A DNA stretch of 64,000 bases. It comes from Spirochaetales bacterium (GTDB lineage: Bacteria; Spirochaetota; Leptospiria; Leptospirales; Leptonemataceae). The translations under genes and the position numbers were made by a program. The notes under the pieces are model-generated. The model saw only the letters and a list, made by a program, of their open reading frames with translations, did no database searches and was not told where the DNA came from. Positions 1-64,000 of the stretch are shown piece by piece (positions within the stretch are counted from its first letter, which is position 1; every line of letters begins with the position of its first letter). The stretch lies in NCBI GenBank assembly GCA_015075425.1, contig JABTUL010000002.1, forward strand, positions 682,001 through 746,000. The letters run 5' to 3'.

Positions 1-1
1 A

Positions 2-526
2 AATCGGGAAGAGGGGCCATCGTTTTTCTCTGTTTTTCTGCGCTTTCTGGGCTTTGGCGCACTGCTGCTGCTCTTCTTTGTGGGAACCATGCGCTGGATC
101 AAGCGCCGCAATCTGCTCCCCACCATGTTCGAATCGGACCTGCTTCAGGTAATCGCTCGCATTCCGCTCATGCCTGGAAAAACGCTACAGATTGTGGATC
201 TGGCCGGCCAGATACTGGTGCTGGGAGTCTCTGATCAGTCCATGGATCTCATCTTAGAAGTGAAGAACGGTGAACTTGCAGACCGCATTCGCCTCTGGCA
301 TTCGCAAAAATCTGTCCTGACACAAAAGGAATCGGTGCTTGATCAGCTGACCTCTCTGGTACGTGGCAGTCGCTTCTGGCAGGAAAAACCGGGAAAGACA
401 GATTTTGCCGCTCTTTTGGGAGGGAACAACGGGGCAGAAGTCACAGAAGACCTGGGCCGACTCCTGGCTGCACAGAAGGAAAGACTGCGCAGCCGCAAGC
501 AAAACCAGCCGCAGACAGAATCTTAA
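2..526 (+). CDS. fliO: Flagellar biosynthesis protein FliO (5' partial)
   Basis: The reading frame is open to the left edge, so the true start lies outside. The visible part begins with a short polar stretch, then a strongly hydrophobic helix, then a basic patch and a small beta-rich domain (about 80 residues) with the FliO-type pattern of a hydrophobic start, a 'KTLQIVDLAGQILVLGV' core and a charged C-terminal tail rich in Arg, Lys and Gln. FliO is a bitopic membrane protein that helps assemble the FliP-FliR core of the flagellar export gate. FliO sequences are weakly conserved, so the call rests on topology, the core motif and fliP lying 1.9 kb downstream in the same direction. Three unrelated genes separate it from fliP, which is unusual. 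Confidence 0.75.
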   Translation, partial: NREEGPSFFSVFLRFLGFGALLLLFFVGTMRWIKRRNLLPTMFESDLLQVIARIPLMPGKTLQIVDLAGQILVLGVSDQSMDLILEVKNGELADRIRLWHSQKSVLTQKESVLDQLTSLVRGSRFWQEKPGKTDFAALLGGNNGAEVTEDLGRLLAAQKERLRSRKQNQPQTES

Positions 527-540
527 AAATATATATTTTT
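525..540. other. 16-bp all-A/T perfect palindrome at convergent gene ends
   Basis: A perfect self-complementary run of A and T sits exactly where fliO and the convergent DUF1554 lipoprotein gene end. It supplies bases of both stop codons (TAA at 524-526 on +, TAA at 539-541 on -). No GC stem is present, so it is not a classical intrinsic terminator, although the hairpin and U-run could weakly end transcription in both directions. Confidence 0.6.
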
Positions 541-1186
541 ACTGTTCAACACAGAGTAAATGAGTGGACGTGAGGCAGCTTTGTGTTGCGGAGAAGATCG
601 CTCCGCTGGTAACAGAATTGCCAATGCCGTAGGCTCCCGTTCCCGCTGTGTCTGTCCAGCCCGTGCAGTCGCTTCCGTGTGTGGTCCAGTCGGAGTTAAG
701 GGCAGTCCAGTACTGGCGACTTCCCGTGGCGTCAAGGGGCGCCTGAAGCTGGCTTTTGATGAGACCCTCAGCTGATGTTGTAACTAAAAAGGCTCCATCC
801 GAACGAAGGTAGCGGGTCGAGGGCCGCAGGACCCAGTCGATTTGCCCGTCACCCACATCAGGCGACTGGCTGGCCCGGCGGTTCCCCGCTACATCGGCAA
901 TCATAGCTTTGTAGCCTGTCTGCCGCGGCCGGGCCGCATCTGCATTGCAACGGCTATCAGCTCCGGCGATCCCGCCAACATTTCCGGTAGAAACATCAGT
1001 TGTGATGAACATGAAGAGCCCGCCCATAGCGGCTGTGCTCTCTTTGCTACTGAGCATGGCACTGACGATGAGACCGGCAGGCTTTGAGGGGTCCAGCGGG
1101 TGATTGAAGTCCGGCTGAAAGCAGGCACTGAGCAGACACAAAGCAACTGCGCTGAAGGTAGAAGGAGAGGCTCGGTCAGGCTCCAT
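539..1186 (-). CDS. DUF1554-family lipoprotein
   Basis: Predicted 215-residue exported lipoprotein. The N-terminus has a hydrophobic core ending in a spirochete-type lipobox, LLSAC, with Cys at about residue 22. The mature part carries the DUF1554 pattern: a 'CNADA' segment, 'GYKAMIAD', 'DWVLRPSTRYLRSDG', 'YWTALNSDW' and 'CTGWT', ending 'LLCVEQ'. Paired cysteines suggest disulfides. This family is best known from Leptospira and has no established biochemical role; the fold resembles collagen-trimer or lectin-like surface domains. The gene points against the flagellar genes and ends 13 bp from the fliO stop. It has a short upstream gap to MarR. Identity is confident; function is unknown. Confidence 0.8.
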   Translation of the reverse strand: MEPDRASPSTFSAVALCLLSACFQPDFNHPLDPSKPAGLIVSAMLSSKESTAAMGGLFMFITTDVSTGNVGGIAGADSRCNADAARPRQTGYKAMIADVAGNRRASQSPDVGDGQIDWVLRPSTRYLRSDGAFLVTTSAEGLIKSQLQAPLDATGSRQYWTALNSDWTTHGSDCTGWTDTAGTGAYGIGNSVTSGAIFSATQSCLTSTHLLCVEQ

Positions 1187-1364
1187 TTCCTGAGTAAAAG
1201 AAAGAGGAAAGCGGTGACAAGCACAAAAGCCACTCCCTCAAGTAGCACGATCCTTTTCCCGGCCCGGAGATTTTCCAGCTTCTTTTGTCATTTTCTTCCT
1301 GTGACCGCACCACCATTGAGCAGGCAAATGAGGGAGGGAATCTCAGTCCGGCTGCCGGGCGGGC

Positions 1365-1895
1365 TCAAACAGACTCGCCACTCAGTCGGGCCATAGCCTG
1401 GCTCAAACCTTGCAGGACCACGGCCTTTTGTTTGCGGAAGGGAGGGTCATTCAAAGGCCCGAAGGCTGTCTGGATCCGCTGGAAGTGATCGGGCAAAATG
1501 ACCTCCATATTTTTTTTTCCTTTCGGGGTCAAAGCGATGCTGTACTTGCGACGATCAGCGACCACGGCTTTGCGTTTGAGAAATCCCTGTTTCTCGAGCG
1601 TGTCAATGAGTCCGGTCATGGTGGGCGGGCGGACAGCAAGCTGTTCGGCAAGGTTGCTTGCTGTATGCTCTCCCTTCGAGTCAATGAACAAGAGTAAGAG
1701 GATCAAAAAGCCCGCCTGGGAAAGGCCGTAGCGCTGGAAATGCCTTTCCAGTCCCAGGGAAAATTCCTGCACAAAAGCCATGGAGCGGGCCATCTCTTCG
1801 ATGGTTTCAGCCTCAATTCCGAATTTTCCCCGTACATCCGACTGGTTCAAACCCTGCAAAAAAGCCGATCCGGGGAGAATCCATTCCGATTTCAT
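1365..1895 (-). CDS. MarR-family transcriptional regulator
   Basis: 176 residues with a winged-helix core: an N-terminal dimerisation helix, 'HTASNLAEQLAVRPPTMTGLIDTLEKQGFLKRK' as helix-turn-helix plus recognition helix (about residues 80-110), and the wing 'DRRKYSIALTPKGK' typical of MarR. MarR proteins are dimeric repressors that release DNA when a ligand or oxidant binds. The gene is divergent from a small membrane-protein gene, and the 56-bp gap holds a near-perfect inverted repeat overlapping a promoter, so it very probably represses itself and that neighbour. The N-terminus is somewhat long; an internal Met start is possible. No Cys-based redox sensor is evident. Confidence 0.88.
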   Translation of the reverse strand: MKSEWILPGSAFLQGLNQSDVRGKFGIEAETIEEMARSMAFVQEFSLGLERHFQRYGLSQAGFLILLLLFIDSKGEHTASNLAEQLAVRPPTMTGLIDTLEKQGFLKRKAVVADRRKYSIALTPKGKKNMEVILPDHFQRIQTAFGPLNDPPFRKQKAVVLQGLSQAMARLSGESV

Positions 1896-1899
1896 AAGC

Positions 1900-1928
1900 T
1901 TGACAAATAATTAGCCACCTAATAATCT
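1900..1928 (+). promoter_or_regulatory. Promoter with overlapping MarR-type operator
   Basis: A consensus TTGACA (1900-1905) lies 17 bp before a TAATCT -10-like hexamer (1923-1928). Between and over them lies an inverted repeat, ATAATTAG (1907-1914), CCAC, CTAATAAT (1919-1926), the size and A/T-rich form expected of a MarR operator. An AGGAG ribosome site at 1941-1945 sits 6 bp before the ATG at 1952. Placement between divergent marR and membrane-protein genes supports autoregulated control of both. Confidence 0.7.
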
Positions 1929-1951
1929 GGAAATCATAATAGGAGCTTCCC

Positions 1952-2317
1952 ATGAAAATTTTGCGAACTGCCATTCTGCTCTTCGGTTTTATCCATGCTC
2001 TGCTATCCATTCTCGAAGGATCCCGGGTGCTGATCGCCGGGCCAGCCGGCGATCAGATTGTGCTCCCCTGGCTTGTGACCTACAACGTGGCCATGGCCCT
2101 TTTCTCTCTGCCCGTTCTCTATTTGGTGTTCCGCCAGCGCTCACGGGGCCAGATGCTTTCCCTGTCGGTTCTGGCCGCTCATACCATGGTTTTCCTGGTT
2201 CTTCTGGGAATCTATCTGACTACGGGCCAGGTGGCCGGCAAAAGCGTCATAGCCATGGCGGTGCGCAGCGCTGTCTGGGCGCTCATTTTCTGGCAGAGTA
2301 GAATCGCTAAAAGGTGA
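1952..2317 (+). CDS. Small four-helix membrane protein divergent from marR
   Basis: 121 residues with four predicted transmembrane helices (about residues 4-22, 38-60, 70-90 and 97-114), separated by short loops and ending in a basic tail. The first helix contains 'GFIHALLSILEG', and the overall size resembles small DoxX-like or DUF-type inner-membrane proteins, but I do not recognise a family. A good AGGAG ribosome site precedes the ATG. It is divergent from the MarR gene and shares the operator region, so it is the likely regulated target: perhaps a small transporter or stress membrane protein. It and marR lie inside what is normally the contiguous fliO-fliP operon. Confidence 0.75.
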   Translation: MKILRTAILLFGFIHALLSILEGSRVLIAGPAGDQIVLPWLVTYNVAMALFSLPVLYLVFRQRSRGQMLSLSVLAAHTMVFLVLLGIYLTTGQVAGKSVIAMAVRSAVWALIFWQSRIAKR

Positions 2318-2340
2318 ACCACCCTCCGCTTCCTGGCCGG

Positions 2341-2368
2341 ATGTGATGTGAATAAAATTATGTCACAT
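2341..2368. promoter_or_regulatory. CRP/FNR-like imperfect palindrome upstream of fliP
   Basis: ATGTGA (2341-2346) and TCACAT (2363-2368) form inverted arms; a second TGTGA at 2347-2351 pairs with TCACA at 2363-2367 around an A/T-rich centre (TGTGA-N11-TCACA). The spacing differs from the E. coli CRP consensus (N6). It lies 47 bp before the fliP start and after the end of the membrane-protein gene, with no T-run, so an operator is more likely than a terminator. The cognate regulator is unknown. Confidence 0.4.
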
Positions 2369-2414
2369 TAAAAAAAGGCTTGTACAGAGGGCACAGGTCG
2401 GCCAGAAACGATTT

Positions 2415-3185
2415 GTGAAACTCCGCCGGGGCGTTTTTGGACTCCTGTTTTTACTATTCCTTCCTGTAGCGCTCAGCGCCCAGGTCCCCTTTGAAATCCC
2501 GGTCATCAGTGGCGTCCGTGCGGCCAGAAACGGACAGGAAGCTTCACTTTCTTTAATGTTGATTCTGCTCTTTACCGTACTCAGCCTGGCTCCGGCCCTG
2601 ATCATGATGATGACCAGTTTCACAAAAGTGATCATTGTTTTTGATTTTGTCCGGCGAGCCCTGGCTTTACAGAACATGCCGCCCAATCAGGTTCTCTTTG
2701 GTCTCGCTGTGTTCATTACTGTCTTCATCATGGCGCCCACTTTAACCGATTTCAATCGCCAGGCCCTGGATCCCTACATCAACGGAAAGTCCTCCACCGG
2801 AGAGTTCATCAACAAGGGGATGGTGCCTTTCAGAAATTTCATGATCAAACAAATTGGCAAAGATGGCGCCTCAGAGATGAACCTTTTCATTACCCTCTCC
2901 GCAAAAGATCGTGCACAAATAAAAACGATCGATGACATTGACTCATACATTTTGATTCCGGCCTTCATGCTCTCAGAGATCAAAAAGGCATTTATAATTG
3001 GAATCATTATATTCATACCTTTTATTGTCATCGATCTTGTCGTGGCTTCCACTCTGATGTCCATGGGGATGGTGATGCTCCCGCCAGCGATGATTTCACT
3101 GCCCTTTAAGATCATTTTATTCATTCTTGTTGATGGCTGGCATCTTATTACCTACAACCTTGTGCGATCGTACGGAGGTGCCTGA
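2415..3185 (+). CDS. fliP: Flagellar export gate protein FliP
   Basis: 256 residues from a GTG start. An N-terminal signal sequence (ending near 'LSAQ') is followed by the FliP family pattern: '[24 protein letters not shown]', '[16 protein letters not shown]', and the C-terminal block '[13 protein letters not shown]' and '[27 protein letters not shown]'. FliP is a core channel protein of the flagellar type III export gate (FliP5-FliQ4-FliR1). Length and motifs are standard. Its TGA stop overlaps the fliQ ATG, starting a compact fliP-fliQ-fliR-flhB-flhA operon. A palindromic site upstream suggests its own promoter, because fliO is not directly upstream. Confidence 0.97.
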
Positions 3186-3448
3186 TGCTTGAAGCGGATG
3201 CGGTCAAATTGGTCAACGACGCCCTCATCGTGACAATGAAAATCTCAGCTCCCATACTCATTGCCAGTATGATTGTTGGTCTGGTAATTTCGGTACTCCA
3301 GACAACAACTTCCATCCAGGAGCAGACGCTGACCTTTGTTCCCAAACTGGTGGCCGTCTTCATGGCCATCGCCGTATTCTTTTCTTACATGCTGCATACG
3401 GCCATGGATTACACCAGATCCATCTATGATTTAATCATACGTTACTGA
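3185..3448 (+). CDS. fliQ: Flagellar export gate protein FliQ
   Basis: 87 residues, the usual FliQ length, with two transmembrane helices. The conserved core 'SAPILIASMIVGLVISVLQTTTSIQEQTLTFVPKL' spans about residues 21-55. FliQ packs around FliP and FliR in the flagellar export gate. The ATG overlaps the fliP stop by one base, indicating translational coupling, and fliR follows after 4 bp. Confidence 0.97.
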   Translation: MLEADAVKLVNDALIVTMKISAPILIASMIVGLVISVLQTTTSIQEQTLTFVPKLVAVFMAIAVFFSYMLHTAMDYTRSIYDLIIRY

Positions 3449-3452
3449 CATT

Positions 3453-4259
3453 ATGGAAGGCTTCAATCAGAGCACTCTCCTCTTTGCCCTGATTATGGCG
3501 CGCGTTACCGGACTTCTCTTTACCATGCCTGTGCTCAGCGCTGAATCTGTGCCCTACCGCGTGCGAACGGGCCTTGCATTTTTCTTGAGCATTGCCATGT
3601 TTCCGGTTACGGCCAGTTACCTGCCAGCTCCAGCCGCAACTCCCCTGGGCATGGGACTTCTGGTAATCGGTCAGGCGATGATGGGTATCATTACCGGCCT
3701 CTTAATGCAGATGGTCTTCGCGGCCTTTCAAATCGCCGGGGAAATCTTCAGCATTCAGGTAGGCCTGTCTTTCTCCGAAGTCCTGGACCCGCAATCGCAG
3801 GTCTCTATACCCATTCTGGGCACCCTCAAGAATCTGGTCGGAATTCTCCTCTTTGTTTCCGTTCCCTTCACCATGGACGGAATCTACACCACAGCCATGC
3901 TGCATTCCTTTCGCGCTCTGGTCCACTCCTTCAAGGCCGTGGCTTTTTTCAATGTAGATGCCGGTATTTCTGGAGGTGTGCTGGCGGAGCTCGATCAGGC
4001 TTTTGGCATTCTTTTTATTACGGCGCTCAAGATTGCTATTCCACTCATGGGAATTCTGTTTTTATCCTCGCTGGCTCTTGGCATACTGGGGCGCGCGGCA
4101 CCGCAGATGAACCTGATGGTAATGGGTATTCAAGTAAATATCCTTACAGGAATCATACTGCTGGTTGTCCTCATGCCCGTAATGGTTCCGCTGATGCTTG
4201 ATGCATTTCAAGTATTCTACGGAGAACTGGGAGAGATGCTCCGGATATGGCCGCGATGA
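3453..4259 (+). CDS. fliR: Flagellar export gate protein FliR
   Basis: 268 residues with about six to eight hydrophobic segments. Family hallmarks include 'ARVTGLLFTMPVLSAESVPYRVRTGLAFFLSIAMFP' near the N-terminus and 'FQIAGEIFSIQVGLSFSEVLDPQSQ' around residues 90-115. FliR completes the export gate with FliP and FliQ, and contacts FlhB. Its 3' end overlaps the flhB start by 13 bp, consistent with translational coupling. Confidence 0.96.
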   Translation: MEGFNQSTLLFALIMARVTGLLFTMPVLSAESVPYRVRTGLAFFLSIAMFPVTASYLPAPAATPLGMGLLVIGQAMMGIITGLLMQMVFAAFQIAGEIFSIQVGLSFSEVLDPQSQVSIPILGTLKNLVGILLFVSVPFTMDGIYTTAMLHSFRALVHSFKAVAFFNVDAGISGGVLAELDQAFGILFITALKIAIPLMGILFLSSLALGILGRAAPQMNLMVMGIQVNILTGIILLVVLMPVMVPLMLDAFQVFYGELGEMLRIWPR

Positions 4260-5401
4260 ATCGCTCCCTGATCGACATTGAATGGTTTCTGCGCGGGGGA
4301 TTGCGACCTCTGGACCTCCAGCTTTTCGCGGCCGAAGACGAAGGCCGCACAGAGCTACCAACAGAAAGACGTCGTCGCGAAGAACGCGATAAAGGCAACG
4401 TGCCCCGCTCGCAGGATCTGGCGGGGAGCGTGGTACTTCTGGGAACTGTCATTTTGCTCTTTTTTTTGAGCGGGCTGATATTCTATCAGAGCCGCAGCCT
4501 TTTTGAACGATTTCTGACTCTGGATACATCTGCCTTCTACAGTGCTGACCTGCCTCTGGCTCGCTTTGTCCTGACCAGCATGTTCTGGGAAACGGCAAAA
4601 ATCGTGGGGCCACTGCTTGGAGTGGGATTTTTACTGGCCATCCTGGGTAACGTAACCCAGGTCGGACTCCTTTTCAGTGCCCGCACCCTGGAATTCAAGC
4701 TGGAACGGTTGATCCCCGATTTCAAGCGGGTTCTACCCACGCGCAGAACGATGTACAACCTGGCCCGGGTTATGGTACAGTTTCTGCTGATTGGCTTTGC
4801 TGCCTATCTGATCATAATAGACGATTTCATTCCCATGCTCAGCACAAGCGATACCGACCTTGCCGCAGCCCTCACGCTCTTTGGCTGGGCCAGTTTCAAG
4901 CTGCTGCTTGTCAGTGCGGTGATCCTTTTTGTGCTTTCTGTGCCGGATTTTTTCTACCAACGATTTGAATTTATGGAAAACTTAAAAATGACCATTTCAG
5001 AAGTGAAGCGCGAACGGCGCGAAGAAGAAGGTGATCCGCTCATCCGGCAGCGCCAGCGGGAACGTGGCTATGAACTGCGCAAGCAAAGAGACATGCTGGA
5101 GGCGGTTCCCTCAGCAGATGTGGTCATTACCAACCCCACCCACTATGCCGTGGCTCTGGGCTGGGACAGGGAGCAGCGCAGCCAGGCACCCGTTGTCGTG
5201 GCAAAAGGTAAAGATCATATAGCATTTTTAATCCGGACAATCGCTCTGAAAAACGAAGTACCCATCCAGGAAAACCCGCCGCTGGCCCGTACCCTTTACA
5301 ACGAAGTAGAGCTGGGGCGCGAGATCCCGGAAACCCTGTACCGTGCCGTCAGCGCCATCTTTGCCCGTCTGGAAAAATATGCTACTGGAGTCCGTAACTG
5401 A
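4247..5401 (+). CDS. flhB: Flagellar export switch protein FlhB
   Basis: 384 residues. Four transmembrane helices are preceded by '[21 protein letters not shown]' and followed by a cytoplasmic domain with the self-cleavage motif N296-P297-T298-H299. Autocleavage between Asn and Pro switches the export apparatus from rod/hook to filament substrates. A roughly 30-residue N-terminal extension precedes the usual start region, so a downstream start is possible, although the first ATG lies in the fliR overlap. The TGA stop shares a base with the flhA ATG. Confidence 0.97.
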
Positions 5402-7524
5402 TGCTGGAACGATTATCACCCTATTTACGGAACAATGAAGCTGCCCTGGGCTTTGGTGTTATCTTTATTGTTGTCCTGCTTGTTGTGCCTCTGCCCGGAC
5501 CGATTCTCGATGGGCTCATACTCTTAAGTCTGTTCAGCGGCCTGATCATTATCCTGACCTCTCTAAATAGCACAACACCGGCGGAATTCACCGTATTCCC
5601 GACTTTGCTTCTGGTCACTACGGTATATCGATTGGCGGTCAACGTTTCCACCACCAGGATGATTCTTACCCAGGGAGCAAACTCCAACTCCGCCCTGATT
5701 GAAGCTTTTGGTACTTTTGTGGTGGGCGGAACCGGCAGCGCGACCCTCAGTCTTGTTGTCGGAATCATTATTTTTATTATATTGACACTTGTTCAGGTAA
5801 TGGTCATCACCAAAGGTGCAACACGAATCTCTGAAGTGTCCGCACGTTTTGTTCTGGACAGCTTGCCTGGAAAGCAACTGGCCATCGACTCCGATCTTGC
5901 CGCAGGCTATATCAATGAAAAGGAAGCAAGGAGAAGACGCGAAAACTTACAGAAGGAAATGAACTTTTACGGGGCCATGGACGGTGCGTCCAAATTTGTG
6001 CAGGGTGATGTTCGTCTGGGACTGATCATCACAGCCATCAACATCATCGGTGGCATAATTGTGGGAATGTCCATTCGTGGCGAACCTTTCGCAACGGCCC
6101 TGGAAACATATACCAAATTCACCATCGGCGATGGTCTGGTTTCTGCCATTCCTGCACTGCTCATTACCTCTGCTACCGGCGTCATCGTAACCAGGTCAGT
6201 AAGCGAGGAAGCTCTTCCAGAAGAGATGAAGACGCAACTATTTGCTAATCCAAAACTTCTATATATTGTGGGCAGTATGTTTGTAGCCGGTGCACTGCTG
6301 CCTGGCTTTCCTTTTCTGGCCATGGTTGGTATTGGCGGCCTGCTCATCTGGCTGGGCATCGTAATAGAGAAGAGCATCAAGGAAAAAGCGATCGCTGAAG
6401 AAAAGCGTGAATCCGATAAAAAAGATGAAAAACTTCCGGAAACATATATTGAACACCTGAAAACGGATCCTCTGGAAGTGGAAATCGGTTATTATTTGAT
6501 ATCACTCGTGGATCCCAAGCAGGGCGGTACCATGCTCGATCAAATCAGTCGGCTGCGCCGTCGCTTTGCCACAGGCATGGGACTGATTGTTCCACCGGTT
6601 CGTATTCGCGATAATATGAATCTGGAGCCGGGCGCGTACGTGATCAAACTGCAGGGCAATCCGGTAGCCCGCTTCAAACTGGAACCGGATCGGCTCATGG
6701 CCATTGACACGGGCAAAGTGACTGTTCCTTTAACGGACGGCACACAGTTTACCGAGCCCACCTACGGACTCAAAGCCATCTGGATTACTCCCGAGCAGAA
6801 GATGGATGCTGAATCGGCGGGCTACGATGTGGTGGATCCGGCGACAGTGATCGCCACTCACTTAAGCTCTGTTATTGAAGAGAATAGCTCGGAAATCATG
6901 GGACGCCAGGAAGTGAAGAAGATTCTCGATAGCATCCGCGAGGAAAATGCCGTGGTTGTGGACGAAGTACTGCAAGAGCGCAAACTGGGTGTCGGGCAGG
7001 TTCAGGCCGTGCTGGCATCGCTTTTGCGGGAGCATGTATCCATCCGCAATATGACCCGCATTCTCGAAACCATTGCCAGCAATGCCGTGCGTACGGCCGG
7101 TGATCCCTACCTCCTGACCGAGGCCGTACGCCAGGCCCTGCGCCGCCAGATTGCCGGGGAATATGCCGATGAAAGCGGCGTTATTTCGGCCATCACCATC
7201 GAACCCGGCATTGACCGTCGCCTGCGGGAAGGAATCCATCGCGACCCGGAAGAAGGCTTTGTCATGGCCCTCAAGCCCGACTTTCAGGTCGCGCTGCGCG
7301 ATGCACTGATCGGGGAATACCAGCAGGTAGTAAAAAACGGGGGGCATCCGGTTTTCATAAGCAGCAGGGAAATTCGAGCAGGACTTTTTTCCATAATACA
7401 GCGTCATTTCCCCGCCCGCAGCTTTGCCGTGCTGGCTCATGAGGAAATTCCGCCAGATATTCGCCTAAATATCGTCGGCCAGGTCGCTCTGCGACGCCAG
7501 GAAGAGCCCGTAGAAGCCGAATAA
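5401..7524 (+). CDS. flhA: Flagellar export protein FlhA
   Basis: 707 residues, near the standard length. The N-terminal half has about eight transmembrane helices, including the FHIPEP-family region '[31 protein letters not shown]' (about residues 140-170) and '[24 protein letters not shown]'. The C-terminal half is the cytoplasmic substrate-docking domain that binds chaperone-filament complexes. FlhA forms the nonameric ring below the FliPQR gate. It is the last gene of the operon; a promoter for the next gene begins about 30 bp downstream. Confidence 0.98.
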
Positions 7525-7554
7525 GCCCAAAAGTGCGGATTTTGCCCGTTACTG

Positions 7555-7583
7555 TTGAAAAAAAATGCCTTTCAGGCTATTTT
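7555..7583 (+). promoter_or_regulatory. Candidate sigma-70 promoter for OmpA-like lipoprotein
   Basis: TTGAAA (7555-7560), a 17-bp spacer and TATTTT (7578-7583) make a reasonable vegetative promoter. It falls between the flhA stop and the lipoprotein start at 7658, leaving a leader of roughly 68 bases with a GGAG ribosome site 5-9 bp before the ATG. The A/T richness of this stretch contrasts with flanking genes. Confidence 0.5.
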
Positions 7584-7657
7584 TTACATGACAGCAAAGG
7601 AATTGCCCATGACAAGGGCCAAAACCAATACGACTCAAGTTGCTACTGGAGAAAAAA

Positions 7658-8110
7658 ATGAAAGTAAAAAATCTTGGATTAGCACTGCTGATGATTGCAA
7701 CCATTACCTTCGCCGCTTGCGGCGGTGGGTCTACCAAAAGTGTGAGTAATCCGGTCAGCATGGCCCTTGCTCCCCTGAATGGGCTCATCAAATTCGAGTA
7801 TGCAAAAACAACAATGTCTGCCCCTCAAGTTGAGAAATGGGTAAGCACTGCTGCTCCTGCTGTTAATAAAGCTCTCACTGTAGTTCCTGCAGGAAGAAGC
7901 CTTGTTATCGTAGGACATGCTAACTCAATTGGTGGTCAGCGTGCAGCTGATAACTTTGGCCTGGCCAGAGCTAATTTTGTGCGGAATACTCTGCGCGCTA
8001 AAGGCGTGGATGTATCTAAAATCAAAACTAAAAGCGCTGGTGCATCTCAGGAAAACAAAGCCAATCTGATGGATCCGAATAACTTCAAAATTTCTTTTGA
8101 AGTACAATAA
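7658..8110 (+). CDS. OmpA-domain lipoprotein
   Basis: 150 residues from the ATG that follows a GGAG ribosome site; an earlier in-frame ATG at 7640 lacks one. The signal peptide ends in an AAC lipobox at about Cys 20, followed by a Gly/Ser linker. The C-terminal domain has the OmpA/Pal signature 'VIVGHANSIGGQRAADNFGLARANFVRNTLRAKGVD', ending in a short beta strand. Such proteins anchor the outer membrane to peptidoglycan through meso-diaminopimelate. A promoter lies upstream and a strong terminator downstream, so it is monocistronic and probably abundant; its codon use is A/T-richer than that of its neighbours, as in highly expressed lipoproteins. The domain is short compared with a full OmpA domain. 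Confidence 0.85.
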   Translation: MKVKNLGLALLMIATITFAACGGGSTKSVSNPVSMALAPLNGLIKFEYAKTTMSAPQVEKWVSTAAPAVNKALTVVPAGRSLVIVGHANSIGGQRAADNFGLARANFVRNTLRAKGVDVSKIKTKSAGASQENKANLMDPNNFKISFEVQ

Positions 8111-8138
8111 TTCAAAGTCCACACAGATCAAACCTGAA

Positions 8139-8176
8139 GGCTCTGCGGTCAAAAGCTGCAGAGCCTTTTTATTTTT
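8139..8176 (+). terminator. Rho-independent terminator after OmpA-like lipoprotein
   Basis: GGCTCTGC (8139-8146) pairs perfectly with GCAGAGCC (8158-8165) around an 11-base loop and is followed by TTTTTATTTTT. A strong stem and long U-run separate this gene from the eight-gene run downstream. Confidence 0.93.
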
Positions 8177-8229
8177 CTCGCACCGGGTGGTTCCTTTCAA
8201 AACTTGACTGACGCTGGCCTGGCCCTGCC

Positions 8230-10611
8230 ATGAAACACCTTTCCGTCACCATTTCCATTTTCCTCCTTGTTGCTTGCTCCGGATCTCAGCGCCGGGAAAA
8301 GGGAGCGGGCACGGTAGATCGGCCCACCGTGGTCCTGTGGCCCTTTGAGAACCGCGGCCCTGTCGAAATGAATAGCTTTGGCGCGGGCTGGCTTGAGCTG
8401 ACAGAAGCCCTGCTTTACAGCCAGCCGGAGCTGGACCCCCTTCCGCATCGAACTCTTGCCTCCATGATCCTGGAAATCGCCGGCAATAAACCATCGGAAT
8501 CCACACTGCTGGCTCTGGCCCGCACCATGGGAGCCGATTTTTTGCTCAAAGGTTCGTATCACTTAAATACTACCCGACTCGTGATTCGCAGCGAACTCTT
8601 TGATCTGCGTGGCCGCACATCCGTGCAGAAAGAAAGCCATACTGTGGATCCCGAACAGGTACACACCGTTCCGGATCTATTGATGAACGATCTGGCTCTT
8701 GAACTTGAGCTCACTCCCAAGAAAGATTTATTACAGATTGATTTAAAAACATTTCATGATCTTTCCGATGCCCTGATGCTTTCGCGCAACAACAAAGGTG
8801 CCGCCTACGAACTCCTGCGCAAAGAAAAAGTCGATGTTCTTCTGCCGCAGGCCAGGGATCTGGCCCTGGCATTGTATTTTGAACTTTTCCCGGCTTCAGG
8901 CACGTACAAACTTGCGGAACAATGGAAAGGCGATGGATTTCGTTTGCAGCGTCAGGACCTGGCACGGCAGGGAGATTTGCTGGAACACTTCGGTCGCCAG
9001 CGCCTTCTGGAACTGAAGTACAATGATGCAGAAGCCTATTTAACCTTCGCGGAGGAAGTGATCAGAACGACGGGACTGCAGACATCGCTTCTGAATGTGC
9101 GTGTTCTGGAAACGCGTGGCAGCCTGGCGTACAGACGACAGAATCGCATGCTGGCCTTCAGCTACTTTAAGCAGGCAGAAGAAATCCTGGAGAGGCTGGG
9201 CCGCGAGAAGACTTTGTTTCATATCAAAAATCTGATCGGAGCCGGTTCTGTGTACGCAGCCGGCGAACAATACGATTTGAGTCAGAAATACTTTGTGGAA
9301 GCTCGCAGCCAGCTCACAGCTATGAATCTCAAGGAAAGCGCACTTTATGCTACGGTGCTTTATAACCTGGGGAATCTGCGCCTCTTTCAGGGAGATGTCG
9401 ATGGTGCTCTGCAATTCTACGACGAATCCCGCGACGTTCTCCTTTTCCTGGGACTTGCGAACAGCAGGCTTTTTCTGATGACTACGGCCAATATGGGTGC
9501 TGCTTTTTTCACAGCCTCGGATTATGAAAATGCCCTGTCCTATCTGGATCGGGCAGCGGCTGCCGCGCCGGCGCTGGGCTTTCGCAAAGAATCGCTCTAC
9601 CGGGACATCCGCTACAATCTGGTGCTGGCCGCGCATACCTATGCTGATGCCATGGCTGCAAAAGTCCTGACCCTGGACGAACTCCCGGAAAGTGAAGCGG
9701 AGAAAGAACGCAGTAAATTCAAGCTGGCGACCATCAAGAAACTGCTACCGGACTTCATGCTGAGTGATCCTCTGAATCTTCCCCTGATGCAACTTGCCGA
9801 TTGCGCCCTGCCTGTAGAAATGCCGGTTAAGAATGATATCTTTCGCACCGGTGAAGAGTATCGCACCGTCCGCAGCTACACAGGTCAGTATTCTCTGGTG
9901 GAACAAAAGCAGGAAGTAAAGACGCGCACATTCGATGGCCGACTGGATGATACCAACGTCATGCTTCGTGATCTGTTCAATCCGGAAATAACCCACCGCG
10001 AACTGCGATTTCTCCGCTCTGTCCTCCTGCCGGGAAAACAACAGCCGGACGGGAGCGGTACCGTTTTTATTGATATCGGACCGGCCGTTGCCCATGCTCG
10101 CTTTCCCGCCATAACCTCGCGCAACGTTGCCCGCGATTTTCCCGGGATGAAGGTTGTTGCTCTGGATCTGCCCGGACAAATGCGTATCTATCGCCGCCAC
10201 ATTCCTGTGTATCTCAAACGCCAGATCCAGAACCATAAGAATCTGTACTTTTTACAGGGAGACGGAATCAAATCTCTGTTGGAGCAGATGCAGGTCGCCG
10301 AGAACTGGATCTTTGAAGACCGCGAGCGCTTTGAGATCACCACAGAAACGGTGATCATCCGTGCCGCTAACTCCATCGATATTTACGTTCACTGGTCAGA
10401 GGTTGAGCCGGCCTTACGGCAGATGGCCCAGGATTTTGAAAAAAATCCGGTGCTCCTGTTTTTCAATCGAGGAATTCTTGTGAAACCGGCCGGCAGTTTG
10501 CGCTTCGATGTCGTTGGCTACATTTCTATCAGAGGTTTTCACCATTATATGAATATCCTGGACCGGGAAGGCGAGGAACCGTATCGTCTATTTAATCTGG
10601 TGGACGATTAA
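8230..10611 (+). CDS. TPR lipoprotein with methyltransferase-like C-terminal domain
   Basis: 793 residues. A signal peptide ends in the lipobox LLVAC (Cys 16). Residues about 30-170 form an alpha/beta domain of the kind found before TPR arrays (FlgO/CsgG-like, 'VVLWPFENRG', 'GADFLLKGSY'). Residues about 170-480 contain tetratricopeptide helices with recognisable repeats ('YNLGNLRLFQGDVDGALQFYDESRDV', 'ANMGAAFFTASDYENALSYLDRA'). Residues about 600-793 resemble a Rossmann methyltransferase: 'FIDIGPA' with Gly 617, then 'VVALDLPG'. An exported SAM methyltransferase would have no obvious SAM supply, so this domain may be structural. It heads a co-directional run, 27 bp before the next gene. Function is unknown. 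Confidence 0.7.
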   Translation: MKHLSVTISIFLLVACSGSQRREKGAGTVDRPTVVLWPFENRGPVEMNSFGAGWLELTEALLYSQPELDPLPHRTLASMILEIAGNKPSESTLLALARTMGADFLLKGSYHLNTTRLVIRSELFDLRGRTSVQKESHTVDPEQVHTVPDLLMNDLALELELTPKKDLLQIDLKTFHDLSDALMLSRNNKGAAYELLRKEKVDVLLPQARDLALALYFELFPASGTYKLAEQWKGDGFRLQRQDLARQGDLLEHFGRQRLLELKYNDAEAYLTFAEEVIRTTGLQTSLLNVRVLETRGSLAYRRQNRMLAFSYFKQAEEILERLGREKTLFHIKNLIGAGSVYAAGEQYDLSQKYFVEARSQLTAMNLKESALYATVLYNLGNLRLFQGDVDGALQFYDESRDVLLFLGLANSRLFLMTTANMGAAFFTASDYENALSYLDRAAAAAPALGFRKESLYRDIRYNLVLAAHTYADAMAAKVLTLDELPESEAEKERSKFKLATIKKLLPDFMLSDPLNLPLMQLADCALPVEMPVKNDIFRTGEEYRTVRSYTGQYSLVEQKQEVKTRTFDGRLDDTNVMLRDLFNPEITHRELRFLRSVLLPGKQQPDGSGTVFIDIGPAVAHARFPAITSRNVARDFPGMKVVALDLPGQMRIYRRHIPVYLKRQIQNHKNLYFLQGDGIKSLLEQMQVAENWIFEDRERFEITTETVIIRAANSIDIYVHWSEVEPALRQMAQDFEKNPVLLFFNRGILVKPAGSLRFDVVGYISIRGFHHYMNILDREGEEPYRLFNLVDD

Positions 10612-10638
10612 GTCCGATGAATAAAGAATAGGCGCAGG

Positions 10639-11592
10639 ATGAAAATCAAGCTCTGGGGAGTACGGGGTTCTTTGCCCACGCCAATGGGAGTCGATGAATA
10701 TCGAACCAAACTCACCTCCGCTCTGGAGGATGCCCGTTCCATTTACCGCAACAATCCGCAGCTGACACCGGCCCAGATTTACCAGGCAATGTCCTGGAAG
10801 TATAAAGCGGTAATCGGCGGAGAAACAACCTGCGTGACCGTTGAAGGTGCAGATAACACCGTACTCGTTATGGATCTGGGTAGTGGTGCCCGGATGCTGG
10901 GCGATCAACTGTCAAAGAAATCGGGTGCCAGAGAAATCAATGTTCTGTTAACTCATACGCACTGGGATCATATTCAGGGCTGGCCCTATTTTGCTCCTGC
11001 CTACGATCCAGACTGTACCATCCATTTCTATTCCTGTCTTGATAATCTACCGGAGCGAATGGACCGATTGTTGCACAGGTCTCACAATCAGATCACCATG
11101 GCGGAGATTCCGGCTCGCATTCATTTTCACAGTGTTACCGCAGGCGATTCCTTCCAGATTGGGAATTTCAAAGTGGAAACGCAGTCCTTGATCCATCCTG
11201 GCGGCTGTACGTCCTACCGGGTCAAAGAAGGAGACCGATCCTTCATTTTTGCGACAGATACTGAATTCTACGGGCCGGAACTATCCCGACTTATCATAGA
11301 ATACTTCTCCTTTTTCCAGGAAGCGGATCTTATGATCATGGATGCACAGTATTCCCTGGCAGAAGCTGAGCAAAAGAAAGGTTGGGGACATACTGCGATG
11401 ACCATCGCTGTGGACTGCTCCCTTCACTGGCGAGTCAAACATCTGGTACTGACCCATCATGAACCTGCGCATTCAGATGAAGTGATTCATGAACTGTACC
11501 GCAAAGCCGCATCGTACCTGGATGCGCACGGAAACTCCGATCAGCTGCTAAACGTAACCCTTGCTCGCGAGGGAGACGAATATGTCCTTTGA
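10639..11592 (+). CDS. Metallo-beta-lactamase-fold hydrolase
   Basis: 317 residues. The zinc motif is '[14 protein letters not shown]' (HxHxDH, about residues 105-115), with further ligands likely in 'SLIHPGGC', 'FATDTE', 'MDAQYS' and '[10 protein letters not shown]'. The N-terminus '[13 protein letters not shown]' is characteristic of the subgroup related to PhnP and cyclic-nucleotide or phosphodiester hydrolases. It is cytoplasmic, with no signal peptide. A cyclic-nucleotide phosphodiesterase role is attractive because two cNMP-binding proteins end the same gene run, but this is inference. Its stop overlaps the chemoreceptor start by 11 bp. Confidence 0.82.
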
Positions 11593-13168
11593 TGTCAAAG
11601 TTGAACTGGAACTCAAAGGCGAACGGCTGGCCAACAAGCTAAGACTTTTTCTTACTCTTTTCTTTGCCATAGGTTCCGGACTGGCCTACGCGGGCGGTCA
11701 GATTGATGATGTTTTCCATTTCTATATTATGGCGGTGGGATTCTATTTTCTGATGTATCTTTTCACAGCGTACTGGCTGCGAAAAAACTGGTACCACAGC
11801 TCAATTAAATACTATGTAACCATTTTTGAATACTTTGCTCTGTACCTGGTGAATTTTTCTTTTCTGCTCATGCCTCATCCTTACAACTGGATCGGAAGCT
11901 TTAACAATCCCGGCCGCTTTGCCATCTATTTTCTTTTTCTGGGCATGGCTGGATCTCGTTTTGCTCCCCGGCTGGTTTATCTGTCCGGGGGTCTGGCCAT
12001 ACTTTCGCATTTCAGTCTGATGATCCTCTCCGGTCTCAAGCCGGAAATCAGTGTGGTATTTTCCGTCATCGGAGAACCGAACAATCGTCAGGTTCCTTTA
12101 CTTTCGCTTATTATTGATGTGATGTTTCTTTCTGCGATGACCGTCCTCATAGCAGCCGTTTCCCGCTACTCGCGCGATCTGGTCGCCGAAGCCCAGGAAG
12201 CCCGCCAATCTGCGGCGGGGAATCTTGCCAATCTGGAAAGCATGTTTCAAACCGCCCGCCTGAACATAACGGAATTGAGTACAGCGCTGGGCACTCTGAG
12301 TGAAATCACCCGCCGCAATGAAGAGGCGAGCAGCGATCAGCTCGTCAGCGTTGAAGAAACATCGGCTACGATGGAGGAAATGAGCGCTTCCATTCAGGGT
12401 GTTGCCGATCAAGCAGACCGGCAATACCAGCTGGGGGAGCAGAATTCTGCCAATATGCAGACGTTGCTCAATCTGGTAGAACGTCTGAAAAACTCAAGTG
12501 ACACGGCCCGCAAAAATGGGCAATTAACTCTCCAGAATGCAGAAGAAGGTGAGAAGGAACTGGGCCGGGCAGTGGATGGGATCAGTCGCATTGAAAAGGG
12601 ATCCAAAGAAATTACGGAAATCGTTACAGTGATCAATGAAATCGCGGAGAAGATCAATCTGCTGGCATTGAATGCTGCAATTGAAGCGGCCCGCGCCGGA
12701 CAGGAGGGGCGGGGATTTGCTGTCGTGGCTCAAGAAATGGGAAAACTGGCGGAAATGTCGGCCAACAATGCCGGAACCATTGCTCGATTGATCCATTCGG
12801 CGCAAAAAGATACCAGCGATGGAGTGGAAGCCATCAGCAATACCCTGTCAGCGATCCAGAACATCGTCACCGGCATCAAAGACATTGTAACAACGGTTGC
12901 CGACTTGAACGCTCTGGCACAGAAACAGGAAGAGAACGCGCATGCTACGGAGAAAAGCAGCGAAAACTTCAAGCGCAGTGCCCGTGAAATTCGCGATGCA
13001 GCCCGTGAACTTTCCGGCGGCGGCTCAGAAATTCTCAAAGCGATGGATATCATCAACAACAGCGCAGAGAAGTTCAAAGATTCGACGGAAAGCCTGGCGC
13101 AGATGGCCCGCAGTCTACATAGAATTCTGGATCGACTCAAGGAATCTACCTCCGGGTCGGATCATTGA
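11582..13168 (+). CDS. Methyl-accepting chemotaxis protein with six-helix membrane domain
   Basis: 528 residues from the ATG at 11582, chosen because GAGGGAGA lies just upstream; an earlier in-frame ATG at 11561 is also possible. About six transmembrane helices fill residues 15-205 with short loops, so there is no large periplasmic sensor and no clear HAMP domain. The C-terminal coiled coil holds the signalling hairpin '[36 protein letters not shown]', the most conserved chemoreceptor segment, which contacts CheA and CheW. The membrane domain may sense lipids, electron flow or small hydrophobic signals. It is embedded between metabolic genes, overlapping both neighbours. Confidence 0.93.
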
Positions 13169-14988
13169 GTTACCGCACTCTGGCCCAGGCTGTTCGCGAT
13201 CTTCAGCGAACAGGACAGCTTGTTGTCCTTGATGATGAAATCGATCCCGACCAGGAAATGGCTGCCGTCCACCGCCGCATCTTTGCGGCTTCCGGTCCGG
13301 CCGTACTCTACCGGCGCGTCCGCGGCACTTCCTTTCCGGCAGTATCCAATCTCTTCGGGACAGTAGAACGGGCCCGTTTCCTGCTGCGCCATGCCTATCG
13401 TTCCGTGGAAGCCCTGATTGCGGCGCGGGCAACCCCGGAACTGCTGGCCACGCGTCCACTGCAGGTTCTGCGGGCTGCACGGGCGGCCCTTCATGCGCTA
13501 CCCGTCCCGGCCCTGGCGCGCGGCGTTCGGGTAGCCACCACCAACATCTCGAACCTTCCCATGATCCGGGCCTGGCCGCGCGATGGTGGTGCCTATGTTT
13601 TCCTCCCCCAGGTCTGCACCACACCGCCGGGACCGGCCAGTCTACTCCGGGCCAACATAGGGATGTATCGGGTGCAAATGACCGGCGAAGCCTTTCATCC
13701 GGATGAAGAAATGGGACTCCACTACCAGATTCATCGCGGAATCGGAGTCCATCATACAGCGTACGCTCTGCGCGGTGAGCCGATGAGTGTTTCCATCTTT
13801 GTCGGCGGACCGCCCGCCCATACGCTCGCAGCCATAATGCCATTGCCGGAAGGACTTCCTGAGGCAGCCTTTGCCGGAGCGCTGGCCGGTCGCAACTTTC
13901 GCTATGTGCGCGAAGGAAGCCACCTGATCTCAACGGACGCCGACTTTTGCATTCTGGGGGAGGTTGAACCAGGCAGGGTAAAACCTGAGGGCCCTTTTGG
14001 TGATCACCTGGGCTACTACAGTCTGGCACACGATTTTCCTTTATTGAATATCAAGAAAATTTATCACAGGAAGGATGCCATCTGGCCTTTCACCATCGTG
14101 GGACGGCCGCCTCAAGAGGATACTGTCTTTGGTCATCTGATCCATGAGCTAACCGCGCCCATGGCTCCTCGTGTTCTGCCCGGTGTGCAGGGACTGCACG
14201 CCGTCGATGCGGCTGGCGTTCATCCATTGCTTCTCGCTGTGGGCAGTGAGCGCTACGCTCCTTTTTCTGAACGCAGGCCGATGGAACTCAATACGATTGC
14301 TTGCTCGATATTGGGCTTTGGCCAGGCATCCCTGGCCAAGTACCTCTTCCTCGCCGCCGGAGAAGATCAACCACCCGATATGCATGACATCATCGACTTT
14401 GTGCAGCATATCCTCAGGCGAATCGATTTCAAACGCGATATCCATTTCCATACCGGAACCACAATCGACACGCTGGATTACTCCGGCACCGGCCTGAACG
14501 AAGGCAGTAAAATGGTGCTTGTGGCAGCCGGAGCCGAGCGGCGGGTTTTGGCAGACACATGGACCACAGAACTGCGGCTTCCGTCTTATCTTTACGCAGC
14601 CGGAATTTTACTCCTGGAAGGACCCCCATTTCAGGATTACAGCACAGCCGCCGCCCGGTGCCCGGAGTACGCGGGTCTTGTGTATGAAACGTACAGAGCT
14701 TCCTCCGCAAAAATTGCTCTGGTGATTCTTGTGGATGATATATCGTTTTGTAAACAAAATATTAACAACCTTCTCTGGGTTGCCTTTACTCGTTCCAATC
14801 CTTCTCATGATGTCTATGGAGGGCGGGCAGAGCACCGTTTCAAACACTGGGAATGCGATGAACCACTGCTTATAGATGCAAGAAGCAAGCCCCACCATGC
14901 CCCGCCTCTGGAAGAAGATCCCGAAATCACGCGTCGGATGGACCGATGGTTTGGACCGGGCCGGCCGTTGCATCCGTTTGCTGCCTGA
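13165..14988 (+). CDS. ubiD: UbiD-family decarboxylase
   Basis: 607 residues from a TTG that overlaps the chemoreceptor stop (TTGA). UbiD enzymes use prenylated FMN to decarboxylate aromatic or alpha,beta-unsaturated acids. Visible hallmarks are '[23 protein letters not shown]' (prFMN and metal site region), '[17 protein letters not shown]', '[12 protein letters not shown]' with the conserved acidic pair near the active site, and '[12 protein letters not shown]'. Length fits the family, although it is longer than the E. coli enzyme. No ubiX prenyltransferase is in the window, so cofactor must be made elsewhere. The thiolase and DUF35 genes downstream hint at a role in degrading an unsaturated or aromatic acid rather than ubiquinone synthesis; this is inference. 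Confidence 0.93.
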
Positions 14989-15117
14989 AAAACCCCCGGA
15001 TCCGGGATGCAGCGGACACCCGGAAGGGGCAGGTCTCCGAAAACCGACAGGCAGCGGACGCGCATCGGCCGCTCTGAAATTGGTTGCATCTTTTCTCCGC
15101 CAGCAGGATACTGCGCT

Positions 15118-16284
15118 ATGAGAGAAACAAGCATTGTCGGCGCTTACGAAACGCCGCATGGGGCCCACAAAGAACGCAGCCTGCGTGATCTGATTACGGA
15201 AGCAGGAAACGGTGCCATCCGCGATGCCGGCATAGATCGCAAGGAAATCCAGGCAGTGTACGTGGGAAATTATGCAGGGAATGAATTTAACGGCCAGAAT
15301 ACTCTGGGCTCCCTCGCGGCCACGGTTCTCGGACTTGGTGATCGGCCGGCTATTCGTCTGGAAGGAGCTTGTGCTTCCGGGGGTCTCGCTGTACGACAGG
15401 CCATGCTTGCAGTGGCCACCGGGCAGTATGAAACGGTGCTGGCTCTTGGTGTGGAGAAAATGAATGGGCTCGATCCAGAAAAAACCATGAACATCGTAGC
15501 CCGTGGCCAGGACCAGGATTTTGAAGGTGGTTACTGTATTTCCGGGCCTTCCGGTTTTGCCCTGAACGCTGTCCGCCATATGCATGAGTTCGGGACGACT
15601 CGCGAGCAGATGGCCATGGTAGCGGAAAAGAATTTCTATCATGGCTCATTAAATCCTTATGCCCACAAACAGCGCGCACTGCCTCTGGAAAGGATCATGA
15701 AAGCGCCCCAGGTCAGCTATCCTTTTGGCATTCATGATGTCTCCCTGGTAACGGACGCTGCTGCGGCTGTCATCATAACGACGCGCGATAAAGCCAGAGC
15801 CCTGCGACCCGATTCTGTTCGCATCCTTGGATCCGGCCAGGGAGGTGATTATTTCACCATCGCTTTGAAACATTCCTCTACAAGCTTTGCGGCTTCCGTG
15901 CGAGCAGCAGAGGAAGCTTTTCGCATGGCCGGCGTGGATCGAGCAGATATCGATGTTCTGGAATGTCATGATTGTTTCACAATTACAGAGATTATCAATA
16001 TAGAAGACCTTGGTTTCGTAGAAAAAGGTAAAGGCGGTCCCTTTACGGCGGATGGACACACTCGCCTGGGAGGCAAGCTCCCGGTGAATACGTCCGGCGG
16101 ACTCAAAGCCAAAGGGCATCCCATTGGAGCCACAGGCGTGGGACAGGTGGTGGAAATGACCTTTCAACTGCGCGATCAGGCGGACAAACGGCAGGTGAAA
16201 AATGCCACGCGTGCCATGACTCATGTTCTGGGTGGACCGGGAGCCGTCAGCGTGGTGCATATACTCGGACGCGAGGGAGCATGA
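15118..16284 (+). CDS. Thiolase, SCP2/lipid-transfer type
   Basis: 388 residues from the ATG at 15118, which has AGGA 9 bp upstream and matches the usual thiolase N-terminus; a further upstream ATG gives an unlikely extension. The nucleophile is Cys 85 in 'GACASGG', and His 334 lies in 'GHPIGATG'. The block 'ECHDCFT' is typical of SCP-x thiolases, and the second classical catalytic Cys near the C-terminus is replaced by 'VLGGPGAVSVV', also as in that group. Such enzymes cleave or form beta-ketoacyl-CoA, or act as aldol-type lyases when paired with a DUF35 partner. The next gene is exactly that partner and overlaps by 4 bp. Confidence 0.93.
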   Translation: MRETSIVGAYETPHGAHKERSLRDLITEAGNGAIRDAGIDRKEIQAVYVGNYAGNEFNGQNTLGSLAATVLGLGDRPAIRLEGACASGGLAVRQAMLAVATGQYETVLALGVEKMNGLDPEKTMNIVARGQDQDFEGGYCISGPSGFALNAVRHMHEFGTTREQMAMVAEKNFYHGSLNPYAHKQRALPLERIMKAPQVSYPFGIHDVSLVTDAAAAVIITTRDKARALRPDSVRILGSGQGGDYFTIALKHSSTSFAASVRAAEEAFRMAGVDRADIDVLECHDCFTITEIINIEDLGFVEKGKGGPFTADGHTRLGGKLPVNTSGGLKAKGHPIGATGVGQVVEMTFQLRDQADKRQVKNATRAMTHVLGGPGAVSVVHILGREGA

Positions 16285-16616
16285 TGGAAAACGGATCATT
16301 GCATGGCCTGGCCTGTGAGGATTGCGGCTTCCAGGGATTGCCGCCAGAATTTGCCTGCCCGGCCTGTGGCTCGGAAAAACTCAAAGAAGTCCAGTACTCC
16401 GGGCAGGGAGAGATCTACACCTACACAATCGTTTCCATGGGCTTTGGACACCTGGCCCGGCGGACTCCCTATGTCCTGGCCGTGGTGGAACTCAAAGAAG
16501 GTCCGCGGCTGACAACAGTGATTGAGGGCCTTGCCGGTGAGGGGGCCCGTATCGGCCTGCCCGTGCGCTACAGCCATAAGGAAGAAGGCACCGGTCCGAT
16601 TTTTGTGGCAGCCTGA
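16281..16616 (+). CDS. DUF35 OB-fold protein with N-terminal zinc ribbon
   Basis: 111 residues. A rubredoxin-like zinc ribbon uses Cys 12, 15, 26 and 29, followed by an OB-fold ('GEIYTYTIVSMGFGHLARRTPYVLAVVEL'). DUF35 proteins bridge or scaffold thiolases, hydratases and HMG-CoA synthases and pass CoA intermediates between them. Position immediately after the SCP2-type thiolase, with overlapping ATG/TGA, strongly supports a thiolase-DUF35 complex. Two ATG codons in tandem (16281, 16284) are both possible starts. Confidence 0.92.
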   Translation: MMENGSLHGLACEDCGFQGLPPEFACPACGSEKLKEVQYSGQGEIYTYTIVSMGFGHLARRTPYVLAVVELKEGPRLTTVIEGLAGEGARIGLPVRYSHKEEGTGPIFVAA

Positions 16617-16621
16617 AGATT

Positions 16622-17050
16622 TTGAATCCCCAGGTGACAGAAACCATCCGCTCTCTTGCGGGAGTCAATCTCAAAGAGGGCACGGAAATTTTCACTGAGG
16701 GTGCCATGCCGGATGATAATATGTATTTTGTGTTATCTGGGGACGTGGGCATTTTCAAAAAACGTGGTGGTGTGGACCATGAGATGGAGCGCCTGTCTAC
16801 GGGATCTTTCTTTGGAGAGATGGCGCTGATCAATGAGCGGCCCCGGCTGGCAACCGCCAGGGTCCTCTCCCGTGAGGCCCGACTGGCACGTATGAATCGG
16901 GAAATGCTGCTCAAACTGGCCGGAGTAAGTCCGGAGTTTGTTTTCATGCTGCTTAAACATGCCATCACCCGCCTTCTGGCCGCCGAAGATAAGCTGCAGC
17001 GCGTACGCGAAGAGCTTTCTACAAAAACGGGAAAACGAAAAATCTATTAA
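16622..17050 (+). CDS. Stand-alone cyclic-nucleotide-binding protein (first of tandem pair)
   Basis: 142 residues, apparently from a TTG start. It is almost entirely one cNMP-binding beta barrel with the phosphate-binding cassette 'FFGEMALINERPRLATA', which keeps the Gly, Glu and Arg needed for ligand. A short C-terminal helical tail follows ('LLAAEDKLQRVREEL'). There is no DNA-binding, kinase or channel domain, so it is a minimal sensor or adaptor. It follows the DUF35 gene by 5 bp and is similar to the next gene, suggesting tandem duplication. A partner elsewhere in the operon or the cell is likely. Confidence 0.87.
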   Translation: MNPQVTETIRSLAGVNLKEGTEIFTEGAMPDDNMYFVLSGDVGIFKKRGGVDHEMERLSTGSFFGEMALINERPRLATARVLSREARLARMNREMLLKLAGVSPEFVFMLLKHAITRLLAAEDKLQRVREELSTKTGKRKIY

Positions 17051-17064
17051 CCCGGGGTCAACCT

Positions 17065-17478
17065 TTGTCACTGAATATTTTTGAGTATGTCAACAACCTG
17101 GCTGTGGATCTGCGCAAGCAGGGAGATGTTGTGTTTCGCCAGGGCGAGGCATCAGACGGTAAAATGTATTTTGTAGCAGATGGCGAACTCAGCGTAGAGC
17201 GGACCATCGACGGAGAAACCCATGAAATCAGTCGGTTGCGCGAAGGCGATTTTTTTGGAGAGATGGCCATTTTGAACAAACAGCCACGCACGGCAACCAT
17301 CACGGTCGTGAGCAAGCAAGCCAAGATGGGTTATGTGGATGAAGGCCTCTTTCTGCGCATTGCCCGCTCCAATCCTGTTTTCAACTATTCGCTGCTCAAG
17401 CTTGTCATCCAGCGGATCGGAACGGTAGAAGATGCGATTGAATTGACCCTGGCCGAGCTCGGCCAGGGGTCCGATTAG
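17065..17478 (+). CDS. Stand-alone cyclic-nucleotide-binding protein (second of tandem pair)
   Basis: 137 residues, apparently from a TTG start, 14 bp after the first copy. The phosphate-binding cassette 'FFGEMAILNKQPRTATI' is intact. Like its neighbour it lacks an effector domain and ends in a short helix. Sequence similarity is strongest through the barrel. It ends the run of eight co-directional genes and overlaps the convergent lipoprotein gene by 4 bp; its last codons contain a 22-bp perfect palindrome. Confidence 0.87.
   Translation: MSLNIFEYVNNLAVDLRKQGDVVFRQGEASDGKMYFVADGELSVERTIDGETHEISRLREGDFFGEMAILNKQPRTATITVVSKQAKMGYVDEGLFLRIARSNPVFNYSLLKLVIQRIGTVEDAIELTLAELGQGSD
17447..17468. 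terminator. 22-bp perfect GC-rich palindrome at convergent ends
   Basis: CCCTGGCCGAG (17447-17457) is followed directly by its reverse complement, centred on GAGCTC, and outer bases extend the pairing with one bulge (GACC...GGTC). It lies in the last codons of the second cNMP gene, just before the end of a convergent gene. No U-run follows, so it may be a bidirectional hairpin that limits read-through or 3' decay rather than a textbook intrinsic terminator. Confidence 0.5.
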
Positions 17479-17963
17479 AGTTTGGCCGTGGCCAGGATCT
17501 CATACTTTGAACGAAAATTTGCTTCTTCGCTTTTAATGGCATCGTAGTCCATATTCTTTCGTGGATCCTGATCCCCGTAGTTCAGGTTGGCCTTAAAGGT
17601 CAGCTTTGGTTGATTGAGCATCAGACCCATCCTTTCTTTGGGAACAGTGCCTTTGATGACCAGAGGCCGATTCGGTGTTACGGTCACCGCTGAACCAAGC
17701 GGCGTGACTTCGCCAAAACTGCGGCTCACTGTCTTGCCGCCGTCCTTAACCCGGGCAGAAAGTCCTACCTTGACTCCGGTAACGTTCACATTGGCACCCT
17801 TGGATTCGCAGCGGGCTTCATAGGCGTAGGCATCGCCTTGAGCGCCCTTTGATTCTATAGAGCAGCGAATGGCCTCATTCTCCGCACCGGCTCGCAGGCG
17901 AGACAGATCTTCGCAGGCCAGAAAGCACAGTAGCGGAAGCGATAGGATCATATATCGTTTCAT
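17475..17963 (-). CDS. Small lipoprotein of unknown function
   Basis: 162 residues. A basic-hydrophobic signal sequence ends in 'LLCFLAC' with the lipid-attachment Cys at about residue 16. The mature part is beta-rich, with two cysteines ('IRCSIES', 'ARCESKG') that may form a disulfide, and segments such as 'VTPLGSAVTVTPNRPLVIKGTVP' typical of an immunoglobulin-like or lipocalin-like sandwich. I do not recognise a family. It is probably transcribed alone, convergent with the cNMP genes and upstream of nothing on the same strand for 90 bp. Confidence 0.75.
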   Translation of the reverse strand: MKRYMILSLPLLCFLACEDLSRLRAGAENEAIRCSIESKGAQGDAYAYEARCESKGANVNVTGVKVGLSARVKDGGKTVSRSFGEVTPLGSAVTVTPNRPLVIKGTVPKERMGLMLNQPKLTFKANLNYGDQDPRKNMDYDAIKSEEANFRSKYEILATAKL

Positions 17964-18053
17964 AGATTCTCCTGTAAAATGGTTGGGCCATTGTACTGCC
18001 GGCAGGCAAAGGTCAACCTTTTTCAGCGTGAGTTTTTTTGCGCGGTAACTATT

Positions 18054-18515
18054 TTAAGCTACATCTATGGAAAGGGTTACGTCCGATTGGGGACGGTCCC
18101 CCGGTCCTGTCGCTGTACTGCCGATCTTTTTTAGCACATCCAGCCCGTTGGTGATCCGACCAAAGATGGCATGCTTGCCATCCAGCCAGGGAGTTGGCGC
18201 GAGAGTGATAAAAAATTGCGATCCGCCGGTATTCGGGCCAGCATTGGCCATGGAAAGGATGCCCGCCTCTGTGTGTTTGAGTTCAGGGTGAAATTCATCC
18301 TGGATCTTGTAGCCCGGTCCGCCACGACCGGTGCCTTCGGGGCAACCACCCTGGATCATAAAACCCTCAATCACGCGGTGAAAAATCAAACCTTTGTAAA
18401 AGTCTTCTTGAATCAATTTAAGAAAATTGGCTGTGGTAAGCGGCGCACGGTCCTCGAAAAGTTCAGCCTGCATGGTTCCAAGGCTGGTCTGGATGTTGAT
18501 TGTTCTGTTGCTCAT
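18054..18515 (-). CDS. Peptidyl-prolyl cis-trans isomerase, cyclophilin type
   Basis: 153 residues, a minimal cytoplasmic cyclophilin. It keeps the catalytic region 'FHRVIEGFMIQGG' (Arg, Phe and Gln of the active site), 'MANAGPNTGGSQFFI' and 'WLDGKHAIFGRI'. The enzyme accelerates prolyl isomerisation during folding. No signal peptide is present. The start is divergent from an acyltransferase gene with about 100 bp between, which probably holds both promoters. Confidence 0.96.
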   Translation of the reverse strand: MSNRTINIQTSLGTMQAELFEDRAPLTTANFLKLIQEDFYKGLIFHRVIEGFMIQGGCPEGTGRGGPGYKIQDEFHPELKHTEAGILSMANAGPNTGGSQFFITLAPTPWLDGKHAIFGRITNGLDVLKKIGSTATGPGDRPQSDVTLSIDVA

Positions 18516-18619
18516 CTATGGTTTCCTGCGGCCAGAGTTGGAGCCGCCTGTTTTCTTCCAACCAAAGTTCCACACAAAAGCGATTGACAGCCTGCCCTTG
18601 CGGAAGCCCAGAAAACGCC

Positions 18620-19912
18620 ATGGTAGAGCTTCTGCAATCGAAAGAAACCTTCATCCCGCCTCGTCTGGATGTGCCTGCTCTCTGGGCCATCGACGCCATA
18701 CTGCCTGTTCTGTGTAAAACTGCTTTAAATATTGAATCCATTGAGATCGATCCAGAAGACATCAAAGCACTGCGTCACTTACGGCAGGGCCGACTGCTGT
18801 ACATGAGCAATCATCCAAGCACCGTTGAACCACCGGTGGCATTCGCCGTGGCTTCGCGCCTGGGGACTCGCTTTCATTTCATGGCCAGCCGGGTGGTTTT
18901 CAATTGGTACGCAGGTCTTCTGGGCCAGATCATCAGGCGAGTCGGCGCTTTTTCTGTGCTTCCCGGCGCCGGGGACCGTGACTCCATTCGCACAGCTCGC
19001 AGTATTCTGGCAGCCCCGGACGGCAAGCTGGCCATCTATCCGGAAGGGATGATGAGCGGTGAGAATGACAATCTGATCAATTTCATGCCCGGCGCCATTC
19101 AGCTGGGTTTCTGGGGCCTTGAAGACGCACGCAAGAAGGACCCCTCCGCGCGCCTGCCCGTTCTCTGTGCCTTTGTAAAATATATCGCCAACGGCAAGCC
19201 GGAGACTCTCGATCGGGAGATCACTGAATCCATAGGCCGCCTGGAAAAAAAATTGCGCATTGATCCCGGAGAGAAAAATCTTTTGCGCCGCTTTCTGACC
19301 GTTGGTCGCGTTCTCTTAGAGAATGCGGAACGCGATTATCGAATCCCTCCTGGAGCAGAGCACGATTACGAATATCGAGTGGGCCGGGCGCGGCATGCGG
19401 CACTGGATGCTGCAGCACGGGCGCTGGACCTGGAACTGCCGCTGCGCGCCGACGCACTCAGTAAAATCCGTGAACTTTTTGCTGCCGTGGAAGCTGTGGA
19501 AACCGGTTTTGGTGGCTCGCTCAAATATAAACCCAATCCGGCCGGGCTCCAGGCAGCCAAAAGACACATCGACCGGGCCTACACGTTTCTGATCCTGCGC
19601 CCCGCTTATCTTCTCGAGCGCCCCACCGCTGAGCGCTTCATAGAATGGCTGCTCCGCTTTGAAACCGTCGTCTTTGGAGAGGCGCAGTTGCGCCCGCGTA
19701 AAGCCCGCGTACTCTTTGCCCGGCCTTTCTATCTGGACGATTACCTGAACGATTATCAGACCGACCGCAAGGCCGGCCTGGAAAAAGCCCTGGGTCGGGT
19801 CCGCTCAGAACTGGAGGCACTGCTGGCTCGAGGCATCGAAATGACCGCACCGCTGGTAAAACCTCAGGATGCAGGCAGTGATTTTAAGATCAGCCCGCCC
19901 CCGGTGCCCTGA
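18620..19912 (+). CDS. PlsC-like acyltransferase with HX4E motif (paralog 1)
   Basis: 430 residues from the ATG at 18620; an open frame extends upstream but overlaps the promoter of the divergent cyclophilin gene and is not conserved with the paralog at 26685-27935. The N-terminal half is an LPLAT domain: 'MSNHPSTVEPPV' gives His 65-X4-Glu 70 instead of the usual HX4D, followed by 'IRRVGAFSVLPG' and 'LAIYPEGMMSGENDN'. The C-terminal 200 residues are shared with the paralog ('IDPGEKNLLRRFLTVGRVLLENAE', 'RFIEWLLRFE') but not with classical PlsC. It probably transfers an acyl chain onto a phospholipid or lipid A precursor; the acceptor is unknown. Confidence 0.83.
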   Translation: MVELLQSKETFIPPRLDVPALWAIDAILPVLCKTALNIESIEIDPEDIKALRHLRQGRLLYMSNHPSTVEPPVAFAVASRLGTRFHFMASRVVFNWYAGLLGQIIRRVGAFSVLPGAGDRDSIRTARSILAAPDGKLAIYPEGMMSGENDNLINFMPGAIQLGFWGLEDARKKDPSARLPVLCAFVKYIANGKPETLDREITESIGRLEKKLRIDPGEKNLLRRFLTVGRVLLENAERDYRIPPGAEHDYEYRVGRARHAALDAAARALDLELPLRADALSKIRELFAAVEAVETGFGGSLKYKPNPAGLQAAKRHIDRAYTFLILRPAYLLERPTAERFIEWLLRFETVVFGEAQLRPRKARVLFARPFYLDDYLNDYQTDRKAGLEKALGRVRSELEALLARGIEMTAPLVKPQDAGSDFKISPPPVP

Positions 19913-20008
19913 GAAGGGATTTTTCCGCAAAAACGCTGCGAACGCTATCTTTAATCTGCTTGCCGAATTAGCCCCGACCGGTTTTGTTCCAAACACCCTG
20001 GAGGCACT

Positions 20009-21106
20009 ATGAGCAAGGCAGGAATGGTTAAGTACCTACCCAAACTGGTCTGGAAAAAAGGCAGCATGCCTCTTTATATTACCTGGTTTGTCACCAACAA
20101 ATGCAATCTGACCTGCGAACATTGCTTTTACAGCGCCGAACTCAACCTGCCCACGCAGGAATTAACTCTGGAAGAGGTGGAAAAAATCACCCTGAGCATG
20201 GACAACTTTCCTGTTTTGCTCTATAGCGGAGGGGAACCATTTGTCCGTAAGGATCTGGCAGAAGTTACCCACCTTTTCTATAAGAACTGCGGCGTGCGCT
20301 ATCTATCCATTCCAACCAATGGCTCTTTTTTAAAAAAGACCGAACCCATCGTGGAGAAGATGTGCGCCCTGTGCCCGGACATGACCATCGTTTTGAATTT
20401 TTCCGTGGATGGCCTGGAAGAAGAGCACAACCGCATCCGCGGCGGTAAAGATACGTTTCGCAAGACGCTGGAAACCTTTCATGCCATGAAGAAGCGCAAA
20501 GCCGATTTTCCCAACCTGCGCACCGGATTCGTCACAACCTTTACGGCCACCAACCAGGATCATATTGAAGATCTTTACGATTTTTTACGCGATCAGGGGC
20601 CGGACAGCATCGCCATCAACCTGATCCGCGGCACACCCAAGGATCCCCTGGTCAAAACCATCGACCTGGAAAAATTCAAAAAAGTTACAGACCGGGTGAA
20701 GCAGGACCTGGCGGACTCGACTTTGCCCGGTTATGATGAATTCGTTGCCGCCCTGGGTTTCAATAAATACGACATGGTGATCAAGACCTACGAGGAGCAG
20801 GCTTTCCAGAGCATTTGCTACGCATCCCAAATAGCCGGAGTGATTTATCCCAACGGAGATGTTTACCCCTGCGAACTGCTCGATAAAAGCAAGATGGTTG
20901 GTAATTTGCGGGATTTCGATTTTGATTTTCGCAAGCTCTGGTTCAGTGATCGCAATAAAGAAATAGCCCGCTGGATCGTAGACACGAAATGCTTTTGCAC
21001 CCATGAATGCAACGTGCACTGCAACACTGCTTTCAATGCCAAACACTTCACCCGGGTGGCTGTCGATGCCGCTCGCTTCAAAGTAAAGAAGCTTTTAAAG
21101 AGCTGA
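20009..21106 (+). CDS. Radical SAM protein with SPASM-like C-terminus
   Basis: 365 residues. The [4Fe-4S]-SAM motif is Cys 32-X3-Cys 36-X2-Cys 39 ('CNLTCEHC'), followed by 'YSGGEPFVRKDL' for SAM binding. The C-terminal third has 'YPCELLDKSKMVGNL' and a cysteine cluster 'CFCTHECNVHC' that resembles a SPASM or twitch auxiliary-cluster domain. Such enzymes often modify peptides or link cofactor precursors; no convincing short substrate peptide gene is adjacent. It is preceded by an acyltransferase (97-bp gap) and followed by a terminator inside an inverted repeat. The substrate is unknown. Confidence 0.88.
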   Translation: MSKAGMVKYLPKLVWKKGSMPLYITWFVTNKCNLTCEHCFYSAELNLPTQELTLEEVEKITLSMDNFPVLLYSGGEPFVRKDLAEVTHLFYKNCGVRYLSIPTNGSFLKKTEPIVEKMCALCPDMTIVLNFSVDGLEEEHNRIRGGKDTFRKTLETFHAMKKRKADFPNLRTGFVTTFTATNQDHIEDLYDFLRDQGPDSIAINLIRGTPKDPLVKTIDLEKFKKVTDRVKQDLADSTLPGYDEFVAALGFNKYDMVIKTYEEQAFQSICYASQIAGVIYPNGDVYPCELLDKSKMVGNLRDFDFDFRKLWFSDRNKEIARWIVDTKCFCTHECNVHCNTAFNAKHFTRVAVDAARFKVKKLLKS

Positions 21107-21175
21107 TTCAAAGCAGGGATTGTTCTAACCCGGATTATTCATGAAAGTGAATGCGTAAAGTACAGGTTCAAAGAC

Positions 21176-21204
21176 AAACCGCCCCGCGCTGGGCGGTTTT
21201 TCAT
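21176..21204 (+). terminator. Rho-independent terminator after radical SAM gene
   Basis: AAACCGCCC (21176-21184) pairs with GGGCGGTTT (21191-21199) around a 6-base loop, with a T-run overlapping the right arm. The A-run on the left also makes it usable for the convergent penicillin-binding protein gene. It lies inside the inverted-repeat element. Confidence 0.9.
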
Positions 21205-21237
21205 CATTGCCACGAAAACCCGGAGCTTGTTTGTAAG

Positions 21238-21259
21238 AACAGTGTGCCGCACTGTTTTT
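21238..21259 (+). terminator. Second hairpin with U-run inside the inverted-repeat element
   Basis: AACAGTG (21238-21244) pairs with CACTGTT (21250-21256) around a 5-base loop and is followed by a short T-run to 21259. Weaker than the preceding terminator; it may be a backup or part of the element's own structure. Confidence 0.5.
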
Positions 21260-21298
21260 CACGAATAATCCGGGCTAAGTAAGGCACCGCTGCTGGCG

Positions 21299-23602
21299 TC
21301 AGGGCTGCTCCGCTGGCATCGCCTCCGGAGCTGGCATGGGTGGCGGGGCAACCGGCCCCGCCGGTTTTTTTTCCGGGGAAGGGAAAGGGTTGTCTTCCGG
21401 TTGCCTGGATTCCTTTACATCCTTTACATCCTCCAGAGTATCCTGGATTTCTGCATCGGGCTTGAGCGTTCCGGTAGCATCCTGATAGTCGCTGAAAAGT
21501 TCATCTACGGGATCCTTCCAGGGACGCTCCACTTCCGGAATCTCCACCTCTGGAAAACGACCCGTCACCTGACCGGGCAAAGCGCCCTGTGCGTAGTTGG
21601 CCCAGATCGAACCGGTGGTGCCCGCACCGCTGCCTGGAAAGGGTGCACCCTCATCGTTACCGGCCCAGACCACGGTGACTTCTCCGGGTACAAAACCCAC
21701 CCACCAGGCATCGCGGGAACCATAGAACCCGGGAAATTTTTTGTAGTGAGCGGCCGTGCTCTGAACCGTGCCGCTTTTGCCGGCCACCGGAAAGGGAAGG
21801 TATTTGGGATTCTTATTGCGCTGCTTCCCGATCCAGCCAGCTGTTCCCTGCTCCTCAAGAACCGACTCGAGGAGATAAAGGGTCCCCCCGCATGCCGACG
21901 GCGAAAGAACATACTCGCCGCTCAGGTTCGCTTCGCTTTTCCAGATTTCCACTCCGTCCGGGTCTTCAACACGGGTAATGAGTCGCGGCTCTACAACCCG
22001 GCCTCCGTTCAAAATGGGAGCGTGCAGCCGGGCCATCTCCAGGGGTGTCATTTCCCCCGTGCCCAGAGCCAGACTCAGGGAACCGGGAAAGCGTTCTTTC
22101 AGCTGCGATGAATCCAGACCCAGAACGCGCCCCATGCGATTGCGAAACCGATCCACACCAATCTGGTTGAGCGTAGAAACAGCCACCGTGTTCACGGAAA
22201 GGGCAACGGCTTCGCGAATCGGCATTTCTCCTTTGAAGTTGCGGTACCAGTTGCGCGGGCTGTAGCCATCAATCTGCAAATCGCGGTCTTCCACAACACT
22301 GCTTACATTGAGCACTCCTTCATCGAGGGCAACAGCATAAAGGAAGGCCTTGATGGCAGAACCTGGCGGACGGAGCATGGAAAAAATCCTTCTGGTCATG
22401 TTTCCTTCGCTCACGCCATAGCCACCCACCAGGGCCAGCATGTCTCCGTTCTGCGTATCCAGGGAAACCAGCACTCCATTCATCATTTCTGAGACATGCT
22501 CTATCCGATCCGGTGCAGCCTTTGTATTCTTTCTGAGCTGTGCGCGGATGCCATCGATGCCATTGCGTACGGCATTCAATGCCGATGCCTGCCTTGGCCG
22601 GTCAATCGTTGTATGGACCACAAGGCCGCCGCTACGGATGAGGTCCTCAGCAAAATTCTCAAAAAGAAACTGACGCACATAGGCGTTGGCTGCCGGTGCA
22701 GCATTCAAGCGAAAATCCCGACTGGCACCATAGCGGCCGACATTGCCGGCGCTATCGTCCGATCGAATCTGGTAGCGGGCTCGGAAGGATTTTTGAAATG
22801 CGGCTTTGTTCTTCTCATTGAGGTGCTCATCGCGCAGCAACGCCTGCATCACCACTTCCTGTTTGCGCAGAGATAGCCGCGCGTTGTTCAGCGGACTGTA
22901 ACGGACAGGAGAGGGAAACAAACCCACGATCATAGCCGCTTCTGCGGCATCCAGCGCTTCCGGGGGTTTACGAAAATAGAACCATGAGGCTTCTTCAGCG
23001 CCAATGCGGCCTTCTCCCATATAAATCTTGTTCAGGTAGAGGCAGAGGATTTCGTCTTTGGACAACTGGTCTTCCAGCAAAAATGCAATGAACGTTTCAT
23101 ATAATTTTCTAAATAAATTGGCTCGCCGGTCGGTAAAGAGGTTGCGGGCCACCTGCTGGGTAATGGAACCTCCCCCTTCCCTAAAGCCCAGAGAAAGCAG
23201 ATTATTGAGCATGGCCCGGGCGATTCCCCGATAGGAAATCCCGCCGTGCTCGTAAAATTGCCGGTCTTCTGAACTTACCGCTGCACGCCCCAGCCAGGTG
23301 AGTTCTTTACATTTATTGAGCCGCAGGCTGGACCCGCGTTCCGGGAAGAACTCACCAATCAATTTGCCATCGCGGGCCAGAATCTGGATGGGTGGCCGAT
23401 CCTGAGTTTTTCCTTTGCCATGCAACCAGTTCCGGTATTCTTCAATGTCCGCTGCAATATCTCCTTTCTGAAAAAGAAAGGTAACATAAACAAAGCTAAC
23501 AAAAATCGATCCAGAGGCAACCGGGACAACAAAAAGGAGCAGGAACAGGCGGATTTTTTGCTCAAGGAGCCAGGAGATTGCATTCCGGAGCAACTGCATC
23601 AC
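21299..23602 (-). CDS. Class A penicillin-binding protein (PBP1-type)
   Basis: 767 residues. A single N-terminal transmembrane helix (about 18-42) is followed by a glycosyltransferase family 51 domain with 'SSEDRQFYEHGG' and 'GGGSITQQVARNLF', then a transpeptidase domain with the SxxK motif in 'PPGSAIKAFLY', SxN in 'SVNTVAV' and 'GKSGTVQ' as the KTG-equivalent. It polymerises and cross-links periplasmic peptidoglycan. The C-terminal 90 residues are a Pro/Glu/Lys-rich tail with a short 'KDVKDVK' repeat. The PBP lies downstream of no co-directional partner except the cation transporter 38 bp upstream. A penicillin-binding protein 1C-like subtype cannot be excluded. Confidence 0.95.
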   Translation of the reverse strand: MMQLLRNAISWLLEQKIRLFLLLFVVPVASGSIFVSFVYVTFLFQKGDIAADIEEYRNWLHGKGKTQDRPPIQILARDGKLIGEFFPERGSSLRLNKCKELTWLGRAAVSSEDRQFYEHGGISYRGIARAMLNNLLSLGFREGGGSITQQVARNLFTDRRANLFRKLYETFIAFLLEDQLSKDEILCLYLNKIYMGEGRIGAEEASWFYFRKPPEALDAAEAAMIVGLFPSPVRYSPLNNARLSLRKQEVVMQALLRDEHLNEKNKAAFQKSFRARYQIRSDDSAGNVGRYGASRDFRLNAAPAANAYVRQFLFENFAEDLIRSGGLVVHTTIDRPRQASALNAVRNGIDGIRAQLRKNTKAAPDRIEHVSEMMNGVLVSLDTQNGDMLALVGGYGVSEGNMTRRIFSMLRPPGSAIKAFLYAVALDEGVLNVSSVVEDRDLQIDGYSPRNWYRNFKGEMPIREAVALSVNTVAVSTLNQIGVDRFRNRMGRVLGLDSSQLKERFPGSLSLALGTGEMTPLEMARLHAPILNGGRVVEPRLITRVEDPDGVEIWKSEANLSGEYVLSPSACGGTLYLLESVLEEQGTAGWIGKQRNKNPKYLPFPVAGKSGTVQSTAAHYKKFPGFYGSRDAWWVGFVPGEVTVVWAGNDEGAPFPGSGAGTTGSIWANYAQGALPGQVTGRFPEVEIPEVERPWKDPVDELFSDYQDATGTLKPDAEIQDTLEDVKDVKESRQPEDNPFPSPEKKPAGPVAPPPMPAPEAMPAEQP

Positions 23603-23640
23603 ACGAAAGTCACACTGCCAGAACGACGATCAAGCATAAT

Positions 23641-24558
23641 TTAACAATTCCGCAGCAGGCAATGCTCGGAAAGGCATTCAATTTCAATGGTTGCATGATC
23701 TATAGCATGATGCAAAAAGATGTGACGGGCCTCTTCCTTGATGGCGATCGCCCGCCCTGACGGTATTTCATCCTCTACAACGACGTGCGTGGTCAGAATA
23801 TGCTTTTGACCGTCAAGAGACCAGACATGGGTGTCATGCAGTGAATGAACACCGGGAATGCACATGAGTTCCAGCTCAATCGCCCTTGTATCAATTTGAC
23901 GGGGCACGCTTTGCAAAAAAATGCCCATCGTCTGGCGTAAGAGACCCACTACATTGTACAGGATGAAAACGCAAAAAACAATGGAGAGCAGCGGATCTAC
24001 CCAGGGCCAGTGAAAGAAAAGAAGCAGAACGCCGCCTGTAAGAATGGCCACCCAGCCCAGAACATCTTCCAGCAGATGCCAGGAGAGGACTTTTTCGTTG
24101 AGACTTTCACCACGCCGTAATAGAAGCGCTCCGAATCCGTTGAAAGCGATGCCTACCAGAGCCAGCACGATCATGCCGACGGCGCCAGGCATGGCCGGTT
24201 CACGCAATCGTTCCAGACTCAAATGAAGCATAAAGCCGACACCGCCCAGAAGCACCAGAGCATTCACCAGAGCGGAAAGCAAAGAGAAGCGGCCGTAGCC
24301 ATAGGAAAATCGCTCTGAACGCCCCCGGCCCGCCAGGCGCTCCATGAACCAGGCAAAACCCAGAGACAGAGAATCGCCCAGATCATGCAGAGCATCTGCC
24401 AGAATGGCCACGCTGCCAGTAAGGAGGCCACCCACCAGTTCAATTGCCGTGAAACTTAAATTCAGAAAAAAAACAAGGGCTATGTTGCGTTGACGGCCAG
24501 GGGATGTGGCCGGATCGTGGGTGTGAGTGTGCCCGCCGTGGTGATGAAAGTGACCCAT
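23641..24558 (-). CDS. Cation diffusion facilitator (zinc/cadmium/cobalt efflux)
   Basis: 305 residues from the Met followed by a His-rich head ('MGHFHHHGGHTHTHD'), usual for CzcD/ZitB proteins. GGAGG abuts this ATG, which is unusually close, so the true start could be slightly upstream. Six transmembrane helices carry the metal-site pairs 'ADALHDLGD' and 'HLLEDVLGWV' (HxxxD-type), and the C-terminal cytoplasmic domain has 'DTHVWSLDG'. The protein exports divalent metals by proton antiport. It lies divergent from flaA2 and 38 bp upstream of the PBP gene, with which it may be co-transcribed. Confidence 0.93.
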   Translation of the reverse strand: MGHFHHHGGHTHTHDPATSPGRQRNIALVFFLNLSFTAIELVGGLLTGSVAILADALHDLGDSLSLGFAWFMERLAGRGRSERFSYGYGRFSLLSALVNALVLLGGVGFMLHLSLERLREPAMPGAVGMIVLALVGIAFNGFGALLLRRGESLNEKVLSWHLLEDVLGWVAILTGGVLLLFFHWPWVDPLLSIVFCVFILYNVVGLLRQTMGIFLQSVPRQIDTRAIELELMCIPGVHSLHDTHVWSLDGQKHILTTHVVVEDEIPSGRAIAIKEEARHIFLHHAIDHATIEIECLSEHCLLRNC

Positions 24559-24756
24559 CCTCCGGTTCAGTCGTCCAGATAGCAGATACCTGTCAAGCTC
24601 TGGAAATCTCCGGAAAATGGGCAGAGAAATTATGTCGCCTGACTGCGCACATTGCTGTATTTTCTGATCCGGAATTCCAGCCGGGTACTCAATCTCTGCA
24701 TTTTTTTTCTCGATACAGGTACAGATAAAAATTGGTGCATTCTCAGGGCAGGGTGC

Positions 24757-24783
24757 TAAGAACAAACCCGGACCGACCGATAA
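24757..24783 (+). promoter_or_regulatory. Candidate sigma-28 (FliA) promoter upstream of flaA2
   Basis: TAAGAACA (24757-24764), 11 bp, then ACCGATAA (24776-24783). The second box matches seven of eight bases of the enterobacterial sigma-28 -10 consensus GCCGATAA at the right spacing; the -35 box matches mainly TAA. It ends 38 bp before the flaA2 ATG, which has AAGGAG at 24806-24811. Position in front of a filament-sheath gene makes chance less likely, though the -35 is weak. Confidence 0.45.
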
Positions 24784-24821
24784 TCGTGTAGGCCACCAGG
24801 ATGTAAAGGAGTACAATAGAG

Positions 24822-25541
24822 ATGGAACGCAAATGGATTGCACTGGTTGCAGGTCTTACCATTACTTTCAGTCTTTCCGCGCAGCAGCCAGAAGAAGCTG
24901 CAGCGGCAAATCAGGGTACCGGGGCGTTGTCGCTGGAAACCCTGGAAGATTTTGAGGAAGCAGAAGACTGGATTGCTAAAGCAACCAGTCCCCTGGGAGA
25001 TACCAGGACCCTCAAGCTGGTTCAAAGAGGGGAGATCCGCGCTACCAATGACGAGAATGCTCGTCCCGACCCGGATGATTTCGCGGTCAATGTTTCGCAG
25101 GATCCGGATAATCCGAACCACCTGCTCGGAGTCAAAACATACTTCAACGATCGCGGTTTTGACCGGGTTGAACTCAAGCCGCCGCATGAATTCGTAATCA
25201 AAGGGAAAGCCCGACAGTTTTCTGTCTGGGTTCTGGGACGCAAGTACAGACATACCCTTTTCATCAAGTTGCGGGACTACCGTGGCAGAATTCATAAGCT
25301 GCGCCTGGGCCGACTGGATTTCTTTGGCTGGCGTAAACTGACGGTTACGGTACCGGGCTGGTTGCCACAGAGCAGTCGCTATTCCATGCTGGATAAGAAT
25401 CTGCATTTCATGAGTCTCTTTGTTGTCAGTGATCCGCATGAAGCTGGGGGCACTTTTTACTTTTATGTAGATAATCTCAAAGCACTGATTGACCGTGCCG
25501 AGCAGAACTATCCTGGCTCGGAAATTAAGGATAACTGGTAA
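24822..25541 (+). CDS. flaA2: Periplasmic flagellar sheath protein FlaA2
   Basis: 239 residues with a cleavable signal peptide ending near 'SLSA'. The family core is '[52 protein letters not shown]' (about residues 128-180) and a C-terminal '[13 protein letters not shown]'. FlaA proteins coat the periplasmic filament of spirochetes and give it curvature. Length and adjacency to a longer FlaA gene match the Leptospira flaA2-flaA1 arrangement. A sigma-28-like promoter lies upstream, and flaA1 follows after 13 bp. Confidence 0.93.
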
Positions 25542-25554
25542 GAGGCTAACGATC

Positions 25555-26613
25555 ATGAAAGAAGTAATTTTAGAAAAATGGAAAAACCATCTCCCGCTCG
25601 CGCTGGGAGTGGCTCTGGCGGCAACACTGGGGTACGGCAGCACCATCGGTCATGCTAAAGTGGAAACAGCAATCGGGAGCGACGTAACGGCTAACGAACT
25701 GCGGGCCCTCACGATTGAAAGCTGGGACACAGACTATTCCCGTGGCGGCTATGGTTGGGAAGTTATCACAAATGAAGATAACACACCGCGGGGCGCCAAA
25801 TACGAATTTCTGGCGGCCAGTCAAAAAGCAGAACGCGAGGTAAAACTCATCAAGGGTACGCCGCGCGATATTAAAGAGAACCAGAATTACGACAAAGCAA
25901 AAATTCTTGCTGTGCGTTTCTCTTTTTCTTTTCCCGGTTACAATGTGGTCAGCATCCGGCCACCAACCAAAGATGTTAACGATCAGATCGTGGATCACTA
26001 TACGATTGAGCGGCCGCGTCCTTACCTCAATGAAATCGCTTTCAGTGGCGAATACCGCGCCCGCTCCTGCTTTCAAAACCCGGAGAATAGCTTCTCCCGG
26101 CTGAGCAACAGACCCGTTGTGGTCGATTGCGTGACCGGCATCGAAATTCCCGGCGTGGTCAAGCAGGTTTCCGTCTGGGTCATGGGACGGGGCAATGAGT
26201 ACACTCTGGAAGGCTGGTTTGAGGACTGGAAAGGCGACTCTCACATTCTGCAGTTCGGCAGCGTGGATTTTGTTGGCTGGAGACCGCTTACCGCAAAAAT
26301 TCCGACAACCGTACCTCAGGACGTGGATTCCTATCCGCAAATCAAAACTGTGGTTTTCAAACAGTTCAAATTGCGGGCTAAACCAGAAACCTCCCTTGAG
26401 CCGGTCTACATCTTCTTTGATGAACTCCGAGTTTTAACGGACATCTTTGAAGTCCATTTTGACGGAGCGGCTATCGATTTTGATAAACCGGATTGCAACC
26501 GCAAAAACCGATTGTTCGATATCATCCGCAAGAATGCGCGCTTCCCGGATCACTGGCCGGTGCTCGCAGATTGCTCTGTGGCTCCAGGACCCGCTGCGCC
26601 TTTGAACGAATAA
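25555..26613 (+). CDS. flaA1: Periplasmic flagellar sheath protein FlaA1
   Basis: 352 residues from the ATG at 25555, preceded by a GAGG ribosome site; an upstream in-frame ATG inside flaA2 is less likely. The signal sequence covers about residues 1-34. The FlaA domain includes '[47 protein letters not shown]' and '[13 protein letters not shown]', equivalent to FlaA2 blocks. It is longer than FlaA2 through an insert rich in charged residues in the N-terminal half and a Cys-containing tail. It forms the sheath with FlaA2 and ends at a strong bidirectional terminator. Confidence 0.92.
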
Positions 26614-26643
26614 CGGCGTTTAACACAAGCGGCCTTGCAGGCC

Positions 26644-26674
26644 AAAAAAGCCGCCACAAAAGGGCGGCTTTTTT
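26644..26674. terminator. Bidirectional rho-independent terminator
   Basis: AAAAAAGCCGCC (26644-26655) pairs with GGCGGCTTTTTT (26663-26674) around 7 bases. A-runs and T-runs on both sides let it end flaA1 on + and the convergent acyltransferase gene on -, whose stop is at 26685. Confidence 0.95.
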
Positions 26675-26684
26675 ATTTTCTCCG

Positions 26685-27935
26685 CTATTCCCCTATATCA
26701 AAGGGGCGGACAATGGGTTCAGATACAAGGCGAGCTTTATCCATCAGAGCCTGGATTTCTTTTTGCATGCGGCCCAGACAACCCTTGCTATTTATTTTTT
26801 TCTTGAGCCTATTGGTTGTGTAGTACTCGGAAATCTTAAAAGGCAACCCCAGATAGACAAAGGCCTTACGCTCCGGTTCCTGGAATTCTCCGTAAACGAA
26901 ATTTTCAAAGCGGCGCAGCCATTCAAAGAAGCGCTCCGGCGTGGGGTAGCTCACCAGATAGTCACGTTTGATGGCAATGAAGGCATACGCTTTCTGGCAT
27001 TCGCGTTCCGCGAATTTCATGGTGCGCGAATCAACGGCAGGCATATCGCGCACGGGCATCCGCAATTTGACACATTCAAGAATGGATAGAATTTGCCGCA
27101 GCTTGGTGATGGCATCGCCCTTCCGCTCATAGCCGGGAAAGGCCAGCTTTTCCGCCACGCCATCCAGAATCGCATGGCGGACCCGGCCCATACGATAGTC
27201 CCAGTCTGAACGCGAAGCTATGGGAATGTTGTACTCTTTCTCCGTACTTTCTAAAAGGATCCGACCAATAGAAAGAAATCGGCGCAACAAATTTTTATTG
27301 CCGGGATCGATACGAAAGCGATTCTCAAGACTCTTAATTCGCGAATATAAAATCGATTTAATATGAGCGTCTGTCCCTTCAATGCGGTACTTGATAAAAA
27401 CAGGCAGGATGGTTATATCACCTTCCGGTTCCTGCTTGCGTAAATCATCCATAGCCCAGAATCCCAGCTGGACCACTCCGCCCTGAAACGGCAGAAGGTT
27501 GTCATTCTCTCCGCTCGTCGGCTCACCCTCTGGATAGAGCACAAGCTTCCCGGAGGGAGCGGCTAAAATCTCACGCGCTGTTTTCAGCGATTCACGGTCC
27601 GTCGAGCCGGCAATGACAGAGAAGGCACCCAGATTTGCGATGACTTTTCCCACAACTCCGTAGCCCCACTCGAACACTTCGCGTGCGGCCATATAGTGGA
27701 ACCGGGCGCCCATCACATTGGCCAGATGATAGGTGACCGGTGGCTCTGCTGATGACGGGTGGTTGGCAATCAAGATCAGTCGGTCATAACGCAAGGACCG
27801 GAGCAAGGCGCGATCTTCCGCAGAAATTTCAATACTGGTTATGTTATAGAGCATCTTGAGCAGGCCCGAATGCAATAGGTCAATCGACCAGGCCAGAGGC
27901 AGATTAAAGTGGGGCGGGATAAAGGGGTTTTTCAT
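26685..27935 (-). CDS. PlsC-like acyltransferase with HX4E motif (paralog 2)
   Basis: 416 residues from the ATG at 27935, which has an AGG site upstream and aligns with the start chosen for the paralog at 18620. The catalytic block reads 'ANHPSSAEPPV', giving His 59-X4-Glu 64 where classical enzymes have Asp. Other blocks are 'LGAFSVIAGSTDRES' and 'LVLYPEGEPTSGENDN'. The C-terminal half matches the paralog ('RIDPGNKNLLRRFLSIGRILLEST', 'ERFFEWLRRFE'). The same Asp-to-Glu change in both paralogs argues that it is functional. It may handle a different acyl donor or acceptor. It is divergent from the adenylate cyclase gene with 68 bp between. Confidence 0.83.
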   Translation of the reverse strand: MKNPFIPPHFNLPLAWSIDLLHSGLLKMLYNITSIEISAEDRALLRSLRYDRLILIANHPSSAEPPVTYHLANVMGARFHYMAAREVFEWGYGVVGKVIANLGAFSVIAGSTDRESLKTAREILAAPSGKLVLYPEGEPTSGENDNLLPFQGGVVQLGFWAMDDLRKQEPEGDITILPVFIKYRIEGTDAHIKSILYSRIKSLENRFRIDPGNKNLLRRFLSIGRILLESTEKEYNIPIASRSDWDYRMGRVRHAILDGVAEKLAFPGYERKGDAITKLRQILSILECVKLRMPVRDMPAVDSRTMKFAERECQKAYAFIAIKRDYLVSYPTPERFFEWLRRFENFVYGEFQEPERKAFVYLGLPFKISEYYTTNRLKKKINSKGCLGRMQKEIQALMDKARLVSEPIVRPFDIGE

Positions 27936-28003
27936 AGCCTGGCTGAAGGGCGCCGAATTTTCCCGCTGTGTAAAGGAAAAAAGGAAAAAACCATTGTGCC
28001 ACG

Positions 28004-29884
28004 GTGAAAAAGCCAAAAGAGTCGCCACGAGTGGGTACAAAAGGGACACTAAGAATTCTCATTTTCCTGGCTGCATTTGCCCCTCCACTTTTAGCGGAGG
28101 GAATCTATCTGCCTGGCATGGCCGGGCAAGCGCTGGGGCGGAGCATCTCTTACCTGGTCGATCCCGGGCCTCCCCTGAAAGCAGCGGAAGCGTATCAAAA
28201 CTACAAAACCGGCCAATTTCAGGTCTCAACGCGCGATGTGCCCGGACTCGGATTTTCCCGGGCCACTGTATGGCTATCTCTGGAAATAGGCAATGCATCA
28301 GAATTCTCCGACTGGATCCTCACCCTCGGCTACCCGGTCCACGACGATGTGAAATTCTACCGTGTTACTTCAGATTCGGCGGAGCTATTGGTGCACACGG
28401 GGGATGCCCGGCCCTTCTATCAACGAGAGATCGCAATCCGGGATTTTGCTTTCCGCCTTCCGCTTAAACCAGGCGAGCATGGGATCTTTTTGCTGGAAAT
28501 TCGATCCTGGAATTCTCTTCTCTTTCCCCTCCATATCCGACGCCTATCAGATACCTACCGCGAGTCGGAACGGCGAACCCTCATTGACGGTTTCTATCTG
28601 GGGCTTTTATTCATTCTTGGCCTCTATAATTTTTTTCTCTATCTAACTGTAAAAGACCCGGCCTATCTTTACTACGTACTCTATATCGCATCATTCTGGA
28701 TCTTCCAGGCAGGCTACATGGCCATTCTACCCCAGTACCTTTTGCAAGAGTCCCCTGCCCTGGCCGATCGCAGCAACCCCTTCTTTGCCTCCTGCTCCTT
28801 TTTGTTCGGACTGATCTTTACCCTGCACTTTTTGCGCGTCCAGGAATTTTCACCAGCGCTCGCATGGGTGTTGCGCTCCTTCGCCCTGGTTGCCGCGATT
28901 CTGGCGATACTGGGTCCCTGGCTGGGGAATCGCGAAATCAATTTGCTGGGAGTGATGGTCTCTCCATTGATACTTTTCAGTGCTATTTATATCTTTGCCA
29001 GAAAGTATCGGCCCGCTCGCTACTTTCTGCTGGCATGGACAGGGTTTGTCGTCATTTTGTTCATCTGGACCTCAGCCGTTCGCGGCTGGATTGAGAGTGA
29101 ATTTCTGATCCAGTACGGGCTGCAATTGGGCTCCGCCGTGGAAGCGGTTCTCCTCTCCATAGCTCTTGGAGACCGCATCAATGAACTCAAGCGCGAACGC
29201 GAATGGGCCCTCAGTGAACAATTACAGACTAAAGCCCGACTGCTGACCTCTTTTGCCAGGTTTGTTCCCGTGGCCTTTCTCGAGTTTCTGGGGATCAAAT
29301 CAGTCGAAGATGCGGAGCCCGGTGCCGGGGTCCGGCGCGATGTAATAGTAATGTTCACCGATATGCGCAATTTTACTCGATTTTCTGAACAAATGGATGT
29401 GGAGGATAATTTTCGATTTTTGAACGGCTATCTACGCCGCGTTGCACCGCTCATTTCCCGCTACGGAGGCTTCATCGACAAGTACATTGGCGATGCAATC
29501 ATGGCAATTTTCACAGAATCGGCCGATGAAGCTCTGCGCTGTGCCCTGCAGATGCAGTTGGAACTCCAGGAGTACAATGCAGAACGGGCCCGCCGGGGCC
29601 ACGCGGCCATTGAAATGGGTGTCGGGCTGCATGCCGGGCAGGTCATTCTCGGGACTGTGGGAACCAATGAACGCATGGATACAACCATTATTGGCGAAAC
29701 GGTCAACCTGGCAGCCCGTATAGAAGAGCAAACCAAAGTGCAGAATCATCCGGTATTATTTTCCGCTCAGTTTCTCCAGAAACTTCAGCAACCCTCCGAT
29801 TTTTCCGTAACGGAAGTTGCACGCCTTCAGCTTAAAGGGCACAGCCACAGCACCGTACTCTTTGCCGCAAAAACGAACGTCTAA
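28004..29884 (+). CDS. 7TM-DISM membrane adenylate cyclase (class III)
   Basis: 626 residues from a GTG. A signal peptide precedes a periplasmic 7TMR-DISM extracellular domain (about 45-185), then seven transmembrane helices (about 190-395), a linker helix and a class III cyclase domain (about 440-620). Metal-binding Asp 453 ('VMFTDMRNF') and Asp 497 ('GDAIMAIF') are present. Lys 493 and Asp 559 occupy the adenine-selecting positions, so ATP rather than GTP is the expected substrate. It makes cAMP in response to a periplasmic or membrane signal; the two cNMP-binding proteins at 16.6-17.5 kb are plausible receivers. It converges on and overlaps the SDR gene by 4 bp. Confidence 0.94.
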   Translation: MKKPKESPRVGTKGTLRILIFLAAFAPPLLAEGIYLPGMAGQALGRSISYLVDPGPPLKAAEAYQNYKTGQFQVSTRDVPGLGFSRATVWLSLEIGNASEFSDWILTLGYPVHDDVKFYRVTSDSAELLVHTGDARPFYQREIAIRDFAFRLPLKPGEHGIFLLEIRSWNSLLFPLHIRRLSDTYRESERRTLIDGFYLGLLFILGLYNFFLYLTVKDPAYLYYVLYIASFWIFQAGYMAILPQYLLQESPALADRSNPFFASCSFLFGLIFTLHFLRVQEFSPALAWVLRSFALVAAILAILGPWLGNREINLLGVMVSPLILFSAIYIFARKYRPARYFLLAWTGFVVILFIWTSAVRGWIESEFLIQYGLQLGSAVEAVLLSIALGDRINELKREREWALSEQLQTKARLLTSFARFVPVAFLEFLGIKSVEDAEPGAGVRRDVIVMFTDMRNFTRFSEQMDVEDNFRFLNGYLRRVAPLISRYGGFIDKYIGDAIMAIFTESADEALRCALQMQLELQEYNAERARRGHAAIEMGVGLHAGQVILGTVGTNERMDTTIIGETVNLAARIEEQTKVQNHPVLFSAQFLQKLQQPSDFSVTEVARLQLKGHSHSTVLFAAKTNV

Positions 29885-30684
29885 CCGGAACCCACTTTTT
29901 TCAAGATGAGTTTTTCAAGCAACCGCGGAGCCAGGGCTCGCAAAAAGTACATGACCCGACCATTCAGCCCGGTAAAAGCAATGCGTTTATTACGCGCAAG
30001 AGCCCGGATGAGTAGCGCAGCTGCTTCACTGGCTTCCATAGCTCCTTTTTCCTGCTCCTCTGATAGCACCTCTCCGTCTGCCGCAAGGCCGGAACTGCGA
30101 AGGCCGGTCTGTACGTAACCTGGACAAAAAATATGTGTAGATATGTGATTTTCTTTAAGCTCCATAGATAGAGTTTCCATGAAAGCATGGCCCGCAGCTT
30201 TGCTGGCCGCATACGCATAGCGGCCCGGCACCCCAAAGAGTCCCGTGGGAGTGCTGACCAGCATGATTTGCGCGCCTCTGGCCGCCTTGAGCAAAGGCAA
30301 AAAAATCCGGGTTACTTCCGTCATGGCAAAAAAATTGATCTCCATCGTTTTGCGCAAAACAGCGGGCAAACTCTGGTCGAATCGGCCATGGGCCGTAATC
30401 CCTGCATTGTTAATCAAAACATCGAGCTTCCCGGATGACTGCCGGACCCTGTGTTCTGCGGCCATAAGGTCTGCTCCGCTCTCTATATCGCAGGCCAGGG
30501 CTAAAGCTCTGCCACCCCTCCCTTCAATTTCAGAAGCAACCCTTTCCAGATCAAATATGCGCCGGGCCAGAAGATACACGGTCGCGCCTGCGTCTGCCAG
30601 ATGCAGGGCCGTGGACCGGCCAATACCGCTTGATGCGCCGGTGACCAGCACCTGTTTACCCTGCCAGTTTCCTTCTACATTCAA
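29881..30684 (-). CDS. Short-chain dehydrogenase/reductase
   Basis: 267 residues. NAD(P)-binding 'TGASSGIGRS' near the N-terminus, 'NNAG' and the catalytic triad in 'VSTPTG' and 'YAYAASKAA' are intact. The Arg pair after 'LLAR' suggests NADP(H). The C-terminal 50 residues are basic and hydrophobic ('VMYFLRALAPRLLEKLILKK'), as in membrane-associated SDRs that act on lipids or 3-ketosphinganine-like substrates. The substrate is unknown. It follows the GDPD gene by 30 bp on the same strand. Confidence 0.92.
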   Translation of the reverse strand: MNVEGNWQGKQVLVTGASSGIGRSTALHLADAGATVYLLARRIFDLERVASEIEGRGGRALALACDIESGADLMAAEHRVRQSSGKLDVLINNAGITAHGRFDQSLPAVLRKTMEINFFAMTEVTRIFLPLLKAARGAQIMLVSTPTGLFGVPGRYAYAASKAAGHAFMETLSMELKENHISTHIFCPGYVQTGLRSSGLAADGEVLSEEQEKGAMEASEAAALLIRALARNKRIAFTGLNGRVMYFLRALAPRLLEKLILKKVGSG

Positions 30685-30714
30685 TTGCGCTCTCTCCTGA
30701 TAGTCAATGACAAT

Positions 30715-31539
30715 TTAATCTGTGCTATTGCCTGCTTCGCCGCCGAGCGTGTCCAGATCCCTGATTGCTTGCAAAAACCGATTCGGGTAATTGGTAAAAG
30801 CGCCATCGACTCCAGCACAAAGACTGAAGGCCATTTCTTGCCAGCTGTTGACTGTATAAGGAAAAACTTTCAGCCCCAGATCGTGTGCGCGGCGGACAAA
30901 GTCTGGATACAGCTTGCCCCAGAAAGGGTTGAAACTGAACATTTTATATTTTTTACTTAACTTCTTCAATTTTATTTGCTTGAGATTGCCTTCATACAGC
31001 AATGCAGTTCGTAATGAAGAATCAATGGCTGAAATACGCTCTAAAATTTTCCATCCAAAAGAAGAAACAATCACCCTGTCGCGCAGATAAAATCGATCAA
31101 TTTCATGAACAACCTGATATTCAATTCCATCCGGTTGCAGATGCTCATCCAGACATTCCGGTTTGATTTCAATATTGACGTGCATGGAATGGTTGCAATA
31201 CAGCCGCAGGACCTGGCTTAAGGCGGGTAGCCTCACTCCCCGGAAGGCAGGATCAAACCAGCTACCGGCATCGAGTTTTCTTAACTCCCGAAATTTCCAG
31301 GACCCTACCTCACCCCGGCCACTGGTGGTTCTGTCCAGAGTTTCATCATGGATTACGATCAGTTTGCGATCCTGGGTCAGGGTCACATCCAATTCTATCA
31401 TTGTGGCACCGCTCTCTTTCGCCGCCTGAAAAGCGGGGAGCGTATTCTCCGGATAACTTCCGCTGCATCCGCGATGGGCAATCACTTCGATGTATCGACC
31501 GGAAAATTGCGGGCGCACTACCTGATCCGCCGTAACCAT
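30715..31539 (-). CDS. Glycerophosphodiester phosphodiesterase
   Basis: About 274 residues. The fold is a TIM barrel with catalytic 'IAHRGCSGSYPENT', 'IELDVTLTQD', 'VIHDETLDRTT' and 'VNIEIKPE' motifs. The enzyme releases glycerol 3-phosphate from deacylated phospholipids. There is no signal peptide, so it is cytoplasmic. The start at 31539 has AAGGA 11 bp upstream; an ATG at 31551 is also possible but its ribosome site abuts it. The gene overlaps the upstream prmA gene by about 20 bp, so the two are translationally coupled. Confidence 0.93.
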   Translation of the reverse strand: MVTADQVVRPQFSGRYIEVIAHRGCSGSYPENTLPAFQAAKESGATMIELDVTLTQDRKLIVIHDETLDRTTSGRGEVGSWKFRELRKLDAGSWFDPAFRGVRLPALSQVLRLYCNHSMHVNIEIKPECLDEHLQPDGIEYQVVHEIDRFYLRDRVIVSSFGWKILERISAIDSSLRTALLYEGNLKQIKLKKLSKKYKMFSFNPFWGKLYPDFVRRAHDLGLKVFPYTVNSWQEMAFSLCAGVDGAFTNYPNRFLQAIRDLDTLGGEAGNSTD

Positions 31540-32387
31540 ACAAGGGCCCATCCTTCTTTTGTCTCACTGGCAATGCACTCATGCACCGGAAATAGCTGTA
31601 GCACCAGATCCCGTTGTTCAAGGAGGAAGCCGGAAAGCACCAGATCATCGGCCGCCTGCAAAAAGGCCGAGCCTGCGCGCAGAATGCCGGAAGTCAGATT
31701 TCCCAGGAGCAATGCATCGGAATGCTCCGTAAGGAAAATCGGCACCCTTTCCAGTCCACACCTTTCTACCCTGGCACTCAGGCCATTCAATCGCAAGTTA
31801 TCAAGAGTGGACCGCACTGCCTGGCTTTCAATATCCAGAGCAAATACCAGACGGGCACCCAGACGAAGAGCGGCAATGCTCAAAATACCGGATCCGCAAC
31901 CGGCGTCCACAATAGCGCGGCCTTCCGGCATGTGCCCGTCCAGCCATTCAAGGCAAAGACGAGTAGTGGGATGCAGACCGGTGCCGAAAGCGAGCCCGGG
32001 GTCAATGCGAACGGGCAGCCTGCCTATCGGCGGCTCCTCCCAGGCAGGGACGACGCAGAGTCTCTTACCCACGGCGAATGTGAAAAAGTGTTTCTTATAT
32101 TCTTCCAGATAATTATCACTGGATAAAAATTGTGTCTCTATTCGATAGGATTCAATCCTGCTGGCTGCGAGCAGGATCTCTACTTGAAGTTCCCTTTCCC
32201 GGGGAGACTGGCCCGGTTCAAAGTAAAGAACCAGCTGGCGCGACTCGTTTTGCTGCTTTCCTTCATGGTAAAGAATTTCATAGTAACCGCAGAAACCGGG
32301 CAGTGGATGATGATCAAGAAGCGCTACCAGATCGTAGGCGTCCGTGTCATTCAGGGTAAGTGTAAATTCAAGGAAATTCTGCCCCAA
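31518..32387 (-). CDS. prmA: Ribosomal protein L11 methyltransferase-like protein
   Basis: 289 residues. An N-terminal substrate-recognition domain is followed by a Rossmann SAM domain: 'FGTGLHPTT' upstream of motif I 'VDAGCGSGILSIAALRLGA', then 'LLGNLTSGIL', equivalent to the PrmA catalytic 'NILA..L' block. PrmA trimethylates ribosomal protein L11. The N-terminal domain is less clearly conserved, so another protein substrate is possible. It lies 6 bp downstream of a large conserved gene on the same strand, and its end overlaps the GDPD gene. Confidence 0.87.
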   Translation of the reverse strand: MGQNFLEFTLTLNDTDAYDLVALLDHHPLPGFCGYYEILYHEGKQQNESRQLVLYFEPGQSPRERELQVEILLAASRIESYRIETQFLSSDNYLEEYKKHFFTFAVGKRLCVVPAWEEPPIGRLPVRIDPGLAFGTGLHPTTRLCLEWLDGHMPEGRAIVDAGCGSGILSIAALRLGARLVFALDIESQAVRSTLDNLRLNGLSARVERCGLERVPIFLTEHSDALLLGNLTSGILRAGSAFLQAADDLVLSGFLLEQRDLVLQLFPVHECIASETKEGWALVWLRRIR

Positions 32388-32393
32388 GGAGGA

Positions 32394-34169
32394 TCAGGCA
32401 CCCGTCCCAAAGCTTCTGGCATACTCCTCTTCACTCATTTCAATCACTCCGCCAAAGAGATCGCCATTTTCTATTCTCTGCGCCAGAGCCCGGGCAAAAC
32501 AGTAAGTTTCCATGACGGCTTCCTTCACCTGCTTGCCATTCAATCGCTTTTTCTGATCCGCTGCCAGGTCAAATTTCAGTATGCCATCTTTATTCTTAAC
32601 AATTTTCTCTCCGCCAGCCATATCCTCTTTTAGAATTCGCAACTCCTTTTCCACGCGACGCATGTAATTCTTGATCTCGTTGCGCGCTTCTCTTCCACTG
32701 GCTCCCCGCTTGGATTCCAGAAGTTGCATCTTCTTGGCGTGGTTTACATAATTGGCAGGATTGACACCTCCCTCCTGCGAGCCCTTCATGTACTCTGCGG
32801 TTTCCTGGGCATATTTGCGGAAAATCTCATAGCTCGTCCGTGAAGTTTCAAAGACGTCCGCAAGGATTTGACGATAATCGATTTTCCGACCCTCATTGTA
32901 GATCACATTCAATTCGATTTTGGGCGTGGTTAAAATAAATGAATACTCCGCATCAAACTCTTTAAAAAAAAGCATTGAAAGTAAAACCTTATCACGGTCA
33001 TTCAACTCTTTTGCTTCCGGCATTGCATGTTTTTGGCGTAGTGCCGCTACAGAATGCATCTGCATGAGCTTCATGCCATGCTCGAGTTCCAGAGAGTCCT
33101 GATCTTCCACGGGCTCGCTTTCCGTCTCTTCTTCTGAATCCTCTTCTGCCTTTTCTTCTGTGGCTGCGTCCGCTGGTTTATCCTTTTTCTCCAGCTTCAC
33201 GGACCCGATGCTCTCTCCCAGCTTACGACTGCCAATTTTATCCTCTTGAATCACCCCGATCATCTCTTCAAAGAGGCGCGAACCCGGTTCAGCTTTCTTC
33301 ATTTCCGCGCGCTGGGCCAGCAATACAAGATTGTAGTAAATATCGTTCATGAGAATTTTCCATTCCTGAGCGATTTTCTTGCGTTTGGTTGCGTACAGGG
33401 CTGACTGCTTTTTCTCAATGCGCTGCTGAATGGCAATCGCCTGGTCTACAGCGTTGATATAGGTCTCCCCGTAAGCCTTCAAATAATAAAGTTTTCTCAG
33501 TAACGAAAACAGGGGAATGCGAATGGCATCCAGGGGTACAGAAAGAGTCGGGGCGGCCTGGTAAGCAGAAGTGAGTTCAGAAAGTTCATTGCGGTCGTAA
33601 AGAGCACCGGCACGTTCAATCAATTCTACAAGCAGGGGGTTTTTTTCATCCAGCTCTTTGATAATCACCCGCGCCGTTTGTGGATTGCTCATGAATATAT
33701 CATTACTCATGATACTGCACTCCATGAGTGCTCGCTTCCCTTCAAGATTCAGGCGCGATAGAAAATTGGGCCTCACCATGGAAGTGCCAAAAGGAGTCAG
33801 ACCGGAAAGGGCACAACGAAACTTGATGCTCAGCCGGGCCATAAAGCCCATAGCGTCGCGCTCTTCCGCCTCCCGGATCCTCCGCAACTGAGCCTGACGA
33901 TCCGCGTCGGCTCTGTTCTTTTCGCGGGCAAGTTCCGATGGCAGCTTGATATCCGTGCCCGCTGCTCCCCCGCCACCTTTTCCAGCGCCCTGACCGGCCC
34001 CCCCGGCGGCGGCCCGGCGCCGCTGTTCCTCCTGCTGCCGTAGCGCCTTCTCGGACAGCACCTTTCCACCAGCACCTGTGAATTTGTTGAGCATGGACTT
34101 GCGTGCGTCCTGATCCAGATCATTAGCACCAATGGATTTTCGGGTGCGATCGAATTCCATCTCGTCCAT
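32394..34169 (-). CDS. Large charged cytoplasmic protein of unknown function
   Basis: 591 residues with no signal peptide. The first 110 residues are polar, with a Gly/Ala-rich stretch ('AAAGGAGQGAGKGGGGAAG') and an Arg/Glu-rich helix. The middle (120-310) is alpha-helical with a conserved look ('LSIKFRCALSGLTPFGTSMVRPNFLSRLNLEGKRALMECS'). An acidic Glu/Asp linker (about 340-375) separates it from a C-terminal helical part ('FFKEFDAEYSFILTTPKIELNVIY') with coiled-coil character. It has the feel of a spirochete-conserved structural or cytoskeletal protein, but I do not recognise the family. It is upstream of prmA in the same direction. Confidence 0.7.
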   Translation of the reverse strand: MDEMEFDRTRKSIGANDLDQDARKSMLNKFTGAGGKVLSEKALRQQEEQRRRAAAGGAGQGAGKGGGGAAGTDIKLPSELAREKNRADADRQAQLRRIREAEERDAMGFMARLSIKFRCALSGLTPFGTSMVRPNFLSRLNLEGKRALMECSIMSNDIFMSNPQTARVIIKELDEKNPLLVELIERAGALYDRNELSELTSAYQAAPTLSVPLDAIRIPLFSLLRKLYYLKAYGETYINAVDQAIAIQQRIEKKQSALYATKRKKIAQEWKILMNDIYYNLVLLAQRAEMKKAEPGSRLFEEMIGVIQEDKIGSRKLGESIGSVKLEKKDKPADAATEEKAEEDSEEETESEPVEDQDSLELEHGMKLMQMHSVAALRQKHAMPEAKELNDRDKVLLSMLFFKEFDAEYSFILTTPKIELNVIYNEGRKIDYRQILADVFETSRTSYEIFRKYAQETAEYMKGSQEGGVNPANYVNHAKKMQLLESKRGASGREARNEIKNYMRRVEKELRILKEDMAGGEKIVKNKDGILKFDLAADQKKRLNGKQVKEAVMETYCFARALAQRIENGDLFGGVIEMSEEEYARSFGTGA

Positions 34170-34225
34170 GATTCCTTATTTCCTTTGATTTGCCGTACGT
34201 AAACGATTTTTGCTGACGATTTGGC

Positions 34226-34636
34226 TTGCCCGGGACAACTGACCCGGTGCAGGTTGCATGGTCACAGATCGACTGGACGGGGATTCCCCCTTTTTCCCTG
34301 GAAACGTTTTTATCTGCCTGGCCGGAGAATCGTTCCAGCTCCCTCTGTGGTCTTTTGCTGTTTGGTTCACGCCTGCGGGGCCGGGCTACAGAACGTTCCG
34401 ACCTGGACATCGGAGTCCTCTACAGAGGGCCACGTCCGGATTTTCCCGGTCGGGAGGAAAGCTGGGACCTGTTCTTCTGGAATGTCAGGCACTGGAGGCT
34501 GGGTTTCATACTGCAAATTGAGGTGGCTCGGGCTTTCTATATCCTGGATGACCCGGACCGGATCCTGGAATCCCAACTACAGGCCGTGCAAAAATTTATC
34601 CTGCCACACTACGCCGGCTACGCTCCGCGTCTGTGA
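34226..34636 (+). CDS. Minimal nucleotidyltransferase (MNT) domain protein
   Basis: 136 residues from a TTG; a GTG at 34247 is an alternative. The motif '[23 protein letters not shown]' contains the GS...G...SDxDxxV signature of minimal nucleotidyltransferases. Many MNT proteins are antitoxins paired with a HEPN toxin, which they AMPylate; no HEPN gene is adjacent here, so it is an orphan. Third acidic residue and C-terminal helices are compatible with an active fold. It converges on uvrB and overlaps its end by 19 bp. Confidence 0.82.
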
Positions 34637-36657
34637 CCGCCCTGACGACCCCGCTTCCGGACCGACTTTTGTTCCATCCGGCGTTGGGCTGGCCTTCCTT
34701 CCAGAGCAAGCATCTCATCGCGGAGAATGGCAGCTTTTTCAAAATCCATCAATCGGGCGGCTTCAAGCATGGCCACGCGCATCCCGTCCAGACGTTTGCT
34801 CCGATCATCAATCGACTGGAACTCTTTTAGAACCTCGTCGCGCAGGAGGTCCGTTTCCTTTTCCGGGTCCAGTTCACGTTCCAGTATGTCATGGATTTCC
34901 TTCTGGATTGTAGTCGGTTCGATACCCCGCTCCTGATTGTATGCGATCTGCTTCATTCGCCGCCGGTCGGTTTCGGCAATCGCTGCTTCCATGGATCCGG
35001 TCATTTGATCAGCGTACAGAATCGCTCTGCCCTGACTGTTGCGCGCTGCCCGACCAATCGTCTGAATCAAACTGCGCTTGTTGCGTAAGAATCCTTCCTT
35101 GTCCGCATCAAGAATTGCCACCAGAGCCACTTCGGGAATATCCAGACCTTCGCGTAAAAGATTGATACCCACCAGAACATCGTAGATGCCCTTGCGCAAA
35201 TCGCGAATCAGTTCAACTCGCTCAATGGTTTCGATTTCTGAATGTAAGTAAGCCGTCTTGATGCCCAGATCCAGCATGTAGTCCGATAAATCTTCGGCCA
35301 TTTTTTTTGTCAGGGTTGTGACCAGAACCCTTTCCTTGCGGGCCACGCAGAGAGATATTTCCCGCACCAGGTCTTCAATCTGATCACGAATGGGCCGTAC
35401 CTCGACGGTGGGATCGAGCAGCCCCGTCGGTCTGATGATTTGCTCAACAATGATTTCAGCTTTCTCTTGTTCGTACTCTGCCGGCGTGGCCGATACGTAG
35501 AGGAGTCCTGGCACCATTGCGGCAAATTCCTCAAAATTAAGCGGCCTGTTGTCGAGCGCAGAAGGCAAACGAAAGCCAAAATCTACCAGGTTCTGCTTGC
35601 GCGCCCGATCCCCGGCATACATTCCACGGATCTGCGGAAGGGTCACATGGCTTTCATCGACAATGATAAGATACTCATCCGGAAAATAGTCCAGAAGGCA
35701 GGCGGGCGGTTCTCCTTCAAGGCGACCGGTGAGATGCCGCGAATAGTTCTCAATGCCATTACAATAACCCATCTGCCGTAACATTTCCAGGTCATAGCGC
35801 GTGCGCTGTACGATCCGTTCCGCCTCCAGCGGCTTCCCGGCACTTTGAAAAAAGGACACACGCTCTTCCAGTTCTGCCTCAATCGCCTGAACAGCCGCTT
35901 CAATACGATCCTTAGAGGTAATAAAATGTCGGGCCGGATAGATCACCGCCCGGGCCAGTTCCTGCAGGCCCTTCCCGGTAAGCGGATCAAACATCTGAAT
36001 GCGTTCCACTTCATCGCCAAACCATTCAAAACGATACGCTTCTTTTTTGTAGGCAGGAAAAACTTCCAGGGTGTCACCGCGTACGCGAAATTTTCCGGGA
36101 GAAAAATCCAGATCGTTGCGGCTGTACTGCATGTGCAGGAGTTGCTCCATAACAATCTGTCGATCCAGTTCCAATCCCTGATCGAGCATGAGCAGGCTTT
36201 CGCGATAGTCTTCCGGTGATCCCAGACCATAGATACAGGATACGGAGGCGACAATCACCACATCGCGCCGTTCCAGAAGTGCCGACGTGGCCCGCAGCCT
36301 CAAGCGATCGATTTCTGCATTGATGCTGGAATCTTTCTCTATATATAAATCACTGGTGGGTACGTACGCTTCCGGTTGATAGTAATCGTAGTAGGATACG
36401 AAATATTCGACCGCGTTGGTGGGAAAAAACTGACTGAACTCACGGTACAATTGAGCTGCCAGGGTTTTGTTATGGGTCAGTATGAGGGCCGGCACCTGAA
36501 CCCCTTCCAGAAAAGAAGCCATTGTATAGGTTTTACCGGACCCGGTCACTCCAAGCAGACAGAGTTGTCTTTTCCCATTCCGGTAAGCATCTACAAGCCT
36601 GGCGATGGCCTCGGGTTGATCGCCGGCGGGTTTGTAGTCGGAGACCAGACGGAGCAT
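34618..36657 (-). CDS. uvrB: Excinuclease ABC subunit B
   Basis: 679 residues, full length. Walker A 'GVTGSGKT', the beta-hairpin region '[16 protein letters not shown]', '[14 protein letters not shown]', helicase motif '[13 protein letters not shown]', and motif VI 'QTIGRAARN' are intact, with a C-terminal UVR domain ('[12 protein letters not shown]'). UvrB verifies lesions in nucleotide excision repair together with UvrA and UvrC. Its ATG overlaps the stop of the RsbW-like gene by one base, so the two are coupled. Confidence 0.98.
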
Positions 36658-37304
36658 TAAAGTTTGCGCATTCCCGTGAATACGGCCAGACCCTGCCCCT
36701 CTTCGATTTCAATATCCATTTCATCAAGGAGACGACTCATGATCATGATGCCGCGCATAAGCGTTGCTGTGCCGCTGTACTTACCCGTTGCTATGTCCTT
36801 CTCCGGAGAAATTTCTCCCATCCGATTGATGATCTTGATACGAAACAAGCCTTCATGAATTTCATAGCGAACGTCGATTTTTTTATGATCGCTGTATTTG
36901 ACGGCATTTTCCATCGCTTCCGTGGCTGCTATGCTGATATCAATGACCAGTTCTTCGCGGACATGGTGGTAGCGTAAGAAAGCTTCCAGGCGCGAGCGGA
37001 CGAGTTGCAGAGGAGAACTCGATAACCTGCCGGACACGGAATAGGTCTGGATGGGCGCGAAAAAACGATCGCCGGTGTAGTAGTACTCATCGGGGAAATC
37101 AGGGTGAAGGGCAAACAGTCCTGCCGCTTTCAACTCATCCAGAGCAGAACTGATTTGATGGATGTCAATGGTATCGCTATCCAGCCAGACCAGAAAATCA
37201 CGAACATTGCCCTGGCAACCGCTGCGACCAAGCTCCAGTAGCTGGTTTTTGACGGCTGCGGACATCGGATGCAAGTCTGTCCTCTTGAAAGGGCTGTAAA
37301 GCAA
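36657..37304 (-). CDS. RsbW/SpoIIAB-like anti-sigma ATPase domain protein
   Basis: 215 residues from a TTG, or 202 from an ATG at 37265; neither start has a strong ribosome site. The C-terminal 120 residues are a GHKL ATPase: N-box '[17 protein letters not shown]', later 'GEISPEKD' and '[16 protein letters not shown]'. The N-terminal 85 residues are helical and do not match a known sensor. Such proteins are serine kinases that phosphorylate anti-anti-sigma factors or bind sigma factors. No anti-anti-sigma or PP2C phosphatase gene is adjacent. Coupling to uvrB suggests a link to stress response, as inference. Confidence 0.85.
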
Positions 37305-37345
37305 AATCGGATTTGACCGGTGATCGGGATTCTTAAGACCGAACC

Positions 37346-37975
37346 ATGGCCGTCTTGCGCGTTACTCTGGTACAGAAGAACCCTGCCAATCCGCCTACAG
37401 AGGAGCAGAGCCGGCGACTATCCCGCGAAAAAACCGATTTTATTGTTTTTGCAGCAACAGGCGGGGATGCCCCACAGGCCCTGGATTGGCTGCACAGGCT
37501 CTCCGACAGCACTTCTGCCATCGTGATCGGGGGACTTCTGCCTGGCAATAAAGGCTCGAGCTGTCCCATTCTCCTCGATGGGGCGCTGATCGATAGTGTT
37601 CCGGAATTGCCGGCAAGGGACTCAGCCGATCCTATCTTCATCCTCAAAGGCCAGCGTTTTGCCGCGCTGCCGGGTAAGAGTGCCCTTTCTGTGGACAGCT
37701 TTGCTGCCCTTGCCCGGGAAAAGATTCGTCTGGTCATTTGCCCGGTTCTCGCAACCGTAAACGACCCCCTCAACAACCCCGAACATTTTCAGAAAATGGC
37801 CCGGGATCACAGTATGGTGATCATCAAATGCGCTGGCTGCGGCAGCCAGGATGGCCAGGAACTTTACGGCCAGTCGCTGATTGCGGCTCCATCCGGCATT
37901 TCCTGGCGGGTTTCCGGACAGGAAAGCCAGCGCGAAATCGTGAAAACTCTATCCGTCCAGCCTCCGGCCGAATAG
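37346..37975 (+). CDS. Nitrilase-superfamily-like protein lacking catalytic residues
   Basis: 209 residues. The beta-alpha-beta sandwich pattern of carbon-nitrogen hydrolases can be followed ('DFIVFAATGG', 'VICPVLATVND', 'HSMVIIKCAGCGSQDGQELYGQSLIAAPSG'), including the C-terminal 'G-S-I-PSG' strand. The catalytic Glu of strand 2 is absent, 'CPVLA' replaces the usual region around the nucleophile Cys, and the protein is about 60 residues short. It is either an inactive relative or a distinct family; the similarity is by pattern only. It converges on holB with a 27-bp overlap. Confidence 0.55.
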   Translation: MAVLRVTLVQKNPANPPTEEQSRRLSREKTDFIVFAATGGDAPQALDWLHRLSDSTSAIVIGGLLPGNKGSSCPILLDGALIDSVPELPARDSADPIFILKGQRFAALPGKSALSVDSFAALAREKIRLVICPVLATVNDPLNNPEHFQKMARDHSMVIIKCAGCGSQDGQELYGQSLIAAPSGISWRVSGQESQREIVKTLSVQPPAE

Positions 37976-38881
37976 AGTCCGGTGCATTTCAAAAAAGATA
38001 CGACTCACAATGTAGGGCAAAAGCCCGGACATGTTGCGACGCAAATCGGTCTTTGCTTTGAAGATCAGCGCCGCCAGTTGTGCAGCGGCCGGATGAGCGC
38101 GCGAAGCTCGCAGCATTTCATGAAGGGCAAAATCGAAGAGATCTTCCCGGCTGATTTCCTGATTTTTGAATTTGAAGTCGATTTTGTATTCGTTTAGATA
38201 CTTTTCCAGTTCCAGCAAAGCCAGTGGATGTTCAAAGGCCCGGGCAACCTGATCCCTCAGCGCAGGATAAAAATCGGAACGAATCCAGATGCGATTTTCC
38301 AGAGATCCACCCAGGAGATCGAGTTCTTCGGGATTGTGAATTCCGCTGATTTTTTCCAGGTGTTCACGACTCAGGTAGTGGAAAGGAATTAACACTCCTC
38401 GACTTTGAATCGTTTCACGCAAAAAGGCCAGATCCTCTGTTATTATGATAAAAAATGTTTCCGGCGGTGGTTCTTCCAGTGTTTTCAGCAGAGCTGTTTC
38501 CGCCTCAGGTAGAAGCAACCGGGCATCAGGAAAAAGAACATAGCGGCTCTTGCTTTCAAAGGGAGCATAGATGAGTCTCGTCCGGATGAGCCAGCGAACC
38601 GTCCATTCTTCCGGAGAATCGGGGTCCCCTATCTTTACTTTAATCGGGGGAAAACGAATAAAATCAGCATGTTCCCGATCGACCTTCAAACAGGAGGGGC
38701 AGGTGCCGCAACCTGTTCCGGCTACACAGAGTTTCTGTCTGACAAAAGCCTGGGCTGCCGATGTTTTGCCGGTACCGGGAGGCCCGTGAAAAATCAAAAG
38801 GTGCGCGGGATCGTTTTTCAGATAGTGTTGCAAAAGTTGCAGGGCCACGTTCTGTCCCTGCAATTCGCGCACGTTATGCAT
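37949..38881 (-). CDS. holB: DNA polymerase III delta'-type clamp-loader subunit
   Basis: 310 residues. Walker A 'HGPPGTGKT', a zinc module 'CVAGTGCGTCPSC', 'LLLPEAETALLKTLEEPPPETFFIIIT' as Walker B/sensor region and 'SRG' are typical of the AAA+ delta'/gamma family. It loads the beta sliding clamp during replication. The C-terminal domain is divergent, so symbol holB is the best but not the only option (a DnaX-related paralog is possible). It is followed at its 3' end by the convergent nitrilase-like gene. Confidence 0.86.
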   Translation of the reverse strand: MHNVRELQGQNVALQLLQHYLKNDPAHLLIFHGPPGTGKTSAAQAFVRQKLCVAGTGCGTCPSCLKVDREHADFIRFPPIKVKIGDPDSPEEWTVRWLIRTRLIYAPFESKSRYVLFPDARLLLPEAETALLKTLEEPPPETFFIIITEDLAFLRETIQSRGVLIPFHYLSREHLEKISGIHNPEELDLLGGSLENRIWIRSDFYPALRDQVARAFEHPLALLELEKYLNEYKIDFKFKNQEISREDLFDFALHEMLRASRAHPAAAQLAALIFKAKTDLRRNMSGLLPYIVSRIFFEMHRTLFGRRLDG

Positions 38882-38925
38882 ATGGCCAGACTGAAAAATA
38901 GCCAGGGAAGAAAAAGCGAAAAAAG

Positions 38926-39687
38926 CTAACTCGCGCTGACCGGATGCCGCAGCCTTTTTTCCAGAGTTTCTGCCCGACGGGCATAGGCCGCTTTCTTCTG
39001 CGGATAGCGCGGGCCCAGGTAACGGCAGAGTTCATACTCAAACTGCAGATGTTCATCAATCCAGTGCGGATTCGAAGCCAGCACCGTTGAGTTTACAACC
39101 ATATGCCTTGTGTTCACCGTAACCGGACGAATCTGCCGGATGATTTCCGCTACCATTCCGGAATGAATGTTCCCGCCAACAGACGTTTTCAGATCATATT
39201 CGCGACAGCGGGCAATCATGACCGCACAGACTTCAAGAACACGGTCATGGTCAGCAGGCAAATCCATGGAACCGGAAAGATCGGACCTGGCTGCTGTAAC
39301 CTGGGAGAGCCCCCGGGCGGCCGGGGAAGTCAGGATAGGGTTCAGGTTCTGAAAGGCAGTGATGGTTTCCAGGTTGATTCCCCGTTCCACAGTGTGTTCG
39401 GGATCGAGCTCATCCATGGTGGACATGAAATTCTTGAGCGCATAGGGTGATTCGATCATTGGCGCTATGACGGTATCCACCCCCAGTTTCAAGCATTCAC
39501 GAATATCGCTGCGGGCTTCCGGACCACCCACCTTTACATACAGGGGGACAATTCCCGCAGAAATCCGGCGCAAATCCGCAATCTCCTGGAAGTTCATATC
39601 CTCGACTTCTGTACCCGTCTTGAGGGCCACAAGACCCGCCCGTGATTTTAGATCCTCGAGCATTTTCCTTAGAGCGATTTCCTTCAT
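38926..39687 (-). CDS. HpcH/HpaI-family aldolase or citrate-lyase-like protein
   Basis: 253 residues from the ATG at 39687, which follows a GGGGG site; the open frame extends further upstream without a convincing start. A TIM barrel is suggested by 'ALKTGTEVEDM', 'VDTVIAPMIESPYALKNF', 'RGINLETITAFQN', 'ARSDLSGSMDLPADHDRV' and 'SVGGNIHSGM'. The Glu and Asp that bind Mg2+ are present in 'MIES' and 'RSDLSGS'. Members cleave or form C-C bonds of 2-oxoacids or malyl-CoA-like substrates. It is divergent from the enoyl-CoA hydratase gene by 91 bp, which suggests related CoA-thioester chemistry. The substrate is unknown. Confidence 0.84.
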   Translation of the reverse strand: MKEIALRKMLEDLKSRAGLVALKTGTEVEDMNFQEIADLRRISAGIVPLYVKVGGPEARSDIRECLKLGVDTVIAPMIESPYALKNFMSTMDELDPEHTVERGINLETITAFQNLNPILTSPAARGLSQVTAARSDLSGSMDLPADHDRVLEVCAVMIARCREYDLKTSVGGNIHSGMVAEIIRQIRPVTVNTRHMVVNSTVLASNPHWIDEHLQFEYELCRYLGPRYPQKKAAYARRAETLEKRLRHPVSAS

Positions 39688-39778
39688 GTTTGCCCCCGTC
39701 TTCTGTGTATCGGAAAAAGGGCGAACATGCTGAGAGAAAAAGAATGGCGCATCCCCGTATTTACCGTAAGGCTGCCGA

Positions 39779-40546
39779 ATGGGGTTCATCGAAGTCAAAA
39801 CAGAGGGAGCGCTGGCCCGAATCACCATCCAGCGCGAAAAAAGTTTGAATGCTCTCAATCCGGAACTGCTAAAAGAACTGGAAGAAACCTGGAAAACACT
39901 GGAAGCATCCGGATGCCGCCTGGCCCTCCTGACCGGTAGCGGCAAGGCTTTTGTGGCCGGAGCAGACATTGGCAATATGGCCGAATTCTCGAAAGACCAG
40001 GCGCTGGATTTTGCCCGTGCCGGCCATCGGGTGATGAACGTCATTGCCCGGAGTTCCGTGATTTCTTTAGCGGCCATCAATGGTTTTGCCCTGGGCGGTG
40101 GTCTGGAACTTGCTCTGGCCTGTCACTTGCGAGTGGCCGCCCATTCCGCACGCCTCGGACTACCGGAAGTGGGACTGGGTATCATTCCCGGTTTTGGCGG
40201 CACGCAACGGCTCAGTCGGCTGATCGGGCCAGGCGGGGCACTGCGGGTCATCCTCTCCGGTGAAATGTTCACCGCAGCCCAGGCTCTCTCCATGGGCATC
40301 GTGGAAGAAGTCGTCGAAGATGCGGAACTTGAGCGGCGTTCTGAGGAAATAGCGCGCGCCATTCTCGATCATCGAAGCCACCTGGCTCAAAGGTCCGCAT
40401 TGACTCTTGTCCGCGAGGGACTGGATTTGCCGCTGGATCAGGCGCTGGAGCGTGAAGCTGTGGCCTTCAGTGAACTCTTTAACAGCGATCACCCGCGCAC
40501 GGGAATGACGGCCTTCCTTGGAAAACGTAAACCTGAATTCTCTTGA
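39779..40546 (+). CDS. Enoyl-CoA hydratase/isomerase (crotonase family)
   Basis: 255 residues. The oxyanion hole segments 'FVAGADIGNM' and 'FALGGGLELALAC' and both catalytic Glu positions ('GLEL' and 'LPEVGLGIIPGFGGTQRL') are present, so a genuine hydratase is likely. It hydrates trans-2-enoyl-CoA in fatty-acid or amino-acid breakdown. It is cytoplasmic. The stop overlaps the start region of the following PAS-GGDEF-EAL gene by 29 bp, suggesting co-transcription with an unrelated signalling gene. Confidence 0.96.
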   Translation: MGFIEVKTEGALARITIQREKSLNALNPELLKELEETWKTLEASGCRLALLTGSGKAFVAGADIGNMAEFSKDQALDFARAGHRVMNVIARSSVISLAAINGFALGGGLELALACHLRVAAHSARLGLPEVGLGIIPGFGGTQRLSRLIGPGGALRVILSGEMFTAAQALSMGIVEEVVEDAELERRSEEIARAILDHRSHLAQRSALTLVREGLDLPLDQALEREAVAFSELFNSDHPRTGMTAFLGKRKPEFS

Positions 40547-42890
40547 AAGTATCGAATTTAGCCTGACCTCCCTTTTTGCTTCCTGGCCGGAAGGAATGGT
40601 TCTGCTGGACGATCATTTCAGGATCCTCAGCAGCAATGCTGTGGCTCGGTCTCTGGGCTTGCGGGAAAATAGTAAATTTTTTGAAGAAATCCATCTCTCC
40701 CGCGGAAACAGGGAAGATTTCCAGAAACGCTTTTGCGCACCCGAATGTCAGGCCGGCCTTTGCAGCGACTGGGAGGACATGAGCCTGGGCGGTAACTTCC
40801 TGCGTGGCTTCTTTTTGAAAGTGAACCAGGATCGTACTCTGGTTTTGCTGCGCGATACCACCGCGGAGACATACTACCGTGTGCTCATGGATCAGGCGCC
40901 GGATGCCATACTCATTTTTGACCATCAGGGAACGATCATCAAGATCAATCAAATGGGGATCGACCTGCTGGGCTTTCAGGCTCCCCAGGTGGAAGGGCGT
41001 TTCCTGTCCGATTTTGTTGCAGAAAGTGAACGTCGTCTTTTGCCTCTCCGACTGGCCCGCCTGCTCAAAGGTCAGCTGCTTACCGTAGAAATCAATTTGA
41101 TCACAGCCAGCGGCCACCTTGTTCCTTTTGAGGTACGTGCCCGCGAAATCGGCCAGAATCGCATCCAGGCCATCCTGCATGATTTGACGCGAAGGAAGTT
41201 ACATGAGATGGAAATGGAGTTCTATGGTGAAACCATGGAACTCTTTGAAGAAGTGGCTCTGGAGCTGGATGCTGAAATGCGCATCACCCGGCATACCAGG
41301 CGTTGGGATAGAATTTTCCAGCGTCCGGCTCGCGACATAGGCCATTTCCTCACCCATGTCCGGGAAGACTATCAGGATCTGGTAAGACATCATCTGCAGC
41401 AAATCTTGAGCGGCAATCGGGATCGAGCCATCATTCAGTTCAAGACGGAAGGAGCCAAAAATGCCCTCTGGGTTGAAGGGAAATTCAGGCCTTTGATTCG
41501 CGATGGTAAAATTTGTGGAGTTCGCTCTGTATTAAGAGATGCTTCCATTGATCATATTACAGAAAAACAGATTAATTTTTATACAAATCACGATACGTTG
41601 ACCGGGCTGCCCAATCGCACCCGACTGGAAGAGAAACTGCGCCTGGGCCTGCGACGCTCGGAAACGCAGGGGACACGACTGATTCTGGGTTTCATCGATC
41701 TGGATTTCTTTAATCAAATCAACAATTTCTACGGCCATCGGGCCGGTGACTATGTGCTGCAACAAGCAGCAGAGAGAATCGTAGGTGTTGTGGGCGTGGA
41801 ACGCCTGTTCCGCTGGAGCGGGGACCGCTTTGCCCTGCTCATCCCTGAAGCCGGAGAGAAGGAGCAGGCCGATCAGGTTGCCAGCCTCATCTTTGAAGCC
41901 ATGCGCCGACCTTTTGACATCGACGAGCAGCAACATCGGCTGACCTCCACTCTGGGGATTGCCATCTACCCGGATGATGGCCTGACTGCCGATCATCTTA
42001 TCCGTATGGCTGAGCAGGCCCTGCTTTATGCCAAAGCCAGTCAGCGCAATCACGTGCAACTGGCTTCCCGTCTGCCCATGCGAACGCAGCAACGCGACCA
42101 GCTGATCCTCAAAAACCGGTTGCTTTCTGCCGTGGAAAACGAAGAATTGCAGGCCTTTTTCCAGCCCAAGATAGATGCCAGGTCAGGAAAAGTAGTGGGG
42201 ATGGAAGCCCTGGCCCGCTGGCTGAATCCGGACGGCAATCCTGTTGCCGGGCCGGGAACTTTCATTCCTATAGCGGAGAATGCCGGGATCATTGGTGAAG
42301 TCAGCCGGATCGTGAATCGCAGAGCATTCCGATTCCTGGCGGATCTACACAGCGATCTCAATCTTTCCATCAACGTATCACGGCATCAGCTTTTTCAGCC
42401 GGACTTTTTACAAAACCTGCGCCATGAGCTGACTTTTTTCGCCTTGCAGCCAGAGCAGATCACTCTGGAGATTACAGAAAGTCTGGCCATGCGTGATCCC
42501 CAGCGAGCCGAGCAGGTGTTGTCTGATCTCAAACGCGACGGATTCAATCTTTCCATCGATGATTTTGGCACCGGATATTCTGGACTTTCACAGTTGCACC
42601 TTATGCCCGTTCATGAGCTCAAACTGGACATTACCTTTGTTCATCGAATCCATACTCTGGACGGCTTTAATATCCTTAAAGCGATCACGGCCATGGCCCA
42701 GGCACTCCAGCTGGGAGTCGTTGCGGAAGGCGTGGAAGACTTCCAGGCTTTGCAGAGCTTGATCGCCATGGGTGTGGAAACCATTCAGGGTAACTACTTC
42801 AGCCCGCCAGTGAATGAAGCCCTGTTTCAGTCTTTACTTACGGATCCAGCACTTGCGCAAAAGCTTTCAGCCGATCCAGCGGCGCCTTGA
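40518..42890 (+). CDS. PAS-GGDEF-EAL protein with degenerate GGDEF
   Basis: 790 residues from a TTG inside the crotonase gene; the exact start is uncertain. About residues 10-110 and 115-230 are PAS domains and 235-350 another PAS-like region. The GGDEF domain (about 355-515) has S434-G-D-R-F438 instead of GG(D/E)EF, so cyclase activity is unlikely. The EAL domain (about 530-775) keeps Glu563-Ala-Leu565, 'INVS', 'LEITES', 'DDFGTGYS', 'LKLD' and 'AEGVE', so c-di-GMP phosphodiesterase activity is expected, with the degenerate domain as possible GTP sensor. No transmembrane segment is seen. It overlaps the convergent plsC gene by 53 bp. Confidence 0.93.
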   Translation: MENVNLNSLESIEFSLTSLFASWPEGMVLLDDHFRILSSNAVARSLGLRENSKFFEEIHLSRGNREDFQKRFCAPECQAGLCSDWEDMSLGGNFLRGFFLKVNQDRTLVLLRDTTAETYYRVLMDQAPDAILIFDHQGTIIKINQMGIDLLGFQAPQVEGRFLSDFVAESERRLLPLRLARLLKGQLLTVEINLITASGHLVPFEVRAREIGQNRIQAILHDLTRRKLHEMEMEFYGETMELFEEVALELDAEMRITRHTRRWDRIFQRPARDIGHFLTHVREDYQDLVRHHLQQILSGNRDRAIIQFKTEGAKNALWVEGKFRPLIRDGKICGVRSVLRDASIDHITEKQINFYTNHDTLTGLPNRTRLEEKLRLGLRRSETQGTRLILGFIDLDFFNQINNFYGHRAGDYVLQQAAERIVGVVGVERLFRWSGDRFALLIPEAGEKEQADQVASLIFEAMRRPFDIDEQQHRLTSTLGIAIYPDDGLTADHLIRMAEQALLYAKASQRNHVQLASRLPMRTQQRDQLILKNRLLSAVENEELQAFFQPKIDARSGKVVGMEALARWLNPDGNPVAGPGTFIPIAENAGIIGEVSRIVNRRAFRFLADLHSDLNLSINVSRHQLFQPDFLQNLRHELTFFALQPEQITLEITESLAMRDPQRAEQVLSDLKRDGFNLSIDDFGTGYSGLSQLHLMPVHELKLDITFVHRIHTLDGFNILKAITAMAQALQLGVVAEGVEDFQALQSLIAMGVETIQGNYFSPPVNEALFQSLLTDPALAQKLSADPAAP

Positions 42891-43611
42891 TCACCGCTTC
42901 AACCTTGTGAGAAAGTTGATCGGCGGAAAGATCTTTGTATTCTTCAAGCAGAATCGGGTCGTGAATAACAACCCGGACCACTCCCGGATAGATGCGCTGA
43001 ATGCTGCGAGAACGATCCACCGGAACAATTTGATTGGCACCCCACAGGGTGATGGGCTGAATCGTGACCTGTGCTTTCTTTGCCAGAATGAATCCACCTT
43101 TCTTAAAGGGCAGCATGCTCCCATCCGGATGTCCACGCGTACCTTCCGGGAATATAACAATGGAAGTCCCCTGACGCACATGGTCGGCAGCGTCAAATAG
43201 AGATTTTAATGCAAGTTTACGATCTCCCCTTTCTACCGGAATGTAATCCGCCGCTTTCATGGCATGACCAAAAAGCGGAATCTTAAATAAAGAGGCCTTG
43301 GCCATCCAGCGAAACTGCACATCGAGAAAATTATAAATAATCAAAATATCGAATAAACTCTGGTGGTTGAGCACAAAGATCACCGGGCCATCGCGGTAAA
43401 TCTTCTCCCGGCCCTCCACCTGGATGTCGGTGCGACAAAAAAAAGTAATGGATTTTCCCCACAGGAAAGCCATGCTGTGAATCCAGCGCGGTTTACGCAA
43501 GAGCGCACAAATCATCGATAGACTGACGACCACAATCGTAATGGAAATTCCGGCCAGCCAGATCCACAAAGTCCGGATCAAACTCCACAGCGAATTCTTA
43601 TGCTTCACCAT
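42838..43611 (-). CDS. plsC: 1-acyl-sn-glycerol-3-phosphate acyltransferase
   Basis: 257 residues from the ATG at 43611, chosen for its GGAGG ribosome site 5 bp upstream. An N-terminal membrane helix is followed by the canonical HX4D motif in 'LNHQSLFD', 'KIPLFGHAMKAADYIPVERGD' and 'IVIFPEGTRGHPDGS'. It makes phosphatidic acid from lysophosphatidate. It contrasts with the two HX4E acyltransferases in this window. The start overlaps the upstream ferredoxin gene by 7 bp; its 3' end overlaps the PAS-GGDEF-EAL gene. Confidence 0.95.
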   Translation of the reverse strand: MVKHKNSLWSLIRTLWIWLAGISITIVVVSLSMICALLRKPRWIHSMAFLWGKSITFFCRTDIQVEGREKIYRDGPVIFVLNHQSLFDILIIYNFLDVQFRWMAKASLFKIPLFGHAMKAADYIPVERGDRKLALKSLFDAADHVRQGTSIVIFPEGTRGHPDGSMLPFKKGGFILAKKAQVTIQPITLWGANQIVPVDRSRSIQRIYPGVVRVVIHDPILLEEYKDLSADQLSHKVEAVIKAPLDRLKAFAQVLDP

Positions 43612-44210
43612 ACAACCTCCAGTGCCTGGGTCGGGCAGGCTGCCACGCAAAGACCGCAGCCGTTGCAGGTATCTGCAAAACGTGGCAGGTGCTGTTCAAA
43701 CGACACCGTGTCAGCAATGGGGCAGGCCGATTGGCACAGAGAGCAGGGATCGGACCGACGATTGCCAGTACTTTTTTGACCGATGTTCAAACAATAGTCC
43801 TCATGCAGTGTCGCCAGGCCAAAGGCCGGGACCTCATCCTCGGCGAGCGGCAGTAGCGCACCGGTTTCACAGGCATCGATGCAGGGCCAGTCTTCGCAGA
43901 GATGGCAGGCGGCTGCATTGGGGTTGAGCACCGGCCCTCGATCTTTATCAAACTGGAACAGGGTCCCGTGGGGGCAGGCAACCACGCAGTCGTTGCAACG
44001 GGTGCAGAGCCGATTGAAATCCTTCACCGCCCCAGGCGGTCGCGGCAAAGCGGCCGGCGGCGCCTTCCCGGAGGGAAAGGTAAGCCCTTCCGGTGCCAGC
44101 AGATTGGCCAGTCCCAAAATCCGGCGATCCACAAATCGACCGGCTGGAGTACTCAGGAAAGATTGGCCCAGTTCACGCAGTCCACGGTTGAAGAAATGCT
44201 GTCTCTTCAT
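43605..44210 (-). CDS. Multi-cluster 4Fe-4S ferredoxin (NapF/NapG-like)
   Basis: 201 residues without a signal peptide. Four cysteine groups bind iron-sulphur clusters: 'CTRCNDCVVACP', 'CHLCEDWPCIDAC', 'CSLCQSACP' preceded by an upstream Cys, and 'CNGCGLCVAACP'. The arrangement resembles NapF/NapG/MauM-type electron carriers. Electron donor and acceptor are unknown, and no Nap or Mau enzyme is nearby. It overlaps the plsC start by 7 bp, so the two are probably one transcript. Confidence 0.88.
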   Translation of the reverse strand: MKRQHFFNRGLRELGQSFLSTPAGRFVDRRILGLANLLAPEGLTFPSGKAPPAALPRPPGAVKDFNRLCTRCNDCVVACPHGTLFQFDKDRGPVLNPNAAACHLCEDWPCIDACETGALLPLAEDEVPAFGLATLHEDYCLNIGQKSTGNRRSDPCSLCQSACPIADTVSFEQHLPRFADTCNGCGLCVAACPTQALEVVW

Positions 44211-44252
44211 GGTTTTTGTTCAGGGATCGGGCCCGGTTTGCGATAAGGAAAC

Positions 44253-45176
44253 ATGGACATGAAACTCATGAGCGTAAAAACCGTTCCTGAATCGGAATGG
44301 AAGGCTTTGAAACCCTGCGATGGCTGTCAAAGCGAATCATTCCGTTTTTTGTTCAGCAAAGCTGCGGCCAATGGCCAGAGCTTTGATCTGGTGGAATGCC
44401 AGGAATGCCGCCTCATGCAGGTCAACCCGGCCCCCACGGCAAAGGAACTTTCCGCTCTTTACCAGGATACCTACTTTCAAAAGCGAACTGACCGCGGCTA
44501 CGACAATTACTTCAGCCCGGCGCTGCGCGCAGAAATCCGCCGCGTCTTTGCCCTGAACCTGGCAGACCTCGGTTTTTTTGAATGGGAGATGGAACTCTTT
44601 GATTCCCGGCTGCGCCGACGCTCGCTGGATATTGGCTGCGCTGCGGGGTATTTTGTGGAATTCCTGGAGGAGCGCAGCTGGCAGGCTTGGGGAGTGGACA
44701 TTTCCCGCAGTGCTCTGGCCGCCGGGCTGTCACGGCAGCTGTCGCTCCTGGAAGGGGATTTTTTGACCCTCCCGGAACTCGAAAAGGGTAGCTTTGACTT
44801 GATCTCGATGTGGGCAACCATTGAACACCTGGAAAGTCCCCTGGCGGCCCTCAGGCGCATTCGTGACCTACTCGCCCCGGGCGGCCGGGCCCTCCTGTCC
44901 ACCTGCCGGCGCGGGCTTCTCTCTACCCTGTACGGACCCCGCTGGCGTTATGTCAACGTTCCCGAGCATCTCTACTATTTTACGGTAGCTGGCATCGAGG
45001 AAGTAGCCCGGGCCGCCGGCCTTGGTGTCGTCCGGCAAATCAGCTATGGTTCGGGCATGACTACAAAAAAAGGAGCCAGCCTCGCCTATAGGCTGACCAA
45101 AAAAATGGCAGACCCGCTGGTGAAAAAGCTCAACCAGGGCGACATGATGGCCCTTTTCCTGGAACGCCTGGACTGA
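44253..45176 (+). CDS. SAM methyltransferase with N-terminal zinc-finger-like motif
   Basis: 307 residues. The N-terminal 'PCDGC...VECQEC' pairs two CxxC motifs, as in sugar or lipid methyltransferases with a zinc-binding head. The Rossmann domain has motif I 'LDIGCAAGYFVEFLEER', acidic loop 'WGVDIS' and 'ISMWATIEHLESPLAALRRI'. AAGGAA lies before the ATG. The substrate is unknown; related proteins act in cell-surface polysaccharide or quinone pathways. A hairpin with U-run follows the stop. Confidence 0.9.
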   Translation: MDMKLMSVKTVPESEWKALKPCDGCQSESFRFLFSKAAANGQSFDLVECQECRLMQVNPAPTAKELSALYQDTYFQKRTDRGYDNYFSPALRAEIRRVFALNLADLGFFEWEMELFDSRLRRRSLDIGCAAGYFVEFLEERSWQAWGVDISRSALAAGLSRQLSLLEGDFLTLPELEKGSFDLISMWATIEHLESPLAALRRIRDLLAPGGRALLSTCRRGLLSTLYGPRWRYVNVPEHLYYFTVAGIEEVARAAGLGVVRQISYGSGMTTKKGASLAYRLTKKMADPLVKKLNQGDMMALFLERLD

Positions 45177-45197
45177 AAACCAGGCGAGCGCTTTTTT
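45165..45197 (+). terminator. Likely terminator overlapping methyltransferase stop
   Basis: CGCCTGG (45165-45171) pairs with CCAGGCG (45180-45186) around an 8-base loop that includes the stop codon, followed by AGCGC and a T-run from 45191. The gap between stem and U-run makes it less than ideal. Confidence 0.55.
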
Positions 45198-45332
45198 TCT
45201 GACACACTGTCCAAAAAGTACTTGTTTTTTCTTCGCTCCGGTTCAGGTCTTTCCCCGGGGCGGTATATTAGAAGACCACCTCAAAAAGTAAAATCTTCAG
45301 GCCGGTAAAGGTCTGGAATAAAGGAAAAAAGT

Positions 45333-46469
45333 ATGCGAAACGTTTATGCGAAACTGGCCGCAGTGGGACTGGCCGTCCTCCTGTCCTCGCCTCTCATGGC
45401 AGGTGCGGCAAAAACTACCTATCCTGTTGTGTTTGCACATGGCATGGGTGGGTTTGATGATATTTTAGGGTACAGCTACTGGGGCGACGATTATGGCGTC
45501 TTTGTGGGCGACCCCTGTGATGAATTTCTGGAAATCACCTGCAATGGCGATATCAGCTCCAGCCAGAAAGCCTACCAGGCTCAGGTGCAACCTTTTGCTG
45601 ATTCAGAAGTTCGCGGACTGGACCTGGCCAATGACACTGAAGGCTTCATGGCCGCTGCCGGTGCAACTAAAGTGAATTTGATCGGACATTCGCAGGGCGG
45701 CATCGATGCCCGCAAGGCTGCCAAAGTATTGCAGCAGCGCAAGGGCGTCACTGTGGTTCGCGTTCTGGTGAGCGTCTCTTCACCGCATCGTGGTTCTCCT
45801 GTAGCCAAATGGCTGCTGGACAATAACAGCCTGGCAACCATTGTTGGCATTCTGGCAAATGCCTATGGCAATACAGTTTACCAGTCCGGCAATGACATCA
45901 CCAAATCACTGAAGCTGCTTACTTTCAACGATTACAGCTCCACTGACGGCATTACCACCGGTCTCAAGCATTACAACTACAACAATCCCATCAGTTCTTC
46001 CTACGCTTCACGCTACGTATCTATAGTCACAGCGCAGTACGGAGCCAGTGTCAATCCGGCCCTTCTGATGGTGAAGATGCTCAAAAACATTGATGGCGAC
46101 GGATACTGCACCACGGTAAGCCAGTCTCCCTATGGCACCATTGTCCCTGACTGTGAAAACGATGGCGCAGCCGGCAAAGGCGATGGTACCGCAGTTGAGC
46201 AGGATGACGACGGACTCGTCGGCATCAATTCACAGCAGATGGGTTATCGTCTTAAGTGGAACGATTGCTTCCTGTGCTTTGACTCTTTCACCACCCTCTC
46301 AAGCCCCGGATACGTTAGCAACATCAACAATCCTGCTTCCACTGCCATGACTTCCATGACCGGAGTGGTAAATCAGGACCATGCTGATGTGATTGGCCTG
46401 CCGCCGGACACTTTTGATGAAAAAGAGTTCTACGCAGCTCTGATCGACTATATCGCCTACTACGATTGA
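45333..46469 (+). CDS. Secreted triacylglycerol lipase
   Basis: 378 residues with a signal peptide (cleavage near 'MAGAA'). The alpha/beta-hydrolase core has 'YPVVFAHGMGGFDDILG' (oxyanion hole), the nucleophile elbow 'GHSQGG' with Ser 120, and Asp/His candidates in 'DDDGLVGINSQQMG' and 'NQDHADVIG', the order found in Pseudomonas/Burkholderia family I lipases. Several cysteines may form disulfides. It is exported to the periplasm or outside and hydrolyses long-chain acylglycerols. A TATATT box at 45264-45269 may be the -10. A terminator and then a foldase-like gene follow. Confidence 0.93.
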   Translation: MRNVYAKLAAVGLAVLLSSPLMAGAAKTTYPVVFAHGMGGFDDILGYSYWGDDYGVFVGDPCDEFLEITCNGDISSSQKAYQAQVQPFADSEVRGLDLANDTEGFMAAAGATKVNLIGHSQGGIDARKAAKVLQQRKGVTVVRVLVSVSSPHRGSPVAKWLLDNNSLATIVGILANAYGNTVYQSGNDITKSLKLLTFNDYSSTDGITTGLKHYNYNNPISSSYASRYVSIVTAQYGASVNPALLMVKMLKNIDGDGYCTTVSQSPYGTIVPDCENDGAAGKGDGTAVEQDDDGLVGINSQQMGYRLKWNDCFLCFDSFTTLSSPGYVSNINNPASTAMTSMTGVVNQDHADVIGLPPDTFDEKEFYAALIDYIAYYD

Positions 46470-46495
46470 GGTAAGCTACGAAATAGTTTTTTGGC

Positions 46496-46522
46496 AAAAA
46501 CCCCGCTCTGGCGGGGTTTTTT
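46496..46522 (+). terminator. Rho-independent terminator after lipase
   Basis: CCCCGC (46501-46506) pairs with GCGGGG (46511-46516) around TCTG, flanked by A-run (46496-46500) and T-run (46517-46522). It lies between the lipase and the foldase gene, so they are at most partly co-transcribed. Confidence 0.95.
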
Positions 46523-46600
46523 CTTGCCTGCAAGCCGGGGCAGTTAGAGTCTTTTTCTAAGGGCACGTCCGTTGCCTCAGAATATAAGTTGAGGATTATT

Positions 46601-47644
46601 ATGAAAAAAAGAACCATCATACTTGGCAGCGTGGCTGCTCTTCTTGTTGCCATAGCTGTGGCCCTATTCTGGCCCTCCGGTGATGATGTGGAAGACCAGT
46701 TCAAAGCACTGCGGCAAAAGCCGGTGGAGCAGCGGGACATCAAAGACGACGTCCTGGATACCATTGAATGGGAAGATCTGGGAGAAGGCAAACGTACCAT
46801 CAAAGGTGAACTTAGCTTTGAACAAATCATTGCCATGCTCCGCAAAAAATACGGCGATCGCCTGGGAAGTCACCGGGTTCGTATCAGTATGATAGAAGAG
46901 CTGATTCGCTACCTGAAAGAGAAGTATCCGAATGACTGGGTTGCGCGCTTGCAGGAGATTCTGGGTGTTGCCTTTCCGGAATTGGCTACAGAACTCTTTG
47001 ATCTTTCTGAAAACGTCTATAAATACCAGCGGGAAATGGAAGCCCGTCGTGACGACCTGGCCGCTGCGGAAAGTGGCCAGCGTTATGAAGATCTCATGGC
47101 CATGAGAGAAAAATACTTCGGACCGGCTGCACAGGAAATCTGGGCTGCAGAAATCAAAGCCGTCGGTGTGTCTAAGGCTCTTAAAGGAATTGGTTCAGAA
47201 AACATACCGATCACTGACAAAGTGGAAGCTTTCAAGAGCGCTCTGGCTGATGCTTATGGGAAGGAACTCCCTTCCATGCTGAACAATCGTCGGGTGGAAT
47301 TCACAGCGTCCTTTCTGAATGCTGTTCAAGCAGACCTTAAAGCGTTACCGCCTGCAGACAGGCGCGCAACCTACCGGGCCATCTGGAATGGCATGGGCTT
47401 TGACCCGGCAGCCATCCAGCGAATGGATCAACTGGAGGATGAACGCGATCAACGCTGGTCAAACGGAGATCTCTACGAAGCCGAACGCAAGCGACTCTCT
47501 GCCCTCTATTCCGGTGCAGAGCTTGAAGCCCAGCTTCACCCCCTGCGGACAAAATTCTTTGGTCTGGAAGGAGAAACCATTCGAGATGAAGAGTCTTCCG
47601 GGTTTTTCCGGTTTGAACAAGAGCGACGCTTCGGTCGGAATTGA
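46601..47644 (+). CDS. Lipase-specific foldase-like (Lif/LifO) protein
   Basis: 347 residues from the ATG at 46601 (GAGG 6 bp upstream). One N-terminal transmembrane helix anchors a large, almost all-helical periplasmic domain. Repeated helix motifs such as 'REKYFGPAAQEIWAAE' and 'RLSALYSGAELEAQLHPLRTKFFGLEGE' resemble the C-terminal part of lipase chaperones, but the hallmark 'RxxFDY' motif was not found. The adjacent secreted lipase makes a foldase role very plausible. Its stop overlaps the nhaC start (TTGA), and a six-gene operon continues downstream. Confidence 0.72.
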   Translation: MKKRTIILGSVAALLVAIAVALFWPSGDDVEDQFKALRQKPVEQRDIKDDVLDTIEWEDLGEGKRTIKGELSFEQIIAMLRKKYGDRLGSHRVRISMIEELIRYLKEKYPNDWVARLQEILGVAFPELATELFDLSENVYKYQREMEARRDDLAAAESGQRYEDLMAMREKYFGPAAQEIWAAEIKAVGVSKALKGIGSENIPITDKVEAFKSALADAYGKELPSMLNNRRVEFTASFLNAVQADLKALPPADRRATYRAIWNGMGFDPAAIQRMDQLEDERDQRWSNGDLYEAERKRLSALYSGAELEAQLHPLRTKFFGLEGETIRDEESSGFFRFEQERRFGRN

Positions 47645-49128
47645 CCGGATTTAAACGCCGGCATCCAGGCCTTCTGGAAGCCCTGCTGCCGGTTGCCTTT
47701 CTCATTGTATCTCTGACTGGCGTCGTACTTCTTTTTGGGGAGGACGCCACGCGGGGGCCGGCTCAGATCACGCTCATCCTGGCCGGTTTCTTTGCGGCCG
47801 GCCTGGCGATGACCCAGGGGATCTCCTGGAGCCATCTGGAAAACAGCATCATCGAAACCACCGGACTGGTAATCCAGGCCATCCTGATTCTGCTGCTGGT
47901 CGGCGCGCTGATTGGAACCTGGATACTCGCCGGCATTGTTCCGGCGCTCATCATCTGGGCTCTGGAATTGCTTTCGCCGCAAATTTTCCTGATGGCCAGT
48001 GCCATCATTTGCGCCATTGTATCTCTGGCTACAGGCTCTTCCTGGTCAACGGCGGGAACCCTGGGCCTCGCGCTCGTCGGCGCTGGCAGCGCCATGGGCC
48101 TTTCCCCGGCCATCACTGCCGGGGCCATTGTATCCGGGTCCTATTTTGGGGACAAACTCTCCCCATTCTCAGAAACGACAAACCTGGCAGCAAGCATGGC
48201 TGAGGTTCCGCTCTTTTCCCACATTCGGCATATGCTCTACACCACTATCCCGGCTTTCAGCATTGCCCTGCTGGTATTCTTTTTTCTGGGTAAAAATCCT
48301 GAGCAACCCATGGATGAAAACATTATCCGGGTAACCCGGACACTGAGTAATTCATTTTATATATCTATTTATCTTATGATACCTGTGCTGCTTTTATTTG
48401 CTCTGGTGGCCCTCCGGTTTGCAGCCATCCCGGCCCTTCTTGTGGGAATTTTCAGCGGCATGCTGTGCGCCGTTTTGTTTCAGCAGGAACAAATCGCCCT
48501 GTGGCAACCAGGTCACGAGACTTTTTCTGGCAGCCTTATAGCGACGGTTCAGGCCGCAGCCCAGGGTTTTGTAAGCCGCACCGGCGATAAAACTGTCGAT
48601 GATTTGCTTTCGCGGGGAGGTATGTCCATTATGCTAACCACCGTGTGGCTCATCCTTTCCGCCATGTTTTTTTCTGGAATCATGGAGGGGTCCGGAATGC
48701 TCCAGCGCATCGCCCGTGCAATTCTTTCCGTCATGCGCAGTCGGTCACGATTGATCGTTGCCACCCTGTCAAGCAGTGTCTTTATGAATGTAGCCGCCTC
48801 CGATCAGTATCTGTCCATCGTTCTGACGGGACGCATGTATCGCCGGGCATACGATGATCAGGGCCTGAGTCGGCTCAACCTCTCCCGCGCTCTGGAGGAC
48901 TCTGGCACCCTGACATCTGCACTGGTGCCCTGGAATACTTGCGGTGCGTTCATGGCCACGACTCTGGGCGTGCCCACACTGGTTTACCTGCCCTACGCCA
49001 TCCTGAACTGGCTCAATCCGCTCATTGGTGCCCTCTATGCCGTCACCGGATGGACTGTTTTGCCCGCAGAAAAAACTGCAACAAAAGGGCTTGATCAGAA
49101 AAGCGAAGATCCTCCCGCTGAACTCTGA
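47641..49128 (+). CDS. nhaC: Na+/H+ antiporter NhaC family
   Basis: 495 residues from a TTG overlapping the foldase stop. Eleven to twelve transmembrane helices carry the family blocks 'ATGSSWSTAGTLGLALVGAGSAMGLSPAITAGAIVSGSYFGDKLSPFSETTNLAA' and, later, 'LSSSVFMNVAASDQYLSIVLTGRMY' and 'ALVPWNTCGAFM'. It exchanges Na+ for H+ or related cations. Spacing of 21 bp to the next gene places it inside the operon of periplasmic proteins, an unusual setting; it could energise or buffer their environment. Confidence 0.95.
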   Translation: MTGFKRRHPGLLEALLPVAFLIVSLTGVVLLFGEDATRGPAQITLILAGFFAAGLAMTQGISWSHLENSIIETTGLVIQAILILLLVGALIGTWILAGIVPALIIWALELLSPQIFLMASAIICAIVSLATGSSWSTAGTLGLALVGAGSAMGLSPAITAGAIVSGSYFGDKLSPFSETTNLAASMAEVPLFSHIRHMLYTTIPAFSIALLVFFFLGKNPEQPMDENIIRVTRTLSNSFYISIYLMIPVLLLFALVALRFAAIPALLVGIFSGMLCAVLFQQEQIALWQPGHETFSGSLIATVQAAAQGFVSRTGDKTVDDLLSRGGMSIMLTTVWLILSAMFFSGIMEGSGMLQRIARAILSVMRSRSRLIVATLSSSVFMNVAASDQYLSIVLTGRMYRRAYDDQGLSRLNLSRALEDSGTLTSALVPWNTCGAFMATTLGVPTLVYLPYAILNWLNPLIGALYAVTGWTVLPAEKTATKGLDQKSEDPPAEL

Positions 49129-49149
49129 GCGTGCTCCGGCCGTCCAACC

Positions 49150-50883
49150 ATGCAGATGCAAAAGGCCATTTTCCTGTACCTGTCCCTGTCCGCGATCCTC
49201 TGGGCCCGCGAAAACCAGCTGGATGACCTCTACAGCAAGCGGTACGGATCCGTTCAAACAGCTTCGCCCTGTACACAGCTCCGGCGATTGTCCATTCAGC
49301 TCAAAGGGACGATTCCAGCCTACCAGGAAGCGTTAAATTGTGCCACGTTTGATCGCAAAAGTGCAGCGCGGCAGTATTTGCGCAGTGCCGATTTTGCCGG
49401 ACAACAGGCCGCGCGAATGGGTGGACTGCTGCGCGAGAAAACGCGGATGGACGGTGCTCCCTACGGCGGCTATTTTAAGTACATCAGCCAGAGTATTCAT
49501 GAAAATAAATCCTATGATCGTTTTGTTTATGAGCTGCTGACAGCCAGAGGAAGCGCTGATAAGAATGGAGCTGTCCATTTCTATCTGCGCGATGACTCGG
49601 ATCCCCTCGAAATTGCCGAGTACGTTGGTCGTGCATTCTACGGCCGCCGCTATTCCTGTGCACGCTGCCATGACCATCCTTCCATGGATTTCTCGCGGCG
49701 CGATTACTATGGTTTTTCTGCTTTTTTCAGCCAGACCTGGATCAAGCGCGGCAAAGAAGACATGCTCCCTGCTTCACGCAGGGAACACATGACCCGCCCG
49801 GACCAGGAAGCGTTTCGCAAGCAGGAACAGGAATGGAGAACTTCTGTCTGGAATAAACTCAGTGAATCAGAAAAGAAACAATGGCGCGAGAGCAATCGCC
49901 TTGCCTTCAAGGAAGTCGTTTTCGAGCCGGCTCTCAGCTTACGATTTCCTTACTCAGATGCGGCCCCTGGCGGAGATCTGGTCAAACCCCGGCTTCCCGA
50001 TGGCAGTCGGCTACTGCTTGATGAGAAGGAAGATCGACGCGTTGCCTTTGCCCGCTGGCTGACGGATCGTAAGAACGACCGGTTCCGCAAAGTGTTTATC
50101 AATCGCATCTGGACGCAGCTCATGGGCTGGAGCTTTTTCACGCCACTGGATGACTGGGATAGCAAGGCCCCCCTGGAAGCCGGAGAGATTCTGGAGCATC
50201 TGGATCAGGTTTTCCTGGCTCAGGGTCAAAAACCCAAAGATTTAATTTTTTATATTGTTTCCTCCAATGCATGGGCAAGGCAGCCGATAGGCCCGGACGG
50301 GCCACGCACTGCCGCAAGGTTCTCTCCGCGCCGCCTGGAAGCTGGAGAACTTTTCAACAGCGTTCTGCTCCTTTCAGGCACACCCATGGGCAACCCCTAC
50401 GAAAGGGCACTGGCCACGCCGCCCGAAGCCACTCTCACCGGTCAGGGCGCACTGCTTCTTCCTCAAGAAAAACAAAATACATTCCAGAATTCCTGCCAGA
50501 TACCGCGACCGGTAAATCAGGGCACGTTTCTCGCAATATTTGGGGCAGGGGATCGCAACGACATTGATGACGATGTGAAAGAAACAAATATGGCGCAAAT
50601 CCTGACATTGCGCAACGGAAACACGACCCGTCAGATCATAAATCAAATGGTTAAAAAAGAGAGTCCGCTTTTTGCAGAACATGCACGCGGCGGTATGCAA
50701 TCCGTATTCAACCATCTTTACCTGCAAATTTTGACCCGGCCCATGAATGCCAAAGAAAATGAAACATGGCAAAAGCTATCGCAACCGCTGATCCCCCGCC
50801 GGCCCGCCGATTTTGATCGAGCAGCAGCGGAAGACCTGATCTGGTCCCTGTTGCAAAGCCCGGAGTTTCTTTATGTTTATTAG
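49150..50883 (+). CDS. DUF1549/DUF1553 protein with CxxCH motif
   Basis: 577 residues with a signal peptide (cleavage near 'AILWA'). It carries the DUF1549 core with 'YSCARCHDH' (Cys 170, Cys 173, His 174), which could bind a c-type heme or metal, then 'DYYGFSAFFSQTW' and a DUF1553 half with 'RKVFINRIWTQLMGW', 'FNSVLLLSGT' and 'LYLQILTRPMN'. Planctomycete homologs are longer and have an added cytochrome domain that is missing here. The protein is periplasmic; the function is unknown. The next gene, DUF1501, is its usual neighbour and overlaps by 11 bp. Confidence 0.85.
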   Translation: MQMQKAIFLYLSLSAILWARENQLDDLYSKRYGSVQTASPCTQLRRLSIQLKGTIPAYQEALNCATFDRKSAARQYLRSADFAGQQAARMGGLLREKTRMDGAPYGGYFKYISQSIHENKSYDRFVYELLTARGSADKNGAVHFYLRDDSDPLEIAEYVGRAFYGRRYSCARCHDHPSMDFSRRDYYGFSAFFSQTWIKRGKEDMLPASRREHMTRPDQEAFRKQEQEWRTSVWNKLSESEKKQWRESNRLAFKEVVFEPALSLRFPYSDAAPGGDLVKPRLPDGSRLLLDEKEDRRVAFARWLTDRKNDRFRKVFINRIWTQLMGWSFFTPLDDWDSKAPLEAGEILEHLDQVFLAQGQKPKDLIFYIVSSNAWARQPIGPDGPRTAARFSPRRLEAGELFNSVLLLSGTPMGNPYERALATPPEATLTGQGALLLPQEKQNTFQNSCQIPRPVNQGTFLAIFGAGDRNDIDDDVKETNMAQILTLRNGNTTRQIINQMVKKESPLFAEHARGGMQSVFNHLYLQILTRPMNAKENETWQKLSQPLIPRRPADFDRAAAEDLIWSLLQSPEFLYVY

Positions 50884-52168
50884 AAAAAATGGCCAGACCA
50901 GTCGGCGGGGTTTTATCAGGCAAAGTCTGACGCTGCTTGGAGCGGTCTACGGGTTGCCCCGCCTGCTCATGGCGGCAAATAACCCGTCAGTGATCCGCCA
51001 ACCAACAACGGTTCGCTCGGTCATTTTTCTGAACATGGCCGGCGGCATGAGTCATCTGGAAACACTGGATCCCAAAAATCATCCAGATGTTCGCGGCCCC
51101 TTTGGCAGCGTGGAAACCAAAATCAAGGGTGTACGCCTGTCCGATCGCCTGCCGCGAACTGCCCGGGAAATCCATCGGCTGACGATGGTCCGCTCTGTGC
51201 ACAGCGGCCAGGGAGATCACAGTCGCGGTCAGCATATTCTTCACTCCGGGCACGATTTCCAGAGCGCCTTCACAGACTTGCCGTCACTGGGAGCCGTCAT
51301 CGCCTTCGCGCAGAATAAACAAAAGACTGCCTTCTTTCCGGACCATGTCACAATTGGCGGACGATCCGGCCTTGTCGGTCGCGGGGGTTTTCTGGGTTCG
51401 CAGTTCAATTCATTTCATGTTTCCAATCCTGACCGGCCCCTCCAGAATATTCGCCATCCCCAGAATTTGCCTGCGGAGCGATTGTCGCGCCGCGAGCAAA
51501 TGCTCGACCTTTTGCATTCAGAATTTTCCGGTCGAGTGACTGGAACAGAACTCACTGCCTGGCAGGAAATGCATACGCAGGCCCTGGCATTCATGAATTC
51601 CAGTGAACTTTCCGTTTTTGAAATTGAAAAGGAAAAACCGGAACTCGCCGAGCGCTTTGGCTCGTCGGCGACGGGCAAATCCTTCCTCCTGGCCTTGCGA
51701 TTGGCTCGCTCGGGCATTCCCTTCATTGAAGTAACCGTGGGCGGATTTGATACCCACCAGAACAATACGGCGCGCATGGAAGCCATTTTAAAAGATCTGG
51801 ATCCAGCCCTTGCCGCCCTTACAGCAGAACTGGATGCCAGCGGCCTTTTCAAGCAAACCATGCTGGTGCTGGGCAGCGAATTTGGTCGCACGCCAGTCCT
51901 TTCCGCAAACGGAGATGGCCGCGATCACTATCCCTCCTGCTGGACTATGCTTGTGGGCGGCGGCCCCTTCCATTCAGGGCTCCTTTACGGGGAAAGCGAT
52001 GAACGCGGGCAAAAAATTGTAAAAGATCCGGCACACCTCAAAGATATGGTAGCTACCATTTACCATGCGGCCGGGGTGGATCCAGAAGGGTCCCTGGAAA
52101 ATAGCATGGGGCGCCCCTTCCCCCTGGTTCCAGAAGGACGAATCTTAACCGGACTTTTGAAAGGATAA
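50873..52168 (+). CDS. DUF1501 protein with twin-arginine signal
   Basis: 431 residues. 'SRRGFIRQ' followed by a hydrophobic stretch is a Tat signal, implying export of a folded, probably cofactor- or metal-containing protein. The body has the alkaline-phosphatase/sulfatase-like pattern of DUF1501 ('IFLNMAGGMSHLETLDPK', 'VRSVHSGQGDHSRGQH', 'PFIEVTVGGFDTHQNN', 'LGSEFGRTPVLSANGDGRDHYPSCW') with conserved Asp/His ligands. Pairs of DUF1553 and DUF1501 genes are common in planctomycetes and some spirochetes; the substrate is unknown. Confidence 0.9.
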   Translation: MFIRKNGQTSRRGFIRQSLTLLGAVYGLPRLLMAANNPSVIRQPTTVRSVIFLNMAGGMSHLETLDPKNHPDVRGPFGSVETKIKGVRLSDRLPRTAREIHRLTMVRSVHSGQGDHSRGQHILHSGHDFQSAFTDLPSLGAVIAFAQNKQKTAFFPDHVTIGGRSGLVGRGGFLGSQFNSFHVSNPDRPLQNIRHPQNLPAERLSRREQMLDLLHSEFSGRVTGTELTAWQEMHTQALAFMNSSELSVFEIEKEKPELAERFGSSATGKSFLLALRLARSGIPFIEVTVGGFDTHQNNTARMEAILKDLDPALAALTAELDASGLFKQTMLVLGSEFGRTPVLSANGDGRDHYPSCWTMLVGGGPFHSGLLYGESDERGQKIVKDPAHLKDMVATIYHAAGVDPEGSLENSMGRPFPLVPEGRILTGLLKG

Positions 52169-52179
52169 ACCAAAAAACA

Positions 52180-52725
52180 ATGATACGATCCACTTTACTT
52201 TTTTTCTTGATAGCCTCTCAGGTTGCAGCACTCGATTGGGCCATCCAGACCGGTCAGAGCAGCATTTCCTTTGAAGTCGAAGCAAAAACTCAGACGGTTC
52301 AGGGAACATTCAAAAAGTATAGACTTTCCTCTTTTGATTACAGGGGCCAGCCAGGAAGTCTGAAAGGCAGCATCAGCATAGATACGGGCTCTGTTTATAC
52401 TAAAAACACCCGGCGGGACAACCATCTGCGCCAGGACGATTTCTTTCATTCGGAAAAATTTCCGGAGGCAACGGTTACGGTACTCGAAGTACTCGCGGGT
52501 GAAACGGGTCCGGAAGCACGGGTGGTTCTGCGTATTCGGGACAGGGAAAAAGAATATCGCATAGAAAAACTACAGCTGGAGACTACAGCACGCCGGGTCC
52601 GGGCCCGCGGCATGTTTTTGGTAAATCGAATGGATTTTGACCTGACCGGAAATATTCTGGAAAACCAGATCATGGACGATGAAGTCCTTTTGAGCTTCGA
52701 TCTGCTGCTGGAAAAACTCCGATAA
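52180..52725 (+). CDS. YceI-family periplasmic lipocalin-like protein
   Basis: 181 residues with a signal peptide ('LIASQVAA'). The mature part has the YceI pattern: 'SSISFEVEAKTQTVQGTFKKY', 'SISIDTGSVYTKNTRRDNHLRQDDFFHSEKFPEATV' and 'LLEKL'. YceI proteins are eight-stranded barrels that hold polyisoprenoids or quinone-like lipids. It lies between DUF1501 and the ankyrin gene with gaps of 11 and 7 bp, so it is part of the same transcript. Confidence 0.94.
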   Translation: MIRSTLLFFLIASQVAALDWAIQTGQSSISFEVEAKTQTVQGTFKKYRLSSFDYRGQPGSLKGSISIDTGSVYTKNTRRDNHLRQDDFFHSEKFPEATVTVLEVLAGETGPEARVVLRIRDREKEYRIEKLQLETTARRVRARGMFLVNRMDFDLTGNILENQIMDDEVLLSFDLLLEKLR

Positions 52726-52732
52726 TAGTTAC

Positions 52733-53773
52733 ATGAAATACTGGACCGCCCTGGCCTGCCTGCCTCTTGCTATTTTTGCCGGAGAGTATGGCCAGCCCGC
52801 GGAGCGGACTATTTTTCGAGCGATCGAACGCAATGATCCTGTTTCTCTTTTAGAAATACTGGGCGCTCACAAAGAAAGTGTCAGCTTCCCGGATTCCCGG
52901 CATCACTCACCGCTGATGCGCGCCATTTTGAAAAGAAACCCGGGGCTGGTGGGGCAACTGCTGGAAAGCGGTGCCGATGCCAATCCTCCGGGTGCTCCTC
53001 TGCCGCCGCTGCATCTGAGCATCCTCGTGGAAATCGAACCCATTGTTCTGCGACTGCTGGAGAAAGGTGCTGCCGTAGATGCGCAAAGTCATGCAGGCCA
53101 CAGTCCCCTGCATATTGCAGCCTTCAGCGGAAATGCTTCAGCCACGCGAATGCTACTGGACCGCAAAGCACGCACCGATCAAGCGGATGGGCAGGGCCGC
53201 ACACCCCTGCACCTCGCGGCAATCCGGGGCCACACCGCTATCATCGAGCAACTCCTGCTGGCCGGTGCGCCCCGCGAGGCCCGGAGTCTTCAGGGACTCA
53301 CCCCCTTCCTGGAAGCGGTGATTTCAGGGCAGATACCGGCAACTCGAACGTTTCTACGCACAGAAGATAAAGAAATACACAAAACAACGCTGCAAGCGAC
53401 GGATCCGGTCGGACGCAACGCATTGCATTTAGCAGCAGAGATCGACTCAGCAGAGCTGATCGTGCTCTGCCTTGCCCAGGGCCTGCCCATCGATTCGCGG
53501 GATCGATCCGGCCTTACTCCACTTCATATTGCTGCCCGGGATGCCAGGGAAGGAGCGCTGCGTGCTCTGCTCGATGCCGGGGCCAATCCGCATATACTCA
53601 GCTCATCTCTGCAAACACCACTGCAACTCCTGCAGTCCCAGAGCCCATCTTTCGCCAACCGCAGCCGCGGGTCCAATGCAGCCCGAATACAATTTTTTCT
53701 GGAGCAGGCCGCATTTCAAAAGAGCATCGATCGCCACGAGTATATTCCCGACAGTAAATGGCCGTTGCATTGA
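52733..53773 (+). CDS. Periplasmic ankyrin-repeat protein
   Basis: 346 residues. A short signal sequence ('LPLAIFAGE') is followed by about seven ankyrin repeats, e.g. 'AGHSPLHIAAFSGNASATRMLLDRKA', 'QGRTPLHLAAIRGHTAIIEQLLLAGA' and 'SGLTPLHIAARDAREGALRALLDAGA'. The exported ankyrin proteins known from other bacteria support periplasmic enzymes, notably catalase. The last 30 or so codons (from 53681) are nearly identical in DNA to the 3' end of the acyl-CoA ligase gene at 56495-56580, so the C-terminus may be of recent, borrowed origin. It ends the six-gene operon. Confidence 0.92.
   Translation: MKYWTALACLPLAIFAGEYGQPAERTIFRAIERNDPVSLLEILGAHKESVSFPDSRHHSPLMRAILKRNPGLVGQLLESGADANPPGAPLPPLHLSILVEIEPIVLRLLEKGAAVDAQSHAGHSPLHIAAFSGNASATRMLLDRKARTDQADGQGRTPLHLAAIRGHTAIIEQLLLAGAPREARSLQGLTPFLEAVISGQIPATRTFLRTEDKEIHKTTLQATDPVGRNALHLAAEIDSAELIVLCLAQGLPIDSRDRSGLTPLHIAARDAREGALRALLDAGANPHILSSSLQTPLQLLQSQSPSFANRSRGSNAARIQFFLEQAAFQKSIDRHEYIPDSKWPLH
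53681..53765 (+). repeat. Direct-repeat copy A (inside ankyrin gene)
   Basis: 53681-53744 matches 56495-56558 at 54 of 64 positions, with 9 of the 10 differences being transitions; weaker similarity with indels runs on to the shared AAATGGCC near 53765. The two copies have the same orientation and flank the PQQ gene. Copy A encodes the ankyrin protein's C-terminus. Confidence 0.85.
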
Positions 53774-53824
53774 ACCAGGGAAGCTGTCAGGAGGCGAAAG
53801 CCCGTTTCAGAACTAAACCTCCAA

Positions 53825-56419
53825 TTATTTAGCCTCAATCTCCTGGCGATAAGCCGGATAGGTGTCCACCATATAGTAAGCGCGCACCAGGCCCTTGACC
53901 GATCCCGGTTCGTAGGTAACTGTAACTTTATTTACATTTCCAGCACTGTCCTTGCCAATCTTCATTCCGCGCGCATAGTCGGCTTTGATGGGCTTGCCTG
54001 TACTGGCATCAACAAGCAAAAGGCCAAAAACATGCTCTTCCTCCTTGAGCTTTCCACCAACTATGTCCACACTTGCTGATGTGTCACTGCAAGTTATCTT
54101 TGCCTGACCGATTTGATCCGGATCCGGACCGGTGACAGAGCCCGATCCCCACAGGGACATGTTCATCCCACCGAACACCGGCATATGCCCGGTGGAGAAA
54201 TCGGTCAGTCCCATGATCTTCAGGAATTTGCCGTAGAATTCCAGATCATCGCCAAGAACCAGTGCATTCATGGCCGCCCCGTTCAGAACATGTCCCTTCT
54301 CTGGATGGACTTGCGTGGCAACACGATAAAGTCCAAAGGGCATATCCCAGGAACCGATGAAGCTGAGGAGAAAGCTCTTATAGTAAAAAAGAGTAAGCAA
54401 CCCGCCGTCATAATCAAGATTCAATACAAAACGATCTTTAAGATCTGGCGCAACAACAGTCTTCCCGATTGCTCCATCCAGTTTTCCGGGCACGACCCAG
54501 AGAATAGCGTTCTTGCCCTGGCCCTCAACAAAACCGGCCAGATAATGAAGTGAATCAAATCCGATCTGATTCCAGGAAGGGAGCATGGTCGGATTGGGGG
54601 CTGCCAGCCGACTCAATTCCAGAACCGTTGAAGGATCACCGGTCCTTGCCGGAATCTGATAGGGCATATCCCCGGAATTGCGCGCCCCTACATTGAAGGT
54701 AAAGGTCTTCTCATAGGAGCCGCCTTTTCTACCGCCAAAAAACTTAAGGCCAAATCGGGAGAGATCCGTGATATAATCGCCCTTGAGGGTTACGCTCAGC
54801 GCCCCTCCTTCAGGCCCGATCCACTTCTCCTGAGGAACGATCGTAACAAAGCGCCGATTTGCAGCCACCTGCACCAGGGTTTTCGGGTCACCGCTGAGCG
54901 ATACCTGCAGACTTTCTGCATCGAGTGCAGACAGGACGGTGTCACCATTCTTTCTCACAAAAAGCGTAAAGGTCAAAGGTTCATTGGCAGCGATTTCTTC
55001 CGGGGGCTCCACGGGCAATCCGCCGAACGGCGTTGTCCAGACCATAAAAACGCCTTCGGCCGGCAGGATTTCACCGGGCCCAATAGTGGAGCGGGGATCC
55101 CTGCGGCCGGCTGGTGTTAGGGGATAGTCATACGGTACGAAAAATATACCACCATTCTCACCGGCAATGTAAATGCCGTCATGACCCAATCCTGGCGAAC
55201 CGTTCAGGTCATTCCGATCCTCCTGGATGCATTGATAGGCCCAGCGCAGTTTTCCATCCGGATTGATAGCAAATAGCTTTCCTTCTCCCGAACCCACATA
55301 GATGATCCCGTTACCGTCGATGGCTGGCGAAGAACGAATCGGCTCCAGGGTATCAAAGGCCCAGATCTGCTGTCCGTCCGGACCCAGGGCATAAACGGTC
55401 CCGTCTGCCGAAGGCTGGATGATGTTTCCATCCGATTGCTGGGCCGGGCTGCTATAAATATGGTCACGGGTGCCGAACTTCCAGAGCTGCTTGCCATTAG
55501 CCTGGGCATAAGCCCTGACAATCCCATCATAGCCGCCCAGTATCAGAGCGCCGTCCGGATCATTTGATGTTAGAAGGGGCGACGCAGCATTGGAACCCCA
55601 TCCACCGGCAGTCCAGATGGATTCACCGGTCTGCGCATCATAGGCAAATACATTTTTTAAGGCGATGTACTGCGAACCATGAAAAATCCGCCCCGTTTGC
55701 GTATTCACCGCCGGAAGCGACCAAATCATTTCATTACCAACGAACACAGTCTTTCTTTCGCCGTTATTGCGATCAACAGCATAGGCAAGGTAATTATCGT
55801 TGGGCACGAGCAATGTTCCATCCTTCAGCATGGCAACATTCCCCTCAAACCAGTCTACATTATAGGTTTTCACGCCGAACTCCTCCTTTACCTCCTGGAC
55901 TGTGTGGGCCTTAAATTTCCAGAGCACTTTACCGTTGCGCCTGTCCAGGGCGTACAGGTGCGCATCTCCAGAACCAAAATAGACCCGTCCTTGATCGTCC
56001 AGCAGAGCCGATGAATCGATAACCTCCCCCGTAGCTGTTTTCCATTTCAGCTTGCCGTCCACGCCAATGGCATAAAAATAATGATCCGCCGATCCAATGT
56101 ATACGGTTCCCTCTTTATCAACAACGGCAGAACTGAAGATCCCCTTGCCGGTCCGGAATTCCCAGGGAGTCCGGTTGGTGATTTTGGGAATGACTGCGGT
56201 CCGTCCGTTTTGCAGCTCGTTGGCCCGAAACTTGGGCCAGGGGCTTTCGGGATCCAGAGGAACGCCGTAAGAGAACTTTCCCTCCTCTACTGGAACTTCC
56301 TTTGCCGGCAACATATTGTAGGTTCCAAACGGAATCGCAGCAAAAACATAGTAAAACAGAGCAGCAATGATAAATATGGGCAGAATATACCATTTTTTGA
56401 ATTTACCGACGGATGTCAT
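53825..56419 (-). CDS. PQQ-type beta-propeller membrane protein
   Basis: 864 residues. An N-terminal membrane anchor (about 10-28) precedes a beta-propeller made of repeats such as 'GTVYIGSADHYFYAIGVDGKLKWK', 'GRVYFGSGDAHLYALDRRNGKVLWKF' and 'GIIYVGSGEGKLFAINPDGKLRWAY' (about 90-420), like PQQ/BamB domains. The C-terminal 400 residues include an Ig-like segment and 'GMNMSLWGSGSVTGPDPDQIGQAKITCS', not recognised. No PQQ-binding Cys pair is evident, so it is more likely a structural or binding protein than a dehydrogenase. The gene lies between direct repeats A and B. Function unknown. Confidence 0.83.
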   Translation of the reverse strand: MTSVGKFKKWYILPIFIIAALFYYVFAAIPFGTYNMLPAKEVPVEEGKFSYGVPLDPESPWPKFRANELQNGRTAVIPKITNRTPWEFRTGKGIFSSAVVDKEGTVYIGSADHYFYAIGVDGKLKWKTATGEVIDSSALLDDQGRVYFGSGDAHLYALDRRNGKVLWKFKAHTVQEVKEEFGVKTYNVDWFEGNVAMLKDGTLLVPNDNYLAYAVDRNNGERKTVFVGNEMIWSLPAVNTQTGRIFHGSQYIALKNVFAYDAQTGESIWTAGGWGSNAASPLLTSNDPDGALILGGYDGIVRAYAQANGKQLWKFGTRDHIYSSPAQQSDGNIIQPSADGTVYALGPDGQQIWAFDTLEPIRSSPAIDGNGIIYVGSGEGKLFAINPDGKLRWAYQCIQEDRNDLNGSPGLGHDGIYIAGENGGIFFVPYDYPLTPAGRRDPRSTIGPGEILPAEGVFMVWTTPFGGLPVEPPEEIAANEPLTFTLFVRKNGDTVLSALDAESLQVSLSGDPKTLVQVAANRRFVTIVPQEKWIGPEGGALSVTLKGDYITDLSRFGLKFFGGRKGGSYEKTFTFNVGARNSGDMPYQIPARTGDPSTVLELSRLAAPNPTMLPSWNQIGFDSLHYLAGFVEGQGKNAILWVVPGKLDGAIGKTVVAPDLKDRFVLNLDYDGGLLTLFYYKSFLLSFIGSWDMPFGLYRVATQVHPEKGHVLNGAAMNALVLGDDLEFYGKFLKIMGLTDFSTGHMPVFGGMNMSLWGSGSVTGPDPDQIGQAKITCSDTSASVDIVGGKLKEEEHVFGLLLVDASTGKPIKADYARGMKIGKDSAGNVNKVTVTYEPGSVKGLVRAYYMVDTYPAYRQEIEAK

Positions 56420-56494
56420 GATAAGCAGTTTCCCCTAACTATTAAAACCTGAAACTACAGGACAGCCCTTACCTGTCTACTTTTTTACAGCGCG

Positions 56495-56580
56495 GCCCGA
56501 ATACAGTTTTCTCTAAAGCGGGCCGCACTGCAAAAGAACATCAATCGCCGCGAGTATACATCTCCCCAATCAAATGGCCA
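56495..56580 (+). repeat. Direct-repeat copy B (3' end of acyl-CoA ligase and beyond)
   Basis: Partner of copy A. Its 56541-56580 part codes for the last residues of the acyl-CoA ligase on the - strand, which look native to the family ('GHLIGEMY'), while 56495-56540 lies beyond the stop. Coding constraint makes B the likely ancestral copy. Read on +, B also encodes a peptide resembling the ankyrin C-terminus. Confidence 0.85.
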
Positions 56581-58349
56581 TACTTCTCTGCGATAAAATG
56601 CCGTTTGATGGAAAGTTTGGCCGTAAGCTCACTGCCAACGGTAAAAACTTCCGGTAACAGTCGAAAATCAACTATTCTTTCAAAGGATTTAAAGCCGGCA
56701 GATTCGTTGATGCATTCCTTTATCGCGGCGCGAATCTCCTGTGCAGCCCCCGGATGCCTGGCTATAGTGGCCAGATCTTCCCCGTAGCGCGACAGGGCCT
56801 CTGCGTCCGGAACAATCAAGGCCCCCAGGTATTTCTGATCCTGACCCACAACCATACACTGAGAAATCAAAGGTGATTGCAGCAGACGATTCTCAATCGG
56901 AACGGGTTCAACATTCTCCCCTCCCAGTAGTACAATGGTTTCCTTTGTCCGCCCGACGATGCGCAAGCAGCCGTCTGGCATCATCATGCCCAGGTCCCCC
57001 GTATTGAGCCAGCCTTCACTGATTACCGCTGCCGTTGCTTCCGGATTTTTATAATAGCCCAGCATCACCTGGGGACCGCGAACATGAATTTCCCCTTTTT
57101 TCCCCTGAGCATCGAGCCCCGGCCAGATCACTTTTTTAGTCTGCGGATCCACCAGCCGTAAATCTGTATCCGGGTAAACGGGACCGACGGTGCCCACCAC
57201 CAGTTGTTCTGGTGTGCGCACCGCAAGGACCGGTGAAGTCTCCGTCATCCCATAGCCTTCAAGAACCGGAATGCCGATACTATTGAAGAACAGGTCCACA
57301 TGGAGTGGCAAGGCACCTCCGCCGGAAACCGATGCTTTCAATTTCCCGCCGGTGGCCTGCCGGATTTTGGCCAGAACCAACCAGTCCAGAGCACGGTAGG
57401 GCAAATAAAGCAAAGGCAACGCCAGCTTATAAGAAGCACTGCTGTTTTTCGCAGTATAGTAAGCAGAAGCCAGCAGCGTTGCCAGCCGGAAGAGCAGCCG
57501 TTTGCTGGCCGGGCCGCGGGCCACTGCCGATCGTATACCGGCGTAAATACTTTCCCATAGACGCGGCGCGGAAGCCATGAAGGTCGGCTTTACGATCGTC
57601 AGGTCCTCTTTGAGAGTACGCACACTCGAATAGTACGTTGCACAACCTCTGGAGATGGCAATAAGCTCGAAAATTCTCTCAAAGATGTGCCATACTGGTA
57701 AGATGGACAGGATGCGTTCCTCGGCTGAAATTTCCATGGGCAGACGCTTGATCTGCGAGAGCAGATTGCCATGGGATAGCATGACGCCCTTGGGTTGCCC
57801 TGTTGTCCCGCTGGTATAGATGAGAGTGAATAGATGTTCCGACGCAATTGCCGTCAGACGGTCCTGAATCGTCTGATTGCCTCTGGACAGGAGTTCCACG
57901 CCACGTTCCAGAAGATCTAGGAATTGCCGGGCATTGCTATCTCTTCCTTCCATCAGGATAACCGTTTTGAGTACAGCGGATTCCTGTAGGGCAGTAACTC
58001 GCCGCAGGGTACTTTCGTTTTCCACAATAAGAATTTTCATATCTGAATGCGGAACGATATGCCGAATGTCATCTGCCGTTATGTCTGTTCCTCTGGGCAC
58101 ATCTGCCGCTCCGCAAAGGGTGATCGCCATGCTCGATACTATCCATTCATAGCGATTGTCGGCAAAGAGACCAACCTTGTCACCAGATGATAAACCCAGC
58201 TCCGCGAGCGCCGTTGCCAGAGCCAGAGCGTCATCGTAAAGTTGACCGTAACTCCTGCTCTGGAATTCCTTTCCTTTGCGCGTGGCAAAGGCCGGACGAT
58301 CCCGGTACTTTCTTGCTGATTCTTGATACATGTGAGCGATGCTTTGCAT
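56541..58349 (-). CDS. Long-chain fatty acyl-CoA ligase (AMP-binding)
   Basis: 602 residues from the ATG at 58349, which has AGGAGG 5 bp upstream; the open frame continues upstream without support. Adenylation motifs are 'LIYTSGTTGQPKGVMLSH', 'GYGMTETSPV', 'NTGDLGMMMPDGCLRIVGRTKETIVLLGGENV' and a C-terminal 'KLSIKRHFIAEKYG' containing the catalytic Lys. It activates fatty acids to acyl-CoA at the membrane surface. It follows the AraC regulator gene by 80 bp on the same strand, so that regulator may control it. Confidence 0.96.
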   Translation of the reverse strand: MQSIAHMYQESARKYRDRPAFATRKGKEFQSRSYGQLYDDALALATALAELGLSSGDKVGLFADNRYEWIVSSMAITLCGAADVPRGTDITADDIRHIVPHSDMKILIVENESTLRRVTALQESAVLKTVILMEGRDSNARQFLDLLERGVELLSRGNQTIQDRLTAIASEHLFTLIYTSGTTGQPKGVMLSHGNLLSQIKRLPMEISAEERILSILPVWHIFERIFELIAISRGCATYYSSVRTLKEDLTIVKPTFMASAPRLWESIYAGIRSAVARGPASKRLLFRLATLLASAYYTAKNSSASYKLALPLLYLPYRALDWLVLAKIRQATGGKLKASVSGGGALPLHVDLFFNSIGIPVLEGYGMTETSPVLAVRTPEQLVVGTVGPVYPDTDLRLVDPQTKKVIWPGLDAQGKKGEIHVRGPQVMLGYYKNPEATAAVISEGWLNTGDLGMMMPDGCLRIVGRTKETIVLLGGENVEPVPIENRLLQSPLISQCMVVGQDQKYLGALIVPDAEALSRYGEDLATIARHPGAAQEIRAAIKECINESAGFKSFERIVDFRLLPEVFTVGSELTAKLSIKRHFIAEKYGHLIGEMYTRGD

Positions 58350-58429
58350 ACGAACCTCCTGTTGATGGATGAACGTAGCACACGGAACACCGATCTGTCG
58401 CCTCACTGTATAATCCGGGACGTCCTGGT

Positions 58430-59458
58430 TTATAAAGGGAGACCGTGCCGGCGCACATCGGCAGCCGTCATGCCGGTTTCCTTCCGGAAGGCCCGGTGGA
58501 AGGCTGAACGGGAATTAAAGCCCACGGCTAAAGCCACAGAAAGCACTGATCTACCGGGTTCCGACAGAAGCAACTCCCTCGCTTCGTCAACCCGAAATCG
58601 GTTGATGTAACGGTAGAAAGTCACGCCCAGGCGATCATTCAATATTTCAGAAAGCTGATGCAAGCTTATGCCGATCTCGGCGGCAAAGCGCGGCATGGTA
58701 TAGTCTTCATCCTGGTAGGCCCGCTCTACTGTCATGATCTCGTCCATTTTGCGTAGAACCGCTTCCACATCCAGTCCGCGCAAACGTGATTTCTCATAGC
58801 GAGATTTCTTGATATCTTCCTGTAAATCGATCCACACATCGGGATGCTTCAAGCTGTAAAGAAATGCAAAGTAAAGAATGCCAGGTAATATTGCGGCCGA
58901 CGCCAGGGTCAGCAATGCATAGCCAGCCAGCTGGCCGGTAATGCCGAGCAACAAATCCAGTCCCGAACATAGAATCAAAAGAAAAAGCGGCCGATACTTT
59001 TTCCGGGCCGCAGGACTGAGTTCCAGCAACATACCCGATAGGGAACTCATAAAATACAGAAAAACATGAACTTTTGTTATAAAGTGAAGTGATGGGGAAA
59101 CCACTTTAATCCACTCCGGCCTGACGGGGCCAGCGTATAGCAGGAACATGGCCAGCAGAACAGCCGGCGCAAAATGGAAGTGGTGAAGTGTGCGCCCGCC
59201 AATGCGCCAAAGAAGCCAGGCTGCTGCCGCAGGTCCGATACTCAGCACAAACGGCAGATGCACGATCGCAAGGAGAGGTGCGGCTGCGACCAGACCGGAC
59301 GCCGCGGCGAAAGCACTCAGGAGCCAGATGCCAGAGCAGGCAAGAGCTGCGGCGGCCATAACCGCTTTCCGACCCTGCACCACGCAAATGCCTGCGGCCC
59401 ACAAAAAGGCGAACCAGCCTCCGGAAAAAAACCAGGCACCCAGTAAACTCTGGAGCAT
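58430..59458 (-). CDS. Membrane-bound AraC-family regulator
   Basis: 342 residues from the ATG at 59458; a longer frame upstream is not supported. About seven transmembrane helices (residues 5-215) are followed by a linker and a C-terminal AraC domain with 'MPRFAAEIGISLHQLSEILNDRLGVTFYRYINRFRVDEARELL' and 'VALAVGFNSRSAFHRAFRKETGMT'. Such membrane-tethered regulators are frequent in Leptospira relatives; the ligand probably reaches it in the membrane, fitting its fatty-acid-ligase neighbour downstream. Regulation of that ligase is inference. Confidence 0.9.
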   Translation of the reverse strand: MLQSLLGAWFFSGGWFAFLWAAGICVVQGRKAVMAAAALACSGIWLLSAFAAASGLVAAAPLLAIVHLPFVLSIGPAAAAWLLWRIGGRTLHHFHFAPAVLLAMFLLYAGPVRPEWIKVVSPSLHFITKVHVFLYFMSSLSGMLLELSPAARKKYRPLFLLILCSGLDLLLGITGQLAGYALLTLASAAILPGILYFAFLYSLKHPDVWIDLQEDIKKSRYEKSRLRGLDVEAVLRKMDEIMTVERAYQDEDYTMPRFAAEIGISLHQLSEILNDRLGVTFYRYINRFRVDEARELLLSEPGRSVLSVALAVGFNSRSAFHRAFRKETGMTAADVRRHGLPL

Positions 59459-59565
59459 AGCCCGATTGTGATCATCGGTTGAACGAAACAAGTGAAAAAT
59501 TTTTCTGACCGGCCGGACTTTCTGTGAAGAATATCTTTCTAATTCCTGGGGCGCGTAAACCCTGA

Positions 59566-59757
59566 TTGGGTCACGAGGATTTGCTGTATATTCGCAATCG
59601 GATGGAGAAATATTCCGATTTGCCGATGGATCTCGCCGACGCATCGCTAATGGCGCTTGCAGAAGCCAGGCAGATTCGCGAAATTATCAGCCTGGACGCA
59701 GATTTCAGCATTTACCGCACACTCAAGGGCAAAGTGCTGCACAATCTTCTCCCATGA
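59566..59757 (+). pseudogene. VapC-like PIN-domain remnant
   Basis: 63 codons that match only the C-terminal half of PIN ribonuclease toxins: 'KYSDLPMDLADASLMALAE' and 'IISLDADFSIYR' contain late acidic residues of the PIN active site. The N-terminal half with the first catalytic Asp is missing, and upstream sequence to 59458 shows no frame that restores it. No antitoxin gene is adjacent. It therefore looks like a decayed toxin-antitoxin module between a regulator and an outer-membrane protein gene. The rest of the 59459-59892 gap shows nothing recognisable. Confidence 0.8.
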
Positions 59758-59892
59758 TAAGATTCCAGCTAATTCTCTGAAAATAGCTACTAATTGCTTT
59801 CATTCCCAATTCGGCCGGGCAGGACAACCCCCGGCCCTCGCAGCCCAATTTGAGAAAATTTGACAGTTCACCCCCGACCTGAATGGTGGCCC

Positions 59893-60540
59893 GTGCATCC
59901 GTTGCGCCCTACACTCAAGGCTCTCCTCTGGCTTTTGCTTCTGAATGTGCCGCTCGGCGCACAAGAGCTGATTCAATCGCGCGCTTCCAATGAATTCGGT
60001 TTCTGGCTGGGGGCCTCCGCGCCGGTCCCGGCCACTCCTTACAGTGAAGTTCTGGATGGAACGATTGGCGGCGGGCTCTTCTACCGTGTCGAATGGCCCT
60101 GGGTTTTTCATACGGAAGCCGGTTTTTCCTTTTCTCACTACCAGTCCCGCACCACGCAGGCGGCGACCATCGCTCCCTTTTATCTGGCCCTGGCCTACAG
60201 ACTGCCCTTCCCCTGGAAGGTGCAAACTTTTCTGAAAGCTGGAGCGGGCAGCGCTTACATTCAGGTGCGGCCCAACAATCTTCAGGGATGGGATCCACTC
60301 GGGTATGCCGGTCTGGAATTTTCTCTGCAACCGACACGCCGCTTTCGCATAGGTTTGCGACTCGACTACAACCTCGTCTATGAAGAACATCTGAAGAACC
60401 CTCAGGATGAAAACCTGCCTCTGGTGCTTCTGCTGGGAGGAAGCCTCGAGCAGGAATTGCGTTACCGCGAAGCCAATCGCTTCAAACTGGAAAATGGTCA
60501 TTTTTTTCACTTTGGTCTGATGATGAGCTTTTATTTTTAG
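59893..60540 (+). CDS. Outer-membrane beta-barrel protein
   Basis: About 215 residues from a GTG at 59893 (GGTGG nearby); a TTG at 59860 would add 11 residues that look non-coding. A signal peptide ('LLWLLLLNVPLGAQ') is followed by alternating strands ending in a Phe ('GLMMSFYF'), the usual outer-membrane barrel terminus. Roughly eight amphipathic strands can be counted, like OmpW/OmpA-type small barrels. No enzymatic motif is seen. It is 8 bp before the next lipoprotein gene and may form a surface unit with it. Confidence 0.8.
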   Translation: MHPLRPTLKALLWLLLLNVPLGAQELIQSRASNEFGFWLGASAPVPATPYSEVLDGTIGGGLFYRVEWPWVFHTEAGFSFSHYQSRTTQAATIAPFYLALAYRLPFPWKVQTFLKAGAGSAYIQVRPNNLQGWDPLGYAGLEFSLQPTRRFRIGLRLDYNLVYEEHLKNPQDENLPLVLLLGGSLEQELRYREANRFKLENGHFFHFGLMMSFYF

Positions 60541-60548
60541 GATAACGC

Positions 60549-61769
60549 ATGCAAAAACGATGGATTCCAGTCTTCCTTGTTTGTCTGAGCGCCCTGCAGT
60601 GCGGCTGGGGCGCCAATGGCGAAGGTCATGCATTGCTTTCCCTGCTGGTCAATCGCCGTATGATTGTCATCCTGAAAGGGACCTACGCTACAGATAGCCC
60701 GCTGGCTTTTTCAGAGATCAATAACAACCAGCTTTTCCGTGACGCGGATGATACAATCAATGTTGATAATATTCCGGCTTACAGCGATTTACCCATCTAT
60801 ATCGATTTTGGTGAGATTCGCCTGTCCTCAAAGTTTGGCAGCCCCATTCTCATTTCCAGTAACGATGATGCCGTTGCCTTCTGGGACGTACTGACCTCCG
60901 GCCGCCAGGTGTATTGCAGTCAAATCTATTCCTTTGATCCTCTCAATGACCGGTGTCTTTCCACCGGTGGACTCATCAATTTTCGCGATTTCATGAACGG
61001 CAATGGCGCCATCTATCCTTCTCGTGATGTGGGACCGGGCATCTACCCGCATGCCGGAGTTTTTGTCCGGGCCATTGCTACGGGCTACTCCAAGGATGAT
61101 GCTACCGTTTCCATTGATCGCTTTGACAACAACGATATTTTTGGCCACAATATCATACAGAATGTAAACTATGACCCGGGCGTGGATGCAGCTCAAAAAC
61201 AGATTCTGTTGCCGCAATTTTTTCCGCTGCTGCACCCATCGCATGCGCCCGGCTATCTGGTCGTGGATGATAGTTACCAGCCCATCATTCTGGAAATTCG
61301 CTTCAATCTAAAAGAAAATTTAATGGTCCACAGCTATCCCAACGGTAGTTCCCGCACCCAGACAGTCGTTTCTTTTAGCGACTGGCGCAAAAACCATGCC
61401 GGACAATTTGATATCGGTGGAGCCGTACTGACGCGGGCGCGGATGATCTATCCCGGTTATGCTTCAAGTCTGACCATCACCGGCGGAGTGGAAACCACAC
61501 CCAATCGCTTTTACTACGCCCTGTACTTTCAGGTAGAAGATAAAAAAGATGAAACGCTGCCCATTGCAGCAACTCCGGTCCGCAATGGCAGGAATGTTCT
61601 GGCCAACATCATGCCCGGCATCTCCACCTATGTACTGCAGTGTCGCTATGATTGTAAATACGATGGCTTCCCGGAAGTTGTGGTAAATGAAACTCCTTTT
61701 GAAATGCAGTTGGGCCCGCGTTCCGTCGATCTTGCCTGCGGGAACGCCGTCCCCGCAGGCTGCGATTAA
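60549..61769 (+). CDS. Large lipoprotein of unknown function
   Basis: 406 residues with a signal sequence ending in 'LSALQC', a loose spirochetal lipobox (Cys 18). The mature region is beta-rich with several Cys pairs ('CSQIYSFDPLNDRC', 'CRYDC', 'CGNAVPAGC') that may form disulfides. It looks like a conserved Leptospira-type surface lipoprotein; I cannot name the family. It lies right after the outer-membrane barrel gene and is probably co-transcribed with it. Confidence 0.78.
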   Translation: MQKRWIPVFLVCLSALQCGWGANGEGHALLSLLVNRRMIVILKGTYATDSPLAFSEINNNQLFRDADDTINVDNIPAYSDLPIYIDFGEIRLSSKFGSPILISSNDDAVAFWDVLTSGRQVYCSQIYSFDPLNDRCLSTGGLINFRDFMNGNGAIYPSRDVGPGIYPHAGVFVRAIATGYSKDDATVSIDRFDNNDIFGHNIIQNVNYDPGVDAAQKQILLPQFFPLLHPSHAPGYLVVDDSYQPIILEIRFNLKENLMVHSYPNGSSRTQTVVSFSDWRKNHAGQFDIGGAVLTRARMIYPGYASSLTITGGVETTPNRFYYALYFQVEDKKDETLPIAATPVRNGRNVLANIMPGISTYVLQCRYDCKYDGFPEVVVNETPFEMQLGPRSVDLACGNAVPAGCD

Positions 61770-61820
61770 AAATCCCCGAGAAGCAGTTGCCTTAGCAAGC
61801 CTGGTTTCTGTTCATGCCCT

Positions 61821-62624
61821 GTGGGCGAACATTACCGGCTTCCGGAAAAGGAAAAACTTACCGGTTTTTACATTTCCGATGTCCATTTTTTGATCAGCAA
61901 AAAGGTTCGGCCGCACGCCCATAAAGAGCTACTACAGCTACTCGATCAACTTATCCTGCGCAAAGTGCGTTTCAAGAACATTTACCTGGTTGGAGACGTC
62001 ATCGAAAACTGGTTTTTCAGCGCAGCAAATCAGGTGAAAAGACGCAAGCGCCGCCTTGCCCGGCTCTTCGACCGTCTGGACGCACTGGCCACACCCAAAA
62101 GTCGTAAATACTATATTATTGGAAATCATGATACCGTACGATTCAGTATGCGCCTGGAACCATCTCTGGCCCGCTTCCTGGATCGGCGCCACTGGATCAT
62201 TAGCGAGCGCGTGCGTAAGAAGAAACTGGTGGTTTTGCATGGCCATCAGGGACAGTACAATCGGCTTACCTGGGCTCTGGACATTGCCATCGTGCGCAGC
62301 CTGTATTTCTTATCCTTTGCCTTTCCGGCACTGCTCAAAAAAGCAGAATCGTTCTATGATCGCCATTTGAATCGCCGGGACCCTGGAACGGCCTTAGAAA
62401 ATCTTACCTACTATCAGCGGCTTAGCCAGGTAGCCGATCAGGGCAAGCGAATCATGGTTTCCGGGCACACGCATCGGGCATTGTGCCTGCCAGAGCTCCG
62501 GGTCATCAATACAGGCGACTGGGTGCAAAGCAGGACATTTGTACTGCAATCCGGGCAGCGATTCCGGTTACTCAAAGCTCTGGGGAGAAAAAAATATCAG
62601 TTACTGGCCGACCATACGTTCTGA
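61821..62624 (+). CDS. LpxH-like metallophosphoesterase
   Basis: 267 residues from a GTG. The calcineurin-like fold has 'FYISDVHF' (D-x-H), 'LVGDVIENWF' (GD), 'IIGNHD' and 'VSGHTHRALCLP' for the two metal ions, and 'VLHGHQGQY'. Such proteins include UDP-2,3-diacylglucosamine pyrophosphatases of lipid A synthesis. The extra 'DVIENWFFSAANQVKRRKRR' resembles LpxH/LpxG-type lipid-binding lids. Substrate assignment is therefore likely but not certain. It lies 52 bp after the lipoprotein gene. Confidence 0.86.
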   Translation: MGEHYRLPEKEKLTGFYISDVHFLISKKVRPHAHKELLQLLDQLILRKVRFKNIYLVGDVIENWFFSAANQVKRRKRRLARLFDRLDALATPKSRKYYIIGNHDTVRFSMRLEPSLARFLDRRHWIISERVRKKKLVVLHGHQGQYNRLTWALDIAIVRSLYFLSFAFPALLKKAESFYDRHLNRRDPGTALENLTYYQRLSQVADQGKRIMVSGHTHRALCLPELRVINTGDWVQSRTFVLQSGQRFRLLKALGRKKYQLLADHTF

Positions 62625-62701
62625 TCGCCGCTCAAAACCCCGGCAGATCCAGGAAAAAAATTCTTGCCACCTTTTCACACCTCCCGTCTAATCAGGTCAG
62701 G

Positions 62702-63268
62702 ATGCGAATTACAGTTGTTCTGGTGCTCCTTAGCGGCCTTCTGGTCTGCTGCCGGAATCAGGCGAAGCAAAAATTGGGTGAACCTGGTGGTGCAGAAAAT
62801 TTGACGCGGGCTACAGCTCACTGGCAGAAAGACCCGCTGGCTGAGTACGTGTACATTCGCTCCCGGAGGCAGCCACTGATTCAGCGTTTGCTTCTAACCG
62901 CCGTACACATCAAAGAAGGTCGCGCAGTCCAGCGGCTGCACTATTCGGGTAGAACTCTCGATCAGGGGGGCCAGGAGAAGGTAGAATCCTGGCGGGAAGA
63001 AACCCCGGCTGTGTCCAATCGGCGGACCAACGCTTTTCCGGCTCTGACCATGGAACAGCTCTTTGCTGAATGCCAGGCCTCTATCCAGAAGTTCCCGGGC
63101 ACCGCGCCACGGATTACGCTCTTTGCCAGTGGGCTCCTGGCAGAATGCACCGTCCGGCCACCCGGCTGCGCCGATGACTGCGGCTATGAACTGCGGCTTG
63201 AACAAATACGCCCGGGTGCCCTGAGCGACGGTGAAATGAAACAATTTTTAGAGAAAGGGAGTCTTTAG
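62702..63268 (+). CDS. Lipoprotein of unknown function
   Basis: 188 residues from the ATG at 62702 (AGG site just upstream). The signal peptide ends in 'LLSGLLVCC'. The mature domain includes basic patches ('YVYIRSRRQPLIQRLLL') and a C-terminal Cys-rich part ('CTVRPPGCADDCGYELRL') that may form disulfides. I do not recognise a family. It lies 9 bp before the astacin-like protease gene and may be its partner or inhibitor; that is speculation based on spacing. Confidence 0.75.
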   Translation: MRITVVLVLLSGLLVCCRNQAKQKLGEPGGAENLTRATAHWQKDPLAEYVYIRSRRQPLIQRLLLTAVHIKEGRAVQRLHYSGRTLDQGGQEKVESWREETPAVSNRRTNAFPALTMEQLFAECQASIQKFPGTAPRITLFASGLLAECTVRPPGCADDCGYELRLEQIRPGALSDGEMKQFLEKGSL

Positions 63269-63277
63269 GGGGACTTT

Positions 63278-64000
63278 ATGAAACGATGGATAGCAACAAC
63301 TTGCGTATCTTTACTGCTATTTTCCCAAGTGACCGCCTGCCAGGGTGAAAATGGCGGGGATGGCGGCGGCGATGCCTTGACCTTCATCTTGCTTTTTGTC
63401 TTTTTTCCGGAACTTTTTGGAGAGAAGAAAAAGGGCTCCTGCGGAGCTTCGGGTGACGCCACAGCCGGAACAGGAACAGAGACAACGAAGGATGGCCTGT
63501 TCGATGCCATCGCGAACCTTCAGTTCGATGGACCGGCTAAGGAAGCGTGGTTCGATATGCCCTGGGGACCGGAAAAACACACCTACCATGAGAAAAACGG
63601 CAAAGCCTGGCTGGCCGCTGATATGGTCATGCCTCTCGATCGCATCATCCCGGCACCACCGCAGGGTGTAGCTTCCACTGTGGGTGAAGTACGCACAGAT
63701 AGACGCTGGCCCAATAAGCAGGTTACCTGGTGTGATAATAGTGGTCACGCTAACCGGGATCGTGCGACTTTTTTGCAGGCCATTGCCGAATGGGAAGCAA
63801 AGACTTCCTTTCGATTTACGGAAAACTGTGTTGATGCAAATCGAATTCGCTTGGTGGGAAATGACGAAGCTTGCTGGTCCTACGTTGGCATGATTGGTGG
63901 GGTGCAGGATTTAAACTTGCATACAGTTTGTGGGAAGGGTCCGGGAATCCATGAAATTGGTCATGCCCTGGGTCTGCACCATGAACAAAATCGGTCCGAT
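63278..64000 (+). CDS. Astacin-type (M12A) zinc metalloprotease lipoprotein (3' partial)
   Basis: 241 codons are visible before the window ends. AGGGGGA precedes the ATG. A signal peptide ends in lipobox VTAC (Cys 21), followed by a Gly-rich linker and an unusual hydrophobic stretch ('ALTFILLFVFFPELF') that may be a second membrane segment. The pro-region and catalytic domain begin near residue 100, with 'PNKQVTWCDNSG' and the zinc motif HExxHxxGxxHEQxRxD at His 225, Glu 226, His 229 and His 235. Astacins cut extracellular proteins. The preceding Cys residues probably form the family disulfides. Confidence 0.93.
   Translation, partial: MKRWIATTCVSLLLFSQVTACQGENGGDGGGDALTFILLFVFFPELFGEKKKGSCGASGDATAGTGTETTKDGLFDAIANLQFDGPAKEAWFDMPWGPEKHTYHEKNGKAWLAADMVMPLDRIIPAPPQGVASTVGEVRTDRRWPNKQVTWCDNSGHANRDRATFLQAIAEWEAKTSFRFTENCVDANRIRLVGNDEACWSYVGMIGGVQDLNLHTVCGKGPGIHEIGHALGLHHEQNRSD

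Follow-up and report, generated by a model that had tools for sequence, protein, structure and literature searches.

A PQQ-propeller gene bordered by two diverged copies of an acyl-CoA ligase 3' end

In the window (the whole stretch of 64,000 nucleotides that was analysed), a gene for a PQQ/BamB-type beta-propeller protein lies between convergent ankyrin and acyl-CoA ligase genes, on the ligase strand, and both of its borders carry a diverged copy of a ligase-type 3' end. The best reading of this arrangement, to which we give a probability of roughly 0.6, is that a PQQ gene belonging to the bacterial family itself was inserted between these neighbours and that the ligase end was duplicated in the process. 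We infer in addition that a single event was involved, that the PQQ gene arrived together with the duplication, and that the hairpins found in the copies are mRNA 3' ends. The coordinates are collected in Table 1. The order on the plus strand is PSD1/DUF1549-1553, DUF1501, YceI and ankyrin, and that on the minus strand is AraC regulator, acyl-CoA ligase and PQQ propeller, with copy A following the PQQ stop at a distance of about 60-150 nt. GC content was even throughout the locus.

Table 1. Features of the locus, with positions numbered within the window
Feature	Position	Strand	Basis
Ankyrin-repeat protein, 346 aa	52733..53773	+	Pfam Ank_2 6e-47
Repeat copy A: ligase-type 3' end and hairpin, antisense in ankyrin 3' end	53678..53763	-	56/67 vs copy B, gapped extension; 11-pair hairpin
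PQQ/BamB-type beta-propeller protein, 864 aa	53825..56419	-	Pfam Beta-prop_ACSF4 1.3e-41, PQQ_2 2.6e-27
Repeat copy B: ligase's own last codons, stop, 3' hairpin	56492..56579	-	Alignment; hairpin fold
16-17-bp hairpin directly 3' of ligase stop	56484..56535	-	Minus-strand fold
Long-chain acyl-CoA ligase (AMP-binding), convergent to ankyrin gene	56541..58352	-	Pfam AMP-binding 1e-79
AraC-type regulator	58430..59644	-	Pfam HTH_18

The repeat copies and the native end of the ligase

The ungapped block of the repeat (53678-53744 versus 56492-56558) was identical at 56 of 67 positions and differed by 10 transitions and 1 transversion, which fell 3/4/4 over the three ankyrin codon positions. The original prediction had given 10 differences, nine of them transitions, over the 64 positions of 53681-53744 and 56495-56558, and this was reproduced exactly; its proposed extension to about 53765 and 56580 was borne out by an alignment with small gaps which reached 53763 and 56579 (AAATGGCC; 39 of 5000 shuffles scored equally for this extension). 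The upstream end was sharp, with no homology detected 5' of the ungapped block, where 445 of 1000 shuffles were equally good. When either copy was used as query against the 4.13-Mb genome, the sole match was the other copy (E about 8e-14), the next match having an E value of 0.5. A widespread genome element had been named as the finding that would speak against the duplication, and the whole-genome search yielded two copies only. These results support a two-copy duplication and not a genome-wide element; the many genomic copies typical of REP or MITE elements were not found, the count being two. The repeat was also the longest direct-repeat family detected within the window. A second, weaker direct repeat of 58 nt and 71% identity was observed at 16807-16864 and 17250-17307, in neighbouring short ORFs.

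Copy B was found to hold the ligase stop (56541-56543, minus strand) and, as originally claimed, the last ligase codons. Acyl-CoA ligase homologs were present in all 22 family genomes, and when 84,980 named genomes were searched with the ligase, no relative closer than the family level was returned. The family has 13 further ligase loci at which the pattern KRHVVTEKYxxLIxxMY stood at or near the C-terminal end, and the C-terminus of the ligase in the window, SIKRHFIAEKYGHLIGEMYTRGD, matched the conserved family end EKYxxLIxxMY. Most of these 13 loci carried a hairpin no more than 75 nt 3' of the stop which was stronger than nearly all shuffles; several of these were terminators with a T-run, and the one at locus L177 was without. 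Because both its C-terminus and its 3' hairpin match the family pattern, copy B can be taken as the native 3' end of the ligase, and copy A is therefore a copy of ligase-type 3' DNA. As judged by sequence comparison, copy A is a duplicate of the ligase 3' end lying on the strand opposite the ankyrin ORF.

The locus in relatives and the distribution of the PQQ gene

Comparison of the locus in relatives, which had been proposed as a check, showed the PQQ gene to be absent from this place in every relative examined, and the gene order ankyrin-PQQ-ligase was found in none of them. The AraC-ligase pair was adjacent in at least 5 family genomes (loci L172, L174, L177, L179 and L180) with varying downstream neighbours, and neither a PQQ nor an ankyrin gene stood beside this pair in the relatives examined. 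On the other side of the locus, the PSD1-DUF1501 pair was conserved in relatives, again with no PQQ or ankyrin gene downstream, and the larger flanks of DUF1501 in relatives contained no orthologous ankyrin gene. Some relatives carried the PSD1-DUF1501 pair as a tandem duplicate, YceI lying close by on the opposite strand (L247, G003:C62, 33-4394).

With respect to the PQQ gene itself, it was present in 5 of the 22 family genomes (the window included, and one of the five a fragment at a contig end), and it had different neighbours in the loci that could be read. Its distribution in the phylum was very patchy (18 of 393 genomes), and the proteins were 53-66% identical over their full length across families of the phylum. 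In the PQQ tree the four full-length family sequences formed one clade with support of 99/99, and the gene is therefore the family's own, and has probably been moved or lost often and not arrived recently from afar. A recent transfer from another family was considered, and the tree gave it no support. Members of two families (f23 and f31) did not form single clades in the tree, and transfer between families is possible there.

The hairpins and the ankyrin tail

The hairpin of copy B begins 5 nt after the ligase stop and folds at about -33 kcal/mol, a value reached by 0 of 100 shuffles. It resembles an intrinsic terminator in being a GC-rich hairpin 3' of a stop codon; a T-run directly after the hairpin was missing at both copies, a terminator scan found none at copy B, and on the minus strand A-rich sequence comes next. 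The minus-strand hairpin of copy A retained the inner 11 pairs, 4 of the 5 outer pairs being broken, and copy A as a whole folded no better than its shuffles. Four of the inner 11 pairs differed between the copies and all four were still paired on the minus strand; one was a double change from A-U to G-C and three were of the G-U type, in which pairing would fail on the plus strand. These counts come from two sequences, for which a shuffle control is uninformative. The continued pairing of the differing positions on the minus strand is a hint that the hairpin may have been maintained on the strand that carries the ligase and PQQ mRNA. The pattern of the hairpin core matched only the two copies in the genome, and Rfam gave no credible match. 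Just before copy B, a terminator-like hairpin was also observed on the plus strand at 56460-56487, with GGACAGCCCTTACCTGTCT followed by ACTTTTTT; no large plus-strand gene ends there, and the hairpin may be what is left of an earlier gene end, or a product of chance.

The other strand of copy A encodes ankyrin residues 316 to about 343, within the last approximately 31 codons of the ORF. Alignment of ankyrin homologs, also proposed originally, was performed with the C-terminal 126 residues, which had matches in 243 of the 393 phylum genomes, and among the matches listed none went past residue 325 of 346. The best ankyrin match among 40 relatives was 33% identical and no orthologous ankyrin gene exists among them, so that the lack of the tail in homologs is uninformative. 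No ankyrin signal was detected in the tail by Pfam or by an HMM built from the repeats of relatives. The best second-helix match within the last 58 ankyrin residues was SNAARIQFFLEQAAF, nearly all of it in copy A, and the second-helix profile score of the tail had p values of 0.05 when compared with shuffles and 0.14 when compared with windows of real proteins, a suggestive but weak sequence signal that the tail is a native ankyrin helix.

Structure prediction with AlphaFold2 gave a pLDDT of 36 for the single ankyrin sequence; the model used was obtained from an alignment with 23 homologs and had a pLDDT of 89. In this model tandem 33-residue helix pairs of the ankyrin-repeat type were present, Foldseek recognized an ordinary ankyrin fold, and the predicted tail helix (residues 311-330) had a mean pLDDT of 84-94. 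The helices at 296-302 and 310-334 form the last pair, and the tail therefore closes a half repeat. Such a predicted placement as final ankyrin helix shows compatibility, not descent.

These results bear on the proposal that the event cut the ankyrin gene, which would have gained its last approximately 31 codons anew from the antisense strand of the ligase 3' end with its hairpin. The identity of the tail DNA to ligase 3' DNA argues for such recruitment, as do the lack of listed matches beyond residue 325 and the missing ankyrin signal; the tail nevertheless completes a half repeat in the predicted structure, the best place for a second helix falls within it (if only at p 0.05-0.14), and the C-termini of ankyrin proteins are generally poorly conserved. 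We consider such recruitment, which is one of two variants of the favoured reading, possible but rather unlikely. Because the predicted structure makes the tail the last helix, it may equally be the original ankyrin end overlapping the ligase, and we lean very slightly towards an ankyrin frame that overlapped the ligase end in antisense even before the insertion, as against a tail acquired through it. The original claim that the tail comes from ligase 3' DNA therefore held in part: copy A is ligase-type when set against the family C-terminus and hairpin, and the event may have created a new tail. It seems to us doubtful that a ligase 3' end and its mRNA hairpin, once duplicated, supplied their antisense strand as coding sequence for the closing ankyrin helix, with the same DNA still forming, on the other strand, a hairpin at the end of the PQQ transcript.

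Proposed history of the locus and comparison with known systems

According to the favoured reading, an old insertion would have brought the PQQ gene between the convergent ankyrin and ligase genes, to a site at the ligase 3' end or next to it, and this end would have been duplicated. Two ligase 3' ends (the last about 12-14 codons, the stop and the 3' hairpin) would then have been left flanking the PQQ gene. Copy B would still terminate the ligase as it did before the insertion, the hairpin of copy A, behind the PQQ gene, could act as the 3' end of the PQQ transcript, and the ankyrin protein would have its final helix and its tail encoded by the other strand of copy A. The divergence of 16% between the copies points to an old event, provided that the two ends were alike at the outset. 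Possible mechanisms include the repair of a staggered break and recombination involving the end of a related ligase gene. No integrase or transposase was recognized in the 2.8-kb segment, where the domain search covered the sole large ORF, PQQ, which had propeller domains only; the small ORFs there overlap it. We know of no mobile element that makes duplications of such size.

An integration of the att type was also considered, in which the ligase 3' end was the recombination site of a small element, copy B being the replacement end and copy A the displaced original beside an ankyrin gene that had always overlapped it. Direct repeats stand at both borders and one of them, copy B, completes the target gene; the repeat moreover spans the 3' end of a gene together with a palindrome, like known attachment sites (PAISt, PMC4057263), and a divergence of 16% would be natural for two ends of different origin. 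The segment is nevertheless without an integrase, and the repeat has diverged evenly over a considerable length, with no identical core; we regard such an integration as quite improbable. Two independent landings of a dispersed palindromic element, suggested by the GC-rich inverted repeat in both copies, were rejected as highly implausible since no third copy was found genome-wide by similarity or by hairpin pattern and the repeat contains ligase codons.

A duplication associated with insertion, the reading preferred here, is a rearrangement ordinary in kind, of which the antisense-encoded helix is the mildly interesting part. Though small, this rearrangement can be dated roughly by the 16% difference between the two copies of a single sequence, and it links the insertion of a gene, a duplicated mRNA 3' hairpin and a protein end encoded in antisense. 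Among known systems it can be compared with islands at the 3' ends of protein genes such as PAISt, whose integration site is a palindrome at the bacA 3' end (PMC4057263). The locus resembles such islands in having a gene 3' end and palindrome at both borders with the target gene intact, and differs in having no integrase, one cargo gene only and a repeat diverged by 16% with no identical core. As in convergent overlap or overprinting, a ligase-type gene end occupies one strand and the ankyrin C-terminus the other, although the overlapped copy has lost its ligase function here and the ligase end still in use is found at a distance of 2.8 kb. In its domain matches (Pfam PF13570 and PF13360) and in having full-length homologs of 53-66% identity within the phylum, the PQQ protein is like other PQQ/BamB-type propellers, and it is unusual in its location only, not in itself.
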